NCBI RefSeq assembly: GCF_007559275.1
Contig: NZ_VMHK01000003.1
Location: 62,001-126,000, forward strand
Direction: 5' to 3'
Source of the DNA: Bifidobacterium apousia
GTDB taxonomy: Bacteria > Actinomycetota > Actinomycetes > Actinomycetales > Bifidobacteriaceae
DNA: 64,000 bases
Under the pieces are notes generated by a model, which saw only the letters and a list, made by a program, of their open reading frames with translations, ran no database searches and was not told the origin of the DNA. Below are positions 1 through 64,000 of the stretch, in pieces. The position numbers and the translations under genes were made by a program. How positions within the stretch are numbered: the first letter of the stretch is position 1; every line of letters starts with the position of its first letter.

Positions 1-2691
1 CTCATGGGCCTCCTGGGAGATGGATCCATAGCTCATAGCGCCGGTGGAGAAGCGGGTGACGATGGACTCGGCGGGCTCCACCTGGTCTAGGGGTATGGGT
101 GCCCTGTCGGAGTGCAGCTCCATGAGGCCGCGCAGGGTCATGCCCTGCTTGGCCGCCGCGTTCACATGGTCGGTGTAGGCCCGGAACAGCCCGTAGTCCC
201 CTCGCTTGGTGGACTGCTGGAGCAGGAAGATGGATTCGGGGTCGTTCAGGTGGTCCTCGCCGGTGCGCCGCCAGTGGTAGTTGCCGCCGGTCTCCAGGTC
301 ATGCCCCGATCCTGCGGTCCACTCAATGGGGTAGGCCACCCGATGGCGCTGGGCCACCTCGGCGGCGATCTCCTCCAGGCCAATGCCGCCCACCAGGGAG
401 GTGGTGCCGGTGAACCAGCGGTCGATGACCTCCTGGCTCAGCCCGACGGCCTCGAAGAGCTGTGAGCCGCGATAGGACATGATGGTGCTCACGCCCATCT
501 TGCTCATGATCTTCAGGACCCCGGTGCTCAGGGCCCGGACCAGGTTGGCGGAGGCCTTTTCGGCGCTCACATGCAGGTCGCCGCTGTTGGCCAGGTTCTC
601 CACCGACTCCAGGGCCAGGTAGGGGTTGACGCAGGCGGCGCCGTAGGCGATCAGCAGGGCCACATGGTGGACCTCGCGCACATCGCCGGCCTCCACTGCC
701 AGGGAGACCTGGGTACGGGTGTGCCGACGAAGCAGGTGGTGCTGGACGGCCCCGGTCAGCAGCAGGGAGGGTATGGGTCCCCAGATGTGGTTGGAATCCC
801 GGTCAGAGAGGACAAGCACATTGCAGCCCTCCTCGATGGCCTGGTCCACCTCCCCTTCAATGGCCTCCAGACGTTCCTCAAGGGCCTTGCCACCGCCGGC
901 CACCTGGTAGAGGCCGCGGATCAGACGGGGGCGGAAACGGCCTTCCAGGACCGGTGCCCGGTCCAGTCGCTTGATCTGCGCCATCTGGACGGAGTCCACC
1001 ACAGGCAGGTCGATGTGGATCTTCCAGGCGTGCTCGGGGGTGTCCTCCAGCAGGTTGGGCTCGGGGCCGATGGCCGAGGCGATGCTGGTGACCAGCTCCT
1101 CGCGCTCCCAGTCCAGGGGCGGGTTGGTGACCTGGGCGAACTTCTGGGTGAAGTAGTCGAAGAGCATGCGCGAGCGGCGCGAGAGCACGGCGATGGGCGC
1201 GTCATTGCCCATGGACCCGATGGGCTCGCTGCCGGTTTCGGCCATGGGCCCCAGCAGCATGGTCAGGTCCTCCCGGGTGTAGCCGAAGGCCTGCTGCCGG
1301 CGATGGACCGAGATGCGCGAGTAATTGACATGCTCGCGCTCGGGCAGGTCGTCCAGGCGGACGGTCCGTTCGGCGACCCACTTCCTGTAGGGGTGCAGAC
1401 CGGCCAGCTGGCGCTTGATCTCGCTGTCGGGCACGATCCGGCCCTCTTTGGTGTCGGCCAGAAACATGCGTCCCGGCTCCAGCCTGCCCTTGGCGACGAT
1501 GGACTCCTGGGGCGTATCCTCCAGGACGCCGGCCTCGGAGGCCAGGACCAGGTGGCCGTCCTCGGTCAGCTGCCAGCGGCCTGGGCGCAGGCCATTGCGG
1601 TCCAGCTGGGCGCCCACCAGGGTTCCGTCGGTGAAGACGATGGCCGCCGGGCCGTCCCAGGGCTCGATCAGGGCGTCGTTGTACTGATAGAAGGCCCTCA
1701 GGTCGGGATCCATGTCCGGATCCTGCTGCCAGGCCGGAGGCATCATCATGGAGACGGCGTGGGGCAGGGACCGCCCGGCCAGGTGGAGCAGCTCCAGGGT
1801 CTCGTCGAAGGTGCCCGAGTCCGAGGCTCCAGGGGTGTTGACCGGCAGCAGCGGGGCCATGTCCCCCAACAGCTCCGAGCTCAGCTTTCCCTCGCGGGCC
1901 GACATCCAGTTGCGGTTGCCCTGGATGGTGTTGATCTCCCCGTTGTGGGCGATCATCCTGAAGGGCTGGGCCAGGGGCCAGGAGGGGAAGGTGTTGGTGG
2001 AGAAGCGGGAGTGGACGATGGCCAGGCGCGCCTTCATGGCCGGATCGCCCAGATCGGGGAAGAAGCCCTGCAGCTGCTTGGTGGTCAGCATGCCCTTGTA
2101 GGTGATGGTCCGGCAGGACAGGGAGGCGAAGTAGACGCCCAGCTCGTGCTCGGCCCGCTTGCGGACCCGGTAGCCCAGCCGCTCCAGATCCAGTCCTCCG
2201 CGGCTATCCGGCCCGGCGTCACACAGGATGGGCATGAGGAATCTGGGCATGGAGGCCAGGGCCTGCAGACCCAGTCCGTCCGGGTCGGTGGGCACTGCCC
2301 GCCAGGCCAGGACACGCAGACCCTCCTGGCCGGCGATCGAGGCGATGGCCTCCTCCTGGCTGGCAGCCTGTGCCGGGTCCCTGTCCAGGAAGGCCATGCC
2401 CGCCAGATAGTGGCCGGTTTCAGGCAGATCCCGGCAGACCCGGGTGCGCATGAACTCGTCAGGCATGGAGAGCATGATTCCGGCCCCGTCGCCGGTGTTG
2501 GGCTCGGCTCCCACGGCCCCTCGGTGGTCCAGGTTGACCAGGACGCGGATGCCCTGTTCGACGATCAGCCTTTCATCCCGTCGGTTCAGGGTGGCCACCA
2601 TGCCGAAACCGCAGGCATCGTGTTCCGTATCAGGGTCGTAGAGCCCTTGCGGGCCGTGGACATGCAGATCGAGAGGGGCCGTGAATGACAC
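1..2691 (-). CDS. gltB: Glutamate synthase large subunit, 5' part (runs off left edge)
   Basis: Large (alpha) subunit of glutamate synthase, which makes two glutamates from glutamine and 2-oxoglutarate. About 897 of roughly 1500 residues are present. The N-terminus has the class II amidotransferase signature GLYDPDTEHDACGFG; the Cys (about residue 27) should become the catalytic N-terminal nucleophile after a short propeptide is removed. The last residues in the window (GAMSYGSISQEAHE) match the start of the FMN/Fe-S synthase domain. The chosen start is GTG at 2691, preceded by GAGGTGA with 5 nt spacing; an in-frame ATG at 2730 is the alternative but has poorer spacing. Only plus-strand shadow frames are complete here because the true frame has no stop inside the window. 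Confidence 0.93.
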   Translation of the reverse strand, partial: MSFTAPLDLHVHGPQGLYDPDTEHDACGFGMVATLNRRDERLIVEQGIRVLVNLDHRGAVGAEPNTGDGAGIMLSMPDEFMRTRVCRDLPETGHYLAGMAFLDRDPAQAASQEEAIASIAGQEGLRVLAWRAVPTDPDGLGLQALASMPRFLMPILCDAGPDSRGGLDLERLGYRVRKRAEHELGVYFASLSCRTITYKGMLTTKQLQGFFPDLGDPAMKARLAIVHSRFSTNTFPSWPLAQPFRMIAHNGEINTIQGNRNWMSAREGKLSSELLGDMAPLLPVNTPGASDSGTFDETLELLHLAGRSLPHAVSMMMPPAWQQDPDMDPDLRAFYQYNDALIEPWDGPAAIVFTDGTLVGAQLDRNGLRPGRWQLTEDGHLVLASEAGVLEDTPQESIVAKGRLEPGRMFLADTKEGRIVPDSEIKRQLAGLHPYRKWVAERTVRLDDLPEREHVNYSRISVHRRQQAFGYTREDLTMLLGPMAETGSEPIGSMGNDAPIAVLSRRSRMLFDYFTQKFAQVTNPPLDWEREELVTSIASAIGPEPNLLEDTPEHAWKIHIDLPVVDSVQMAQIKRLDRAPVLEGRFRPRLIRGLYQVAGGGKALEERLEAIEGEVDQAIEEGCNVLVLSDRDSNHIWGPIPSLLLTGAVQHHLLRRHTRTQVSLAVEAGDVREVHHVALLIAYGAACVNPYLALESVENLANSGDLHVSAEKASANLVRALSTGVLKIMSKMGVSTIMSYRGSQLFEAVGLSQEVIDRWFTGTTSLVGGIGLEEIAAEVAQRHRVAYPIEWTAGSGHDLETGGNYHWRRTGEDHLNDPESIFLLQQSTKRGDYGLFRAYTDHVNAAAKQGMTLRGLMELHSDRAPIPLDQVEPAESIVTRFSTGAMSYGSISQEAHE

Positions 2692-2814
2692 CGCAATCAC
2701 CTCATTCGTGGACGCGGGCGGGGCCGGCATGCTCCACCCTTGAAGAGCCTGGTCATTGGTGAATCAACAGAATAATGCATCCACAGGTGACATCCGTGTA
2801 ACGTTCCGCGGTGT

Positions 2815-4158
2815 CTAACGAATTCCTACCGCCTCCAGGACCTGGTCGATGACCAGATCGTTGAGCAGGCGGCCCCGGCGGGTCACCTGGATTCGGTCAC
2901 GCACGGGCCGCAGGAGCCCCTGATCGACCAGATCCTCGAGGATCTTCGGATCGGCCGGACGACCCGCCTGCCTGGTCAGCCGGTCCAGCCCCAGGCCTTC
3001 CGGCAGGCGCAGGGCCAGCATGACCGTCTCCTCCAGGTCCTGCCTGAAGCCCAGAAGCTCCGCATCCTGCCAGGGCACATGTCCGGCATCCATGGCGGCG
3101 GCCCAGTCCCTGGGGTGGGCGATGTCCCAGGAGCGAATGGCCCTGGCTCGCCGCTCCCCCAGGCCAGGCTCCGGCGAAAGCCACCAGTGCGCCCCGGAAT
3201 CGGCCTCCTGCGCTGCCGCTGTTCCTGTGGCCCTGAACCCAGGCGAGACGGTGGACATGGGCTTCTGTTCCCGGGCCTCTTCTGCCGGTACCATGCCTGT
3301 GTCCTGGCCTTCCAGAGCACGATAGTGGGAGTGGGCGCCTGGCCCGATGCCAGCCCAGTCCACGTTGTGCCAGTAGCCCAGGTTGTGGCGGCTCTCCTGG
3401 CCGGGTCGGGCCCAGTTGGAGATCTCGTACCAGTAGAGGCCTGCCTGGGAAAGCATGTCGTCGGCCATCTCGTACTTGGCCGCTTCGTCATCGTCGTCAG
3501 GGGCGGGCAGCTGGCCCCGGCGCACGGCTCGGCCCATCTTGGTGGTGGGTTCCAGGGTCAGGGCATAGGCGGAGACATGGTCCACGCCCAGGTCCAAGGC
3601 CGCCTGCAGGCTGGTCCGCCAATCCTCGAGCCGCTCCCCCGGCGTTCCGTAGATCAGGTCCACACTGGCCCTGAGCCCCAAATCCTGGGCAGCGGCCACA
3701 TCAGTGGTCACATTGGCCGGAGTGTGGGTGCGGTCCAGGGTGGCCAGGACGCTGGGCACCGCTGACTGCATGCCGAAGGACACCCGGTTGATGCCGCCCT
3801 TGAGCAGCTGCTCCAGGTAGGCCCGATCCACGGTGTCGGGGTTGGCCTCGGTGGTGACCTCGGCCCCAGGGGACAGCCCCCAAAGGTCGGCCACGGCCTC
3901 GACCATGCGCACCAGATCCTGGGCAGGCAGAATGGTGGGTGTGCCTCCGCCGAAGAAGATGGTGGACACGGGCGGCTCTATCAGACCTCGGGAGGTCTGC
4001 CAGTCGCGGACCATGCGCATCTCCTGGATGGCCAGGTCGGCGTAGTGCTCCCGGCTGGCGCCCCCGCCCAGGTCCCGGGCCGTGTAGGTGTTGAAGTCGC
4101 AGTAGCCGCAGCGGCGCATGCAGAAGGGCACATGGATGTAGACCTGGTAGGATCCCAC
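2815..4158 (-). CDS. hemW: Radical SAM heme chaperone HemW (coproporphyrinogen oxidase-like)
   Basis: A 447-residue radical SAM protein of the HemN/HemW family. The CxxxCxxC cluster motif is at residues about 13-20 (CMRRCGYC), followed by the GGGTPT glycine motif near residue 70 and a HemN C-terminal domain. The family member HemW binds and delivers heme and is not a true coproporphyrinogen oxidase; that distinction is from family knowledge and cannot be read from the sequence alone. The start is GTG, 4 nt after the lepA stop, and its Shine-Dalgarno (AAGGAGG) lies inside the last lepA codons, so translation is probably coupled to lepA. Confidence 0.9.
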   Translation of the reverse strand: MGSYQVYIHVPFCMRRCGYCDFNTYTARDLGGGASREHYADLAIQEMRMVRDWQTSRGLIEPPVSTIFFGGGTPTILPAQDLVRMVEAVADLWGLSPGAEVTTEANPDTVDRAYLEQLLKGGINRVSFGMQSAVPSVLATLDRTHTPANVTTDVAAAQDLGLRASVDLIYGTPGERLEDWRTSLQAALDLGVDHVSAYALTLEPTTKMGRAVRRGQLPAPDDDDEAAKYEMADDMLSQAGLYWYEISNWARPGQESRHNLGYWHNVDWAGIGPGAHSHYRALEGQDTGMVPAEEAREQKPMSTVSPGFRATGTAAAQEADSGAHWWLSPEPGLGERRARAIRSWDIAHPRDWAAAMDAGHVPWQDAELLGFRQDLEETVMLALRLPEGLGLDRLTRQAGRPADPKILEDLVDQGLLRPVRDRIQVTRRGRLLNDLVIDQVLEAVGIR

Positions 4159-4162
4159 CCGT

Positions 4163-6040
4163 TCAGCCCTCCTTCTTGGCGGCGGCCCGGATCTTGTCCT
4201 TGGTGTCCCGATCCTGGGTCTGTCCAGTGCTCAGGGCTGCGATGAAGGCCTCCTGGGGCACCTCGACATGTCCCAGCATCTTCATGCGCTTCTTGCCGGC
4301 CTTCTGCTTCTCCAGCAGTTTGCGCTTGCGGGTGATGTCGCCCCCGTAGCACTTGGCCAGCACGTCCTTGCGCAGGGCGCTGATGGTCTCCCGGGCGATG
4401 ATCCTCGACCCTATGGCCGCCTGGATGGGGATCTCGAACTGCTGGCGCGGGATCAGTTTGCGCAGCTTCTTGGTCATCATCACCCCGTAGGCGTAGGCCT
4501 TGTCCTTGTGGACGATGGCTGAGAAGGCGTCGATCTTCTCCCCCTGGATGAGGATGTCCACCTTGACCAGGTCGGCGGACTGGGTGCCGTCGGGCTGGTA
4601 GTCCAGGCTGGCGTAGCCCTTGGTCCGGCTCTTCAGCTGGTCGAAGAAGTCGAAGACGATCTCGGCCAGGGGCATCCGGTAGTGCATCTCGACGCGCTCG
4701 GGGCTCAGGTACTCCATGGTCCCCATCTGCCCGCGGTGGTCCTGGCAGAGCTCCATGACCGGTCCGATGAACTCCTTGGGTGTGATGATGTCGGCGCTGA
4801 CCACCGGCTCCAGAATCTGACGAACCTTGCCATCGGGGAACTCGCTGGGGTTGGTCACCGTGTGCTCGCTGCCGTCCTCCATGGTCACCTGGTAGGTGAC
4901 GTTGGGAGCCGTGGCGATCAGGTCCATGCCGAACTCCCTGCTCAGGCGCTCGGTGACGATCTCCATGTGCAGCAGCCCCAGGAAGCCGCAGCGGAAGCCG
5001 AAGCCCAGGGCCACCGAGGTCTCCGGCTCATAGACCAGGGCGGCATCGTTGAGCTTGAGCTTGTCCAGGGCGTCGCGCAGTTCGGGGAACTGGGCGTTGT
5101 CGATGGGGAAAAGTCCGGAATAGACCATGGGCTGGGGGTCCTGATAGCCGGGCAGGGGCTCCTTGGCCGGGTTGGCCTCGGTGGTGACCGTGTCGCCCAC
5201 CTTGGACTGGCTGACGTCCTTGACGCCGGTGATCACGTAGCCGACCTCCCCGGCACCCAGGGCCTTGGTGGGGGTCATGTCCGGGCTGATCACCCCCAGC
5301 TCGATGGGGTCGTGCACGGTCGCCCGGCCCATCATGCGGATTTTCTGCCGCGCCTTGAGCTCGCCGTCCACCATCCGGATATAGGTGACGATCCCCCGGT
5401 AGGAGTCATAGACCGAGTCGAAGATCAGCGCCCGGGCCGGAGCCTTGGGATCCCCCTTGGGGGCCGGCACCTGGTCCACGATGCGGTCCACCAGCTCACG
5501 GATCCCCTGGCCGGTTTTGCCTGATACCCGGAGCACCTCATCCGTGGAGCAGCCGATCAGGTTGGCGATCTCCTCGGCGTGCTTGTCCGGCTCGGCTGAG
5601 GGCAGGTCGATCTTGTTGAGGACGGGGATGATGGTCAGGTCATCCTCAAGGGCCATATAGAGGTTGGACAGGGTCTGCGCCTCGATGCCCTGGGTGGCGT
5701 CCACCAGCAGAACCGCGCCCTCGCAGGCCTCCAGGGCCCGGGATACCTCGTAGGTGAAGTCCACATGGCCCGGGGTGTCGATCATGCCCAGGGTGTATTC
5801 GACGCCGTCCTTGACCCAGGGCAGGCGAACGGCCTGGGACTTGATGGTGATGCCGCGCTCCTGCTCGATGTCCATCCTGTCCAGGAACCGGTCGTGCATC
5901 TCGCGCTTGGGCACAATCCCGCTCAGCTGCAGGATCCGGTCGGCCACCGTGGATTTGCCGTGATCGATGTGGGCGATGATGCAGAAGTTGCGGATCAGCG
6001 ATTGGTCGGTGAATCCTGGTTGGTTCTTGGCTTCCTGCAC
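4163..6040 (-). CDS. lepA: Elongation factor 4 (back-translocating GTPase LepA)
   Basis: A 625-residue translational GTPase acting on stalled ribosomes. The G1 motif is AHIDHGKST near residue 25, G3 is DTPGHVDF near residue 92, and G4 is NKID near residue 146. EF-G-like domains II, III and V follow, and the Lys-rich LepA C-terminal domain ends in KKEG. Length is usual for the family. The start is GTG at 6040, preceded by GAGGAG about 9 nt upstream. The gene is divergent from rpsT, the common bacterial arrangement, and is followed closely by hemW. Confidence 0.96.
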
Positions 6041-6185
6041 CGGTCTGCTCTCCTCACGTACGTCTGGTCTAACGATTCTAGACGATGCCCTGGGCCGAAG
6101 CGCCCGCCTCTGGCGGATTCTTCTCCCGGTCGGGTGCTACTATGGTGGGTTGTCTGTACAGATACATTCATCGTTTGGAGCAACA

Positions 6186-6446
6186 TTGGCAAACATCAAG
6201 TCGCAGAAGAAGCGGGTCATCACCAACGAAAAGGCGCACCTGCGCAACAAGGAGGTCAAGAGCGCGATCAAGACCTCAGTGCGTTCCGTGCGCAAGGCCG
6301 TGGATGCCGGTGACAAGGAGGCCGCTCAGGCTGCCTTCCAGGTGGCCGCCCGCCGTCTGGACAAGGCCGCCGGCAAGGGTGTGATCCACCGCAACCAGGC
6401 CGCCAACCGCAAGTCCGGTCTGGCCAACGCCGTCAACGCCCTCTGA
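6186..6446 (+). CDS. rpsT: 30S ribosomal protein S20
   Basis: An 86-residue basic ribosomal protein; the N-terminus [15 protein letters not shown] and the C-terminus [13 protein letters not shown] are typical of S20, a primary 16S rRNA binder. The start is TTG at 6186 with GGAG placed 5 nt upstream; there is no ATG or GTG nearby that gives the conserved MANIKSQ N-terminus. Escherichia coli rpsT also starts with UUG and is autoregulated, so the weak start may be functionally kept. A TACTAT at 6138-6143 could be the -10 box, but no good -35 is visible. A strong inverted repeat follows the stop. Confidence 0.95.
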
Positions 6447-6457
6447 ACCGGGTGCCC

Positions 6458-6499
6458 AGAAGGGCCGGTGATCCAAGCGCTTGGATCACCGGCCCTTCT
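6458..6499. terminator. Bidirectional terminator, 21-bp perfect inverted repeat
   Basis: A perfect palindrome with two 21-nt arms and no unpaired centre lies just after the rpsT stop and covers the last codons and stop of the convergent UPF0126 gene. Short T runs flank both sides (CTTCTTCG on the plus side). Position between converging genes supports termination in both directions. Confidence 0.8.
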
Positions 6500-7280
6500 T
6501 CGCATCCGGTTTCCGGTCGGAATCCTCGTCGGTGTGCTTGATGGTGACACTGATGTTCGACCGGCCACGCATCAGATGACGGATGGCCCTGGCCAGCTGG
6601 GCATCGTTGAGCGGCAGCCGGGCCGAGCGCCGGTCCACCGCCCCAGGCACCAGAATGTTGAATTTCACCGAGATGATGCGCAGGACGACCACCAGGGCCA
6701 CGATGGCCAGGTCCAGGGCCATGTCGACCCGGGCCGGATAGAGCCCATGCTGCTGGGCGCGCGTGGAGGCTAGGGTCAGCATGCAGCCGATCAGGGAGGG
6801 CAATGCATACCAATGCTGGTCCTGGATGACCGCAGGCACCTGGTTGAGGAGGATGTCTCGCAGCAGGCCGCCGACCAGGGCCGTGGCCATGCCCATGAAG
6901 ATGGCCGTCATGCCACCGGTTCCACTCATCAGCGCCTTGGCCGTACCGTTGACGGCAAAGGATCCCAGGGCCATGGCATCAGTGACCAGCATGGACCAGG
7001 TCATCCTGCTGATTTCAGGATGGGCGACAGCCACCACCAGGCCGGATGCCAGGGTGACGATGACCGAGCCCTTGTCGGTGATGCCGCTGGGCGGCACCTG
7101 GCCCAGCAGGACATCGCGGACCACTCCGCCTCCCAGCGCGCTGATCCAGGAGACCAGCAGAATGGAGATGATGTCGTAGCCCTTGCGCACGGCAGCCAGG
7201 CCACCCGAAAGCCCGCAGCTGAATATGCCCAGGTACTCGATGACCATGAAGATCAGGTTCCCCTCCAAGGCCGTCTTCAT
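6486..7280 (-). CDS. UPF0126/TRIC-type cation channel family membrane protein
   Basis: About 264 residues with two copies of the UPF0126 glycine-rich unit: GGGVVRDVLLG near residue 50 and VGGLLRDILL near residue 140, each flanked by hydrophobic helices (about seven membrane segments). Bacterial members have been related to trimeric intracellular cation channels; the transported ion here is unknown. A polar C-terminal tail of about 50 residues, rich in Lys and Arg, is an addition. The start chosen is ATG at 7280 with GGGAGGAG about 9 nt upstream; a TTG at 7316 would add 12 unconserved residues. The 3' end lies inside the rpsT terminator. Confidence 0.82.
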   Translation of the reverse strand: MKTALEGNLIFMVIEYLGIFSCGLSGGLAAVRKGYDIISILLVSWISALGGGVVRDVLLGQVPPSGITDKGSVIVTLASGLVVAVAHPEISRMTWSMLVTDAMALGSFAVNGTAKALMSGTGGMTAIFMGMATALVGGLLRDILLNQVPAVIQDQHWYALPSLIGCMLTLASTRAQQHGLYPARVDMALDLAIVALVVVLRIISVKFNILVPGAVDRRSARLPLNDAQLARAIRHLMRGRSNISVTIKHTDEDSDRKPDAKKGR

Positions 7281-7385
7281 CCCGCGCTGCTCCTCCCGGA
7301 ATCGTCCCGCACTCAAGTCTGTCTATAGATTAGCCAAGCACAGAGCTGAACAGGCCGGTGATGTGCGCAAGGCCACAAATATGAA

Positions 7386-7428
7386 GGAAGGCGACCCAAG
7401 GCGAAACGTCGCCCTGAAGTCGCCTTCC
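7386..7428 (-). terminator. Putative ilvE terminator (nested hairpin)
   Basis: The 10-bp perfect arms GGAAGGCGAC (7386-7395) and GTCGCCTTCC (7419-7428) enclose a second small stem (GGCGA/TCGCC). It sits 35 nt past the ilvE stop. The T-tract on the minus strand is weak, so efficiency is uncertain. Confidence 0.6.
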
Positions 7429-7463
7429 ATTCAAGACCTGTCAGGCAGGAATGGGGTCAGCGC

Positions 7464-8591
7464 TCAGCAGACCTTCCACATCCAGTCGTGCGGATCCTCG
7501 ATCTCGCCCAGCTGGATGCCCAGGAGTTCGTTGCGCAGGTCCATGGTGACCTTGCCTGAGCCACCGTCGGCCACCTGGACGTCGAAGTTCTCGGACTTGA
7601 AGCGCCCGATCGGGGTGATGATGGCAGCGGTCCCGCAGGCGAACACCTCGGTGACCTCGCCGGAGCGGATGTCGTCCAACAGGGTATCCAGGCGGATCAT
7701 GGTCTCCACCACGTCGCGACCGTGGTCCTGGGCCAGGGCGATCAGGGAGTTGCGGGTGACGCCGGGAAGAATGGTTCCGGTCAGGCTGGGGGTCTCCAGG
7801 TGGCCGTCCTTGTGGACGGTGAACATGTTCATGCCGCCCAGCTCCTCCAGGTAGGTCTTGGTGGCCGCGTCGACGAAGCAGACCTGCTCGCAGCCATGCT
7901 CGGCGCCGCGGTTCTCACCCAGCAGGGAGGCCGCATAGTTGCCGCCGCACTTGGCGAAGCCGGTGCCGCCGGGGCCGGTGCGGAACCACTTGTCCTCCAC
8001 CCAGATGCTGACCGGCTTGACCCCGCCGGCGAAGTAGGGTCCCGAGGGCGAGGCGATGACGCAATAGTCCACCGCATGCGGGGCGCGCACGCCCAGGAAG
8101 GGCTCGGAAGCGAACATGTAGGGGCGCATATAGAGCGTGTACTCACGCCGCCTGGGCACCCAGGCCGCGTCACGGCGGACCAGGGCCGCGACCGATCCCA
8201 GGAAGTCATCGGGCTCAAGCGGGGGCAGGGCCAGACGCTTGGCTGAATTGTAGAAGCGCTGGGCGTTGGCATCGGGCCGGAAGAGCCAGATGGAGCCGTC
8301 GTCGTGGTAGTAGGCCTTGAGTCCCTCAAAGGCCTCCTGGGCATAGTGGAGCACCGAGGCCCCAGGATCCAGACTGAGCGGTCCGTAGGCCTCAACCCTG
8401 CGATCCTTCCAGCCGTCATCCGAAGTCCAACCCATGTGGGTCATATTGTCTGAGAAGAGCTGGCCGAAGGCGGGCTTGTCAATCAGTCGGGCACGCTCCT
8501 CGTCAGAGGCGGGATGATCGTTGGGAATGACCTTGAAAGCGTCCGCCAACTCATTGAGTGCCTTCGGGTCGTGATGTGATTGCTCTGCCAT
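7464..8591 (-). CDS. ilvE: Branched-chain amino acid aminotransferase
   Basis: A 375-residue class IV PLP aminotransferase making Val, Leu and Ile from their 2-oxo acids with glutamate. Features of the long (actinobacterial, BCAT-type) form include HYAQEAFEGLKAY near residue 85, the substrate-side motif GPGGTGFAKCGGNYAASL with the PLP lysine near residue 195, and the C-terminal GTAAIITPIG motif. Start is ATG at 8591. The ribosome binding site is weak (AAGAAGTGG, distant), so translation may be modest or controlled. Confidence 0.95.
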   Translation of the reverse strand: MAEQSHHDPKALNELADAFKVIPNDHPASDEERARLIDKPAFGQLFSDNMTHMGWTSDDGWKDRRVEAYGPLSLDPGASVLHYAQEAFEGLKAYYHDDGSIWLFRPDANAQRFYNSAKRLALPPLEPDDFLGSVAALVRRDAAWVPRRREYTLYMRPYMFASEPFLGVRAPHAVDYCVIASPSGPYFAGGVKPVSIWVEDKWFRTGPGGTGFAKCGGNYAASLLGENRGAEHGCEQVCFVDAATKTYLEELGGMNMFTVHKDGHLETPSLTGTILPGVTRNSLIALAQDHGRDVVETMIRLDTLLDDIRSGEVTEVFACGTAAIITPIGRFKSENFDVQVADGGSGKVTMDLRNELLGIQLGEIEDPHDWMWKVC

Positions 8592-8723
8592 TGTCTACCA
8601 CTTCTTCTTGCTACTGTATTTGGTTGCTCGGGTGCGATGCTTATGGCGATGCCCGGTACCCGAACTATCGCATAGGCAGACCTTGACCTGTTCAAGACAT
8701 TTCGCATAGTGACCGTCATACGC

Positions 8724-8759
8724 AAAAAGGCCACAGGATCCTGATGACCCCATGGCCTT
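8724..8759 (-). terminator. Intrinsic terminator of rplY
   Basis: On the minus strand, AAGGCCA pairs with TGGCCTT (arms 8753-8759 and 8727-8733), and the stem runs into five T residues. It lies 20 nt after the rplY stop, and an inner GGATCC dyad stabilises the loop. Confidence 0.82.
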
Positions 8760-8778
8760 GCACAACGAACCTCTAAGC

Positions 8779-9402
8779 TCACTCGCTCTGGGCGTCGGCC
8801 TCCGGAGCAGCTTCCGCATCGACCTGTTCGGTCTCCTCGGTGGGGGTCTCCAGGCTCTCCTCCTTGGGGATCTCGACGGAGACGATGGATTCCTCCATAT
8901 CGTCGATGATCAGCTCGGAGCCCTCGGGCAGCTTGACATCCTTGGCCAGGATCTTGTCGCCCTCGGACAGGCCTTCCACGCTGATGTCGATACGCTCGGG
9001 CAGGTTGGACACGTCGGCCCGGACCTGCAGATTCTGGGTGTCGATCAGGGCCACAGCAGCGCCCTTGGTCTCGCCGCTGACGAAGACCGGCACCTCCACG
9101 GTGACCTTCTCGCCTGCGCGGACCTCATAGAAGTCGATGTGCTCCACCTGGCGCTTGACCGGGTTGCGCTGCACGTCCTTGACCACGGCGGTCTTGGTCT
9201 GCCCGCCGAAGCTGATGGAGAAGAGGGCGTTGGCGCGGCGCAGGGCCAGAGTGGTCTCGCGCATGGGCAGCTTGATGTAGTCGGGCTGGGCGCCGCCGGC
9301 GTAGATGGTGGCGGGGATCTGCTGGGCCACGCGCATGCGACGTGCCGCCCCCTTGCCGAATTGATCGCGGACTTCGCCCTCGAGCTTAATGGTGTTAGCC
9401 AT
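8779..9402 (-). CDS. rplY: 50S ribosomal protein L25 (CTC form)
   Basis: A 207-residue L25/general stress protein CTC family protein that binds 5S rRNA. It has the N-terminal L25 domain (about residues 1-95; FGKGAARRMR) and the C-terminal TL5 domain with a long acidic tail rich in Glu. The start is ATG at 9402 (MANTIKLEGEV), preceded by AAGGAAGGAAG; upstream in-frame codons to 9549 are not conserved and lack a ribosome binding site. It has its own promoter candidate (9562-9590) and terminator, so it is probably monocistronic. Confidence 0.93.
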   Translation of the reverse strand: MANTIKLEGEVRDQFGKGAARRMRVAQQIPATIYAGGAQPDYIKLPMRETTLALRRANALFSISFGGQTKTAVVKDVQRNPVKRQVEHIDFYEVRAGEKVTVEVPVFVSGETKGAAVALIDTQNLQVRADVSNLPERIDISVEGLSEGDKILAKDVKLPEGSELIIDDMEESIVSVEIPKEESLETPTEETEQVDAEAAPEADAQSE

Positions 9403-9561
9403 GTTGGCTTCCTTCCTTGTCTGGTTCCTCAAGACCGACCTGGGCCGGTCCTGGCGCATCGCCGCGTCGGATTCCGGACCGCCCATAAGGAAAGGCCGCC
9501 GATGATCCAGCCGAGTCGATAACGGAGGCCATGAAGCCTCCCTCGCCAAAGCAACGTGCCT

Positions 9562-9590
9562 ACTTTAGCACCCAGCCCGCCCTTCTCCAA
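9562..9590 (-). promoter_or_regulatory. Candidate sigma-70-type promoter of rplY
   Basis: On the minus strand TTGGAG (9590-9585) and TAAAGT (9567-9562) are separated by exactly 17 nt and lie about 160 nt upstream of the rplY start, leaving a leader of roughly 150 nt. Confidence 0.5.
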
Positions 9591-9637
9591 GTGGGCGACT
9601 ATTCTGGACATATCCCGCGATTATTGAAGGAGACAAC

Positions 9638-11647
9638 GTGTCGTTACTAGCATCGGTCAAATCTTTTGTGGCACACCAGGTGGGTCATGGGGAGGGACCG
9701 ACCGGCGAGGAGGCCGCGGATCCATCAGGTGCCGCCCAGGAAGCCCTCGCCCTGCCCAACACGCATTTCTGGTCAGCTGACTACGCCACCACCACGCGCA
9801 TGGATCCGGCCTCGGGACTGCTTTCGGCCACCACCGCCGGCATGGGTCCGGTGCCAGATGATATGACCGTCTACGACATCTACGCCGATCGGGCTCGCCG
9901 CACCCCCGACCAGCCGGTCCTGCACTTCGTGGAGAACGGCAGCTGGACCTACCGGACCGGCCGAGAGATCCTGCACGACATCAGGACCACCGCCAAGGGC
10001 TTCCTGCACTACGGGCTGAAAAAGGGCGATGCCGTGGCCTTCATGTGCCGGACCAGCTACGAGTGGGACATCGTGGATGCCGCCGTCCTGTCCATCGGCG
10101 GGGTCATCGCCACCATCTACGACACCGATTCGGCCGAGCAGATCCGATTCATCGTCAACAACTCCGATGCCAGGCTGTTGGTGGTACAGACCGCTGAGAT
10201 GCGGGCCAAGGCCGAGGGGGCCGACAAGGAGTGCCCCACCCTGGAGCGGATCGCCTGCCTGGAATCCGGGGCCCTGCAGGAGCTGCAAGCCTATGGGGAG
10301 TCGGTCAGCGACGCCGAGCTTGACGAGCGGATCAACTCCATCCGCAAGACCGACCTCTGCTCCATCGTCTATACCTCGGGTTCCACTGCGGCGCCCAAGG
10401 GCGTGGAGATGACCCATGAGCATTACTGCCAGCTGGCCAGGAACCTGAACGCCTTCATCCCCAATCTGACCCACGACCCGGATGGATCCATCCTGCTCTT
10501 CCTGCCCCAGGCCCACACCTTCGCCCGGGCCATCAGCTACGGGGTGGTCTACGGGACCATGCACGTGTACATCTCCTCCGGACTGGCCACCCTGCTGTCC
10601 GACCTGCAGGAGTCCAAGCCCACGGTCATCATCGGCGTGCCCAGGGTCTTCGAGAAGGTCTACAACGCGGCATCCCAGAAGGCCGGACACGGCATCAAGG
10701 GCAGAATCTTCAATGGAGCAGCCCGGGCGGCACGCACCTACATGGAGGACATCTCCCGCAAGGGCTGGCCGACCAGGCGCAGCGCCCTGCGGCGAGCTCT
10801 CTATGACCCGCTGGTCTATTCTTCGCTGCGCCAGGTCCTGGGCGGGCGGGCCAAGTGGATCGTCTCCGGCGGCGCTCCCCTGGACCCGGAGCTGCTGGGG
10901 TTCTTCCGGGGTGCCAATGTGCCGGTCTACGAGGGCTATGGCCTGACCGAGACCACCGCACCCTGCGCCTTCAACCCCCTGGGCACCCCCTACCATCGGG
11001 GCTCAGTGGGCATCCCCTTCCCGGGATTCACCATCCGCATCGCCTCAGACGACGAGGTGCAGATCAAGGGCGTCTGCGTATTCCACCGCTACCACAAGAA
11101 CGAGGAGGCCACTCGAGCATCCTTCACTGAGGACGGCTGGTACGCCACAGGCGACCTGGGGCGGCTCTCCCGTGACGGGTTCCTCTTCCTGACCGGACGC
11201 AAGAAGGACCTGATCATCACGGCCGGCGGCAAGAACGTCTCCCCCAGGCCCATCGAGGAGGTTATCGAGCGTTCCGAGATCGTCTCCCAGGCCCTGGTTC
11301 TGGGCGACAAGCGGCCCTTCATCTCGGCCCTGGTCACCCTGAACGAGTCCGCTCTGCGGCCCTGGCTGGCCTCCAAGGGACTGGACCGTAACATGTCCCT
11401 GCAGGAGGCGGCCCAGAACGCCGTGGTCCGGGCCGAGGTCCAGGAGTATGTGGACCGGGCCAACGAGGGCGTCTCCCGTGCCGAATCGGTGCGCAAGTTC
11501 ATCATCCTGCCCGAGGAGTTCACCCAGGACAACGGGCTGATGACACCTTCCATGAAGGTGATCCGGCCCAAGGTTATCGAGCGCTACGCCGACCTGCTGA
11601 ACACCCGGATGTACACGGCCAAGCGCACCCCGGCACCCCGCCGCTGA
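9638..11647 (+). CDS. Long-chain fatty acid-CoA ligase (AMP-forming)
   Basis: A 669-residue ANL-superfamily enzyme that activates fatty acids to acyl-adenylates and then acyl-CoA. The phosphate loop YTSGSTAAPKG is near residue 248, the A5-type motif YEGYGLTETTAP near residue 430, and the hinge/A8 region WYATGDLG with TGRKKDLIITAGGKNVSP near residues 505-535. Length matches the FadD15/FAA type in actinobacteria. The start is GTG at 9638 with GAAGGAG 5 nt upstream. It converges with era, with only 6 bp between the stops. Substrate chain length cannot be told from sequence. Confidence 0.92.
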   Translation: MSLLASVKSFVAHQVGHGEGPTGEEAADPSGAAQEALALPNTHFWSADYATTTRMDPASGLLSATTAGMGPVPDDMTVYDIYADRARRTPDQPVLHFVENGSWTYRTGREILHDIRTTAKGFLHYGLKKGDAVAFMCRTSYEWDIVDAAVLSIGGVIATIYDTDSAEQIRFIVNNSDARLLVVQTAEMRAKAEGADKECPTLERIACLESGALQELQAYGESVSDAELDERINSIRKTDLCSIVYTSGSTAAPKGVEMTHEHYCQLARNLNAFIPNLTHDPDGSILLFLPQAHTFARAISYGVVYGTMHVYISSGLATLLSDLQESKPTVIIGVPRVFEKVYNAASQKAGHGIKGRIFNGAARAARTYMEDISRKGWPTRRSALRRALYDPLVYSSLRQVLGGRAKWIVSGGAPLDPELLGFFRGANVPVYEGYGLTETTAPCAFNPLGTPYHRGSVGIPFPGFTIRIASDDEVQIKGVCVFHRYHKNEEATRASFTEDGWYATGDLGRLSRDGFLFLTGRKKDLIITAGGKNVSPRPIEEVIERSEIVSQALVLGDKRPFISALVTLNESALRPWLASKGLDRNMSLQEAAQNAVVRAEVQEYVDRANEGVSRAESVRKFIILPEEFTQDNGLMTPSMKVIRPKVIERYADLLNTRMYTAKRTPAPRR

Positions 11648-11653
11648 GCAGGA

Positions 11654-12607
11654 TCAGAACCCCAGGCGCTCCAGCTGCTTGGGGTCGGTCTGCCAGTTGC
11701 GGGCCACCTTGACATGCAGATCCAGCCGGACCTTGCGGCCCATGGTCCGGTTGACTGCGGTGCGCAGCTTCTTTTTCACCCGCACCAGATGCTCGGCCCC
11801 CCGTCCAATGACGATGGGCTTCTGGGAGTCGCGCTCTACATAAATCCCTATATGGATGGTGTCACGCCCGCCCTGTGGATCCGGATCGATGGACTCCACG
11901 CGAACGGCCAGGGAGTGGGGCAACTCGTCGTTGAGCTCCTCCAGGTAGGCTCCGCGGACCAGCTCGGCGATCATGTCTTCGGGACGTTCCTCGGTCAGCT
12001 GGTCGTCAGGGTAGAGCTGAGGGCCCTCGGGCATGGCATCCATCAACACCTGGGCCACCTCGTCCACGTTGTCAGCTTCCAAGGCGCTGACCGGAACAAT
12101 CTGGGAGAAGTCGGCAAAGGCACCTATCTCCAGGAGCTTGTCCACCAATTGACCCTTGCTCAGCTGGTCAATCTTGGTCACCACGGCGATCAAAGGCTTT
12201 CGCCAGGTCCACTGGCCATCCTTGTCCTTGTGGGCGAAATCGGAGCGCAACCGGCTGAGAATGCGGCGATCGCCGGGGCCAATGGCCTGGTCGGCAGGCA
12301 GCAGGAATGCAATGGCATCGACATCCGATAGAGAGGCTTCCACCACGTCGTTGAGTCGCTGGCCCAGCAGGGTGCGCGGACGGTGGATGCCCGGGGTGTC
12401 CACCAGAACCACCTGGGCCTCGGGACGGGTCATGATCCCCCGGATGGCCTTGCGGGTGGTCTCCGGCCGGGAGGAGGCGATGGCGATGGGCCTGCCCACC
12501 AAGGCGTTCATCAGGGTGGACTTGCCCACATTGGGTCGGCCCACTACTGCCACGAACCCCGATCGGTGGGCCGGCGCCTTGGCATCGCTCTGTTCTTCCT
12601 TGGTCAT
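11654..12607 (-). CDS. era: GTPase Era
   Basis: A 317-residue GTPase needed for 16S rRNA processing and 30S assembly. G1 is GRPNVGKST near residue 23, G3 DTPG near residue 70 and G4 TKID near residue 140; a C-terminal KH domain contains the family's VERDSQKPIVIGRG stretch. Start ATG overlaps the corC stop by 4 nt (ATGA), the last cistron of the rsmE-to-era operon. Confidence 0.96.
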   Translation of the reverse strand: MTKEEQSDAKAPAHRSGFVAVVGRPNVGKSTLMNALVGRPIAIASSRPETTRKAIRGIMTRPEAQVVLVDTPGIHRPRTLLGQRLNDVVEASLSDVDAIAFLLPADQAIGPGDRRILSRLRSDFAHKDKDGQWTWRKPLIAVVTKIDQLSKGQLVDKLLEIGAFADFSQIVPVSALEADNVDEVAQVLMDAMPEGPQLYPDDQLTEERPEDMIAELVRGAYLEELNDELPHSLAVRVESIDPDPQGGRDTIHIGIYVERDSQKPIVIGRGAEHLVRVKKKLRTAVNRTMGRKVRLDLHVKVARNWQTDPKQLERLGF

Positions 12608-14016
12608 GAATTCTCCTGACTGTCCTGCTCGGGTTGATCCCCGTCGGTCTGTTCGTCTTCCTGCTGCGCACCGTCCTCCAGGGCGATGCTGGATCCGTTG
12701 GCCGGCTCGACCACGATGGTCGCGATCTTCTTGCGGCGGCCGACTGCTTCGCCAGCGGTCAATCTTATGCCCCGGGTCACCGCCGATGAGCCTGAGACCG
12801 GCACGGAGCCCAGCAGCTTGGTCAGCAGGCCATAGACCGTGTCCACATCGTCCTCGTCGATGGTGATCTCGTAGAGCTCCTCCAGGTCGGTGATGGGCGT
12901 GCGGACCGGCAGTTGCCAGGTGTGCGGGCCGATCTGTTTGGGCTCATCGTGCTGGACCCGGTCGTGCTCGTCCTCCAGCTCGCCCACGATCTGCTCAATG
13001 GCATCCTCTATGGTGACCAGACCGGCGATGCCCCCGTACTCGTCCACGACCACGGCCAGGTGGTGGCGGGAGCGCTGCATGTAGTGGAAGAGGTCGTCCA
13101 CCGGCTTGGATTCAGGTACCAGAACCGGCCGGCGAATGATGGAGGCGACTGATCTGTCGCCCTTGCGGCTGAAGGCCAGGGCGCGGACCACATCCTTCAA
13201 GTAGACGATGCCGACCAGGTCATCCACATCGTCGCCAATGGCGGGAATGCGTGAGAATCCCGACCGGGAGAAGAGCTTCAGGGCCGAATCCAGGCTGGCA
13301 TCCTTGGAGATGCAGATCATGTCGGTGCGGGGAACCATGATCTCGCGCGTCAGCGTGGTCGACAGGGTCAACACGTTCTTCAGCATCTCGGAGATCTCGG
13401 GATCGAAGGCACCGGCCTCCACCAGTTGGTCGACCATGGCTCGACCCTGCTCGATCTGGATCTTCTCCAGCTCCTCGTCGTCGGAAAGGTCACCGCGATG
13501 GTTTTTGCGGGCACTGGCCTGGGCCTGCCGTCGGCGCTTGAAAGGCGTCAGAAGAACAGCCAGCCCGACCAGGCGAACGTGCTTGAGCAGTGCTTCCATG
13601 GGCTGGCGGGAGCGGCCATGAGGACCCAGGGTGACGGAGACGGCGGCCACCAGGATGGCCATGACCACACCGCACAGCAGTTGCTCCCAGAGGGGCAGGC
13701 CGCCAAGGGCAGCCATGCAGGCCACCAGGACGCCGACCAGGATGTCGCAGATGATGCGGACGTAGGCACAGGCACTGCCCGTCACCTGCCGCTGGGAGAT
13801 CAGACTCTGGGCCCGATGAATGCGATCGATCCGCTTCATCCTGGAGAACTGGCTGAGCTCCTGGTCGGTCTGCAGGCCCAGGATCAGATTGTTGAGACTG
13901 GATCGGGTCACCCGGTTGAGCGCCCCCTGGGCCTCGGCCAGCGCCAGGGAGAGCACGACCAAGGCAATGGCGACCAGGATCATGACCACCAAGAGGGCAA
14001 TGGTCCGCTCACTCAT
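12604..14016 (-). CDS. CorC/HlyC-type CBS-domain membrane protein (CNNM family)
   Basis: A 470-residue protein with three parts: an N-terminal DUF21 membrane domain (about residues 1-150, four hydrophobic segments), a CBS pair (about 200-320, starting at [13 protein letters not shown]), and a C-terminal CorC_HlyC domain (about 345-430), plus an acidic Gln/Glu/Asp-rich tail. The family is linked to Mg2+/Co2+ efflux. The chosen start is ATG at 14016 (MSERTIALL), which overlaps the ybeY stop by 8 nt and has GGAGAGG upstream; in-frame codons farther upstream lie in ybeY. Confidence 0.9.
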
Positions 14017-14563
14017 GGGATCTGCCTCTCCGGTGGGCATCACGGCCGTACCGTTCATAGATCTCCAGAGCGTTGGTGGCCCCGGCCGGCAGCCCGGCAT
14101 CCGCAATGGGCCCCTGTCGCAGGGCCAGGAAGGTCAGCAGCAGCTGGCGTTGCAGACCGAACATCTGCTCCTCCTGCTCCCTGCTGGTGTGGTCGTAACC
14201 CAGCAGATGCAGGGTGCCGTGGATGGCCAGCAGCAGCATCTCCTCCATGGTGGAATGACCGGCTGCCAGGGCCTGCTGTGCCGCCACCCAGGGGCAGATG
14301 ACGATGTCGCCCAGGATGCCCTCCTGCCGATGGTTCTCGTCCCCGGGGCGCAGCTCGTCCATGGGGAAGCTCATGACATCGGTAGGACCGGCCAGATTCA
14401 TCCAGCGCTCGTGCAGCACCGCCATGGGCTCCGGGTCGTTGAAGATGATGGTCATGTCGGACTGGGTGCTCACCCGCATCTGGTCCAGCACCCATACTCC
14501 CAGGTCGGAGAAGGTCTTGGCGTCGATCAGCCACTGGGTCTCGTTGGTCACTTCTACGCTCAT
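14009..14563 (-). CDS. ybeY: Endoribonuclease YbeY (rRNA maturation)
   Basis: A 184-residue zinc-dependent endoribonuclease involved in 16S rRNA 3' maturation and ribosome quality control. The metal motif [11 protein letters not shown] (HxxxHxxGYDH) is at about residue 121. The C-terminus is longer than in E. coli YbeY, as is usual for actinobacteria. Start overlaps the phoH stop by 4 nt; partner genes phoH and era are its usual neighbours. Confidence 0.94.
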
Positions 14564-15759
14564 GCCTGCTCCCGTCTCCGTCTGCGGGCTTGATCGGCGC
14601 GGTCGTAGGCCCGGACAATCCGCCCGACCAGCTGATTGCGCACCACATCGGCCGCCTGCAGGTGTACGAAGGCAATATCGTCGATGCCGTGCAGCACCTG
14701 TTCGATGGTGGCCAGACCGGACGCAGGCCCGCCCAGATCCACCTGGGTGACGTCGCCGGTGATGACCATCTTGGTGTTGAAGCCCAGACGGGTCAGGAAC
14801 ATCTTCATCTGCCTGCGGGTGGTGTTCTGCGCCTCATCCAGGATGACGAAGGCATCGTTCAGGGTGCGTCCGCGCATGTAGGCCAGCGGGGCCACCTCAA
14901 TGGTCTCATCGGCCAGAAGGCGGTGGAGCCGCGAGGTGCCCAGCATGTCGGCCAGGGCATCGTAAAGGGGCCGCAGGTATGGGTCCACCTTCTCATTGAG
15001 GGTGCCAGGCAGAAAGCCCAAGCTCTCCCCCGCCTCCACGGCAGGCCTGGTCAGAATGATGCGCCCGATGCGTCCGGCCCGGAATTCCTGAACCGCCTTG
15101 GCGACCGCTAGATAGGTCTTGCCGGTGCCTGCCGGTCCGATGCCGAAGGTGATGGTATGCGTTTCAATGGCGGCCACGTAGGCGGACTGGCCAGCGGTCT
15201 TGGGCCTGATCGGGCCCTTGGAGGCCTGGGTCAAGGGGCGGCGACGAAGAGCAGCAGGAGCTGCCTGGCGGGGTTGGTCAATGCCTTCCAGGGCGTTATC
15301 TCCCTCCGAGTCTGCAACAGCTGTCTCATGATAATTGCGGTCTGCAGGAGCATTATCCACAAAAGTATCGCTTGTCGTATTGCGATCCTGAGATTCGTGG
15401 CTTACATAGGTTTGGTCTGCCGTATTGATGCCTATAATTTTCTGGTCTTCTGGACGGGAGTAATCGGTTGCGTCGGCGGTCCCCAAGCGTCGGTGGTCCA
15501 GTATTCGTCCCACCTGATCGGCATCCAGGGGAACTTGATCGGCGGTCTGCATGAGTTCGGACAGCAGGTCACGGATCTGGGCCGCCTGCACGTCGCCCTG
15601 CCGATCCCGGGCCCTCAGCATGATCCGGTTGCCCCGAACCAGGATGGAGACCGCCGGGAAGGCGCGCTCGATCCTTTCGATGACTGCATCCTCCGGCCCC
15701 AGCACCTGAACCGGGTCGATCCCCTCCGGAATCTCCAGGGTTCGCGTAGTTACCGCCAC
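14560..15759 (-). CDS. PhoH-like ATPase (YbeZ type)
   Basis: A 399-residue P-loop ATPase, functional partner of YbeY. Walker [12 protein letters not shown] lies near residue 208 and Walker [10 protein letters not shown] near residue 300. Between the N-terminal KH-like part and the ATPase core is an unusual hydrophilic linker (about residues 105-185; Asp, Asn, Thr, Gln rich) whose DNA (about 15290-15480) is visibly more AT-rich than its surroundings. The start is GTG at 15759 with GGAAGG upstream. Confidence 0.92.
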
Positions 15760-15799
15760 GGATTCCCTTCCTGCACGACGACGATGGTGAACACGGGCC

Positions 15800-16147
15800 T
15801 CACTCAGGCAACACCTGTCCGGTCAGGACGTGGGCGTGGACATGGAAGACCGATTGGCCGGCATCCTCCCCCGTGTTGAAGATCAGTCGGTAGGCTCCGT
15901 GGAAATCCTGGTCGGCGATCTGCTGCGCCACCTGGACGATGTGGGCCAGGGTGTCTGGGTCGGCCTTGGCCAATTCGGCCACCGACGCGTAGTGGCGGCG
16001 CGGGACGATCAGGACATGGACGGCGGCCTTGGGATTGGCATCCTTGAAAGCGTAGACGGTCTCATCCTCATAGACCTTTTCGCTGGGAACCTCCCCTGCC
16101 ACGATTCTGCAGAAAATGCAGTCCTCCTGCCGATCGTCATCGCTCAT
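15800..16147 (-). CDS. HIT family nucleotide-binding protein (HinT-like)
   Basis: A 115-residue histidine triad hydrolase. The triad HVHAHVL is near residue 103 and the N-terminal [13 protein letters not shown] matches the HinT/PKCI branch, which cleaves purine nucleoside phosphoramidates and releases AMP. Start chosen is ATG at 16147 with AAGGAG 5 nt upstream; the in-frame TTG two codons earlier has no spacing advantage. It lies between rsmE and phoH. Confidence 0.92.
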
Positions 16148-16156
16148 GACCACTCC

Positions 16157-16240
16157 TTATTCTTTGCCGACATTGCTGTTTTTGATCTTTTCGCTGTTTT
16201 CCATCTTATTGTCGAGGTTGTATATTGTGCGCGACTTCAT
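16157..16240 (-). CDS. Possible 27-residue small protein between rsmE and the HIT gene
   Basis: The ATG at 16240 overlaps the rsmE stop (ATGA), and the ORF ends 9 nt before the HIT gene start. The product would be hydrophilic, rich in Lys, Asn, Ser and Glu, with no recognised domain. Codons are much more AT-rich than in the neighbours. The exact 4-nt coupling and complete filling of the gap argue for translation; short length and lack of its own strong Shine-Dalgarno argue against. Confidence 0.3.
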   Translation of the reverse strand: MKSRTIYNLDNKMENSEKIKNSNVGKE

Positions 16241-17037
16241 GCGCTGGGCTCAGGGACTTCCGACTGCCAACGACCCAGCATGTCCGACAGCAGGGTCAAG
16301 GCCACTGGTCCGGCCAGGGCAGCCCGGAGGATGTTGCCCCCCAACCGAACCGCTAAGGCCCCCTCCCTCATCATGGTCTGGACCTCCTGATCGGCAATCC
16401 CGCCCTCTGGGCCCACAACCACGGCGATCGACGAGTTCTCTGGCAGCTTGTCTACGCGTTTGCGGACCGCATCCCATTCGAGGTCGGCATCCTGGTGCAG
16501 TATCAGGACCATGCTTCCCTGGTCGGTCGCCTTCCGGCACCAGGAGGCCAGGCCATGGCTGTCCATCTTATTGAGCAGTCGAGGACGGTAGGCCCTCCGG
16601 CTCTGCTCGGTCGCGGCATCCAAGGCGGACTGCCAGTGCCGGTCGTTGCGGCCCGGCCTCCATTTGGCTATAGACCGGTCAGCCTGCCAGGGCATGACCT
16701 GATCGACTCCGATCTGGGTGGCCATGTCGATGGCCTGCTCGTCCCTGCCGCCCTTGGCCAAGGCCTGGACCAGAATCAATTCATTCTCGGGAGGTGCCTG
16801 CCGCCCTACTGCGGTGACCTCCACCAGGCCGGTCGAAGCATCCCTGACCAGGGCGCTGATGCGTAGGCCACCCCCGTCAGAGAGATCCAGCTGGTCCCCG
16901 TTCTTCAGCCTCATGGAGCCCAGGGCATGACGACGGATGTGCTCGGGCAGGGTCAGGCGCCAGCCAGTGTGGAGCTCATCGGTGGCCAGCGGGGAATCAT
17001 CGTGGTCGGGATCCAGCAGGAAGAGGGGTGCAGTCAT
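16237..17037 (-). CDS. rsmE: 16S rRNA m3U1498 methyltransferase RsmE
   Basis: A 266-residue SPOUT methyltransferase with an N-terminal PUA-like domain and the C-terminal knot motif VVGPEGGIADQE (about residue 215), then RLGGNILRAALAGPVALTLL. It methylates N3 of U1498 in 16S rRNA. It is the first gene of the operon that continues through the HIT gene, phoH, ybeY, corC and era. Confidence 0.94.
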   Translation of the reverse strand: MTAPLFLLDPDHDDSPLATDELHTGWRLTLPEHIRRHALGSMRLKNGDQLDLSDGGGLRISALVRDASTGLVEVTAVGRQAPPENELILVQALAKGGRDEQAIDMATQIGVDQVMPWQADRSIAKWRPGRNDRHWQSALDAATEQSRRAYRPRLLNKMDSHGLASWCRKATDQGSMVLILHQDADLEWDAVRKRVDKLPENSSIAVVVGPEGGIADQEVQTMMREGALAVRLGGNILRAALAGPVALTLLSDMLGRWQSEVPEPSA

Positions 17038-17122
17038 GGTGTTAGGCTACAGCCCGCCGCCGAAAAGCACTCCCCGTAACGACACGCTCCCACAATCGCC
17101 CAGTGCGCAATGCCGCCTGAGA

Positions 17123-17131
17123 TGCTATGAT
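17123..17131 (+). promoter_or_regulatory. Candidate extended -10 promoter of tRNA-Leu
   Basis: TGCTATGAT carries a TGn extension and a TATGAT hexamer, ending 24 nt before the mature tRNA 5' end. No convincing -35 hexamer is seen. Confidence 0.4.
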
Positions 17132-17155
17132 TATCTCCGTTGCGATTACGCACCT

Positions 17156-17244
17156 GTCCGGGTGGCGGAATGGTAGACGCGCTAGCTTGAGGTGCTAGTG
17201 CCTATATATATACAGGCGTACGGGTTCAACTCCCGTTCCGGACA
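17156..17244 (+). tRNA. tRNA-Leu (anticodon GAG)
   Basis: Class II tRNA. The acceptor stem is GTCCGGG with TCCGGAC, the D-loop carries GGTAGAC, and the anticodon stem-loop is CTAGC-TTGAGGT-GCTAG, giving anticodon GAG (reads CUC/CUU). The long variable arm has a CCT/AGG stem with an unusual TATATATA loop. The T arm ACGGGTTCAACTCCCGT is intact. CCA is not encoded (discriminator A, then CTC). Its last 19 nt overlap the 3' end of the opposite-strand MerR gene. Confidence 0.95.
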
Positions 17245-18098
17245 CTCGATTCCACGTCGTTGGGGACTACGGGGATCTCCATCCTGCTCACATATTCATC
17301 GAAGTCATTGGACTCATATTCGCCGATGAGGCAGAACTCCAAGGGATCCCCGTCCACACGGTAGCCCATGGTCTTCAGATCTTCCAGCATCTTGCCATGG
17401 ATCTGTCTGCAGCGGGCGAAACTGCCCACAAAGGTGCAAGAGGCATAGGTGCCGGCTGGCAGATCATAATCACCACTGAACCCCGGATCGGGGCAGTAGA
17501 GCAGGATGGCCTTGGGCGGGAACCAGCCCTTGACCGGGCGTGAAGCATCCACTTGATAGCAGGTCAGCGTATTGAGGATCTGCAACGTCTCATGGTGCAG
17601 TGCCGTGTAGTGGGCGAATGCAAAGGGGATCCGGTCATAGTCGATCATGTGATCAGACACCAAAGCGCAATGACGCAGGGGACGGTGGACGATGACGGTC
17701 CGTGCCGGGGATATGGAGGTCATGGCCTGCGCATACTTCTGCAGGCTGCTCAAGAGGCCTCGCTTGATGGAGGCCAAATATCGCATCTGGCTGTCCACGT
17801 GTTCCACTTCCTCGTCAATCAAGGACAGTGTGGCATCGAAGGTGCGATTGTCCAAGTAGTGTCCGATGCGGTCCAGACTGAAATCCAGCTTCCGAAGGGC
17901 CTGAATGACGTTGAGCCGAGCGAAGTCATCTGGTCCGTAGAGTCGATAGCCGTTGGCCGGATTGCGCCGTGGTACCACTAGCCCGATCTGCTCATAGTAA
18001 TACAGGGTCTCAGTGGTGATGTCATACAAGCGCGCCGTCTGACGGATAGTGTAGCCCTCCTCCGCCAGGCTTGCTGTTTCGTCATCCTTGACCTCCAT
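17226..18098 (-). CDS. MerR-family regulator with GyrI/BmrR-like effector domain
   Basis: About 290 residues. An N-terminal MerR winged helix (YTIRQTARLYDITTETLYYYEQIGLV, written here in part; about residues 16-85) is followed by a dimerisation helix and a C-terminal effector-binding domain (about 130-280) of the BmrR/GyrI type, which usually binds lipophilic cations or drugs. The start is ATG at 18098 with AGGAGGT 5 nt upstream. The final six codons and stop lie antisense to the tRNA-Leu T arm and acceptor stem. It is divergent from the esterase/MFS pair and probably controls it from operators in the 267-bp gap. Confidence 0.88.
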   Translation of the reverse strand: MEVKDDETASLAEEGYTIRQTARLYDITTETLYYYEQIGLVVPRRNPANGYRLYGPDDFARLNVIQALRKLDFSLDRIGHYLDNRTFDATLSLIDEEVEHVDSQMRYLASIKRGLLSSLQKYAQAMTSISPARTVIVHRPLRHCALVSDHMIDYDRIPFAFAHYTALHHETLQILNTLTCYQVDASRPVKGWFPPKAILLYCPDPGFSGDYDLPAGTYASCTFVGSFARCRQIHGKMLEDLKTMGYRVDGDPLEFCLIGEYESNDFDEYVSRMEIPVVPNDVESSVRNGS

Positions 18099-18112
18099 AA
18101 GTACCTCCTGCA

Positions 18113-18130
18113 AGGGTCTGGTCCGACCCT
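18113..18130. promoter_or_regulatory. Inverted repeat AGGGTC-N6-GACCCT before the MerR gene
   Basis: A perfect 6-6-6 dyad lies 15 nt upstream of the MerR start codon, just before its ribosome binding site. A likely place for autoregulation, either as operator or as a leader hairpin. Confidence 0.5.
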
Positions 18131-18154
18131 AAGGTTTTTCATGCCCCTCTCACC

Positions 18155-18185
18155 TTGACCTTTTATGGACGTAATCCATCATATC
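18155..18185 (+). promoter_or_regulatory. Candidate MerR-activated promoter with 19-bp spacer
   Basis: TTGACC (18155-18160) and CATATC (18180-18185) are 19 bp apart, the overlong spacing typical of MerR-controlled promoters. The spacer holds the dyad ATGGA-N5-TCCAT (18165-18179). It points toward the esterase gene. Confidence 0.5.
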
Positions 18186-18192
18186 AGCCTGG

Positions 18193-18214
18193 AAACCTTG
18201 CTCTGCCAAGGTTT
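18193..18214. repeat. Perfect inverted repeat AAACCTTG-N6-CAAGGTTT
   Basis: Two perfect 8-nt arms with a CTCTGC centre in the MerR/esterase intergenic region. It could be an additional operator or a leader-RNA hairpin of the first promoter. Confidence 0.5.
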
Positions 18215-18268
18215 TGCCCCCTGTCTGCATCTTCAGATTCAAACGTCCGCAATGACAATTTGCTCGAT

Positions 18269-18299
18269 TTGACCCTCGTCTCACACCAGGCCATAGGGT
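18269..18299 (+). promoter_or_regulatory. Second 19-bp-spaced promoter candidate for the esterase
   Basis: TTGACC (18269-18274) and TAGGGT (18294-18299) are again 19 bp apart, with an imperfect TCAC/GTGA dyad around 18281-18301. Transcription from here would leave a leader of about 60 nt. Confidence 0.4.
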
Positions 18300-18365
18300 G
18301 AAATTCATCCAGGGTCGACGGGGACACAACCGCCGACCGGGCACTACCTCGCGGAAAGGATAATC

Positions 18366-19889
18366 ATGCCAACCGTCACCACAGAATTTGGCACCTACCA
18401 CGGCATCACCACTCCACAGGGGACCGTTGCCTACCTCGGCATCCCCTACGCCAAGCCTCCCGTCGGCGCACGACGCTGGAAGGCCCCTGAACATCTGGAT
18501 CCTGAGCACCGGGACTACGACTGCACTCACTATGGTGACTCCGCCCTGCAGAAGTACGATCCCGTCATGTATGCCTCCCGCCGTCAGCAGAGCGAAAACT
18601 GCCTGAGCCTGAACGTCTGGGTTGGTCATGAGGGCGCCCAAAAGCTGCCCGTCATGGTCTTCATCCACGGCGGCGCGTATGTGGAGGGCGGTTCGTCCGA
18701 CCCCATGTATGACGGAAGCAACTTCACCAAGCGCAACGATGTTGTCTATGTCACCATCAACTACCGGGTCAACCTCTTCGGGTACATGAACCTGGCGGGG
18801 CTGCCCGGAGGCGACGAATACCGGCAGTCAGGCTATCTAGGGCTCATGGACCAGGTGGCTGCCCTGCAGTGGGTCCAGGAGAACATCGCTGCCTTCGGCG
18901 GAGATCCTGACCGGGTCACCCTCTTTGGCGAATCCTGCGGTTCGGGCTCCACCATGCTGCTGACCGTCGCACCAGCCGCCAAGGGACTCTTCCAAAGGGC
19001 CATTGGCGAATCCGGCCCCATCCAGCTCTACAACACCCCGGAATCCACGGCTCCCTATGCCCAGGAATTCATGGAGATGATGGGCTGCAAGACTGCCCAG
19101 GAGCTGGCGGCCCTGCCCGTCGGCGACATCATGATGAAGTTCACCGGAGATTTCTTCGCCAAGCATATCCATGAGATCTCGTTGATCTTCGCTCCCACCA
19201 CCGACGGCGACTACCTTCCGGCCAAGCCTCTCCAGGCATTCAAGGACGGTGCCGCCAAGGACGTGGAGATCATGCTGGGCTGCAACGCCGACGAGTTCGC
19301 TTACTGGAAGCTCTACTTCAAGGACTTCGCCAACGAAATGCCCGACTTCTGGCACCACCAGGCCATTTTCCACTTTGACGGCAAGCTGGACTCCGAGCGC
19401 TACGAGAAGCTTTGGGAGCAGGCTCACCCCGGAGAAGACCCCGCCGAGCGCTACCTGGAGTACACCAACCAGATCGGCTTCAGGGTTGGCACCAACCTCA
19501 TGTGCGAGTACCAGTCCAAGTACAACACCGTCTACCAGTACCTGTTCACCTACGCCTCCAAGATCCCCGGCATGGGCTCCTGCCATGCCATTGAGCTGCC
19601 CTTCGTGCTGCATAACACCCAGCGGCCCGACCTGCCCGAGACCTTGACCGGCGAGGTGCCGCCCATGCACCTGTCTGATGAGATGAACGACGCCTGGTGC
19701 TCCTTCGCCACCACCGGCCGTCCTGTCAGCGGCGCCGGGGATGCCTGGGAGTCCTACAGCGTCGACCATCCAGACACCATGGTCATCGACGAGAACGGCT
19801 GGAACCTGCGCCGCGACGTCAACAAGGAGAACATCGACCTGCTTCGGCCGGCATTCGAGGAGTGCCTGCTGGACGGAGACCGTCACTAG
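18366..19889 (+). CDS. Type-B carboxylesterase (para-nitrobenzyl esterase-like)
   Basis: A 507-residue alpha/beta hydrolase of the carboxylesterase/cholinesterase family. The oxyanion region GGAYVEGG is near residue 100; the nucleophile elbow is GESCGSGS near residue 180, where the usual Ala after the catalytic Ser is Cys. The catalytic His is likely in GSCHAIELPF near residue 403, and the acid residue lies between. No signal peptide, so cytoplasmic. ATG at 18366 follows GGAAAGGA. It precedes an MFS transporter by 36 bp and faces the MerR regulator, suggesting uptake or detoxification of an ester. Natural substrate unknown. Confidence 0.88.
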   Translation: MPTVTTEFGTYHGITTPQGTVAYLGIPYAKPPVGARRWKAPEHLDPEHRDYDCTHYGDSALQKYDPVMYASRRQQSENCLSLNVWVGHEGAQKLPVMVFIHGGAYVEGGSSDPMYDGSNFTKRNDVVYVTINYRVNLFGYMNLAGLPGGDEYRQSGYLGLMDQVAALQWVQENIAAFGGDPDRVTLFGESCGSGSTMLLTVAPAAKGLFQRAIGESGPIQLYNTPESTAPYAQEFMEMMGCKTAQELAALPVGDIMMKFTGDFFAKHIHEISLIFAPTTDGDYLPAKPLQAFKDGAAKDVEIMLGCNADEFAYWKLYFKDFANEMPDFWHHQAIFHFDGKLDSERYEKLWEQAHPGEDPAERYLEYTNQIGFRVGTNLMCEYQSKYNTVYQYLFTYASKIPGMGSCHAIELPFVLHNTQRPDLPETLTGEVPPMHLSDEMNDAWCSFATTGRPVSGAGDAWESYSVDHPDTMVIDENGWNLRRDVNKENIDLLRPAFEECLLDGDRH

Positions 19890-19925
19890 GCCGCCTGTTC
19901 CACGTAAATCGTGGAGGGAGAGAAC

Positions 19926-21182
19926 ATGAATACTCGAAAATCATCCAATTACCGCTGGGTCATCGCGGCCGTGGTCTGCCTGATCGGCATTCTGTCCAAC
20001 TACATGCAGTACCAGATATCCGCCCTTGCGGTCTACCTGATGCCCATGCTGCACATCGACCAGGCCGGATTCTCGACCCTGCTGCTCATGCCCATGCTGA
20101 CCGCAGTATTCCTCAGCATCCCCATGGGCACCATCGGTGACCGTGTCGGCCCCAAGAAGGTAGTGCTGACCGGTCTGGCCATCGCCGTGGTCGGCGCCTA
20201 CATCAGGACCTTCGGCCTCAACTTCCCCTTGCAGATGCTCTCGATGTTCCTGTTGGGGGCTGGCATCGCTGCCCTGAACGCCAACCTGGTCAAGATCTTC
20301 AGCGTCTGGTTCGGCGATCAGACGCAGATCGCCATGGGATTCTTCTACGGCTCGGCCGGCATCGGGGTCATCCTGGCCCAGATGGTTGCTCCCCGGTTCT
20401 CGGTGCGCAACTCCTATCTGAGCGCAGCCATCATCCTGACCGTGGCAAGCCTGCTCTGGGTCTTCCTGATTCGTGACGCACCTGAAGGAGTGCAGCTGCC
20501 GCCAGCCACCGATTCTCCGCTCAAGTACTTCAATGTCGCGGCAAGGAGCCGCAATGTCTGGCTGATCGCCCTCTGCTACGGCTGCTCCATGGCCGCGTCC
20601 ACTGCCTTCGCTGGATTCATTCCCCAGACGCTGATCAACAACAACGGCTTCAACAAGACCTCAGCCGGTCTGGTTGCCTCTGCAGCTGCCTTGGGATCCA
20701 TCGCAGGATCCATCATCGGACCCATGATCAGCTCTCGTCTGGGCAAGTGGAAGGGCTACCTTTTCGCCACCATTCTGGTGGGTACTGCACTCATGGTCTA
20801 CTTCTGGGCAGTGGTGCTTATGCTGAAGAAGGCCCCGGTCGTGGGTCTGCTCTGCTGCATCATGTTTGTTTCGGGCGCCTTCGGTGCCATAAACGGCCCC
20901 ATCGTCCAGGCTATGCCCTTCGCCCTGCCTGAGATTCGCGGCAAGTACGCGGGCAGCGCCGGCGGTCTGGTCAGCACTGTTGGCCTGCTCTGCGCCTTCC
21001 TGCTGCCCATCATCATCTCCTCGGTCAGCAAGGGCAACTACGTGCTCAACCTGGGACTGGAAAGCATGATCTTCCTGCTCTCCGATGTCTTCGTTCTGCT
21101 CCTGCCCGAGCTCGGCCCTCAAGGCGAGATCGCCAAGCGCATCGCTGCCTCCGACCGTCAGGCTGCAGAAGAGAAGAAGTGA
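19926..21182 (+). CDS. MFS transporter downstream of the esterase
   Basis: About 418 residues with some twelve hydrophobic segments and the cytoplasmic loop motif GDRVGPKK near residue 80 between helices 2 and 3. Sequence flavour (VWFGDQTQIAMGFFYGSAGIG) is closest in my reading to the CynX/NarK side of the superfamily, but this is not firm. The start is ATG at 19926 with GGAGGGAGA upstream; an earlier in-frame ATG at 19911 is before the ribosome binding site. Presumably co-transcribed with the esterase, and a hairpin follows. Confidence 0.85.
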   Translation: MNTRKSSNYRWVIAAVVCLIGILSNYMQYQISALAVYLMPMLHIDQAGFSTLLLMPMLTAVFLSIPMGTIGDRVGPKKVVLTGLAIAVVGAYIRTFGLNFPLQMLSMFLLGAGIAALNANLVKIFSVWFGDQTQIAMGFFYGSAGIGVILAQMVAPRFSVRNSYLSAAIILTVASLLWVFLIRDAPEGVQLPPATDSPLKYFNVAARSRNVWLIALCYGCSMAASTAFAGFIPQTLINNNGFNKTSAGLVASAAALGSIAGSIIGPMISSRLGKWKGYLFATILVGTALMVYFWAVVLMLKKAPVVGLLCCIMFVSGAFGAINGPIVQAMPFALPEIRGKYAGSAGGLVSTVGLLCAFLLPIIISSVSKGNYVLNLGLESMIFLLSDVFVLLLPELGPQGEIAKRIAASDRQAAEEKK

Positions 21183-21214
21183 TAGCTCAGCAGAGTTGAA
21201 ACTCCGACTGCCTG

Positions 21215-21250
21215 AGGCGGCGCGACCGGTTGTTTTCGGTTGCGCCGCCT
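21215..21250 (+). terminator. Hairpin after esterase-MFS operon
   Basis: Fourteen-nucleotide arms (AGGCGGCGCGACCG and CGGTTGCGCCGCCT) with one wobble and an 8-nt T-rich loop, 32 nt after the MFS stop. No T run follows, so it may act by Rho or as an mRNA stabiliser. Confidence 0.6.
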
Positions 21251-21286
21251 ATGCTGTTGTCAGAACGAGAAGGAGGAGCGGCAGGC

Positions 21287-22153
21287 GTGCTCAGGGTGAA
21301 AATCGACTCCATAGAGGATGACAGAATCGAGGCCTACACCAGGCTGACCGAGCCTCAGCTGCGCAATCGTCTGGAGCCCGCCAAGGGCTTGTTCATCGCC
21401 GAGTCCCCCAAGGTCATCGCCCGCGCCCTGGATGCCGGGGTGGAGCCCATCTCCTTCCTGGTGGAAGAGCCCTGGCTAGAGGGGATGCGCTCCATGTTCG
21501 ACCAGGTGGACGCAGCCTTCGGACCCAACGTTCCCGTCTACGTAGCCAGCCCCGCACAGCTGAAGACCATCACCGGCTACCGGTTGCATCGGGGCGCACT
21601 GGCCGCCATGAGACGCTGGCCCCTGCCAACCGTGGAGCAGATCTGCCGCTCAGCAAGGCGGGTGGCCGTCATGGAGAATATTGTTGATCACACCAACATC
21701 GGCGCCCTGATGCGTTCGGCAGCAGCCCTCCAGGTGGATGCCGTCCTGGTCACCCCATCCTGCTCCGACCCTCTTTACCGCAGGGCCGCACGGGTCTCCA
21801 TGGGCACGGTCTTTCAGGTTCCATGGACCAGGATTGGCGGCGACGACGTCCACGCCTGGCCCGACCAGGGCATGAAACAGCTGCATGATCTGGGCTTCAC
21901 TACGGCGGCCATGGCCCTGAACCGGAATGCCATCAGCCTGGATGAGCTGACAAAGCGTCTAGAACCCGGGCCCGACCAGATCGATCGCCTGGCCCTGATA
22001 TTCGGTACCGAAGGCGACGGGCTGAGCCACAGGACCATCGCCCGTGCGGATTTGACCGTGCGCATCCCCATGAGCCACGACGTGGACAGTCTGAATGTAG
22101 CTGCCTCAAGCGCCGTGGCCTTCTACGCAACCAGACCCGAACACGCTAGCTGA
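21287..22153 (+). CDS. TrmH/SpoU-family RNA 2'-O-methyltransferase
   Basis: About 288 residues. The SPOUT knot motifs are in order: HTNIGALMRSAAAL near residue 138, LIFGTEGDGLS near residue 230, and PMSHDVDSLNVAASSAVAFY at the C-terminus. An N-terminal L30e-like RNA-binding part (FIAESPKVIARALDAG) is present. It should 2'-O-methylate a tRNA or rRNA ribose; the target is not evident. The start is GTG at 21287 with AAGGAGGAG upstream; an in-frame TTG at 21231 lies in the preceding hairpin and is rejected. Confidence 0.88.
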   Translation: MLRVKIDSIEDDRIEAYTRLTEPQLRNRLEPAKGLFIAESPKVIARALDAGVEPISFLVEEPWLEGMRSMFDQVDAAFGPNVPVYVASPAQLKTITGYRLHRGALAAMRRWPLPTVEQICRSARRVAVMENIVDHTNIGALMRSAAALQVDAVLVTPSCSDPLYRRAARVSMGTVFQVPWTRIGGDDVHAWPDQGMKQLHDLGFTTAAMALNRNAISLDELTKRLEPGPDQIDRLALIFGTEGDGLSHRTIARADLTVRIPMSHDVDSLNVAASSAVAFYATRPEHAS

Positions 22154-22266
22154 TCCCAGCCAGCTGACTGAGTTAGCCAACCGACTGAGCCCTCTGCTGC
22201 GTAGCAAATCCCTGCCGCCCTGAGTCTTTTCACTGCCTGGCTCAATGCCGGGTGAACCTGACGCAA

Positions 22267-23583
22267 TCAGCTCTCTCGGGAGACAGCCTGCGAATCCTCA
22301 TGAATGTAGTCGTCGGGGTCAATGGTCCCCCGCCAGCGGCCGATGGCCTTGAGACCGTGGTACATGACCAGCGTGGCCACAGAGCCAATAGCGATGCCGT
22401 TGAAGCTGACCCCGGCCACCGCGAAGGTGAAGTCCGCGATGCCCACGATCATGACGACGGCGCCCACGGTCATGTTGACGGACTTGCCGAAGTCCACCTT
22501 GTTCTCCACCCAGATGCGGATGCCCAGCATGCCGATCATGCCGTAGAGCATGGTGGTGACCCCGCCCAGAACGCCGGTGGGGATGGTGTTGATGATGGCC
22601 CCGAACTTGGGGCAGAGGGAGAGCAGGAAGGCGAAGATGGCGGCGCACCAGTAGGCGGCCGTGGAGTAGACCTTGGTGGCGGCCATGACGCCGATGTTCT
22701 CCGCGTAGGTGGTGGTGCCCGAGCCTCCGCCCAGTCCGGCCAGCGTAGTGCCCAGGCCGTCGGCCATCAGGGCGGTGCCGATCTGGTCGTCATAATCGCG
22801 GCCGGTCATCAGGGCTACAGACTTGACGTGACCGATGTTCTCGGCCACCAGGACCAGCACCACAGGGATGAACATGGCCAGGACAGACGGGTCGGCCTGA
22901 GGGGTGTGGAAGTGTGGCAGACCGAACCAGGCGGCCTTTTCCACAGCTGCAAAGTCGACCTGGCCCTGGGTGACTGCGAAAATGTAGCCGACGATAACGC
23001 CCAAAAGGATGTTGAGTCGGCCGATCAGACCCTTGAAAAGCACGGCTATCAGCATGACGGCCACCAGGGTGACCAGGGCGGTCAGCGGGGCCGACTTGAA
23101 GTTCTTCCAGGCCGAGGGGGCCAAGTTGAAGCCGATGATGGCCACGATGGCACCGTTGACCACCGGGGGCATGATCAGATCAATCCATCGCGAACCGGCG
23201 AAGTGGACGATCAGGCCGATCAGGAAGAGCAAAGCACCGGTGACCATGATCCCGAAGGAGGCCACAGCCAGGCCCTTGTGGGCAGTGGTCACTGCCAGGA
23301 CCGGGGCGATGAAGCCGAAGGAGCTGCCCAGATAGGAGGGCAGACGGTTGCGGTTGATCAGCAGGAAGAGGGCCGTGGACATGGCCGTGAAGAAGAGGGT
23401 GGTAGAGGGGTCGAATCCGGTCAGAATGGGAACCAGGAAGGTGGAGCCGAACATGGCGATAACGTGCTGGGCGCCGATGCCAGCCGTACGTGGCCATGTG
23501 AGTCGCTCATCGGGTTCCACAACCTCGCCCGGAGCCAATGTTTTCCCGTCGCCGTGCAGTTTCCAGCCCATGGACAATGCCAT
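22267..23583 (-). CDS. Uracil/xanthine permease (NCS2 family, UraA-like)
   Basis: About 438 residues with the NCS2 fold of fourteen segments. Family motifs include QHVIAMFGSTFLVP (near residue 35), GSSFGFIAPVLA (near 85) and the substrate-site stretch SGTTTYAENIGVMAATKV (near 300), including the conserved Glu. Likely a proton-coupled uracil or xanthine importer. Start is uncertain: ATG at 23583 is chosen from family length, and a GTG at 23619 is possible; neither has a strong ribosome binding site. Confidence 0.88.
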   Translation of the reverse strand: MALSMGWKLHGDGKTLAPGEVVEPDERLTWPRTAGIGAQHVIAMFGSTFLVPILTGFDPSTTLFFTAMSTALFLLINRNRLPSYLGSSFGFIAPVLAVTTAHKGLAVASFGIMVTGALLFLIGLIVHFAGSRWIDLIMPPVVNGAIVAIIGFNLAPSAWKNFKSAPLTALVTLVAVMLIAVLFKGLIGRLNILLGVIVGYIFAVTQGQVDFAAVEKAAWFGLPHFHTPQADPSVLAMFIPVVLVLVAENIGHVKSVALMTGRDYDDQIGTALMADGLGTTLAGLGGGSGTTTYAENIGVMAATKVYSTAAYWCAAIFAFLLSLCPKFGAIINTIPTGVLGGVTTMLYGMIGMLGIRIWVENKVDFGKSVNMTVGAVVMIVGIADFTFAVAGVSFNGIAIGSVATLVMYHGLKAIGRWRGTIDPDDYIHEDSQAVSRES

Positions 23584-23684
23584 TTCACTGTGCTTTCTCT
23601 CGTGCGCCGTGCCGGTCACGGCGGACCGGAATCATCAGTATATTCGCACGGGAGGACCCGAAATGGGCTAGAGGAAGGAATGCC

Positions 23685-24341
23685 TCACTGATAGGTAGGC
23701 ATGTTCTCGAAGTTGAAGCCGATGGCGGCCAGCTGCTCGCGACCCTCAGGGGTGATCATGTCCAGGGTCCAGCGCGGCGACCAGGTCCAGTCGATGCGGA
23801 ACTCCTCGACCAGGCCCGCCAGGACGCTGGCGCACTGGTCCTCGATCAGGTCAGTCAGCGGGCAGGCCGGCGTGGTCAGGGTCATGGTGATGATGGCCCG
23901 TCCCAGTTCGTCGATTTCTATGCCATAGACCAGCCCCAGGTCGACCACGTCAATGCCCAGCTCGGGATCGATGACCTGGTGCAGGGCCTCCCTGACATCC
24001 TCCGCGGTGGCCCGGCCGATGTCGTCGACAGCCTTGAGAGGGATGGCCTCTTCAGCGGCGGCCTCGGTATCAGCGGCATTTTGATCCGCAGCTTTCTCGC
24101 TATTGGCGGCCGGCTCGCTGGCCGAGGATTCGTCACTCGAGCTCTGATCTGCATCGGACTTCTTGTCCGCCTGGCCGTCGACCTGACGCATGGAACCGCC
24201 TTCGGCCGACTTCAGCACCGTTTCCGCGCCCAGGGGATTGCTGGCCAGGGCCTGTGCCGTGCCGGGATCGCTGATGGCCCTGCCCACCGAGGCCAGGATG
24301 GAGTCCTGGGGCTCGGGTACCAGATTCGTATTGCCGCTCAT
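23685..24341 (-). CDS. sufT: SufT-like Fe-S assembly factor (MIP18/DUF59) with long acidic N-terminal extension
   Basis: A 218-residue protein. The C-terminal 100 residues are the DUF59/MIP18 domain (ALHQVIDPELGIDVVDLGLVYG; PACPLTDLIEDQC with the conserved Cys near residue 178). The N-terminal 110 residues are low-complexity, rich in Ser, Ala, Asp and Glu, and not part of the usual domain. Last gene of the suf operon; its start overlaps sufU by 4 nt (ATGA). Family role: maturation of Fe-S proteins. Confidence 0.88.
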   Translation of the reverse strand: MSGNTNLVPEPQDSILASVGRAISDPGTAQALASNPLGAETVLKSAEGGSMRQVDGQADKKSDADQSSSDESSASEPAANSEKAADQNAADTEAAAEEAIPLKAVDDIGRATAEDVREALHQVIDPELGIDVVDLGLVYGIEIDELGRAIITMTLTTPACPLTDLIEDQCASVLAGLVEEFRIDWTWSPRWTLDMITPEGREQLAAIGFNFENMPTYQ

Positions 24342-24925
24342 GCCTGCTCCTCCTTCTCACCTTTGTCGCCCTCTCGCCCAGCTGACAGGGCCTGGGCCAC
24401 CGAGGCCTTCATGCCCTCCCAGCCCAGCAGGGCGCACTTGATTCGCATAGGATACTTGGACACGCCCTGGAAGACCATGGCATCACCGAGAGCGTCCTGC
24501 GCCTGCTCGTCCTCGATTCCAGCGCCACGCGATTCCATAAGCTTGCGGAAGTCTGCAGCCAGATCCATGGCATGGTCAACGGTCTGCCCCTGGACCAGAT
24601 CCACCATGATGGACAGGCTGGCCTGGCTGATGGAGCAGCCTGAACCCTGCCAGACGATTCGCTGGATGAGGTCGGGACCTCCCTGCTCGCCAGGCGCCAC
24701 TTCCACATGAATGGTGGCCTGATCCCCGCAGGTGGGATTGAACTGGTGGGACTCGGCAGCCAGGCAGGCCTCGTGCTCCACTCTGATGGTCACACCGTCG
24801 CCGTCAGAGTCTTCTCCCCCATCAGCCTGATCCCCTACACGCCCGTGAGGATCCCGGGCTGCGTCCAGGATCACCTCCTGGTACATCTGCTCCAGTTCTT
24901 CGTCATCCATCCCGAAATCCGCCAT
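24338..24925 (-). CDS. sufU: Fe-S cluster assembly protein SufU
   Basis: A 195-residue NifU-N-type scaffold or Zn-dependent sulfur acceptor for SufS. Three conserved cysteines are visible: NPTCGDQ (near residue 68), GSGCSISQAS (near 97) and RIKCALLGWEG (near 167). An inserted acidic segment (about residues 28-48) precedes the first Cys. No SufE is present in the cluster, consistent with SufU being the partner, as in other Gram-positives. Confidence 0.93.
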   Translation of the reverse strand: MADFGMDDEELEQMYQEVILDAARDPHGRVGDQADGGEDSDGDGVTIRVEHEACLAAESHQFNPTCGDQATIHVEVAPGEQGGPDLIQRIVWQGSGCSISQASLSIMVDLVQGQTVDHAMDLAADFRKLMESRGAGIEDEQAQDALGDAMVFQGVSKYPMRIKCALLGWEGMKASVAQALSAGREGDKGEKEEQA

Positions 24926-24985
24926 GTCCTCAAACCTACCAGTATGTCTTTGCCAAATCCGTCTATGCGCTGCCGGTGAAGACCC

Positions 24986-26260
24986 TCAGGCTACCCGGAA
25001 GAACTTGCGGACCCCGGCGACGGCTTCCAGCAGGGCATCCGTGTCGGCCACGGTATTGTAGACGCCGGTCGAGGCCCGGTTGGAGGCCATCAGGCCGAAG
25101 TGCCGATGGACCGGCTGAGCGCAGTGGTGGCCTACGCGGATGGCAATGCCGCGCGAATCCACATACTGGCCCACGTCATGGGGATGGACCCCATGCACAT
25201 CGAAGGCGATTGTGCCGATCCGGTCCTCTGGAGTGGTCGGCCCGAGGATGCGTACCCCGTCCAGCTCCCCCAGCCTCAACAGACCAGTGGTGATGGCTTT
25301 CTCGTGTTCGGCGATGTTCTCCATGCCCAGATCCATCAGCCAATCGGCAGCTGCGCCAGCACCGATCATCTGTGCCACCGGCTGGGTGCCGGCCTCGAAC
25401 CGGGCCGGAGGATCCATGTAGCTGGCTGGACGGTCCAGATAGGCCAGCTCCACCATGGATCCGCCGAACGATGCCGGGGGCAGAGCCTCAAGCAGTTCAC
25501 GGCGACCATAGAGGAAGCCCACGCCGGTGGGGCCATACATCTTGTGAGCACTCCAGGCAGCGAAGTCCACATCCATGGCATGCAGGTCCACAGGCAGGTG
25601 AGGCACCGACTGGCAAACGTCCAGCACCACCAGGGCGCCCACCTGATGGGCACGGCGGACGATGGGCTTGATGTCAGTGATGGCGCCGGTCACATTGCTG
25701 ACGTGGGTGACGGCGACCACCTTGGTCCGCTCGGTGATGACCTGGTCAGCGGTATCGGCCAGAACACGGCCTTCCGGGTCCAGATCGAAATACTTAAGGA
25801 CGGCTCCGGTCCGGTAGCAGAGCTCCTGGAAGGGCAGGAGGACCGAGTGGTGCTCGGCCTTGCTGACCACGACTTCATCCCCCGGCTTCAGGGCGAATCG
25901 ACGTGCCGCCTTGCCTCCACGACCCAGGCTGGCGTTGCCGAAAGCGGTGGCCAACAGGTTCAGAGCAGCCGTGGCCCCGGCGGTGACGACGATCTCCTCG
26001 CCGCCTTCCTGGCCCTCTGCGCCGACCAGGGCGGCCACGCGTGAGCGCGCATGCTCAAAGGCCACAGTGCTGCGGGCGGCCAATTCGTGCGCGCCCCGAT
26101 GCACCCCGGCGTTGTCCTTCAGGTAGAAGTCCCGAACGGCATCGATGACCGCCAGGGGCTTCTGGGCAGTGGCAGCCGAATCCAGATAGACCAGGGGGTG
26201 GCCATGCACCTGCTGGTCCAGAATCGGAAACTGCTGCCGAATGCTGTCATCAATGACCAT
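24986..26260 (-). CDS. sufS: Cysteine desulfurase SufS
   Basis: A 424-residue group II PLP desulfurase that takes sulfur from cysteine. HHSVLLPFQ (near residue 137) and the PLP lysine in AAWSAHKMYGPTGVGFLYG (near 235) are visible. The short active-site loop RVGHHCAQPVH has the catalytic Cys near residue 377. Start ATG at 26260 with GAGG upstream. Lies between sufC and sufU. Confidence 0.95.
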   Translation of the reverse strand: MVIDDSIRQQFPILDQQVHGHPLVYLDSAATAQKPLAVIDAVRDFYLKDNAGVHRGAHELAARSTVAFEHARSRVAALVGAEGQEGGEEIVVTAGATAALNLLATAFGNASLGRGGKAARRFALKPGDEVVVSKAEHHSVLLPFQELCYRTGAVLKYFDLDPEGRVLADTADQVITERTKVVAVTHVSNVTGAITDIKPIVRRAHQVGALVVLDVCQSVPHLPVDLHAMDVDFAAWSAHKMYGPTGVGFLYGRRELLEALPPASFGGSMVELAYLDRPASYMDPPARFEAGTQPVAQMIGAGAAADWLMDLGMENIAEHEKAITTGLLRLGELDGVRILGPTTPEDRIGTIAFDVHGVHPHDVGQYVDSRGIAIRVGHHCAQPVHRHFGLMASNRASTGVYNTVADTDALLEAVAGVRKFFRVA

Positions 26261-26281
26261 TGCGGACCTCTTCTCTTATCC

Positions 26282-27061
26282 TCAGGCCAGGGCTGATTCC
26301 GAGTCGGCGCCCTCGGGCAGGTACTGGTCGTACCCGGTCTCCTCCAGGGTGTCGGCCAGCTCGGGGCCGCCGGTCTTCACAAAGCGGCCGTCGGCGAAAA
26401 CGTGGACGATGTCGGGCTTGATGTACTTGAGGATCCTGGTGTAGTGGGTGACCATGAGCACGCCCATGCCGGTGTTCTCCTTGGCCCTGTTGACCCCCTC
26501 GGAGACGATGCGCAGGGCGTCCACGTCCAGCCCGGAGTCGGTTTCGTCCAGGACGGCGAACTTGGGCTTGAGCAGCTCCAGCTGCAGAACCTCGGCCCGC
26601 TTCTTCTCGCCGCCCGAGAAGCCCTCGTTGACGGAGCGCCGGGCGAACTTGGGATCCATGCGCAGCCGCTTCATGGCATCATTCAGGTCCTTGGTCCACT
26701 GGCGGATGGCCGGGGCCTTGCCGTCGACTTCGGTCTTGGCCGTACGCAGGAAGTTGGTCATGGACACGCCAGGTACCTCGACCGGGTACTGCATGGCCAG
26801 GAAGAGCCCGGCCTTGGCCCGCTCGTCCGGGGTCATCTTGAGCAGATCCTGCCCATCCAGCAGGGCCTGGCCCGAATCCACCTCGTACTTGGGATGGCCG
26901 GCCAAAGTATAGGCCAGGGTGGACTTGCCCGACCCGTTGGGCCCCATGATGGCGTGAGTCTCGCCGGAGTTGACGGTCAGCGTGGCCCCCTTGAGGATCT
27001 GCTTGCGACCCTCCTTGGTCTCCACTGAGACGTGCAGATCCTTGATTTCCAATGTGGACAT
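26282..27061 (-). CDS. sufC: Fe-S assembly ATPase SufC
   Basis: A 259-residue ABC ATPase of the SufBCD scaffold. Walker A is GPNGSGKST near residue 40, the signature is FSGGEKKRAE near residue 150, and Walker B is FAVLDETDSGLD near residue 170 (with Thr-Asp in place of the usual Pro-Thr, normal for SufC). Starts 1 nt after sufD, with GGAGGAG in the sufD 3' end. Confidence 0.96.
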   Translation of the reverse strand: MSTLEIKDLHVSVETKEGRKQILKGATLTVNSGETHAIMGPNGSGKSTLAYTLAGHPKYEVDSGQALLDGQDLLKMTPDERAKAGLFLAMQYPVEVPGVSMTNFLRTAKTEVDGKAPAIRQWTKDLNDAMKRLRMDPKFARRSVNEGFSGGEKKRAEVLQLELLKPKFAVLDETDSGLDVDALRIVSEGVNRAKENTGMGVLMVTHYTRILKYIKPDIVHVFADGRFVKTGGPELADTLEETGYDQYLPEGADSESALA

Positions 27062-27062
27062 G

Positions 27063-28289
27063 TCAGTTCTCCTCCAAAACGTGCTGCATCTCTTGATCCT
27101 CGCCGGCCGCCAGCCTGCGGTCGATGACCCCCATCAGGTGCCCGGAGACGCTGGGGACGTCGATCTCCTCCACCAGTTCGCCGAAGAAGCCTCGGACCAC
27201 CAGCTTGCGGGCCTCCTGCTCGGGGATGCCGCGGGACTGCAGGTAGAAGAGCTCCTCGTCGTCGAAGCGTCCGACCGAACTGGCATGGCCCGCCCCGATG
27301 ATGTCGCCGTTCTCGATTTCCAGGTTGGGCTCGGAATCAGCGATGGCCCCGGGGGTGAGCACCAGGTTGCGGTTGAGCTCGTAGGAGTCGGTTCCGGGCG
27401 CAGTCGGCTGAATGAGCGCGTTGCCCACCCAGGTGGTGTGCGCGCCGATGCCGTCCAGGGCCCCCTTGTAGACCACACGGGACTTGCAGTTGGGATGGTT
27501 GTGCACCACCATGGTCCGGTGTTCCATGTGCTGGCCGGGATCGACGAAGTAGATGCCTAGCATGTTCAGGTCGCCCTGCTCGCCACCGAAGTCCTGGTCC
27601 ATGCGCAGCCGTACGACATCGCCGCCAAGGCTGACCACCGAGTGGCGCAGGGAGGCCTCGGCTCCCAGGTGGATGCGGTGGTTGCCTATGTGCTTGCTGC
27701 CCTTGTCCCACTCCTGAATGAAGGTGGTCGACATCTGCGAATTGTCACCGATGTCGATTTCAACCCCCTCGGCCAGACGTGCCTGCCCCTGGTGCTCGAC
27801 CACCAGATCGGCCTTGGTGCCCGCTTCGGCCTTGATGACCAGGTGGAAGGCATCCAGTTCGGGGCCGCCGCCGTTGACACGGACCAGCACAGGCTGATCC
27901 AGGGTGCCCTTGAGGTTCACCACCGTCGCCTGCTTGCCGCTGGCCCACTCCACAGCGGCCGCTCGGTCGCTGGGCTTGAGGACGGTGCCGCAGGGGGCCT
28001 GATCCATGGGAACCTGGCTGAAGCTGACCTGATCTGCAGGCGGTTCAGACCCGTCGATCATGGTGACTGAGACCTTGGTCAGGCCGCTGGGCTGGAAGAC
28101 GGTGAAGAACTCCTCCATCCGGTCGATGGGGGTGAACCGCCAGTCATCCTGCTTGCGGGTGGGCATGGGGAAGTCGTCAGGGTTGAAGGAGCGGGGCTCC
28201 TTGTCGGCGCTGGACGGCATGGTGGCCGGGAAAGCATAGGGATCCTTGGGATCCGCATGCGGAATGGTTATTTCGCTGTTTTGTGACAT
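27063..28289 (-). CDS. sufD: Fe-S assembly scaffold protein SufD
   Basis: A 408-residue SufB/SufD-family beta-helix protein. The C-terminal conserved core includes VVHNHPNCKSRVVYKGAL (written in part) near residue 285 and ENGDIIGAGHASSVGRFDDEELFYLQSRG (in part) near residue 345, including the conserved His. It forms SufBC2D with the flanking products. Its ATG shares one base with the sufB stop (TGATG). Confidence 0.94.
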   Translation of the reverse strand: MSQNSEITIPHADPKDPYAFPATMPSSADKEPRSFNPDDFPMPTRKQDDWRFTPIDRMEEFFTVFQPSGLTKVSVTMIDGSEPPADQVSFSQVPMDQAPCGTVLKPSDRAAAVEWASGKQATVVNLKGTLDQPVLVRVNGGGPELDAFHLVIKAEAGTKADLVVEHQGQARLAEGVEIDIGDNSQMSTTFIQEWDKGSKHIGNHRIHLGAEASLRHSVVSLGGDVVRLRMDQDFGGEQGDLNMLGIYFVDPGQHMEHRTMVVHNHPNCKSRVVYKGALDGIGAHTTWVGNALIQPTAPGTDSYELNRNLVLTPGAIADSEPNLEIENGDIIGAGHASSVGRFDDEELFYLQSRGIPEQEARKLVVRGFFGELVEEIDVPSVSGHLMGVIDRRLAAGEDQEMQHVLEEN

Positions 28290-29788
28290 CAGCCTACCGA
28301 ACCCTCCATCTGCAATTCGACCAAGCGGTTGAGCTCCAACGCGTACTCCATGGGCAGCTGCCGGGAGATGGGTTCTACGAACCCGCGCACGATCATGCCC
28401 ATGGCCTCCTTCTCCTCCAGGCCACGGCTCATCAGGTAGAAGAGCTGGTCCTCGGAAACCTTGGAGACGGTGGCCTCGTGGGCCATGGAGACGTCATCCT
28501 CGCGGACGTCCACGTGCGGGTAGGTGTCCGAGCGGGAGTAGTCGTCCACCAGCAGGGCGTCGCAGACCACCGAGGAGGAGGACTTCTCGGCTCCCTTGAT
28601 GATCTTGACCAGGCCCCGGTATGCGGCCCTTCCCCCGTTGCGGGAGATCGACTTGGAGACGATGGTGGAGGAGGTATGGGGTGCCAGGTGGATCATTTTG
28701 GCGCCCGTGTCCTGGTACTGTCCCTTGCCGGCGAAGCCCAGGGAGAGGGTCTCGGCCTTGGCGTAAGGCTCAGCCAGGATGCAGGCCGGGTACTTCATGG
28801 TCGCCTTGGACCCGATGTTGCCGTCCACCCACTCCATGGTGCCGCCCTCGCGCACGTAGGCGCGCTGGGTGACCAGGTTGTAGACGTTGTTGGACCAGTT
28901 CTGGACCGTGGTGTAGCGCACGCGAGCGTGGGGCTCGACCACGATCTCCACGTTGGCCGCATGCAGGGAGTCGGTGGAGTAGATGGGGGCCGTGCAGCCC
29001 TCCACGTAATGGACGTATGAGCCCTCGTCGGCGATGATCAGCGTGCGCTCGAACTGGCCCATGTTGGGCGTGTTGATGCGGAAGTAGGCCTGCAGGGGGA
29101 TGTCCACATGGACGCCCTTGGGCACGTATACGAAGGAGCCGCCCGACCAGGCCGCCGTGTTCAGGGCGGCGAACTTGTTGTCGTCCGGGGGAATGACCGT
29201 GGCGAAGTACTTGCGGAAGAGGTCCGGGTACTCTTTCAGGGCCGTGTCCGTATCCAGGAAGATGACCCCCTGTTTGCGCAGATCGTCGCGGATGGAGTTG
29301 TAGATGACCTCGGACTCGTACTGGGCGGCCACGCCGGAGACCAGCCGCTTCTTCTCAGCCTCGGGGATGCCCAGCCGGTCATAGGTGGTGCGGATGTCGT
29401 CGGGCAGGTCCTTCCAGTCCTTGGCCTGCTCCTTCAGCGGCTTGACATAGTACTTGAAGTCGTCGGCATCGAACCCGCTGAGATCCACGCCCCACTTGGG
29501 CATAGGCTTCTCCATGAAGGCCCGATAGCCCTTGAGACGCATCTGCAGCATCCAGTCAGGCTCGCCCTTATCGGCCGAGATGGCCCGGACCACGTCCTCG
29601 TCGATGCCCTTGTGGGCGTTGCGCCCGGCATCGTCGGAGTCGTGCCAGCCATAGGTATAGTCGCCGAACTCGGAGATGATCTGGTCGTCTTGTTTGATTT
29701 TCTCTTCATTGACGCGGGAGCGGTCGGCCACGTACTGGCTCATTTCCACATCCCGCGATGTGTCTGTCCGCTGCGAGGTGCTGTCCAC
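28289..29788 (-). CDS. sufB: Fe-S assembly scaffold protein SufB
   Basis: A 499-residue scaffold on which the cluster is built. Conserved stretches include FIYVP-like [19 protein letters not shown] (near residue 225), [11 protein letters not shown] (near 265), and [20 protein letters not shown] (in part; near 435). The start is GTG at 29788 with AGGAGGT 8 nt upstream. First gene of the sufBDCSUT operon. No SufR-type repressor is adjacent. Confidence 0.95.
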
Positions 29789-29840
29789 GAGCTGAGACCT
29801 CCTAACACACGCACGGCCGCCATATGCGGCCGCTCACACC

Positions 29841-29868
29841 ATTACAGAATAACCAGGACAGTAGTAAA
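29841..29868 (-). promoter_or_regulatory. Candidate promoter of the suf operon
   Basis: On the minus strand TTTACT (29868-29863) and TGTAAT (29846-29841) with a 16-nt spacer, about 50 nt upstream of the sufB start. It lies downstream of the pyrG hairpin, which fits an independent operon. Confidence 0.5.
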
Positions 29869-29937
29869 CCGCCAGACCTGGGCTTACGCTCTCTAAGGAA
29901 TCCAGCCGACCCTCTTGACAAAGCCGTCGATACGGAC

Positions 29938-29974
29938 GATCGCCCGCTTCCCTGCGAGGGGGAAACGAGCGATC
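29938..29974 (-). terminator. Hairpin after pyrG
   Basis: Arms beginning GATCGC and ending GCGATC, about 15 pairs with wobble positions and a short GCGAG-type loop, 30 nt past the pyrG stop. No clear T run, so termination strength is uncertain. Confidence 0.55.
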
Positions 29975-30003
29975 ATACCGAAAATGTTCGAAAAGGATCG
30001 GCC

Positions 30004-31668
<1,665 letters not shown>

Positions 31669-31733
31669 GGAACTTCAGCCTATCAGGCAGGAGCGACCAG
31701 AAACCGGCCAACACTCGAGGAGGAGGGACGGAT

Positions 31734-34277
31734 TCAGGGGCGGCTCGGATGCAGGTGGTCGGCCAGGTAGCGGCCGGTCACCGAATCCGGGTTGCGGGCC
31801 ACGGATTCGGGGTCGCCCTGTGCCACGATGCTCCCGCCTCGATCGCCGCCCCCCGGGCCCATATCGACCACATGGTCGGCGTTGGCGATCATGTCCAGAT
31901 CATGCTCGATGAAGACCACGGTGGCCCCCTTGCTGACCAGGCGCTCCAGCACGCCGATCAGGACGCGCACATCCAAGGGATGCAGGCCGGTGGTCGGCTC
32001 GTCCAAAACGAACATGGAACCATTCTGCTTGCGGCCCAGTTCGTTGGACAGCTTCAGCCGCTGGGCCTCCCCGCCGGACAGGGAGGGGGTGTCCTCCCCC
32101 AGGGTCAGGTAATCCAGACCCAGGTCCTTTAAGGTCTGCAAGCCTCGGCGGATGGCCGTGTACTCGCGGCCCTGTGCGAAGACCTCCAGAGCCCGGCCCA
32201 CCTCCATGGCCAGCAGATCAGGCAGGCTCAGCGGCTCCGGGTGTGCCGGCGTCGACAGGCGGTAGTGCTCGGCCTCCGGACGGTACCGACGACCCTGGCA
32301 GCTGGGGCAGGTGATGGGGATGTCGGGCAGGAACTGCACGTCCAGGCTGATCTGCCCGGTGCCGTCGCACTGGGGGCAGCGCAGGGATCCGGTGTTGTAG
32401 GAGAATGCCGAGATCCCCAGCTTGTCCTTTTTCGCCTGGTCAGTGGCCGCGAAGAGGCGGCGCAGCCGGTCCATCAGCCCCGAGTAGGTGGCCACCGTGG
32501 AGCGCACATTGATGCCGATGGGCGAGGAGTCCACCAAGCGGACCCTGTCGATGCCGGCCGGATCCAGACTGTGTACATGCTTGGGCATGGGGTCGCCCTG
32601 GATGCGGGCCTGCAGGGCCGGGACCAGAGACTCCAGGATCATGGTGGTCTTGCCGGAGCCGGATACACCGGTCACCGCCGTCATGCATCCACGCGGAATG
32701 GCCAGGTCCAGAGGATGGACCGTGTGAATGGGTCCTGACTGCATGCGGATCCAGTCACGCTCTGCAGGCATGGGATGCCGATCCCGAACCAAAACGGGCT
32801 CGCTGCCATCCAAAAAACCGGCGATGCGCGAGTCCTGATCAGCGGCGATTCGCTCAGGAGCCCCCTGGGCCAGGATCCTGCCGCCGCGCTCCCCTGCTCC
32901 GGGACCCATTTCGATCAGATAGTCGGCTGATTGCAACACCTTGACATCATGGTCGACGAAAACCACCGAATTGCCGTCGGCCAGCAGGTCGCGCATGACC
33001 CCTATCAGCCCCTCCAGGTTGGCAGGATGCAGACCGGTCGAGGGCTCGTCCAGCACATAGAGCACACCGGTGGTCTCATTGCGGACAGCCCTGGCCAACT
33101 GGGCCCGCTGCCGCTCCCCGGTAGACAGCGAGGCGCTGGAGCGGTCCAGGGTCAGGTAGCTCAGTCCCAGCTGGATCAACCGCCTGCCCATCTCATCCAA
33201 TGTCTTGCAGAGGGCCGAGGCCATGGGCCGCATGGGCTCAGGCAGCGTGGGCGGCAGCTGCCGACCCCAGTCCAGCACCCGATCCAGGGGCCAGGAGGTG
33301 ACCTCGGCCAGATTGTCCCCGTTGATCTGAGGCAGACGCGCCCGTTGGTTGAGTCGGGTGCCCTGGCAGTCCGGGCAGGTCCGTTCGGTCAGGAACTTGG
33401 CCACCTTGGCCAGACGCTTGTCGTCGTTGGCCCTCTTGAGTTCCTCGGTCACGGTCAGCCGTGCGTTGCGGAAGGTGAAGTCCAGCTCGTGGACACCCTT
33501 GATCGACGTAATGGTGATGTGCTTCTTCTCGGCCGGCCCCTCGAAGACGATCTTCCGCTCCCGATCGGTCAGATCCCGCCAGGGCACGTCGGTGCGTACT
33601 CCGAACTCGCGCACAATGTCGGGCTGGACGTTGAAGCCGAAGGTCCGCCAGGGCACCACGGCCCCCTGATCGATGGTCAGGCTGTCGTCGGGAACCAGGG
33701 TGGCGTCGTCCACCTCGCGCACGGTTCCGGTCCCCTGGCAGGTAGGGCAAGCACCCAAGGAATTGAAGGCTAGTTCCTCGGCGCTGGGAGGCTCCACCTT
33801 AGCGCCGCAGATCGGGCAGATGATAGGCATCTCGGCCGCCACAGCCAGGGTGGGCTCCTGGCGATGGCCATTGGGGCAGACATGGCTGGCCAGCCGGGAG
33901 AACATCAGCCTGAGCACGTTGAGCAGTTCCGTGGCGGTGCCGAAGGTGGAGCGCATGCCGCCCACGCCCGGCCGCTGACGCAGAGCTAAAGCCGGAGGCA
34001 GGAAGCGCACCGAATCAACCTGGGGACGCTGGGCCTGGGTCATCCGCCTCCTGGTGTAGGTGGACAGGGATTCCAGGTAGCGCCGGGACCCCTCGGCGTA
34101 GAGGACCCCCAGAGCCAGGGACGACTTGCCGGAGCCCGAGACCCCGGCGATGCCTACCAGGTGATTCAGAGGGATGTCGACATCCAGGTTGCGCAGGTTG
34201 TGGACCCGGGCGCCGCGGACAAGGACGGCCTTGGGCGGTGCGGAGAGTTTCTTGCCGGTCTCCCCGCTGTCGCTCAT
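31734..34277 (-). CDS. UvrA-like ABC ATPase, shortened (UvrA2-type)
   Basis: An 847-residue UvrA-family protein with two ABC modules: Walker A GVSGSGKSSLALG (near residue 46) and GVSGSGKTTMIL (near 545); signatures LSTGERQRAQLAR (near 385) and LSGGEAQRLKLS (near 740). Zinc-type Cys clusters CPTCQGTG and CPQCDGTG (near 625) are present. Genuine UvrA is about 940 residues; the missing length falls between the first Walker A and the first zinc region, where the UvrB-binding domain normally sits. It may therefore act without UvrB, in damage protection or drug resistance. Start overlaps aroQ by 4 nt. Confidence 0.85.
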   Translation of the reverse strand: MSDSGETGKKLSAPPKAVLVRGARVHNLRNLDVDIPLNHLVGIAGVSGSGKSSLALGVLYAEGSRRYLESLSTYTRRRMTQAQRPQVDSVRFLPPALALRQRPGVGGMRSTFGTATELLNVLRLMFSRLASHVCPNGHRQEPTLAVAAEMPIICPICGAKVEPPSAEELAFNSLGACPTCQGTGTVREVDDATLVPDDSLTIDQGAVVPWRTFGFNVQPDIVREFGVRTDVPWRDLTDRERKIVFEGPAEKKHITITSIKGVHELDFTFRNARLTVTEELKRANDDKRLAKVAKFLTERTCPDCQGTRLNQRARLPQINGDNLAEVTSWPLDRVLDWGRQLPPTLPEPMRPMASALCKTLDEMGRRLIQLGLSYLTLDRSSASLSTGERQRAQLARAVRNETTGVLYVLDEPSTGLHPANLEGLIGVMRDLLADGNSVVFVDHDVKVLQSADYLIEMGPGAGERGGRILAQGAPERIAADQDSRIAGFLDGSEPVLVRDRHPMPAERDWIRMQSGPIHTVHPLDLAIPRGCMTAVTGVSGSGKTTMILESLVPALQARIQGDPMPKHVHSLDPAGIDRVRLVDSSPIGINVRSTVATYSGLMDRLRRLFAATDQAKKDKLGISAFSYNTGSLRCPQCDGTGQISLDVQFLPDIPITCPSCQGRRYRPEAEHYRLSTPAHPEPLSLPDLLAMEVGRALEVFAQGREYTAIRRGLQTLKDLGLDYLTLGEDTPSLSGGEAQRLKLSNELGRKQNGSMFVLDEPTTGLHPLDVRVLIGVLERLVSKGATVVFIEHDLDMIANADHVVDMGPGGGDRGGSIVAQGDPESVARNPDSVTGRYLADHLHPSRP

Positions 34278-34744
34278 GCGTTCTCCAGCAGGTGGGCCAC
34301 AGCTTCCAGGGCCAGCCGGTAGCCGTAGAAGCCCATGCCGGTAATGGTGCCGGTGGCCACCGGCGATATGACGCTGCGTCGGCGGAAGGCCTCCCGGGAT
34401 GAGGGATTGGAAATATGGACCTCCATCAGCGGCAGCCCTGCCTGGGTGACCTGGACGGCGGCATCGGCAAGCCCATAGCTGTAGTGGGTGAAGGCTGCTG
34501 GGTTGAGCACCACCGCGCTGCCCTGATCCACGGCCTGATGCATCCAGCGGATGACCTGGCCCTCGTCGTCCGATTGCAGCACCTGAACATCCAGGCCCAG
34601 CTGCTTACCCCAGTCTTCGCAGTCACGGGTCAGCGTCGCTAGATCCTGACGACCGTAGACATCAGGGTCGCGCACACCCAGCCGACCCAGGTTGGGTCCG
34701 TTGACCACCAGAACCGTCTGCCTGCCCTTGTCGGCATCCGCCAT
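34274..34744 (-). CDS. aroQ: Type II 3-dehydroquinate dehydratase
   Basis: A 156-residue dodecameric dehydratase for step 3 of the shikimate pathway. VVNGPNLGRLGVRDPDVYG (residues about 14-32) contains the catalytic Tyr, LNPAAFTHYSYGL (near 80) the Asn and substrate loop, and VHISNPSSREAFRR (near 104) the His. It starts 3 nt after aroKB with AGGAGG in the overlap region. Confidence 0.96.
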   Translation of the reverse strand: MADADKGRQTVLVVNGPNLGRLGVRDPDVYGRQDLATLTRDCEDWGKQLGLDVQVLQSDDEGQVIRWMHQAVDQGSAVVLNPAAFTHYSYGLADAAVQVTQAGLPLMEVHISNPSSREAFRRRSVISPVATGTITGMGFYGYRLALEAVAHLLENA

Positions 34745-34747
34745 CTG

Positions 34748-36379
34748 TCATTCCTCCTTGCGTATGGCCTGGAAGGCCTCCTTGAGCGCCGAGACCGGCG
34801 GGTCGTCCAGGTGGGTGGGTTTGCCCAAACCATCAAGAATGATAAACCGCAACTTGTTGCCACGGGCCTTTTTGTCCCGATGCATGAGGGCCAGCACCTG
34901 GCCGAAGTCCCCCCCATTCCACCAAGTCCTCAGACCCAGGGAGGACAGCAGCTTCCTGTGGTAATCGACCGCTTCCTGATCCAAGTGGCCGGTGATCCTG
35001 GCCAGCTCGGCTGCAAAGACCATGCCCACGGACACTGCCTGGCCATGCCGCCAGGTGAAGTGTTCGATCTTCTCGATGGCGTGGCCCAGGGTGTGCCCAT
35101 AGTTGAGGAACTCCCGCAGGCCGGACTCCTTGAGGTCCACTGAGACGTGCCGGGCCTTGACCTCTACGGTACGTTCGATCAGATCCTGGACCACCGTGCC
35201 CAGCCACTGGTCGGACTCCTGACCGTCGAAGGCACGCAGGGATTCGGCCCGCTCCTCCAGCTCACGCAGGATGCCGCCGTCCATGATGAACCCGGACTTG
35301 GCCACCTCGCCCAGCCCCTCTACAAAGATCTCATTGGGCAGGGTCCGCAGGGTCCGCAGATCAGCCAGGACGCCGGCAGGGGTGTAGAAGCTGCCGACCA
35401 GATTCTTGCCCTGCTCCAGGTTGATGCCGGTTTTGCCGCCGGTGGAGGCATCGACCATGGCCAGCAGGGAGGTGGGGCAGTTCACATAGCGGATGCCCCG
35501 CATCCAGGTGGCGGCAATGAACCCGGCCTGGTCTGTGGCCGCTCCACCGCCCAGTCCCACCACCGCGTCAGAACGGGTGAAGCCCTCGGTGGCCAAGCGC
35601 TCCCAGATGCCCTGGCTGACCTGGATGGTCTTGCCGGCCTCCGCGTCGGGAATGGTCAGATCCACTACCTGGTAACCGGCTTGTCGAAGCAGGGCCCGGG
35701 CATGGTCGGAATGACGCTGGACAGGCTGGGTGTGGATCAGGGCCACACGCATGGTCTGGTCGCCAAGCAGCTCATGCAGCCGCCCGGTCACGCCTGCACC
35801 GATCCTCACATCGTAGGGGTCGGGACCGCTGACGTGGACCACCCGCTCAGTCAAGGCATCCGCCAGCCGTCTGGCCAGGGCTCGAGGGGTGGTGTTCCTG
35901 GATTTGAGAGTGATGGTGGCCAGCTCCTGGTAGACGCTGCGACGCTCACGGTAGAGAGCCATCCAGCGCTCCGATGCGCCGCCGCGGAGTAAGGGACGAT
36001 GATCCGACCGAGCTGCTCGGCTGACCCCCTCCTCGGGGTCTACCTGCAGGTAGACCACAGCGCCGCCTGCCCGCCGATAGTCCTGCAAGGCCTGGAAGAC
36101 CTCGGTGCTCATGGGTGCGCCTCCACCCAGGGACAGGATGCCGCCGGAAAAGTCCTTCAAGAGGTCCAGGACCGCCCTGGTCTCCATGCCGCGGAAAGCC
36201 TGCTCGCCCTGAGTATCGAAGATCTCGCTGACCGATCGGCCTGCTTCCTCCTCGATGCACTGGTCCGTATCCCGGAAGGGCGCCTTGATCAGGGCAGCCG
36301 TCTCCCTGCCCAGACGGGTCTTGCCCGCACCGGGCATGCCGATGACGACGGCCTTGGGCATGCTGCTGCTTTCAATCAT
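34748..36379 (-). CDS. aroKB: Fused shikimate kinase / 3-dehydroquinate synthase
   Basis: A 543-residue bifunctional enzyme. Residues about 1-175 are shikimate kinase (Walker [12 protein letters not shown] near residue 14; [21 protein letters not shown]). Residues about 185-543 are AroB, with NAD site and [18 protein letters not shown] near 320 and the metal His residues in [11 protein letters not shown] near 428 and [11 protein letters not shown]. It catalyses two non-consecutive shikimate steps. The fusion is a known trait of Bifidobacterium. Start at 36379; an ATG six codons later is possible. Confidence 0.95.
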
Positions 36380-36392
36380 GCAAGTCCGCCCC

Positions 36393-37586
36393 TCACCGCA
36401 GATGCTCGGGCCAGGACTGGAGGTAGGCCTGGGCGTTGCGCCGAACCTCGTCGAGCGAGTCGCCGCCGAACTTCTCCAAGGCGAACCGTGCCAGGGTCAG
36501 GTTCATCATGGCTTCGCCGATCACTGCGGCGGCGGGCACGGCGGTCACGTCGGAACGTTGATGGATGGCCTGGGCAGGCTGGCCGGTGGCCACATCCACC
36601 GTGCGCAGGGCCCGAGGCACCGAAGAGATGGGCTTCATGGCGGCCCTGACCCTGATGGGCTGGCCGTTGGAGGTGCCGCCCTCCAGGCCTCCAGCGTGGT
36701 TGCTGAGCCTGCGGATGGTGCCGTCAAGACCGGGCTCCATTTCGTCATGGGCCTGTGATCCGGGGCGGTCAGCCTCGCTGAAGCCATCGCCGATCTCCAC
36801 GCCCTTGATGGCCTGAATGCCCATGAAGGCGCTGGCCAGGGCAGCGTCCAGGCGGCGATCATCCTCCACATAGGTGCCCAGACCTGCCGGCACACCATAG
36901 GCAATGACCTCGAAGACCCCTCCAGCGGTGTCGCCGTCCTTCTTGATCTGGTCGATCCTGGCCATCATCCGCTTCTCGGCGTCCTTATCCAAGGTCCTGA
37001 CCGGCGAGGCATCCAGAGCAGGTCCGTCCTCAGGGCCGGGCGTGGCCTCATGCCCCTCCAGGCCGACCCCGGCTATGGAGATGACATGGGAGACGGTCCG
37101 TATGCCCAGAGCCTGCTGCAGGAAGTCGGCAGCCACCGATCCCAGGGCCACCCGGGAGGCGGTCTCCCTGGCCGAGGAGCGCTCAAGGACTGGGCGCGCA
37201 TCCGTGAACCCGTACTTGCGCATGCCGGTCAGATCGGCGTGGCCGGGCCTGGGCCTGGTCAGCGGGGCGTTGCGGCCGGTCGCCGGGGGTTCCTGGTCGG
37301 CAGGCAGCTCGTCCACGCTCATGATCCGCTCCCACTTGGGCCACTCCGTATTGCCGATTTCGATGGCCACCGGAGAGCCGAGCGTCCGTCCATGCCTGAC
37401 CCCGGTCAGCAGCCGAACCTTGTCCTGCTCAAAGCCCATCCTGGCCCCACGGCCATAGCCCAGCCGACGACGGGCCAGGGCTGATTCGATGTCCTTGGTG
37501 GACACGGCAACCCCGGCGGGCAGACCTTCCATCATGGCCACCAGGGCCTCTCCGTGGGATTCCCCTGCCGTCTGCCAGCGCAACAT
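36393..37586 (-). CDS. aroC: Chorismate synthase
   Basis: About 397 residues. Family signatures include [12 protein letters not shown] at the N-terminus, [11 protein letters not shown] near residue 45, [15 protein letters not shown] near residue 108 and [15 protein letters not shown] near residue 130. It needs reduced FMN and makes chorismate from EPSP. The start is ATG at 37586 with GAGGAG 7 nt upstream; the in-frame TTG at 37592 is too close to that site. First gene of aroC-aroKB-aroQ-uvrA-like. Confidence 0.96.
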
Positions 37587-37612
37587 ATTCAAGCTCCTCG
37601 TTCGTTCCTCGT

Positions 37613-37640
37613 TTGCCAGGTTAGGGCTACGTATGATTAT
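37613..37640 (+). promoter_or_regulatory. Candidate promoter giving a leaderless prepilin peptidase mRNA
   Basis: TTGCCA (37613-37618) and GATTAT (37635-37640) with a 16-nt spacer. The expected start of transcription falls at or within 3 nt of the ATG at 37649, and there is no Shine-Dalgarno. Confidence 0.4.
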
Positions 37641-37648
37641 CTTAGAAG

Positions 37649-38122
37649 ATGGTCTACCTCATCCCAGCGCCGGGACTGCTGACTGCCCTCCTCCTGGCCC
37701 TGATCGACATCCGCTCCCGGCGAGTCCCACGTCTTCTCGTGCTCTTGGGACTGGTGCTGCAGACGGTGACCCTGCTGGTCTTTTCGCTGATCCGAGCTCA
37801 GCCGATGCTGCTGGTGCAGTGCCTGCTGCTGACGCTGGCCTCTGCAGGCCTTCAGCTCCTGCTGGCCCTGATCCGACCCGGCGCCCTGGGACTGGGCGAT
37901 GTGACGGCCACTGGTCTGGTGGCCCTGAGCCTGTCGGTTCTGGGATGGGCGACGATCCTGGTCTGGTGGGCGATGATGGGGCTGCTGGGGCTGATTGCCT
38001 TGGCCCTGGCCTGGTTGGCTCGTCGCCGCGGACCGGTCAGAACGCACAATCCCCTCTCGCTGGCCTACGTCCCAGTCATCCTTGCTGCGGCAGTAGCGGC
38101 CCTGATCATTGACACCGTCTAG
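37649..38122 (+). CDS. Prepilin peptidase (A24), minimal form without methylase domain
   Basis: A 157-residue polytopic membrane protein with about five or six hydrophobic segments. The two catalytic aspartates of A24 peptidases are visible: [11 protein letters not shown] (Asp20) and GALGLGDV (Asp84, GxGD). The N-terminal Cys-rich methyltransferase domain of full PilD is absent. It would cleave type IV pilin or Tad pilin leaders; no pilin genes are in the window. Divergent from aroC and convergent with mltG. Confidence 0.82.
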
Positions 38123-38147
38123 GCAATTGCAATCCAAGCGCAAGGCG

Positions 38148-39344
38148 CTAGTCGTTCTGCTCGTTGTGCCGAGATTCCCAGGCCTTGTATTCCTTCACGT
38201 CGCGGTTGAACTGATCCTGGTTGTCGCTGAACCTGGTCTCTCCCGTGTCCAAGTTGACAGTCACGAAATAGAGCCAGTTGCCCGACTCCGGGTGCATGGC
38301 CGCCTGGATGGCCTCGTCACCCGGGCTGCCGATGGGGCCTGGAGGCAGGCCCTGGTGAACCCTGGTGTTGTAGGGGTCGCTGGCGTTCTGCAGCATGGCG
38401 TCGGTCAGCTTCAAGGCCGAGACATTGTTGGAGTAGGCCACAGTGCTGTCCATGCCCAAGGGCATCCCCTTGGCCAAGCGGTTGTCGATGACCCTTGCCA
38501 CCTTGCCGTAGTATTCCGATTTGTTGACCTCGGCTTCGGTAATGGAGGCGGTATTCAGGATGGTCTGCCGGTCCTGACCGCCGGGTACGCCCAGCTGGTC
38601 GAGATGCTCAATGCGCTTGGAGACCAGGTTGGACAGGATGGCCTTGGCCGACCCGGCCTTGCGCACATCGTACTCCCCGGGCTGCAGCCAGCCCTCAAAG
38701 TCTCCCTGGGCCTCCGGGGGCAGAATCCCCTCCCCCTTGGCTTGAACCAAAGCATCGAATTCGCCCTGCGGCACCCCAGAAAGCTGAGCGGCCCTGGCGA
38801 TCACATCACGCACCCGCTCGCCGGCCCGCACCTGCAGGAAGCCTCCGGCCTTGTTCCGGTCGGTCAGAATGGCCACGACATCGGAGGCCTTCATCCGCAG
38901 ACGCAGATCGAAGGTGCCGGGCACCAGCCTGGACTCGGATTGGGCGCTGGTGATGGCGTGCAAAAAGGCCTCAGTGGACTTGACCACTCCAGCCTTGACC
39001 AAGTGAGCACCGACCTGATCAGCCCCCTGTCCGCTCTCGATCGTGAACTCCACCGGCGCTCCGCCAGGGCCGGGATAATCCGGAGCGACCTCCTTGGTGG
39101 CTACGATCCTAGGAGCTCCGTGGCGCAGCCCGCCCACCAGAATCACCGCGCAGGAGGCAGCAACCACCACGGCCAAAGCAATGAGGAGAACCATAATCCG
39201 CTGACGGCGCTTGCGGCGTTCACGCCGACGACGCATCTCACGACGCGAACGAGGAGGGCGCGGCGGCAAAGCGGAGACCGGGGCTTGCCCATCGGCCACC
39301 CACTGGACCTTATCCTGGAAGAATTCCTGCATGTCGTCGGCCAA
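38148..39344 (-). CDS. mltG: Endolytic murein transglycosylase MltG (YceG-like)
   Basis: A 398-residue membrane-anchored enzyme that cuts nascent peptidoglycan. An Arg-rich cytoplasmic stretch (about residues 20-45) precedes one membrane helix (about 47-68). LysM-like and catalytic regions follow, with the catalytic Glu in NTASITEAEVNK near residue 272 and NRLAKGMPLGMDSTVAY. The start is TTG at 39344, directly abutting the ruvX stop, with AAGGAG 6 nt upstream inside ruvX; the next ATG is four codons in and lies farther from that site. Confidence 0.92.
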   Translation of the reverse strand: MADDMQEFFQDKVQWVADGQAPVSALPPRPPRSRREMRRRRERRKRRQRIMVLLIALAVVVAASCAVILVGGLRHGAPRIVATKEVAPDYPGPGGAPVEFTIESGQGADQVGAHLVKAGVVKSTEAFLHAITSAQSESRLVPGTFDLRLRMKASDVVAILTDRNKAGGFLQVRAGERVRDVIARAAQLSGVPQGEFDALVQAKGEGILPPEAQGDFEGWLQPGEYDVRKAGSAKAILSNLVSKRIEHLDQLGVPGGQDRQTILNTASITEAEVNKSEYYGKVARVIDNRLAKGMPLGMDSTVAYSNNVSALKLTDAMLQNASDPYNTRVHQGLPPGPIGSPGDEAIQAAMHPESGNWLYFVTVNLDTGETRFSDNQDQFNRDVKEYKAWESRHNEQND

Positions 39345-39824
39345 TTACCACTCCTTGTCGGCACGTTGGTTGTCCAGGGCCGACTGCAGCAGCACAACAG
39401 CGGACTGCTGATCGACCACAGGACGATGTCTTCGCCCGTCCACGCGGGCATCGTATAGCTGACGATGGGCGCTGACGGTCGTCAGTCGTTCGTCTCGCAA
39501 TACTACACTGGGCAGTTGCTCAGGGGCAACGCCAGAATCTTGTGCAGCCTCCTGCAGGCGACCGGTCAGGGCACGCACCCAACGGGCTGCCTTTTTGGCG
39601 CTGCGACCAGCCTGACCGCTCAGAAGCAGAGGGTATCCGACTACGACCCTGGACACGCTTTTGTCCAGGATCAGGTCTTCCACCTGGTCCAGGGCCTGGA
39701 AGTAGTCGCCCTGAACCCTGATGTTGCCAGCGGGAAAGGCCAGGGTCAGCTCCGGGTCCGACAGGGCCAGGCCCACCCTGGCTTCCCCAAGATCCACCCC
39801 CAGCCATACGGCTGTATGTGATCG
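39345..39824 (-). CDS. ruvX: Putative pre-16S rRNA nuclease (YqgF/RuvX)
   Basis: RNase H-fold protein of about 159 residues. GVDLGEARVGLALSD holds the first catalytic Asp (near residue 11), VVGYPLLLSGQAG the central motif, and LRDERLTTVSA the Glu region. The C-terminal Asp-containing VDQQSAVVLLQSALD is present. GTG at 39824 is preferred because the family starts about ten residues before the first Asp; GTG at 39857 would overlap the alaS end. Confidence 0.9.
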   Translation of the reverse strand, partial: RSHTAVWLGVDLGEARVGLALSDPELTLAFPAGNIRVQGDYFQALDQVEDLILDKSVSRVVVGYPLLLSGQAGRSAKKAARWVRALTGRLQEAAQDSGVAPEQLPSVVLRDERLTTVSAHRQLYDARVDGRRHRPVVDQQSAVVLLQSALDNQRADKEW

Positions 39825-39834
39825 CACGGGAAGC

Positions 39835-42516
<2,682 letters not shown>

Positions 42517-42582
42517 GCTGCTTCTGCTCCTTCAGACCCGATGAACGCCGAGGGGATAACGGGTCGTCCAAATGACTCGGTT

Positions 42583-42617
42583 GTCCGGGGTGCGAACAGG
42601 TCGCCCGCACTCCGGAC
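42583..42617 (-). promoter_or_regulatory. Stable hairpin in the alaS leader
   Basis: GTCCGG/CCGGAC plus GTGCG/CGCAC arms separated by one A-C mismatch form a stem of about 11 pairs with an 11-nt loop, lying 67 nt before the alaS start and just downstream of the candidate promoter. No T-box consensus or T run was found. Confidence 0.5.
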
Positions 42618-42635
42618 TCTTAGCTGAATATGGTG

Positions 42636-42664
42636 ATTTTACACCGGCCAGGCGCATCTGTCCT
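42636..42664 (-). promoter_or_regulatory. Candidate internal promoter of alaS
   Basis: On the minus strand AGGACA (42664-42659), a 17-nt spacer, and TAAAAT (42641-42636). It sits between the upstream small ORF stop and alaS. Confidence 0.5.
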
Positions 42665-42682
42665 GGCCTGTCCGCCCCAGGC

Positions 42683-42922
42683 TCAGCCCTGGAAACGGTC
42701 CAGATAGCGGCGGTCCAGCTCGTCCTGCCGCTGGTGCATGGTCTGGGTGAACTGACGCACCAGGCCGGACAGGGTCCGTGAGGCCACCTGGTCCTGGTCC
42801 TCGCCCAGCACGAATTCCCTTGCACGCTTAGGGGTATTGGCCCTGACATAGGCCTCGGCCTTGGTCACCAGGACCACGCCTGCCGTGACGCCCAGCCCCA
42901 TCCAGAAGATCCGTTTGAACAT
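42683..42922 (-). CDS. Small membrane-associated protein upstream of alaS
   Basis: 79 residues: one N-terminal hydrophobic helix (about residues 5-22) with a KAEAYV continuation, then a charged helical tail. No domain is recognised with certainty; small proteins of this shape accompany alaS in many actinobacteria. Its ATG shares one base with the stop of the DUF948 gene, and GGGGAGG is upstream, so the two are translationally coupled. Confidence 0.75.
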   Translation of the reverse strand: MFKRIFWMGLGVTAGVVLVTKAEAYVRANTPKRAREFVLGEDQDQVASRTLSGLVRQFTQTMHQRQDELDRRYLDRFQG

Positions 42923-43368
42923 CAGCGGGTCCTCCCCTCGTTCCCTTGGCCGTCATTGGCCTTTTGTGCGGTGGTATTTGGTGCGGTGGAGGGCTTGGAT
43001 TCGGCGCTGTTGCGGCCGCCAGAAAGGAATGACGAGATCGTCTTGCGCAGGGCATAGAGGAAGGCTGCCACTTTGATGACCGGCTTGCCCAGCATGGATC
43101 CGTACAGGTCGGTCAGGGCGCCGACGTTGCCTGCCGTGGTCGAGGCCGCTGCGGAGATGCGATTGACGTCGGTCAGGGTCTGGTTGAGCTGGGTGACCGT
43201 GCTGGTGGACTCATCCAGGGTGGGCACGACATGGTCGCCCGCCTGCTTGATGGTCTGCGCCAGCTGGTCGAAGAGCTTCCCCAGACGAATCAGGGGATAG
43301 ATCAGAAACCCCGCCAGGATAGCGAAGGCAATGGCCGCTATCAGGCCGGCAATCTGTCCTACGTCCAT
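42922..43368 (-). CDS. DUF948-family membrane protein
   Basis: 148 residues. One N-terminal helix (about residues 5-27, AGLIAAIAFAILAGFLIYPL), then an amphipathic coiled-coil-like stretch (about 35-95) typical of DUF948, and a Ser/Asn/Thr-rich hydrophilic tail. Function of the family is unknown. ATG at 43368 with GAGAGGT upstream. Forms a unit with the 79-residue protein ahead of alaS. Confidence 0.82.
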   Translation of the reverse strand: MDVGQIAGLIAAIAFAILAGFLIYPLIRLGKLFDQLAQTIKQAGDHVVPTLDESTSTVTQLNQTLTDVNRISAAASTTAGNVGALTDLYGSMLGKPVIKVAAFLYALRKTISSFLSGGRNSAESKPSTAPNTTAQKANDGQGNEGRTR

Positions 43369-43461
43369 CTGCTACCTCTCTTCCATAGGTACGATACTGG
43401 GGACAAGGCTAGCACGCGCCATCTATCAGCCCAAGGCCATGACCGGCCGGTTGAAGCCGGT

Positions 43462-44130
43462 TCAGCGGTTGAAGGACTGAACCTGCAGGGCACGCTCAAA
43501 GGGGGCCTCCGTATCGAAATCGAATATGGTGACGCTGCCGTTGCTCGGGCGGCTGCTGGTGTCATAACGCCCGCCGCCGAATCGGTTGACCAGACTGAGC
43601 AGGGTGTTGCCGTGCGAGATCAGCAGGACACGGTCGCCATCTTGCAGATGCGGGTCGGCGGCAATCAGTGCGAATCCGCCGGCAATGCGCGTCCAGTACT
43701 CGCTGTCGGACTCCGCATCACCGAAGGGATCGGCCTCCTTGAGGAAATCCCTGGTAGCCGCAAGGCCGAACTGATCCACAATCTGCTGGTAGGTGCCCGC
43801 CCCATAAGGCGCGCCTGCAGCCCACCAGGCCATAGCCATGTCCTGCCCCTCGAAGTAGCCGTAGAACTGCTCGCGGAAGTGGCTGTCGCTGACCGGCTCA
43901 GGCTTCTTCTCCGACTGGTTCTGGGCCAGGATCCTGCGGACTGTCTCCTGGGCGCGGGTGGTGTCCGAGCAGTAGGCGGCCGCAAAGCTCACCTTGCTCA
44001 ATTTTTGGCCCGCACGGTCGGCGTCCTCCAGCCCCGATGCAGTCAGCGGCGAGTTGGACCAGCCTTGAAGACGGTTGTAGCGGTTGAAATAAGTCTGCCC
44101 ATGGCGGACGGCATACAGATGGAGCAACAT
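43462..44130 (-). CDS. Histidine phosphatase family protein (phosphoglycerate mutase-like)
   Basis: About 222 residues. The RHG motif AVRHGQTYFNRYNRLQGWSNSPLT (in part) starts at residue 7, and the second catalytic His is in LLISHGNTL near residue 175. Inserts around WWAAGAPYGAGTYQQIVDQFG differ from glycolytic dPGM, so a broad-specificity phosphatase is more likely. The start is ATG at 44130; upstream codons run through the rpsD region and are spurious. A GATAAT box ends 6 nt before the ATG, suggesting a leaderless mRNA. Confidence 0.85.
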   Translation of the reverse strand: MLLHLYAVRHGQTYFNRYNRLQGWSNSPLTASGLEDADRAGQKLSKVSFAAAYCSDTTRAQETVRRILAQNQSEKKPEPVSDSHFREQFYGYFEGQDMAMAWWAAGAPYGAGTYQQIVDQFGLAATRDFLKEADPFGDAESDSEYWTRIAGGFALIAADPHLQDGDRVLLISHGNTLLSLVNRFGGGRYDTSSRPSNGSVTIFDFDTEAPFERALQVQSFNR

Positions 44131-44136
44131 GCTCCC

Positions 44137-44142
44137 ATTATC
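44137..44142 (-). promoter_or_regulatory. Extended -10 box immediately before the histidine phosphatase
   Basis: GTGGGATAAT on the minus strand (TGn plus GATAAT). Only 6 nt separate it from the ATG, so transcription should begin at or next to the start codon. Confidence 0.45.
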
Positions 44143-44184
44143 CCACCCACAATCCGGCAGGGGTGGCAGATCCTGGCATGCAAA

Positions 44185-44207
44185 GGGCCCCGGACGAACC
44201 GGGGCCC
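44185..44207 (-). terminator. rpsD terminator hairpin
   Basis: Perfect 9-bp arms GGGCCCCGG and CCGGGGCCC with a 5-nt loop, 15 nt after the rpsD stop; on the minus strand it is followed by a short TTT. Confidence 0.75.
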
Positions 44208-44222
44208 CAAAGTCGCAGGCGG

Positions 44223-44849
44223 TCAGCGAGCGTAGAACTCGACCACGTACTGGATGTTGATCTGAACCGGGATCTCCTCCGGCTCGGGCTTGCGGACCAG
44301 GCTGGCCTTCAGGGAGGCCAGGTCCACGTCCAGGTAGCCGGGGACTGCGGGCAGCACATCCCGGTGAACGCCTTCGGCGGCGATCTGGAAGGGTACCATG
44401 GTCTGGCTCTTGGGCTTGACCTGGATGGTCTGGCCGGGCTTGACCCTGTAGGAGGGGCGGTCCACGATGTTGCCGTCGACCAGGATGTGGCGGTGAACCA
44501 CGTACTGGCGGGCCTGGGCGGTGGTGCGGGCGATGCCGGCGCGCAGGACCAGGTTGTCCAGGCGGCACTCCAGTTCGCGAAGCATGGCGGCACCGGTCTG
44601 GCCGGACTCATGGGTGCCCCGCTCGTAGGCGGCACGCAGCTGCTTCTCGGAAACGCCGTACTGGGCGCGCAGCCTCTGCTTCTCGCGCAGACGGACGGCG
44701 TAGTCGGACTCGGTGCGACGACGGCTGCGGCCGTGCTCGCCGGGGCCATAGGGGCGCTTCTCGAACAGGCGCTGGGCCTTGGGGGTCAGGGCGATGCCCA
44801 GAGCGCGGGACAGGCGGACCTGGCGACGCGCACGCTGAATGTTAGTCAT
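44223..44849 (-). CDS. rpsD: 30S ribosomal protein S4
   Basis: A 208-residue primary 16S rRNA-binding protein. The N-terminal part has the RLSRALGI/EKRPYGPGEHGRSRR pattern; the S4 RNA-binding domain (about residues 97-160) includes ECRLDNLVLRAGIA and YVVHRHILVDGNIVDRPSY. It stands alone, away from the large ribosomal operons, as in other actinobacteria. S4 represses its own mRNA in several bacteria; the roughly 200-nt upstream region could hold such a site. Confidence 0.97.
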   Translation of the reverse strand: MTNIQRARRQVRLSRALGIALTPKAQRLFEKRPYGPGEHGRSRRRTESDYAVRLREKQRLRAQYGVSEKQLRAAYERGTHESGQTGAAMLRELECRLDNLVLRAGIARTTAQARQYVVHRHILVDGNIVDRPSYRVKPGQTIQVKPKSQTMVPFQIAAEGVHRDVLPAVPGYLDVDLASLKASLVRKPEPEEIPVQINIQYVVEFYAR

Positions 44850-45168
44850 TGATGCAATCCTTACTTGCTTCTGTCGTTATCTGAACGAAGACGGCCGGAA
44901 CCGTCGAGTCAGGCCTCTCCAATGCTTCACCGTGCCAAGCACGAACGACCTTGCGGCCGCCGACCCATTGATGGGCTGAGACTCCAGATAGATCCGCGCA
45001 CAAATACGCAAACCAAGTGTTTATTAAACCACATGAGCCAGACCTGGGAGCACATGTATGTTATGGTATATTCATACCAACGGTCGGTATGATATTGATC
45101 CAAGGCATGCAGACTCCCCCCAACCGATCAACAACGACCCATCTCAGCGATCTGAAAGGAAGACAACC
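44850..45168. other. Divergent rpsD/tetR intergenic region
   Basis: 319 bp without a gene. The left part is the rpsD leader, with AAGGA before its ATG and no clear promoter hexamers. An imperfect dyad, GTGTTTAT-TAAACCAC, lies at about 45017-45032. The right part carries the TetR operator (45072-45092) over a TATATT box (45067-45072), and AAAGGAAG before tetR. Confidence 0.6.
45072..45092. promoter_or_regulatory. TetR-type operator TCATACC-N7-GGTATGA
   Basis: A perfect 7-nt inverted repeat around AACGGTC, in the style of the ATACCGNNCGGTAT operators of efflux repressors, overlapping a TATATT -10-like box and lying 77 nt before tetR. Binding would block the tetR-MFS transcript (autorepression). 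Confidence 0.75.
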
Positions 45169-45831
45169 ATGGCCCGCAACGCACATCCAGAGCTGACACA
45201 GGAGAGAATCGTCGAAGCCGCCACCGAACTCTTCACCAGCCAGGGCTACGACAAAACCAGCATGCAGGACATTATCAATGCAACCGGCGGCTTGAGCAAG
45301 GGGGCCGTCTACCACCATTTCCGATCCAAGGAAGACCTCTTCGACGCTGTGGCCGACAGGTTGATGAACACCATGAGCGAGGAGACCAGCAAGACCAATG
45401 CCGGGTCGAAGCAAGGCACGGCATTGGAACAGCTGCAGTCGCTCTTCTTTCCTGAGCGAGCGCGCAAGAGACTGAAGGCCGCGGACCTGATGTTCCGTAA
45501 ATTCAACCCAAAGGCCAATCCCAAGATGATCGGCATGGAATTTACCGCCTTGGTGGATGAGCGGAACGACTTTGTCAACCTGATCAAAGAGGGCAATCAG
45601 GACGGCTCAATGCATGTAGAGCATATAGAACAAACCGCGGAGATTTTCCGGTTGCTGGCCAACATGTGGCTGCTGCCCTTCTTTCGCCGGGGAACACAGG
45701 CTGGGCTGCGCACCAGAGCAGCTTGCTTTTTCTCAATCATGCAAGGCTTGGGCATCCCCCTGGAGGACCAGGGATTCTCCGACCTGCTCGCATCCTTCGG
45801 CACCGACGCCCAAGGCGAAGCCGGGATATGA
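45169..45831 (+). CDS. TetR/AcrR-family transcriptional regulator
   Basis: A 220-residue repressor. The N-terminal HTH lies at residues about 10-58 (ERIVEAATELF; TSMQDIINATGGLSKGAVYHHF in part). The C-terminal ligand domain is divergent. Start chosen is ATG at 45169 (MARNAHPEL) with AAAGGAAG upstream; the long open frame before it covers the operator. It is coupled to the MFS gene by a 4-nt ATGA overlap, so it likely senses the pump's substrate. Confidence 0.92.
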   Translation: MARNAHPELTQERIVEAATELFTSQGYDKTSMQDIINATGGLSKGAVYHHFRSKEDLFDAVADRLMNTMSEETSKTNAGSKQGTALEQLQSLFFPERARKRLKAADLMFRKFNPKANPKMIGMEFTALVDERNDFVNLIKEGNQDGSMHVEHIEQTAEIFRLLANMWLLPFFRRGTQAGLRTRAACFFSIMQGLGIPLEDQGFSDLLASFGTDAQGEAGI

Positions 45832-47087
45832 GCTCGCCCGATCAGGCCCAAACCTCAAGCAAAGGACTGCTGACACCGCCATTCATTGCTCTTCTGACGA
45901 CTGAGATTCTCTCAAGCCTAGGGCAGACATGCTTGGTCTTCGCCCTTCCGCTTCATTTGCTGAACATTTCAGGATCAGCATCCCTCTATGGCATGGCCTC
46001 CGCTATGGCCGTCCTTCCATCCATACTCCTGACGCCTCTGGGCGGAGCTCTGGCCGACCGGCTGCACAAGCAGTCCACCATGGCAGTGCTGGACATTCTG
46101 TCAGCGTTGACTGCCTTCTTATATATCCTGATCAGTCACAAGATCGACCCGGTTTTTTTGAATGTGACCTGCATGATGCTGGTGAATGCCTACAGGGCCT
46201 GTTACAGCCCAACGGTGCAAGCAGCCCTCCACTGCCTGGTAGACAGCAAAGACCTGACCCGCGCATCGGCCCTGGTTTCCCAGGCGATCTCCCTGGTGGG
46301 AATGATCGGACCGGTATTGGCTGGCATGGTCATGGGATTCTTCGGAATCATGCAGGTAGTCGGGGTTTCCGCCCTGGCCTGCCTTCTGTCGGCTGCCTGG
46401 ATCAGGATCGCCGTCAGAATTCCCGAACCAGCACAAAGCCACTTCCAAGGCCCAAAAGCACGGGTGAGCCGTCTGGTCGCTGACACGAAAGAGGCTGCAC
46501 AATTTCTGGTCAGGCATGGCAACCTCAAAGTAGTCATAGGACTCAGTCTGGCGGCCAACTTGATATTTGCCTCCTACGTCAACGTGGCCCTGCCCTATAT
46601 GGTCACTCGCACGCTGGGCCTGAGCAATGCCATGCAGGGGCTGGCCGAAGGAATACTTGCCTGCGGAAGCCTGCTTGGAGCCATTCTGGTAACCATCCGT
46701 CCAGCCTGGTTCCATCTGCGACGGATACCCATGTTGCTCTCGGGCAGCGCCCTGGTTCTCCTTCCCATTGCAGCAGAACTGCTCATGCATTTGCCTACAC
46801 ATGTCCTCTTCGCACTGGTAACCGGGTGCATGGCTCTGGCTGCGGGAATGGTGCAGACGGTCAACATCACTTCCCTGTCCTATGAACAGATTCACACCCC
46901 CGCAAGGCTGATAGGCAAGGTAATAGGACTGACCAACAGCTTGTGCATGTGCGCGATCCCGCTGAGACAGGCCGCCTTCGGCCCGCTGATCGACCACAGC
47001 CCTATGACCCTGATCATCACTGGGGTGGTCATGGTGACACTGCTGACATGTCTAATCGCCAGGCTGGCCATGAAACCGGACGAATAG
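45828..47087 (+). CDS. MFS efflux transporter (DHA3-like)
   Basis: A 419-residue protein with about twelve hydrophobic segments and the loop motif GGALADRLHKQ near residue 65. The layout resembles the MefA/DHA3 branch that exports macrolides or other drugs. Start ATG overlaps the tetR stop (ATGA). Some codon use is more AT-rich than the neighbouring housekeeping genes. Substrate unknown. Confidence 0.88.
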   Translation: MSSPDQAQTSSKGLLTPPFIALLTTEILSSLGQTCLVFALPLHLLNISGSASLYGMASAMAVLPSILLTPLGGALADRLHKQSTMAVLDILSALTAFLYILISHKIDPVFLNVTCMMLVNAYRACYSPTVQAALHCLVDSKDLTRASALVSQAISLVGMIGPVLAGMVMGFFGIMQVVGVSALACLLSAAWIRIAVRIPEPAQSHFQGPKARVSRLVADTKEAAQFLVRHGNLKVVIGLSLAANLIFASYVNVALPYMVTRTLGLSNAMQGLAEGILACGSLLGAILVTIRPAWFHLRRIPMLLSGSALVLLPIAAELLMHLPTHVLFALVTGCMALAAGMVQTVNITSLSYEQIHTPARLIGKVIGLTNSLCMCAIPLRQAAFGPLIDHSPMTLIITGVVMVTLLTCLIARLAMKPDE

Positions 47088-47200
47088 TCAGCGAGGCGAA
47101 GGCCTTTTGAATGCCGCGCCGGCGCTTTTTCGTCATTGATGACCAAGGATCCGTCACTTAGCGACGTAGACACAAAAGTATCTCAATAAGGCTGATGGCC

Positions 47201-47773
47201 TTAATTTGCTGAGGGCACTTTATTGCATATCTTCTGAGTGAAGGCCTTGCGGCGTTCAGGTGTATCAACCTTCGAGTCGATGCGGCCCAGAATGCTGGCC
47301 CCTGTGAATTTGATACCGCAGAATTTCAGGATGGAGTACTTCCATCGGGTCACGGTGGAGCCATACATCTTGGAGACGAAGGCCGGCCCATGGCTGCTGC
47401 TGATAATTTGCGCGGTCTTGCCTTTAAGCAGCCCCTCCGATTTAAGGCTGCTCTCATATCGGTAGGCGAATTGGGGCGTGAGTACCCTATCCAGCCAGCC
47501 CTTGAGGATGGCCGGTTCGCCCGCCCACCAAATGGGGAAGACGAAGACCAGATGATCGGTTCGTGCAACCATGTTTTGATAACGCTTAGGCGCTGATTCG
47601 TCCTCCATGTGCTTGGCATAGCCGTAGCGAAGCACTGGGTCAAAGTCTTCCTGGCTAAGGTCGATCATTTCGACCGTGTGGCCCTTACGCCGGGCAGCTT
47701 GTGCATAAGCCTGGGCGTTGGTATGGCTAAAACTACCTCCATAGGGTGATCCTTGAATAACGAGTATGTTCAT
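47201..47773 (-). CDS. NAD(P)H quinone oxidoreductase-like flavoprotein
   Basis: A 190-residue flavodoxin-fold protein of the NQO/MdaB family. It shows ILVIQGSPYGGSFSHTNAQA (in part) at the N-terminus for FMN/FAD phosphate binding, VFPIWWAGEPAILKGWLDRV (in part; near residue 77) and SSSHGPAFVSKMYG (near 127). It would reduce quinones by two electrons or remove reactive electrophiles. Lone gene. Its promoter holds a perfect palindrome, so it is probably repressor-controlled and inducible. Confidence 0.88.
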   Translation of the reverse strand: MNILVIQGSPYGGSFSHTNAQAYAQAARRKGHTVEMIDLSQEDFDPVLRYGYAKHMEDESAPKRYQNMVARTDHLVFVFPIWWAGEPAILKGWLDRVLTPQFAYRYESSLKSEGLLKGKTAQIISSSHGPAFVSKMYGSTVTRWKYSILKFCGIKFTGASILGRIDSKVDTPERRKAFTQKICNKVPSAN

Positions 47774-47829
47774 ATCATTTACTTCTTCAGTTGTGCTGCA
47801 TTTGGTTTGGCTCTATTATCCAAAATTAT

Positions 47830-47857
47830 TTTATATTCGGTAGATTACCGAAAGCAA
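47830..47857 (-). promoter_or_regulatory. Promoter with palindromic operator filling the -35/-10 spacer
   Basis: On the minus strand TTGCTT (47857-47852), a 16-nt spacer and TATAAA (47835-47830). The perfect dyad TTCGGTA-N3-TACCGAA spans 47836-47852, almost exactly the spacer. It lies about 57 nt upstream of the quinone oxidoreductase start. Confidence 0.65.
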
Positions 47858-47893
47858 AACCGTTGACAGAAAGATGATATGAATGCGGAAAAA

Positions 47894-49231
47894 CTACCCG
47901 ATCATACTGGGGTCGGAGCTGACAGGAGCGACCAGGGTGGCCCGGGTGCGTGTCAGGCGTGAGACCATAAGGCCGACACAGGCATAAGCCAGCGCGAACA
48001 AGGCAACCACGGTCAGCGGAAGGCCCCAGGAGGCCAAGCCTGCTGCGCTCGAATCCATGATTGATTGGACTGCAGTGTTGTACCACCAGCCCGGCGTCAG
48101 TTTGCCGATCGTCTGCATGACCGGAGGCAGGGGGCCGCCGGAACTTGACCCTGAGGTGAACATAACCACCAGGCCGAAGGTGACCCCGACGGAGTTTATG
48201 AGCGAAGAAGAAGGATTGAACTGAGCAAGCATGAATCCAAAGGATGCCGCCGATACAGCGAATACCAGCATGGCGAAAAAGCTCAGCAGCACCCTCCCCC
48301 AGCCAAGCGAAGCCAAGGACACCCCCGATGCCGCCATGCTGAAGGCAACGAGTGCCACATAGTATGTCCAGGAGATGCCTGCCAGAATGAGGGCTGCCAT
48401 GAGCTCCTGTCCATTCAGGCTGCTTGACCGCTCTGGAGAGGCAAGCAGGCGTCGATGTCGGTCGGGAGAACTGAAGGCTCCGAAGAGCGTGGCAACGCAG
48501 ACCGTCAGCGCTGTCATCAAGGGAAAAGCGGCCAGGCCGACTGTCGTAGCGAAGCCTTTCAACAAAGCTCCATGGTTATCAGTCTTGGGGCTGGCATGGA
48601 TGCCCACATGCGGCTGGTTGCCGGCATAATGTGCCACTGCATAGGCAGCCGCATCCTTGACCGCCGCAGATGAATGCAGCTCCATCGAACCTTTTTGGCC
48701 TAGACCCGTAAGCAAGGCAGTACGAAGAGCATCAAAATAACTGTCCACCTGCAATTGTGCCAGACTGCCGCGGCTGGAATTATAGGAGGCAGCCGTTTCA
48801 ACTTTAGGAAAACTCGGTGTCTTACCGCCGCTGTGAGCTTGGGCAGCAGTGTCGTCAAGCGCATCAAGGAACCGGTTGCCATATCCGGCTGGGATGATAA
48901 CGGTCAAATCGCTTTTACCGGATACATTGGCGTCCTGCAGGGCTTGAGGCTCATCTTTGACTGTCACCAATTGGGCCGACTTGCCCAGATACTGCTTCAG
49001 ACCCTGGCCCATCGCGCAACCAGCCTGGTTATCGCAGTCCCGGTTGATGACGACTATTTTCGCCTGCGCAGGTTCGAAGCGACCAACCGAGCTTGAGGTA
49101 TTGGCACGTACCGCGGCCTGCATGTTCGTGGAACCGATGACAATCATGATCAGGCTCATGCCCACCAAATACAGGAGGAGGTAGAACTTATGCGCCCAGA
49201 TGACGCGCAGTGCTGTTTTACAAGTATTCAT
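47894..49231 (-). CDS. ABC-2-type exporter permease (second of pair)
   Basis: A 445-residue membrane protein. One N-terminal helix (about residues 14-34) is followed by a large extracytoplasmic domain (about 40-225) and five or six C-terminal helices (from about 228), the ABC2_membrane_3 layout. It contains CDNQAGC, a possible disulfide pair in the external domain. Start overlaps the upstream permease by 14 nt. Works with the adjacent permease and ATPase. Confidence 0.86.
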   Translation of the reverse strand: MNTCKTALRVIWAHKFYLLLYLVGMSLIMIVIGSTNMQAAVRANTSSSVGRFEPAQAKIVVINRDCDNQAGCAMGQGLKQYLGKSAQLVTVKDEPQALQDANVSGKSDLTVIIPAGYGNRFLDALDDTAAQAHSGGKTPSFPKVETAASYNSSRGSLAQLQVDSYFDALRTALLTGLGQKGSMELHSSAAVKDAAAYAVAHYAGNQPHVGIHASPKTDNHGALLKGFATTVGLAAFPLMTALTVCVATLFGAFSSPDRHRRLLASPERSSSLNGQELMAALILAGISWTYYVALVAFSMAASGVSLASLGWGRVLLSFFAMLVFAVSAASFGFMLAQFNPSSSLINSVGVTFGLVVMFTSGSSSGGPLPPVMQTIGKLTPGWWYNTAVQSIMDSSAAGLASWGLPLTVVALFALAYACVGLMVSRLTRTRATLVAPVSSDPSMIG

Positions 49232-50411
49232 ACCGTTGTTTCCTTAGGAGCAGACCACAGATGGCCAGGAAGATGGCAGCCATAGTGACCAGAATGCCGC
49301 AGGTACGGGCGAAGGGTGCCAGGCTGTCGTAGTAGACGATGTCGTAAAAAAGGTTGGAGACTTGCTTGACCGGGTTGATCAGGTGAAGGATCGGAGCATG
49401 CTCCTGGATGGCGTTGTTCAGGTCCATGGCCAGGCTGCCGTAGAGGCCGATAAAGGCACTCAGGGTGCAGTCGATGCCTATGACCAGGCCAACCTTCGTC
49501 TCGGTGGGGAGTTTGGGAATCGCGCCCACCATAGAGCCGAAAGCAGTGGCCATAAAGGTGCCTACGGCGATAGCTATGAGGGCTATCGGGTCACGACCAC
49601 CGGTTTGCACGCCGCAGACTGTGCGGACGAAGATGTAGGCAACCAGTAGGCTGACTGCGGAGAAGAGCCAGGAGGCCAGGAAGGCGCCCGCTGCCTGCCG
49701 CCACTTGGGGCTGGGAGAACTGGCTCGTCGGGCTCCCAAGGCTGAAAGGTTGGGCTGAGTCTTGGCTATCATCTCGGCAGCGGTGCTGGCACCGATGAGG
49801 CAGGCCATGGCGAGCACGGCGAAGAAGTAGGGCGCGGTCATAGAAGGGTGGATGTGCGTCAGGCGGATTTGCTTGGTGTAGGTCTGTCCGCCGGATTGCA
49901 GCAGAACTTGATTGCTTGGTGAGGCAATGGCTGCCCTTGCGAAGTTGGCTTGGTTGAAACTGCCCAACGAGGCGGACAGAATGGAGACCGCTATGCCTTC
50001 TGAGGCGGTTGCATCGGATTGGATGCTGGCGGCTTCGCGGTCGGACAGGACCATGTTGACCAGTCCGTCAGAGCTCGCGTACAGGTAACCAATATCCTTT
50101 CGGCTATCCAGACGCGTGTTCGCTTCGGCTTTGGTAGCTACTGTCGTCGGGATAAGCAGCTGAGTGTCATCGGACCCGGCCTTGGGCTTCTTTGATAGTG
50201 ATGAAACCAACTCATCAGTACCTGGGCTGGCTTTCCAGTTGGCGTCCGAAACTATGGCGAAATGCTGTGCCTCGGCAGTGTAACCGTCTTGCAGGTTGCT
50301 CATGATGCCCAGCATCAGAGCGGCCAGAATGACCGGGAAGGCCAGAACCCAGAAGAGGGAGGAGGTGTTGCGTATCGAGGTTTTGACGTTGATCAGAAAT
50401 GAGTTCCACAT
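49218..50411 (-). CDS. ABC-2-type exporter permease (first of pair)
   Basis: A 397-residue protein with the same plan: helix at about residues 18-38, extracytoplasmic domain to about 185, then six helices. The motif PSMTAPYFFAVLAMACLIGA begins the C-terminal bundle. AAGGAG precedes ATG at 50411. The two permeases are distant homologues of each other, implying a heterodimeric exporter. Confidence 0.87.
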   Translation of the reverse strand: MWNSFLINVKTSIRNTSSLFWVLAFPVILAALMLGIMSNLQDGYTAEAQHFAIVSDANWKASPGTDELVSSLSKKPKAGSDDTQLLIPTTVATKAEANTRLDSRKDIGYLYASSDGLVNMVLSDREAASIQSDATASEGIAVSILSASLGSFNQANFARAAIASPSNQVLLQSGGQTYTKQIRLTHIHPSMTAPYFFAVLAMACLIGASTAAEMIAKTQPNLSALGARRASSPSPKWRQAAGAFLASWLFSAVSLLVAYIFVRTVCGVQTGGRDPIALIAIAVGTFMATAFGSMVGAIPKLPTETKVGLVIGIDCTLSAFIGLYGSLAMDLNNAIQEHAPILHLINPVKQVSNLFYDIVYYDSLAPFARTCGILVTMAAIFLAICGLLLRKQRYEYL

Positions 50412-50452
50412 GGATAGGTGCTCCTTACGGCAATTGAGCCTGGGGACCGCGC

Positions 50453-51409
50453 TCAGTCGCGCAGTTCCTTGCCGGTCAGTTCCAGGAACACGTCGTTCAG
50501 GGATGGCGGACGGCTGGTCAGGTGGCCGTAGCTGGTCTGGGTGGATTCCAGGACCGTCAGCACATCCTGCAGGTTGTGCTCGCCCTGCCGGCAGTGGATG
50601 ACCAGCTCCTTGCCGTCATAGTCGACGGACTGGGCCAGGGGCAGGGCACGAATCTGGGCCAGAGTGGAGTCCTGAAGATCCAGGGTCTCGACGGTGACCT
50701 GCTCGCCGGCCTGGACCATGCCCTTGAGCTCCTCGGCAGTGCCCAGGGCGATCTGTCGGCCGTGGTCCATGATCATGATCCGTGTACAGATCTGCTCCAC
50801 CTCCTCCATGTAATGGCTGGTGTACACCACGGTGGCCCCCTGGGTATTCAGCCGTTCGATGCCCTCCAGGATGGCGTTGCGGCTCTGGGGGTCAACAGCG
50901 ACGGTTGGCTCGTCGAAGAAGATGAGGTCGGGCTGATGGGCGATGCCGCAGGCGATGTTGAGCCTGCGCAGCAGACCGCCAGACAGTTTGCCGGGTCGGA
51001 ACTTGCGGAATTCGCCCAGCCCCACAAAATCAATGGCCTGCTCGACCAGATCCCTGCGGTCGGCCTTCCTGGGCACGTAGAGGGAGCAGAAATAGTCGAT
51101 GTTCTCCTGCACGCTCAGTTCGTTGAAGACGGCCACATTCTGTGGAACCACGCCGATATGACTTTTGAGGTCGTAGGAGGTCGGGGTCATCTCCTGCCCG
51201 AATATGCGAACCGTCCCCGACTCAAAGCTGAGCAGGGCCAGGATGCAGTTGATGGCGGTTGACTTGCCTGAACCATTGGGGCCAAGCAGTCCGAATACTT
51301 CACCTCGGCTGACTTCCATATCGAAGTGGTCCAAGGCCACCATGTCACCGTAGCGCTTCACCAATGCGCTGACCTGCAAGGCCGGCTCTTGCTCACCTGA
51401 ACTGTTCAT
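50453..51409 (-). CDS. ABC transporter ATP-binding protein
   Basis: A 318-residue ATPase of the drug or peptide exporter type. Walker A is GPNGSGKST near residue 44, the Q-loop region VVPQNVAVF near 92, the signature LSGGLLRRLNIACG near 145 (LSGGLLRR in place of LSGGMKRR), and Walker B LIFFDEPTVAVDPQSR near 165. It has a C-terminal regulatory extension. First gene of the three-gene exporter, divergent from the two-component system that likely controls it. Confidence 0.92.
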   Translation of the reverse strand: MNSSGEQEPALQVSALVKRYGDMVALDHFDMEVSRGEVFGLLGPNGSGKSTAINCILALLSFESGTVRIFGQEMTPTSYDLKSHIGVVPQNVAVFNELSVQENIDYFCSLYVPRKADRRDLVEQAIDFVGLGEFRKFRPGKLSGGLLRRLNIACGIAHQPDLIFFDEPTVAVDPQSRNAILEGIERLNTQGATVVYTSHYMEEVEQICTRIMIMDHGRQIALGTAEELKGMVQAGEQVTVETLDLQDSTLAQIRALPLAQSVDYDGKELVIHCRQGEHNLQDVLTVLESTQTSYGHLTSRPPSLNDVFLELTGKELRD

Positions 51410-51487
51410 GATTCCATCATCCCAGCCAGGGCTGGCCCGACACCGTGACAGCCGTCATCAATGTTGTGGATGCTCAAACCAAAACTT

Positions 51488-51501
51488 ATGACATTTGTCA
51501 T
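51488..51501. promoter_or_regulatory. Palindrome ATGACATTTGTCAT between exporter and two-component system
   Basis: Perfect ATGACA/TGTCAT arms around TT, 79 nt from the ATPase start and 89 nt from the kinase ATG. A good candidate binding site for the LuxR-type response regulator. The TTGTCA inside it could also serve as a -35 for the plus-strand genes. Confidence 0.6.
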
Positions 51502-51589
51502 GGGTGGTCCTGCCTGCGCCTAGGCTCAGGAACGGGTAGCCCGACAATTACTATTTGAGGCAATAGGCAAACAGGGCGAGGAGACATTC

Positions 51590-51676
51590 ATGGGCAGGAT
51601 AGCTGGCTGGCTGTCCTGCTTGGTCTGGGGACCTTGTGCGGATCATGGTATGGTTCAGGGTTTTCAGGAACCCTGA
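51590..51676 (+). CDS. Short ORF at the expected kinase start (probably the out-of-frame kinase N-terminus)
   Basis: ATG at 51590 has a strong GAGGAG 7 nt upstream, but the frame stops at TGA 51674-51676 after 28 codons. Adding one GCTG unit to the triplicate repeat at 51602-51613 would put this ATG in frame with the kinase and give a continuous hydrophobic N-terminus. Read as it stands it is either a tiny upstream ORF or the first part of a frameshifted gene. Confidence 0.5.
   Translation: MGRIAGWLSCLVWGPCADHGMVQGFQEP
51602..51613 (+). repeat. Tetranucleotide repeat (GCTG)x3
   Basis: Three perfect tandem GCTG units five codons after the best kinase start codon. Tetranucleotide copy changes shift the reading frame, so this is a possible slipped-strand site. 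Confidence 0.7.
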
Positions 51677-52851
51677 TCGCCGGCCTCCTGGCCTCGGTAG
51701 CCGCAGGAGCCCTGTGTGAATGGCTGCTGCCATCGCCAGGCTCCATCTGGGGCGGTGCTCTGGTGTCGCTTTTGGCAACGTTCATTCCAGACTGGATTTT
51801 CTTCTTGCCGGCCCTGGCCTTCGAAGCAGGGGTCGGACTCGGAAGCACCGTCCCGGCTACCGGATCAGCCGGCATGAACAACTCCCAGGCCAAGAACGCT
51901 GGGCTGGGCCGGCCCAGGTTGATCCTGGCCTTGCTGCCGGCTTTCTTTTGGCTGATACCCGCCATGGTCGACCTAATACTGTTTACAGACCTCGCCCAAC
52001 GCTATGCTCTGCTGGCTTTGCTGATCTCAACACTGGCACAAGCCGGCGGACTGGCATGTGCACACTTGGCCGTGGCTAAGGGTCGTGTCTGGCAGATTGA
52101 AGACACCGAGCGCTACCGGATTCGCCAACTGCACGGCCGCATCAACGACTTGGACGAAGAGCGGGCCCAGGCGACCCGGATGGCGCACTTATCCGAGCGG
52201 ACCCGGATCGCTCGGGATATTCATGACAATGTGGGCCACCTGCTCACCCGAGCCATCATGCAGATCCAGGCTGGCCGTGTGGTTGCGCAAAGCAAGGGCA
52301 ATCAGAGTACCGAGCGGATACTGGATGATGTCGGCAAGACCCTGGACGAGGCCATGACCACAATCCGCCGTTCGGTGCATGACTTGGAGGATGAAGGCAC
52401 CGACTTCGCATCCCAGATGGAGGATGCCAGCTCCGAGGCTTCTATGGGGCGGTTGCAGGTCGATCTGAACAACGGCATCGAGACAGCTCCTGCGCCAGTG
52501 TGCCGCTGCCTGGCCACCATCGTCCGCGAGGCCCTTACCAACACGGTCCGCCATTCTTCGGCGAGTTCAGCGCAGGTCATTCTGCGCGACCTTCCAGCCT
52601 TCTGGCAGATGGTGGTGCAGGACGACGGCGGCATTCAGCAATCGCAGCCTGACAGCTCACACCCAAAGGAGCCAGAGCTCCAGCGGGGCATGGGGCTAGC
52701 CGATATGGAAGCCAGGGCCAGAGCCTTGGGCGGCACGGCCAACAGCGGTCCCAACCGACAAGGATGGAAGGTTTTCGTATCCTTGCCTAAGGAACCCTGG
52801 TCCGACCACGGCGCAGCTGAGCATGTAGAAGATAAGAAGGTCATGGCATGA
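51634..52851 (+). CDS. Sensor histidine kinase (NarL-partner type), N-terminus frameshifted or TTG-initiated
   Basis: A 405-residue open frame. Four or five membrane helices (about residues 10-145) precede a HisKA_3 dimerisation domain with the phosphoacceptor His in RTRIARDIHDNVGH near residue 195, and an HATPase domain with an N-box (IVREALTNTVRHS near 293) and GMGLADMEARARALGG near 352. In the observed sequence the only start is TTG at 51634 without a good ribosome binding site; the real start is more plausibly ATG 51590 in a different repeat state. Overlaps the response regulator by 4 nt. Confidence 0.85.
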   Translation: MCGSWYGSGFSGTLIAGLLASVAAGALCEWLLPSPGSIWGGALVSLLATFIPDWIFFLPALAFEAGVGLGSTVPATGSAGMNNSQAKNAGLGRPRLILALLPAFFWLIPAMVDLILFTDLAQRYALLALLISTLAQAGGLACAHLAVAKGRVWQIEDTERYRIRQLHGRINDLDEERAQATRMAHLSERTRIARDIHDNVGHLLTRAIMQIQAGRVVAQSKGNQSTERILDDVGKTLDEAMTTIRRSVHDLEDEGTDFASQMEDASSEASMGRLQVDLNNGIETAPAPVCRCLATIVREALTNTVRHSSASSAQVILRDLPAFWQMVVQDDGGIQQSQPDSSHPKEPELQRGMGLADMEARARALGGTANSGPNRQGWKVFVSLPKEPWSDHGAAEHVEDKKVMA

Positions 52852-53510
52852 AAGTCGCTATCGCTGATGACGATCCGATCGTCTGCTCGTCCTTATCAAC
52901 GATTTTGACGGCAACCGGTACTGCAGATGTGCTCTGGACCGCCAATGACGGACAATCAGCCCTCGAGAGTTTTCAGACAGCTGGCGGAAGGCCTGACGTG
53001 CTCCTGCTCGATGTGCAGATGCCTGGCATGGACGGCCTGGAGGCGGCGGAGCACATCCTCGCCATGGATTCGACTGCCCGGGTGCTCTTTCTGACCACCT
53101 TTGCAGACAAGGAGTATATTTCCCGCGCACTGGCCTTGGGTGCCAAGGGTTATGTGATCAAGCAGGACGTGGCCTCAGTGGTGCCGGCCCTCCAAGCCGT
53201 CATGGCCGGTCAGACGGTTCTTGGAGCTGAAGCTGTTGCCAACCTGTCGCTTGGCGAACAGGAGGAGCAGGCGCAAAAGGATACAAAGGATACAGCTGAG
53301 TCTGTTCCCCGGCGCTTCCAAACCCTGACTGACCGCGAACGTGAAATCGTCGCTCTGGTGGCCGACGGCCTCGACAACCAGGCCATCGCCAGGCGGCTCT
53401 ACCTGAGCGAGGGCACCATCCGCAATCACATCTCAGCCATCCTGGCCAAGACCAACCTGGCAAACCGCACCCAGCTCGCTGTAGAATGGCTGTCCTCACA
53501 AGAGTCGTGA
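52848..53510 (+). CDS. LuxR/NarL-family response regulator
   Basis: 220 residues. Receiver domain (about 1-120): acidic pocket ADDDP at residues 5-9, phospho-acceptor Asp in LLLDVQMPGMDG near residue 54, and Lys in GAKGYVIKQD near residue 106. The C-terminal LuxR HTH (about 155-215) includes LTDREREIVALVADGLDNQAIA (in part) and YLSEGTIRNHIS. Start ATG overlaps the kinase stop. It probably regulates the divergent exporter. Confidence 0.94.
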   Translation: MKVAIADDDPIVCSSLSTILTATGTADVLWTANDGQSALESFQTAGGRPDVLLLDVQMPGMDGLEAAEHILAMDSTARVLFLTTFADKEYISRALALGAKGYVIKQDVASVVPALQAVMAGQTVLGAEAVANLSLGEQEEQAQKDTKDTAESVPRRFQTLTDREREIVALVADGLDNQAIARRLYLSEGTIRNHISAILAKTNLANRTQLAVEWLSSQES

Positions 53511-53537
53511 GCATACAGTTTTTGGAGTCTCGATCCT

Positions 53538-56063
53538 TTAGAGCTTTTCGATCGGCGCCAAGCGCAGCATCAGCCTCTTGGTCCCCTCGGAACCGAAGTC
53601 TACGGTCAGAACCGAGTTATGCCCCTTGTCCTGAATATCGACTACCTTGCCCAGGCCATACTGGTCATGGGCCACCCTGTCACCCAGGGAGAAGTCCTGA
53701 ATGGACAGTCCGTTCGACTTGGGCTGGGCCGAGGCCCTGCCAGCGTGTGAGGTTGACGACGAGCTTGTCGTGCTCCGCCGGGTCGTGACCCTTCCATTTC
53801 TGGAGGAGCTACGAGAGCCATATCCTGATGATCCGAACGAGCGCTGTGAGGAGGTCCGCGAGCGCCCGTATCCATTGCGTGCCGAACCAAAGCCGGAGCC
53901 GAACCCGCCGAATGAACGATGACCGAATGCGCGACCGTCGCTTTCATCCTCGAAGCCGCCGAATTCGTCTTCGTCGTCACCCAGGTCCCAGCCTGCGCGC
54001 ATCCGCTCGTTGCCGGCCTGCCTACGCTTCCAGTCGATCAGTTCGTCAGGGATGTCGTCGAGGAACTGGCTGGGCAGCATCTCGTTGACCTGCCCCCACT
54101 GTGAGCGGACGGCCGCCCGGGTCAGGTAGAGACGCCTCTTGGCACGGGTCACGCCCACATAGGCCAGTCGACGCTCCTCCTGCATCTCATCGGTATCCTC
54201 AAGGCAGCGAGCGTGCGGGAAGGTTCCCTGTTCCATGCCGGTCAGGAAGACCACCGGATACTCCAGGCCCTTGGCCGTATGCAGGGTCATCAGCGTCACC
54301 TTGCCCGAGTCGTCGCCCAAGCCTGGTAGCTGGTCCGAGTCGGCTACCAGTGCCGTGGTCTCCAGGAAGCCCGCCAGCGTAGCGTCGGGAGTCTTCTGCT
54401 CAAATTCGGCGGCCACGGACTGCAGCTGGCCAAGGTTCTCCAGCCTGGAGGCATCCTGCGGATCGACCGACTTGCGCAGCTCGTCCAGCATGCCGGACTC
54501 CTCCAGAACCTTCTCAACAATCTGAGACGGCTTGGTATCGTGTTCTGCGGCGAAGTCGGTCAGGGAGGTAATCAGATCCCTGAAGGCCTTCATCCGCTTG
54601 ACCATCAGAGTGGAGGCACCGGGCACCTCCTCGATATGCTGCACCCCCTCCCAGAAGGAGACCTGATGCAGATCCCCATAGGAGGTCGCAGCGGCCTCGG
54701 CACGTGCGGCCAGGCCGCGTTTGGGCACGTTGAGTATCCGCCGCATGTTCACATCGTCCTGGGGATTGGCGATGGCGTGCAGGTAGGCCAGGGCGTCCTT
54801 GATCTCCTTGCGCTCGTAGAAGCGGGTCCCGCCCACCAGCTGATACGGCAGGCCGGCGTTGATCAACCCCTCCTCCAGGGCGCGGGACTGGGCGTTGGCC
54901 CGGTACATGATGGCCATGTCGGAGTATGGAATGCCCTCCTCGCTGCGCAGCCGGGCGATCTCGGTGGCGATCCAGGCGGCCTCCTGCTGGGCATTGTCGG
55001 CGGCATAGCCCACGATGGGCTCCCCCTTGCCCAGGGCTGTCCAGAGCTTCTTGGGCTTGCGGCCCTCGTTCTTGACGATGATGGCATTGGCAGCGTCAAG
55101 TATGGTCTGGGTGGAGCGGTAGTTCTGCTCCAGAAGGATGGTCCGGGCTCCGGGGAAATCCTTCTCGAAGTCCCTGATGTTGCTGATGTCAGCCCCTCGG
55201 AAGGCATAGATGGACTGATCCGAATCGCCCACCACGGTGATCCAGGCCTGGTCCTGCTTGTCGGCATCGGCACCGGCCAGCTCGCGCATGAGCACATACT
55301 GGGCATGGTTGGTGTCCTGGTACTCGTCCACCAGCACGTAGCGGAATCGATGGTGGTAATACTGGGCCACCATTGGGGACTGCTGGAGCAGCTGGACCGT
55401 GCGTACGATCAGATCGTCGAAGTCGACCGCGTTGGCCTGAGCCAGCCGATGCTCGTACTCGGCGTAGACCACGGAGTAGAGCTCCTCCTCGTTGCCGAAG
55501 CGGGCGGTGATCTGCTGGCCGCGCTGCCCGGGCCGGTAGTCAGGGGCGTACTCCTGCAGCTGTGTGCGCCAATCCTGCAGGTTGTTCTTGTAGTCGGAGA
55601 TGTGGCTCAGAATGTTTCTGGGGGTGTATCGCTTCAGATCGATGTTGAGATCCTTGCCGATCAATTTGATCAGGCGTTCGGAATCGGCCGTGTCATAGAT
55701 GGTGAAGCCTGATCGCAGGCCGATCTCCTTGCCATCCCGCCTCAGGATGCGCACGCAGGCCGAGTGGAAGGTGGACACCCACATGCGGTCGGCCACGGGC
55801 CCGATCAGCCTGCGCAGACGTTCACGCATCTCGGAGGCCGCCTTGTTGGTGAAGGTGATGGCCAGAATCTGGCTGGGCCAGGCGCCGAACTGACTGAGGA
55901 TCCAGGCGATTCTGCGGGTCAGCACCCTGGTTTTGCCCGAGCCTGCGCCTGCTCCGATCAGCAGGGCCGGGCCCTGGTATTGAACCGCCTCGGCCTGTCG
56001 ATCGTTGAGCCCCTTGAGCAGCTCCTTGGCGCTGCGCTGGATCAAGTCCGGTTCCTCGTTCAC
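53538..56063 (-). CDS. pcrA: ATP-dependent DNA helicase PcrA/UvrD
   Basis: An 841-residue SF1A helicase for nucleotide excision and mismatch-type repair and for removing RecA. Motif I is GAGAGSGKTRVL near residue 36, motif II DEYQDTN near 250, motif III GDSDQSIYAFRGAD near 278, and motif VI GVTRAKRRLYL near 650. The C-terminal tail (about 690-780) is Ser/Arg/Gly-rich and disordered before a short conserved end (GDRVAHDQYGLGKVV). Start is GTG at 56063 with GAGGTGG upstream. Convergent with the response regulator. Confidence 0.95.
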   Translation of the reverse strand: MNEEPDLIQRSAKELLKGLNDRQAEAVQYQGPALLIGAGAGSGKTRVLTRRIAWILSQFGAWPSQILAITFTNKAASEMRERLRRLIGPVADRMWVSTFHSACVRILRRDGKEIGLRSGFTIYDTADSERLIKLIGKDLNIDLKRYTPRNILSHISDYKNNLQDWRTQLQEYAPDYRPGQRGQQITARFGNEEELYSVVYAEYEHRLAQANAVDFDDLIVRTVQLLQQSPMVAQYYHHRFRYVLVDEYQDTNHAQYVLMRELAGADADKQDQAWITVVGDSDQSIYAFRGADISNIRDFEKDFPGARTILLEQNYRSTQTILDAANAIIVKNEGRKPKKLWTALGKGEPIVGYAADNAQQEAAWIATEIARLRSEEGIPYSDMAIMYRANAQSRALEEGLINAGLPYQLVGGTRFYERKEIKDALAYLHAIANPQDDVNMRRILNVPKRGLAARAEAAATSYGDLHQVSFWEGVQHIEEVPGASTLMVKRMKAFRDLITSLTDFAAEHDTKPSQIVEKVLEESGMLDELRKSVDPQDASRLENLGQLQSVAAEFEQKTPDATLAGFLETTALVADSDQLPGLGDDSGKVTLMTLHTAKGLEYPVVFLTGMEQGTFPHARCLEDTDEMQEERRLAYVGVTRAKRRLYLTRAAVRSQWGQVNEMLPSQFLDDIPDELIDWKRRQAGNERMRAGWDLGDDEDEFGGFEDESDGRAFGHRSFGGFGSGFGSARNGYGRSRTSSQRSFGSSGYGSRSSSRNGRVTTRRSTTSSSSTSHAGRASAQPKSNGLSIQDFSLGDRVAHDQYGLGKVVDIQDKGHNSVLTVDFGSEGTKRLMLRLAPIEKL

Positions 56064-56199
56064 AAGCCACCTCTTGCCATCTGGTCTCGGTCACCGTCTC
56101 AGGCCGGATGGCGCACACCCGGCAGACAACTATTTCTACCACAAAGCGGTGTCATCGATCTTGGCTCATGGGTTAGCCGGCAGACGTACCAGCAGACAT

Positions 56200-56242
56200 A
56201 AAAGACCCCGTCCGCCTTGAGAATAGGGAAAGCGAACGGGGT
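56200..56242 (-). terminator. Intrinsic terminator of the 11-mer-repeat protein gene
   Basis: On the minus strand the arms ACCCCGTTCGC and GCGGACGGGGT (one wobble) enclose a 16-nt loop and run into CTTTT. It lies 27 nt after the stop. Confidence 0.8.
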
Positions 56243-56269
56243 TTCGTCGGGGAAGTCGAGATGACCCAG

Positions 56270-56563
56270 TCAGTTGCGCACTTGGTCCTTGGCGTTGTTG
56301 ACAGCCTCGGTGGCGCCCTGCTCAGCCTTGGCCTTGCCGACCTTGGCATCGGCCTTGGCCTGGTCCATCTTGTCGGAGGCGGCGTCCTTGGCGTCGCCCA
56401 TCTTGTCCTGGGCAGCGTCCTTGGCGTCGCCCATCTTATCGGCAACGGCGTCCTTGGCATCGGATGCCTTGTCCATAACGGTGTCTTTTACATCGCCAGC
56501 GACATCGGAAATCTTCTCGCCGGCAGACTTCATGGCATCCTTTGCATCATCCAGAATCCCCAT
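56270..56563 (-). CDS. Small LEA-like 11-mer repeat protein
   Basis: 97 residues, entirely amphipathic and charged (Ala, Asp, Lys dominate), with no hydrophobic segment. The centre is built of 11-residue units of the type KMGDAKDAAQD, the periodicity of group 3 LEA proteins and some CsbD/YtxH-like stress proteins. It may protect proteins or membranes under drying or osmotic stress; that role is inferred from composition only. ATG at 56563 has a perfect AAGGAGG upstream; the longer open frame before it is not coding. Confidence 0.8.
   Translation of the reverse strand: MGILDDAKDAMKSAGEKISDVAGDVKDTVMDKASDAKDAVADKMGDAKDAAQDKMGDAKDAASDKMDQAKADAKVGKAKAEQGATEAVNNAKDQVRN
56382..56480 (-). repeat. 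Three 33-bp tandem repeats inside the LEA-like gene
   Basis: Units begin at 56382, 56415 and 56448 (GCGTCCTTGG...), each encoding one 11-residue repeat; the first two are nearly identical, the third diverged. Copy number could vary among strains. Confidence 0.8.
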
Positions 56564-56810
56564 ATGGTCCTCCTTAGGTCCTTGAACGCACCGTGACGAT
56601 GCGTGACCATTGCGGTCAATTTTCACTGTAACAGTCAGGGCCTTGAATCCGCGGATTGACGGGCTGACACGCCAGGAAGACACTCCAATCCGCTGGAGGT
56701 GAAACCTGGCGGACCAGGGCAGCCGGGCCACAGTCCCAGAACCGGGTTATCTTGGTGTCTATCCGTCGGGACCATAGGGGCCCCGCATTCATGACGACAA
56801 GGACGATGAC

Positions 56811-57401
56811 ATGCAGGAACTTGAGGAGCGAATCCGCCGCCAGGGCACGGTCAAGCCTGGCAATGTACTCAAGGTGGACGCCTTCCTCAACCATCAGTGC
56901 GACGTGCGGCTCTTCGACCACATGGGCGCTGAATGGGCCCGCCTGTTCGCTGGACACCAGATCGACAAGATTCTGACCATCGAGGCATCCGGCATCGGCA
57001 TCGCCTGCCTGGCCGCCCGCCACTTCGGGGACGTGCCGGTGGTCTTCGCCAAGAAGACCCAGTCCATCAACCTTGACGGCGACCAGTACACGGCCCGCAT
57101 CTACTCCTTCACCAAGCAGCGTGAGTACCCCGTCATCGTGGCCAAGCGCTTCCTCAAGGAGGGCGAGCATGTGCTGATCCTTGACGACTTCCTGGCCAAG
57201 GGCAACGCCCTGCACGGTCTGATCGACATCTGCCACGATGCCAAGGTCGTCATCGAGGGCATCGGCATCGCCGTGGAGAAGGGCTTCCAGGAGGGCGGCC
57301 GCACCCTGCGCAAAGAGGGCTACAACCTCAAGTCCCTGGCCATCGTGGAAAGCATGGACCCGGACCAGGGCACCATCACCTTTGCTCAGAATACCGACTG
57401 A
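56811..57401 (+). CDS. xpt: Xanthine phosphoribosyltransferase
   Basis: 196 residues. Type I PRTase fold with the PRPP loop [17 protein letters not shown] (near residue 120), and the Xpt N-terminus and KVDAFLNHQ region near residue 25. It salvages xanthine to XMP. ATG at 56811 follows AAGGA. No purine riboswitch-like structure was recognised in the 247-bp upstream gap, and uraA-type permease is not adjacent here. Confidence 0.94.
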
Positions 57402-57440
57402 GCAGGTCGGCGCCCTGTCCGGGTCGCATAAACAATGGAC

Positions 57441-58433
57441 TCAGTCCACCTGATGCTCGCTAGTGCCGCCCTCCAGAATGGTCTTCACGTCGTTCAGGGA
57501 GATGTTGACCATGGCGTTCACGGCGGCATCGGTGTAGAAGCCGATGTGGGGCGAGACCTCCACATTGGGCATGGCCTTGAGGGTCTCCAGGGCCTGGTTG
57601 TCGACCTTGGTTCCGCTCAAATCCTTTTCGAAGATGCCGGCCTCCCCCTCGATGGTGTCGATGGCGGCACCGGCGATGGACTTGGTCTGCAGGGCCTTGA
57701 TCAGTGCCGGGGTGTCCACAATGGGACCGCGGGCCGCGTTGATCAGGAAGGCCGAGGGCTTCATGGCATCCAAGGCCTGCGCGTTGATCAGATGGTGGGT
57801 GGTCTCGTCCAGCGGCGTATGAACGGTGACGATGTCGGCCCGCTTCAGAAGCGTGGGCAGATCCACGTAATCCAGGGTGTCCGCCAGCTCGGGGCGGTGG
57901 ACCGGATCGTTGGCGATGACGGTGGAGCCCAGGGCCCGGAAGATCCTGGCCACTGCCGATCCGATCTTGCCGGCTCCGATGATCCCCACGGTCAGGTTGT
58001 GGATCTCATGGGCCTGAAGCCCATCCCAGGTATAGTCGTCCTTGGCCTCGCGAGCGCTGGCCTCCCCCAGATGCCGGACCAGGCGCATGACCTGGGCCAG
58101 GACCAGTTCGGAGACCGACCGGGGCGAGTAGGCAGGCACGTTGGTGACGACCAGCCCGTTCTCCCGAGCGGCCTGCAGGTTGACGATGTCATAGCCGGTG
58201 ATCCGCAGGGTCAGCTGCTTGAGGCCATAGTCCTTGAGCCGCTGGTAGAGCTCGGGCTCGGGCAGGGCCGCGTGCTGCTGGATGACGATGCCGTCGTATC
58301 CCTTGATCATGTCCACGGTCTTCATCCCCAGATCGTGGTCAGTGGTATCTACCTGAATGTCATTGGCTTGCGCCCAGGCCTGAATGGCCTCCTGCTCGTC
58401 AGGGCGTACTGAATACATGAGAATGCTAGTCAT
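57441..58433 (-). CDS. D-2-hydroxyacid dehydrogenase (D-lactate dehydrogenase-like)
   Basis: A 330-residue NAD-dependent D-2-hydroxyacid dehydrogenase. The nucleotide fold GIIGAGKIGSAVARIF begins near residue 149, Arg is in LINAARGPIVDT near 234, Glu in the AIDTIEGEAG stretch near 258, and the catalytic His in VSPHIGFYTDAAV near 296. The pattern fits D-lactate/D-hydroxyisocaproate dehydrogenases that accept bulky 2-oxo acids. ATG at 58433 has AAGGA upstream. It lies 71 bp after the aminotransferase, probably one transcript. Confidence 0.9.
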   Translation of the reverse strand: MTSILMYSVRPDEQEAIQAWAQANDIQVDTTDHDLGMKTVDMIKGYDGIVIQQHAALPEPELYQRLKDYGLKQLTLRITGYDIVNLQAARENGLVVTNVPAYSPRSVSELVLAQVMRLVRHLGEASAREAKDDYTWDGLQAHEIHNLTVGIIGAGKIGSAVARIFRALGSTVIANDPVHRPELADTLDYVDLPTLLKRADIVTVHTPLDETTHHLINAQALDAMKPSAFLINAARGPIVDTPALIKALQTKSIAGAAIDTIEGEAGIFEKDLSGTKVDNQALETLKAMPNVEVSPHIGFYTDAAVNAMVNISLNDVKTILEGGTSEHQVD

Positions 58434-58504
58434 TTTCTAGTCCTTGGTAACTGTCTTCGTTGATGGTTGTCAGATGGTGGCTGTCGGATGGATCGCCGGT
58501 TGGG

Positions 58505-59677
58505 TCAGCCGCGATTTTGAGCGCGCATATAGTCGCCGATCCGCTCCACGGCGGTATGCAGATCCTCCATGGAGGCGGCATAGGAGATGCGGACGTAGCC
58601 TTCTCCCCCGGGCCCGAAGCTGGCTCCGGGGATTACCGCCACCTTGGCCTTACGAGCCAGGTCGTAGACGAAGCTCCAGCTGTCGCGCATGCCCTCGGGC
58701 AGTCGGGCGAAGATATAGAAGGCGCCCTTGGGATCGATCACATCCAGACCGACCTCGGGCAAGGCCTTGACCAGATAGTCCCGCCGCTTGCGGTAGGCCT
58801 CGCGCATCGGATCCGTGTCATTCATCCCCTTGGTCAGAGCCTCCTGGGCCGCATACTGGGCATTGGTGGTCACGGAAGTGATGCTGAACTCGTTGACCTT
58901 GCTGATCTGGTCAATGACATCGGCCGGGCCAGCGGCGACGCCGACCCGCCATCCAGTCATGGCATGGGATTTGGAAACCCCGCCAAGCACGACCGTCTGC
59001 TCGGGCAGGATGGTGCCCATGGACACATGGGTGCCCTGGTAGGTCAACTCGGCGTAGATCTCATCGCTGAGCACAAAGAAGCCGTGCTTGCGCGCCACTT
59101 GAGCCAGAGCCTCCAGATCCTCTCGGGCATAGGTCACCCCGGTGGGGTTGGTCGGATAGTTGAGCACCAGGGCCTTGACCGGACCATCGCTGTTTTCGAT
59201 GGCGGCCTCCAGCTTGTCCGGCTTGAGAATGAAGCCGTCATCGGAGGTGTCGACGAAGACGGTCCTGGAACCGCTCAGCTGGGCAATGGGGATGTAGAGC
59301 GGAAAGATGGGCGTGGGCAGGATGACCGTATCCCCCGGGTTGATCATGGCGGTCAGGCCCGAGAAGATGCCCCCGGTGGCTCCGGCTGTAATTACTATTT
59401 GCGTGTCAGGGTCGTAGTCCAGCCCGTACTTGGCCTGAAGATAGTCGGCCGCAGCCTTGCGAAGGCTGGGCATACCGCGACTTTCGGTGTAATGACTGCG
59501 GTTGTCCTGGATGGCCTGAATGCCCGCCTGCTTGACGTGCTCAGGGGTGAAGAAGTCCGGCTCCCCCAAAGTCAGCTTCACGATGCCGTCTATTCCGGCG
59601 ATCTCCTTGTTGAACTCGAGAATGTCGCTCGGCGCCAGAGCTTTGACCCTGGCATTCATATGATCCGCCAATGTCAT
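58505..59677 (-). CDS. Class I/II PLP aminotransferase (aromatic/AraT-PatA type)
   Basis: About 390 residues. The PLP lysine is in GGVSKSHAMTGWRVG near residue 236, Asn/Pro in NYPTNPTGV near 167, and Asp/Tyr in LSDEIYAELTY near 200. N-terminal EFNKEIAGIDGIVKLTLGEPDF (in part) is typical of lactic-acid-bacterial aromatic aminotransferases (AraT/PatA), which also accept other amino acids. The start is ATG at 59677 with AAAGGA 8 nt upstream; ATG at 59695 lacks a ribosome binding site. Preceded by a leader ORF rich in aromatic codons, which supports an aromatic substrate. Confidence 0.88.
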   Translation of the reverse strand: MTLADHMNARVKALAPSDILEFNKEIAGIDGIVKLTLGEPDFFTPEHVKQAGIQAIQDNRSHYTESRGMPSLRKAAADYLQAKYGLDYDPDTQIVITAGATGGIFSGLTAMINPGDTVILPTPIFPLYIPIAQLSGSRTVFVDTSDDGFILKPDKLEAAIENSDGPVKALVLNYPTNPTGVTYAREDLEALAQVARKHGFFVLSDEIYAELTYQGTHVSMGTILPEQTVVLGGVSKSHAMTGWRVGVAAGPADVIDQISKVNEFSITSVTTNAQYAAQEALTKGMNDTDPMREAYRKRRDYLVKALPEVGLDVIDPKGAFYIFARLPEGMRDSWSFVYDLARKAKVAVIPGASFGPGGEGYVRISYAASMEDLHTAVERIGDYMRAQNRG

Positions 59678-59746
59678 TGGCTTGTCCTTTCCCATGCGGT
59701 TACTACAACCATTGTCGCTGGTGCTGCCCTACCGACTATGCGGTGA

Positions 59747-59846
59747 CGATGCACGGGAAATGCTGTCGACGACTGCAGGGCCGGTGGGTTCCGATCCGTG
59801 CAACCGTTTTTACAAGGCACGCGGCGTCACAGATCGAATCCGTGCC
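59747..59846 (-). promoter_or_regulatory. Putative attenuator: four alternately pairing RNA segments
   Basis: In the minus-strand RNA: segment 1 GGCACGG (59846-59840, over the Trp-Trp-His codons of the leader), segment 2 CGCGTGCC (59823-59816), segment 3 TTGCACGGATCGG (59803-59791), segment 4 CCCGTGCATCG (59757-59747). 1:2 gives 6 bp, 2:3 gives 5 bp, 3:4 gives 7 bp. This is the order expected of ribosome-controlled attenuation. No T run follows segment 4, so control might be translational or Rho-dependent. Confidence 0.45.
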
Positions 59847-59874
59847 ACCAATAGGTAAATCGTGTGCCCTGCAT
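59827..59874 (-). CDS. Aromatic leader peptide MQGTRFTYWWHGFDL
   Basis: A 15-codon ORF with a perfect AGGAGGT Shine-Dalgarno 6 nt before its ATG, better than that of the downstream gene. Five of 15 residues are aromatic (Phe, Tyr, Trp, Trp, Phe), including a Trp-Trp pair, and it ends 149 nt upstream of an aromatic-type aminotransferase. Composition, strong ribosome binding site and position match amino-acid-sensing leader peptides such as TrpL or PheL, but I know of no named family for this one. Confidence 0.6.
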   Translation of the reverse strand: MQGTRFTYWWHGFDL

Positions 59875-60046
59875 GCTGAAACCTCCTGCGGAATCTACAA
59901 TCAGCATTAGCAATTAGCGTACAGCGAAATTTCAGCAATCCAAAAAGGCGACCATTATTTGACCAAGCCATTGCGTGATTATGGACACGATAGGCATCTG
60001 AAGAGCCACACCAGACGGCGTAACCCCCTTAATTGCAGAGACCCGC

Positions 60047-60991
60047 TCATTCCTCAAGCAGACGCATGGCAGCCTGGGAATCCGTAATCAGCACGTTGGC
60101 ATAGCCGCCGAGAAGCGCCGCACGCATGGATGCGATCTTGGAAGGCCCTCCCGCCACCAATATGGAGCATGGCTTCTTGCGCAACCGATCAAGCTGTATC
60201 CCCACCGTTCTCGCGTCAATGCCATCATCCGCGATGGAGCCGTCGGCAGCGATGAACCGTGAAAGCACATCGCCGACAGCCTTATGCTGCAGCATGGTGA
60301 TCTCTCTGCGGGAGAGATATCCCAGTTTGAAAAGCATGGCATCGTCACGAACGGTTCCGCAGGTAAACACGGCGATATCGGTCCGTTCACCCTGACGAAC
60401 GATCTCGTCTATGAAACGATCCTTGAGCACAATGTCCCGAGTCAAAGCATTGTCGAAAATGACCGGCAAGGGCAGCACTGTAGTGGTAGTGCCGAAGGCC
60501 ATGCCGAATTTCAGGGCGATATCCGCGGCATAGTTGTTGAAATCGGACGCGGAGACACTCCCCTTCAGCTGCACCACCGATACATCCTTGTGCTCATTGG
60601 GCCGCAGATGATCGGCTACGGCCTTGAGGGTCCTCCCCCAGCTGATGCCCAACCGGTCGTGATCGCCGACAATCTCAGCCAGGTAATCTGCTGTAACAGC
60701 ACCCAGTTTGTCCCTGATGGCATCTTCATCACCGGTCGAGTCATAGGCCAGCCTGACCTCGCGCAGGCCGAAAGCCACCTTGAGCTTTCTGGCCAGGGAC
60801 TGCAGATCAGCCTGGGGATCAGTGATGAGCACGCGAACGAGTCCCTCCTGCCTGGCAAAGGCCAGAAGACGCGAAACCGTGGGACGGGAAACGTTCAACC
60901 TGCGGGCGATCGCGCTCTGGCCTAACCCCTCCTCGTAGTACCAGTGGCAGACCGTGACCGCTTGATTCCTGTGCTGTTCATCGTCGATCAT
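60047..60991 (-). CDS. deoR: SorC/DeoR-type sugar-phosphate-responsive regulator
   Basis: A 314-residue SorC-family regulator. The N-terminal HTH (about residues 14-55) includes EGLGQSAIARRLNVSRPTVSRLL (in part), and the C-terminal sugar-phosphate isomerase-like domain (about 58-314) includes GISWGRTLKAVADHL and LVAGGPSKIASMRAAL. Bacillus subtilis DeoR, which responds to deoxyribose-5-phosphate, has this architecture. The start is ATG at 60991 with AGGGAAGG upstream; the frame before it is not conserved. Divergent from deoC with a palindromic operator between. Confidence 0.88.
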   Translation of the reverse strand: MIDDEQHRNQAVTVCHWYYEEGLGQSAIARRLNVSRPTVSRLLAFARQEGLVRVLITDPQADLQSLARKLKVAFGLREVRLAYDSTGDEDAIRDKLGAVTADYLAEIVGDHDRLGISWGRTLKAVADHLRPNEHKDVSVVQLKGSVSASDFNNYAADIALKFGMAFGTTTTVLPLPVIFDNALTRDIVLKDRFIDEIVRQGERTDIAVFTCGTVRDDAMLFKLGYLSRREITMLQHKAVGDVLSRFIAADGSIADDGIDARTVGIQLDRLRKKPCSILVAGGPSKIASMRAALLGGYANVLITDSQAAMRLLEE

Positions 60992-61071
60992 GAAACCTTC
61001 CCTTCTTACGGTCGTGTGGAACCAGCATGCCAAAGAGCTTCACGGCCTGCCGGCGATTGAGCATTCACTTT

Positions 61072-61085
61072 TGAACATATGTTCA
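61072..61085. promoter_or_regulatory. DeoR operator candidate TGAACATATGTTCA
   Basis: Perfect 14-bp palindrome in the deoR/deoC gap, 62 nt upstream of deoC. A TTGAAC (61071-61076) within it with TTTTAC 17 nt later may form the deoC promoter, so repressor binding would cover the -35. Confidence 0.7.
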
Positions 61086-61109
61086 TTTTAGCATTTTACT
61101 TCTGTGCAT

Positions 61110-61124
61110 TCACTGTTACAGTGA
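61110..61124. promoter_or_regulatory. Second dyad TCACTGT-T-ACAGTGA
   Basis: A perfect 15-bp palindrome with a single central base, ending 8 nt before the AAGGAGG of deoC. It could be a second operator or an mRNA hairpin near the ribosome binding site. Confidence 0.55.
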
Positions 61125-61146
61125 GGCCCACAAGGAGGTAACAACC

Positions 61147-61797
61147 ATGCAGATCAACCGCCTCATCGATCACACACTGCTCAAACCGGACGCAACGCAG
61201 ACGCAGATCGACCAGGTCATCGACGAAGCTTTGGACAACCATTTCTATTCGGTCATGGTCAATCCCTACTGGGTCGCCCACGTCCATGAGCGGGTCAAGG
61301 GGTCGGATGTCCTGACTGCCTGCGTCATCGGCTTCCCCTTGGGCGCCACCACCACGGCAAACAAGGTCGCCGAAAGCCGGGAAGCCATCGCGAACGGAGC
61401 CGATGAGCTGGATATGGTGATCAACATCGGCGAAATGGCAGGTGGCCGGGAAGACGTGGTCGCCGAGGACATTCGTGCGGTCGTCGAAACCGTCCACCAG
61501 GCAGGAAAAGTAGTCAAGGTCATCATCGAGACTGCCCTGCTCAGCGATGAGCAGATCGCGCGGGCCAGCGTGCTGGTGGCCGACGCAGGCGCCGACTTCG
61601 TCAAAACATCCACCGGATTCGCCAGCCGCGGCGCCAGTGTGCACGACATCGAAATCATCAAAGAAGCAGTCAAGGGAAGAATCCACATCAAGGCCGCCGG
61701 CGGCATTCACACCCGGCAGGAGGCCGAGGCTCTGATCAAGGCAGGTGCCGAACGATTGGGCACCAGCTCCAGCATGGCCATCATCGGCAAGGCCTGA
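61147..61797 (+). CDS. deoC: Deoxyribose-phosphate aldolase
   Basis: A 216-residue class I aldolase that splits 2-deoxyribose-5-phosphate to acetaldehyde and glyceraldehyde-3-phosphate. The fold begins IDHTLLKPDATQ; catalytic residues lie in DELDMVINIG (Asp near residue 98), VIIETALLSD, and the Schiff-base lysine in ADFVKTSTGF near residue 159, with a second Lys in HIKAAGGIHT. AAGGAGG precedes ATG. First gene of the deoxyribose operon. Confidence 0.96.
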   Translation: MQINRLIDHTLLKPDATQTQIDQVIDEALDNHFYSVMVNPYWVAHVHERVKGSDVLTACVIGFPLGATTTANKVAESREAIANGADELDMVINIGEMAGGREDVVAEDIRAVVETVHQAGKVVKVIIETALLSDEQIARASVLVADAGADFVKTSTGFASRGASVHDIEIIKEAVKGRIHIKAAGGIHTRQEAEALIKAGAERLGTSSSMAIIGKA

Positions 61798-61806
61798 CTT
61801 CGGCAT

Positions 61807-61824
61807 CCGGGGGCCAACCCCCGG
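61807..61824 (+). repeat. Intercistronic hairpin CCGGGGG-N4-CCCCCGG
   Basis: Perfect 7-bp GC-only stem with a 4-nt loop, 9 nt after the deoC stop. Followed by CGACTCTTATATT, a weak T-rich stretch, so it may be a partial terminator or a 3' end stabiliser for deoC. Confidence 0.6.
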
Positions 61825-61840
61825 GCCGACTCTTATATTC

Positions 61841-61868
61841 TCGGCGGGCGCAGCGCAGCGGCCGCCGA
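61841..61868 (+). repeat. Intercistronic hairpin TCGGCGG-N14-CCGCCGA
   Basis: A second perfect 7-bp stem 16 nt beyond the first and 10 nt before the AGGAGG of the permease gene. Confidence 0.55.
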
Positions 61869-61889
61869 ATGCAAACCCAAGGAGGGGTT

Positions 61890-63236
61890 ATGCAATCGCC
61901 AACCTTTCATCTGTTCAAACTGCACGCACAGGAATTGGATGATGGATACCTGGACAGGACGCCAATGCTCCAGTACATCCTCCTCTCCTGCCTATTCCCC
62001 CTTTGGGGAGCAGCCGCCAGTCTCAATGACATACTCATAACCCAATTCAAAACCATCTTCACGCTGTCCAATGTTGCCAGCGCCTTTGTGCAGACGGCCT
62101 TCTATCTTGGCTACTTTCTGATTGCCATACCGGCTTCGCTCATCATCAAGAAGACCTCATACAAGGTCGCCATCATGATCGGCCTTTCGCTGTATACCAT
62201 CGGATGCTCGATCTTCTTCCCCGCCTCGCGCATGGCCACCTACGGATTCTTCCTGATCGCCCTGTTCGCCTTGGCCTGCGGATTGAGCTTCCTGGAGACC
62301 TCGGCCAACACCTACAGCTCACTAATGGGCCCGAAGAAGTATTCCACCCTGCGGCTGAACATCTCTGAAACCTTTTACCCGTTGGGTGCCATAGCCGGCA
62401 TACTGCTGGGTAAATATCTGATCTTCGGTGCCGGCCAAAGCCTGGAAAGGCAGATGAAGGGGCTTCACGGACAGGCCCGCATCGCCTTCGGCGAGCGCGC
62501 CCTTCAGCATACGCTGCTGCCTTACAAATACATCATCTTCGTCCTCTTGGTCGCCCTGGTGCTTTTCGCACTGACGCAATTCCCCTCAGGCAAGCCCAAG
62601 GTGGATCCAACCAAACAGCAGCCTCAAGCGCGCATCGGTGAGACACTGGTTTATCTCGCGCATAACCGCCGCTTCCTTTGGGGCATTTTCACCGAGTTCA
62701 TGTATGTGGGCATGCAGACGGCCGTGTGGTCCTTCACCATCAGGCTGGCCATGGAGCTCAATTCCTCGATCAACGAGCGCTCGGCATCGACCTTCATGGT
62801 CTACAGCTATGCGGCCTTCTTCATAGGCAAGGTGATCGCCAACTTCATGATGAAGTCCATGCACCCCTCCCGGGTCCTGCAGTGGTTCTCGGCATTCGGA
62901 TTGGCTGCCCTGGTCTACATCCTCCTCGTGCGCAACATGAGCGCCGTCTATGCGGCCATCATCGTCTCGGGCCTGTTCGGACCCTGCTGGGCCACCATCT
63001 ACTCCCAGACTTTGGATACGGTGACCGACAAACGCCACACGGAAACAGCGGGAGCCATCATCGTCATGTCCATCGTGGGCGGGGCCTTCATCCCTGTAGC
63101 GCAGGGATTCGTCGCGGATATCTCGAACATGTCCCTGTCCTTCCTCGTCGATGTGGTCTGCTTCGCGGTCGTCTGCGTCTATTCCACAGCAAAGATGCGC
63201 GCTTTCAAGGCTGAAGGCGCTGAGAAAAACCAATGA
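61890..63236 (+). CDS. FucP-family sugar/H+ symporter, probable deoxyribose permease
   Basis: A 448-residue MFS protein of the fucose:H+ symporter (FHS) family with about twelve helices. FucP-type features: a long N-terminal polar segment, FLETSANTYSSLMGPKK near residue 140, LNISETFYPLGAIAGILLGKYL (in part) near 158, and GLFGPCWATIYSQTL near 365. Salmonella DeoP, a deoxyribose permease, belongs to this family. ATG at 61890 follows AAGGAGG. Placement between deoC and a mutarotase-like gene supports deoxyribose or a deoxynucleoside breakdown product as substrate. Confidence 0.88.
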   Translation: MQSPTFHLFKLHAQELDDGYLDRTPMLQYILLSCLFPLWGAAASLNDILITQFKTIFTLSNVASAFVQTAFYLGYFLIAIPASLIIKKTSYKVAIMIGLSLYTIGCSIFFPASRMATYGFFLIALFALACGLSFLETSANTYSSLMGPKKYSTLRLNISETFYPLGAIAGILLGKYLIFGAGQSLERQMKGLHGQARIAFGERALQHTLLPYKYIIFVLLVALVLFALTQFPSGKPKVDPTKQQPQARIGETLVYLAHNRRFLWGIFTEFMYVGMQTAVWSFTIRLAMELNSSINERSASTFMVYSYAAFFIGKVIANFMMKSMHPSRVLQWFSAFGLAALVYILLVRNMSAVYAAIIVSGLFGPCWATIYSQTLDTVTDKRHTETAGAIIVMSIVGGAFIPVAQGFVADISNMSLSFLVDVVCFAVVCVYSTAKMRAFKAEGAEKNQ

Positions 63237-63250
63237 AAGGAAAACCAATC

Positions 63251-64000
63251 ATGCAACAACTTCACCTCAATCATGACATGTTCGGCCCGGCCGAATTCAC
63301 CCTCTATCAGGACGATGATTTCAAAGCCGTCACCTTCACCTACCCGTCAGGAGTTGAAGCGGTCCGCATGGAGAACTCGCGCGGCCAGCTCACCGTCCTG
63401 CCCTATATGGGCCTGATCATCTGGGATGCGGTCTTCGACTCCATCAGTCTGAAGATGAAGGACATGTTCTCGCAACCCCTGCCCGGCACCGCCATAGCTG
63501 ATACCTACGGCTGCTTCCAGTTCACGTCAGGACTCCTTGGCGGCGGAACCCCGGCCCCGGAGGACGACTACCAACTCCACGGCGAGGCCCCGACCAGCCG
63601 CATGGACAGTGCCTGGCTGGAATTCGGAGATGGGACCATGTCAATACATGGTCAATTTGAATATGTCAAAGGGTTCGGCGACCACTACCTGAGTAGGCCA
63701 TCCGTAACATTGCACACGGATTCCGGTCTCTTCGACATCGGCCTGGAGGTCACCAACCTCTCCAACTACCAGACCATGCCTCTGCAGTACATGTGCCATA
63801 TGAACTACGCCTACGTGCATGACGGGCACATGGAGCAGAACGTGCCTGACGAGGCTTTCCGTCTGCGCCAGACCGTTCCCGCCCACGTCCATCCCACCCC
63901 GCAGTGGCTGGCCTACAACGAAGAGCTCAAGGCCAGCGGTGATCTGATCAACAACCTGAACGACGAGAGCCACTACGATCCTGAGATCGTCTTCTTCTCC
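63251..64000 (+). CDS. DUF4432 / aldose-1-epimerase-like protein, 5' part (runs off right edge)
   Basis: 250 codons are present, open to the edge. N-terminal MQQLHLNHDMFGPAEFTLYQ, then RGQLTVLPYMGLIIWDAVFD (near residue 50) and MCHMNYAYVHDG (near 180) are typical of the galactose-mutarotase-like beta-sandwich of the DUF4432/DeoX group. It probably interconverts anomers of the imported sugar. AAGGA precedes ATG, and the gene starts 14 nt after the permease, so it is in the same operon. Confidence 0.85.
   Translation, partial: MQQLHLNHDMFGPAEFTLYQDDDFKAVTFTYPSGVEAVRMENSRGQLTVLPYMGLIIWDAVFDSISLKMKDMFSQPLPGTAIADTYGCFQFTSGLLGGGTPAPEDDYQLHGEAPTSRMDSAWLEFGDGTMSIHGQFEYVKGFGDHYLSRPSVTLHTDSGLFDIGLEVTNLSNYQTMPLQYMCHMNYAYVHDGHMEQNVPDEAFRLRQTVPAHVHPTPQWLAYNEELKASGDLINNLNDESHYDPEIVFFS

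Follow-up and report, generated by a model that had tools for sequence, protein, structure and literature searches.

Organization of the Locus

The window analysed here is a stretch of 64,000 nucleotides from Bifidobacterium apousia, and its minus strand carries a small operon in which a class I/II aminotransferase gene (58505..59677, (-); Pfam PF00155) is followed by a D-2-hydroxyacid dehydrogenase gene (57441..58433, (-); Pfam PF02826/PF00389), a gene order shared with relatives. The likely start of the aminotransferase is the ATG at 59677, which was chosen from its Shine-Dalgarno sequence GAAAGGA and from alignment with the homologous locus of another lineage of the genus (L014). Ahead of it lies a short leader open reading frame (ORF), in which the ATG at 59874 opens 15 sense codons, MQGTRFTYWWHGFDL, closed by a TGA ending at 59827 (59827..59874 with the stop included, (-)), and about 150 nt of further leader separate this stop codon from the aminotransferase start. 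The leader ORF is preceded by the Shine-Dalgarno sequence AGGAGGT (59881..59887, (-)), of which AGGAGG is retained in L001-L014. An earlier note on this DNA had reported such a 15-codon aromatic ORF behind AGGAGGT, and read from the letters both its coordinates and its content are right.

Conservation in Bifidobacterium

Among the best 80 matches listed, the aminotransferases of Bifidobacterium mizhiense and Bifidobacterium sp. 7101 are 97-98% identical to that of the window, and the window genome together with this group forms what we take to be the asteroides clade, represented here by 13 loci (L001-L013, L001 being the window's own genome). The 15-residue peptide MQGTRFTYWWHGFDL is identical in 13 of 13 of these loci, own genome counted, which is far past chance. 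Over the 78 pairwise comparisons within the clade, identity amounts to 99.7% in the leader ORF and 97.3% in the non-coding remainder of the leader, compared to 81.5% for the fourfold-degenerate positions within the aminotransferase gene and 71.8% for the DNA immediately 5′ of the leader.

Four more lineages of the genus (L014-L017) carry a leader in the same place with an altered sequence; the peptide of L014 is MLQDWRFRYRLH, and those of L015, L016 and L017 end in ..RFSYWWRRLIL, ..RFSYWWRRLDL and ..RFSYWQSRRDL, respectively. Nineteen genus genomes have a best aminotransferase match of 61% identity or more, and in 17 of them the leader lies directly upstream of the aminotransferase; in G007 it precedes the next gene instead, and in G021 it was not found. 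Hence the element expected of an attenuator in the first place, a short ORF with a ribosome-binding site ahead of an operon, is present, and ORF, ribosome-binding site and aromatic codons are kept in relatives, the conservation by which the earlier note had proposed to judge its reading.

The leader of G007 (L134, 6161-6337) stands before a PTS_EIIC_2 gene, downstream of the aminotransferase, and has the core RLHVLLLR in place of RFSYWW, so that its specificity may differ.

Alternative Helices of the Leader RNA

The leader RNA of the window can be divided into six segments, all on the minus strand, that form an alternating chain of helices 1:2, 2:3, 3:4, 4:5 and 5:6. Segment 1 (59838..59849) lies over the Trp-Trp codons and pairs in helix 1:2, and segment 2 (59827..59838) covers the last codons together with the stop codon and pairs in 1:2 or 2:3. 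Segment 3 (59790..59807) takes part in 2:3 and 3:4, segment 4 (59768..59784) in 3:4 and 4:5, and segment 5 (59731..59767) in 4:5 and 5:6; the latter contains the anti-Shine-Dalgarno sequence UUUCCCGUGC at 59760-59751. Segment 6 (59688..59697), GCAUGGGAAA, overlaps the Shine-Dalgarno sequence of the aminotransferase. The pairings 1:2, 2:3 and 3:4 had been described before in this very order, with segment 1 over the Trp-Trp codons, and they are indeed found; as a description of a four-segment attenuator, however, that account stops short, because the chain runs on through 4:5 and 5:6.

Compared to shuffled sequences, the leader as a whole has no exceptional folding stability (z -1.13; 26 of 200 shuffles are equally or more stable). 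In seven aligned bifidobacterial rows, helices 1:2 and 3:4 together have 92.9% of their cells paired and four pairs with double changes; their covariation score is reached by 0 of 500 shuffles and their number of double-change pairs by 85 of 500. In the same seven rows, helices 2:3 and 4:5 together are 88.2% paired with three double-change pairs (23 of 500 shuffles), and their covariation score is unexceptional, being reached by 109 of 500 shuffles. Helix 4:5 itself has 84.3% of its cells paired, and four of its ten pairs vary through unpaired cells only, so the alignment weakly supports this putative helix. The consensus helix 1:2 is not formed as aligned in L014.

When lactobacillar leaders (see below) were added, giving 12 rows, helix 3:4 was 94.2% paired with four double-change pairs and helix 2:3 was 91.7% paired with three, the covariation scores being reached by 0 and 1 of 500 shuffles, respectively; shifting the helix partner by 1-3 columns in this alignment lowered the paired cells of either helix to 60% or less. 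A further alignment holds 72 matches of a model (A7) that was fitted to helix 3:4, whose counts there are biased toward 3:4, while 2:3 lies outside the model. Two antisense rows due to chance were kept in the covariation counts and removed for those of ORFs, codons and folding, leaving 70. In the 72 rows, helix 2:3 is 96.0% paired, with 14 double-change cells compared to 2.3 in shuffled alignments (0 of 500 shuffles), and since this unmodelled helix pairs so well and with such an excess of double changes, segment 3 is constrained to two partners. Taken together, covariation is clearest for 2:3 and 3:4, and the alternative helices are conserved; covariation in four stems had been the check suggested earlier, and of the chain 4:5 gives the weaker signal. 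Mutually exclusive conserved helices 1:2, 2:3 and 3:4, as an attenuator needs them, are therefore found, with the exception of 1:2 in L014.

Models of Ribosome Stalling

The folding of the leader was modelled with ribosomes placed on its codons, using shorter transcripts, a choice that favours the mechanism proposed below. In the window RNA ending after segment 4, with a footprint reaching to A+10, the probability of helix 2:3 is 0.80-1.00 with F6, Y8, W9 or W10 in the A-site, and that of 3:4 is 0.88 with the A-site at G12-L15. The window RNA ending after segment 3 has a sharp switch edge as well. The regulatory codons thus stand where stalling alters the predicted fold, at F6-W10 in the window. 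Stalls at G3-R5 favour 2:3 as well in the partial transcript, a ribosome on the stop codon of the window leader gives 3:4 a probability of only 0.69 (A+10) or 0.05 (A+13), and the ribosome-free partial transcript of L009 prefers 2:3. In RNA extended through segment 5, 4:5 already beats 3:4 in the window clade when no ribosome is stalled. Folded at equilibrium, the full-length RNA of the window fails to reproduce the switch: helix 5:6 at the Shine-Dalgarno sequence is present in nearly all stalled states, and because it dominates in this way the switch would have to be kinetic.

Among the more distant relatives, with segment 4 present, 3:4 wins at all or nearly all ribosome positions in L015 and L017, and at all in L134 except V14-L15; in the shorter transcript 2:3 wins at the aromatic core in L015 and L016, but is weak in L017 and does not win there. 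In 64 homologues the mean probability of 2:3 with segment 4 present is at most 0.27 and that of 3:4 at least 0.69 at every position. When the RNA ends after segment 3, the mean for 2:3 peaks at 0.82-0.83 with the ribosome at codons -8 to -6 and has dropped to 0.38 by -3 and to 0.08 by -2; with the ribosome 5′ of the aromatic zone it is still 0.58-0.68, so that the contrast made by stalling lies mainly at the downstream edge.

Output of the Window Copy

The UUUCCCGUGC of segment 5 pairs over ten bases with the GCAUGGGAAA at the aminotransferase Shine-Dalgarno sequence in 13 of 13 loci of the asteroides clade, and in L014 seven of these ten pairs of helix 5:6 are retained in homologous columns, two of them through double changes. 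Over all, 5:6 is 97.5% paired with two double-change pairs (5 of 500 shuffles), both double changes coming from the single lineage L014. Complementarity to the Shine-Dalgarno sequence taken alone is modest, being reached by 30, 14 and 192 of 1000 shuffles for L001, L009 and L014, respectively. A helix that alternates over the Shine-Dalgarno sequence of the gene to be controlled, the mark of an attenuator acting on translation, is thus present in the window, with a predicted function.

The mark of a classical transcription attenuator, an intrinsic terminator before the first gene, was found neither on the minus strand of the window between 58400 and 60400 nor in L014, and the window copy is therefore not to be classed as a transcription attenuator. 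Since no terminator was found and the chain runs on through 4:5 and 5:6, helix 3:4 itself is not the output of the window copy. Strong intrinsic terminators were located by a scan tool in L015 and in G007 (L134), and those of L016 and L017 were found by a second script, the strict scan of both having returned none; a hairpin of -8 kcal/mol or better with at least three T immediately behind it occurs in 42 of 70 homologues. In the window clade the output is probably the hiding of the aminotransferase Shine-Dalgarno sequence and not termination.

Taken together, we consider it likely that the leader is a ribosome-mediated attenuator sensing charged tRNA-Phe, tRNA-Tyr and tRNA-Trp, in which the operon would be ON at starvation through an open Shine-Dalgarno sequence and OFF when these tRNAs are charged. 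The stalling, its kinetics, the polarity and the translational output are predictions from sequence, the polarity from the order of the segments. According to this scheme, a ribosome would initiate at the leader and, stalling at F6, Y8, W9 or W10, would cover segment 1, upon which 2:3 could form and leave segment 4 free to pair with segment 5; this 4:5 pairing would keep segment 5 off the Shine-Dalgarno sequence in segment 6, and the operon would be ON. With charged aromatic tRNAs the ribosome would proceed and cover segment 2, helix 3:4 would form, and segment 5 would be free to pair with segment 6, turning OFF translation of the aminotransferase and, through coupling, of the dehydrogenase too. 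In more distant bifidobacteria and many lactobacilli, 5:6 is an intrinsic terminator instead, so that the same sensor would act on transcription.

An unchanged sensor could also act in the window clade through Rho-dependent or some other termination and not through a hidden Shine-Dalgarno sequence, as Rho was proposed for actinobacterial cys leaders that have no terminators (Seliverstov, 2005). The negative terminator scan of the window, and an anti-Shine-Dalgarno helix that is just moderately unusual compared to shuffles, would fit with this idea; however, 5:6 covers the Shine-Dalgarno sequence, and double changes preserve its pairing in homologous columns when L014 is set beside the asteroides clade, and we regard termination as a minor possibility.

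Homologues in Lactobacillaceae

A covariance model built from six bifidobacterial leaders (R1), which matches its own source sequences by construction, finds the element in 18 of 27 genus genomes. It gave only weak matches in the rest of 189 genomes of the family (14 genomes at E 0.001-1), and a single weak match outside the genus (L174, E 0.01) in 297 genomes sampled from the order. These weak matches (L158-L169 and L174) were rejected, as a Shine-Dalgarno-led ORF with at least four aromatics in eight residues is absent from the matched sites; L162 has one Shine-Dalgarno-led aromatic ORF, which lies away from the R1 match. The ORF scan behind this statement is blind to leaders of the G007 type (it misses L157), and its scope leaves the weak matches in G173 and G188 outside. 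In G017 the core pattern matches a second time (L136), within a gene resembling a transporter, and this match was taken as chance.

Besides the two bifidobacteria, the best 80 matches of the aminotransferase scan comprise 78 from lactic acid bacteria and Sporolactobacillus. In these 78 loci R1 has four weak matches (E 0.10-0.24), all immediately upstream of the aminotransferase, and the leaders found there read MSGNLNIQMNSCRYYFWFFRV (Lentilactobacillus parabuchneri), MENNCRTQLNSCRYYFWFFQI, MQLPIITQLNSRYYFWFFQS and MKIKPQTQLNSSRYYFWFFHV (Pediococcus parvulus). A second model (R2), made from twelve leaders of bifidobacteria and lactobacilli and again matching its sources by construction, finds 76 places at E 0.001, spread over 74 of the 397 Lactobacillaceae genomes searched. 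Read by eye, 71 of the 76 matches, in 69 of the 397 genomes, have aromatic leaders (e.g., ..RYYFWFF..), and the gene that follows is an aminotransferase in 60 cases, a PTS_EIIC_2 gene in seven and a shikimate gene in three, with a contig end in one; the other five matches comprise one serine-rich leader and four places with a doubtful leader or none. Among the 49 aminotransferase loci within the R2 matches, the dehydrogenase is present in 40 and a PTS_EIIC_2 match in 21. Weak R2 matches without aromatic leader, three in 105 Enterococcaceae genomes and two in 249 genomes of the order around Sporolactobacillus, were taken as chance. A second R2 match in Pediococcus (L195) falls in a coding region and was rejected; no aromatic leader ORF was found at L196 and L197, and no leader at the R2 matches L278 and L289.

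The earlier interpretation of the window as a leader attenuator is supported and at the same time understates the case, as the window holds one member of a wider family. A script that prefers a Shine-Dalgarno sequence without requiring one (L268 has none) located a leader ORF in each of the 70 aligned homologues. At least four aromatics within eight residues occur in 67 of 70, the exceptions by hand count being L014, L017 and L134. In the 64 rows that remain after six of the 70 were left out for gaps, the aromatic share, counted back from the stop codon, is 67-91% at codons -8 to -3, and no other position from -14 to -1 exceeds 23%.

These leaders bear upon which amino acids are sensed. A classical trp kind of attenuator, responding to Trp only, would account for the Trp-Trp codons within segment 1, but the better-conserved core consists of Phe and Tyr codons (R-F-x-Y in L001-L017), L014 has no Trp after this core, lactobacillar leaders mix Tyr, Phe and Trp, and stalls at F6 and Y8 yield the same modelled fold, all of which makes it improbable. 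The earlier proposal that the leader senses mainly Trp, or else Tyr or Phe, thus holds for the attenuator and is to be widened for the sensor, which spans Phe, Tyr and Trp. It is very unlikely that the ORF merely serves ribosome loading or reinitiation, by which leader ORFs can boost translation (Korolev, 2016), or encodes a functional small peptide, the RNA pairs being incidental, given that the leader stop lies about 150 nt away from the next start, that the helices covary and that lactobacillar peptides are free to vary except in the aromatic run. That the leader of the asteroides clade is a decayed relic, its regulation gone with the terminator that L015-L017 have and that was not found in the window or L014, is scarcely credible with a non-coding leader so much better kept (97.3%) than fourfold sites (81.5%).

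Several loci show related layouts. Loci of Sporolactobacillus, Lactiplantibacillus, Liquorilactobacillus and Bombilactobacillus have aromatic leaders with a different RNA layout and no significant R2 match. In ten loci (L055, L057, L058, L061, L066, L067, L072-L074, L101) the aminotransferase is preceded by an aromatic leader whose RNA is laid out differently and has no significant R2 match; in most of them a strong GUGUUUG..CAAACAC hairpin stands near the stop codon. In L291 and L292 an ORF M(D/N)LRYE(P/Q)TSWQVWYIS, containing Trp and Tyr, and a 3:4-like hairpin precede a gene, whose product has no Pfam match in L291, and form a candidate leader. In L273 (G839, ~4449-4650, (-)) the 3:4 hairpin scaffold (R2 E 1.1e-7) accompanies the leader MMQNINVNIISSSSRSTTAFV upstream of genes for a class-V aminotransferase and a 2-hydroxyacid dehydrogenase, SerC/SerA-like in our naming, possibly a serine version of the leader.

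Function and Evolutionary History

The leader also precedes genes of aromatic biosynthesis. In L281 it stands before transketolase, shikimate dehydrogenase and DAHP synthase genes (Pfam), as it does in L279 by likeness of the reading frames, and in L283 before shikimate dehydrogenase, DAHP synthase and dehydroquinate synthase genes. Two genomes have two leaders each, G659 at the aminotransferase (L242) and at the shikimate genes (L283), and G735 at the aminotransferase (L261) and at a PTS_EIIC_2 gene (L262). Its place before shikimate genes suggests that aromatic amino acids are sensed for the sake of their supply, and this reuse together with the predicted ON-at-starvation polarity would point to a role in aromatic amino-acid supply and not in the disposal of excess as aryl-lactate. 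The earlier note had tied aryl-lactate formation to aromatic supply; the sensing of aromatics in that proposal is supported, and for the operon a supply role is favoured.

No match to tryptophan synthase alpha was found in G006, G007, G017, G021 and G023, so these five may be tryptophan auxotrophs, and none to prephenate dehydratase in G023; G006, G017 and G023 keep a leader with Trp codons all the same. In such bifidobacteria, salvage, in which keto or hydroxy acids would be turned into amino acids, may fit better than the last biosynthetic step. PTS_EIIC_2 occurs in 3 of 27 genus genomes, each time at the aminotransferase locus; the PTS_EIIC_2 gene that adjoins the operon in G006 (L132, 7378-8723) has an in-frame stop.

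In a tree of 116 aminotransferase sequences, nine of the 19 bifidobacterial rows (L001, L009, L012, L014-L019) form a clade (98) inside the leader-bearing Lactobacillaceae and join L253, L255, L259, L260 and L263 (100), which among the 49 aminotransferase loci have the nearest aminotransferase (70-71%) and dehydrogenase (73-77%); the four rows of more remote Bifidobacteriaceae (L020-L023) are placed elsewhere. The tree was made by a quick method with SH-aLRT support only and midpoint rooting, has some long branches, and omits 23 of the 78 aminotransferase-scan rows (Streptococcus) and the short match L250. This nesting suggests, as the simplest history, that leader and operon moved together as a cassette from a lactobacillar lineage into bee-gut bifidobacteria, and that the terminator was then replaced by Shine-Dalgarno control on the branch to L014 and the asteroides clade.

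A more general reading, for and against which we see about equal weight, is that of a modular, horizontally mobile class of attenuators in which both ends are exchanged around a scaffold of segments 2-3-4, and which has crossed phyla with its operon into the bifidobacteria of bees. The sensor end would be aromatic in most, a serine run in L273 and a leucine-rich core in G007, and the output end a terminator in lactobacilli and the outer bifidobacteria and the Shine-Dalgarno sequence in the asteroides clade. In Lactobacillaceae it would coordinate an aromatic regulon of shikimate genes, aminotransferase, D-hydroxyacid dehydrogenase and membrane protein. A pan-aromatic leader common to many Lactobacillaceae and to bee bifidobacteria would show how food and gut bacteria set the genes beside phenyllactate- and indolelactate-type chemistry, would connect the membrane protein PTS_EIIC_2 with the metabolism of aromatics, and would offer a natural series in which a regulator swaps its terminator for translational control while its sensor is kept.

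Relation to Known Systems

Like the his- and trp-type attenuators of enterobacteria, the window leader combines an ORF of regulatory codons with mutually exclusive helices in an alternating chain, and the enterobacterial his attenuator has a six-segment layout. The window copy differs from these types in that it has no terminator, its output apparently is the Shine-Dalgarno sequence and three aromatic amino acids are probably sensed. A search with 4227 Rfam families gave no leader match at the gathering score either in the window or in 40 loci from Sporolactobacillus and lactic acid bacteria; matches elsewhere in the searched sequences were only tRNA and RNase P, and those below threshold belong to unrelated families. 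The T-box covariance model likewise had no match in the window, in L014-L017 or in these 40 loci. T-box riboswitches also sense tRNA charging, and the ileS type of Actinobacteria hides a Shine-Dalgarno sequence (PMC1262725), whereas the window leader, with no Rfam T-box match, would sense through leader translation.

The familiar cases of ribosome-mediated attenuation belong to Proteobacteria and some Actinobacteria. For Firmicutes, few leader peptides have been reported (PMC2965389; PMC5794164). The hisS/hisZ leaders of Firmicutes (PMC2965389) and the ilv-leu leader of Staphylococcus aureus (PMC5794164) encode leader peptides and have terminator output; they differ in sensing histidine or branched-chain amino acids and in preceding other genes. 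The words aminotransferase, aromatic, tyrosine and Bifidobacterium are absent from the main text of PMC2965389. For Actinobacteria, trp, cys and ilv leaders have been described, among them a cysteine leader before cbs in Bifidobacterium longum (Seliverstov, 2005; PMC1262725).

The nearest system described is the aroR leader of Corynebacterium glutamicum, with Phe-Tyr-Phe before an operon with aroF (DAHP synthase) and ribosome-mediated attenuation (Neshat, 2014, via PMC11802643), which is reported to be transcriptional and to respond to Phe and not to Tyr. The window leader, likened to it by description, adds Trp codons, precedes an aminotransferase and is of a kind common to Lactobacillaceae. 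The aldh cluster of human-gut bifidobacteria also joins transaminase and hydroxyacid dehydrogenase genes and is linked to aromatic lactic acids, but its dehydrogenase is a type 4 lactate dehydrogenase where the window has a D-2-hydroxyacid dehydrogenase, and no regulatory leader was found in the excerpt consulted (PMC8556157). In the literature searched (titles and the beginnings of abstracts, with thin coverage of subscription journals), we found neither an aminotransferase of Bifidobacterium or Lactobacillus preceded by an aromatic leader nor a description of the wider aromatic attenuator family, of which the window holds a member with altered output.

Upstream of the Leader

At 59950-59965 (-), about 91 nt 5′ of the leader start, a direct repeat TGGTC-N6-TGGTC has persisted in 13 of 13 loci (L001-L013) amid diverging DNA and may be bound by a transcription factor. 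Beyond it, immediately 5′ of the promoter region of the leader, the window carries a gene for a DeoR-like regulator and a divergent gene resembling deoC (60047-61797), both named by eye.
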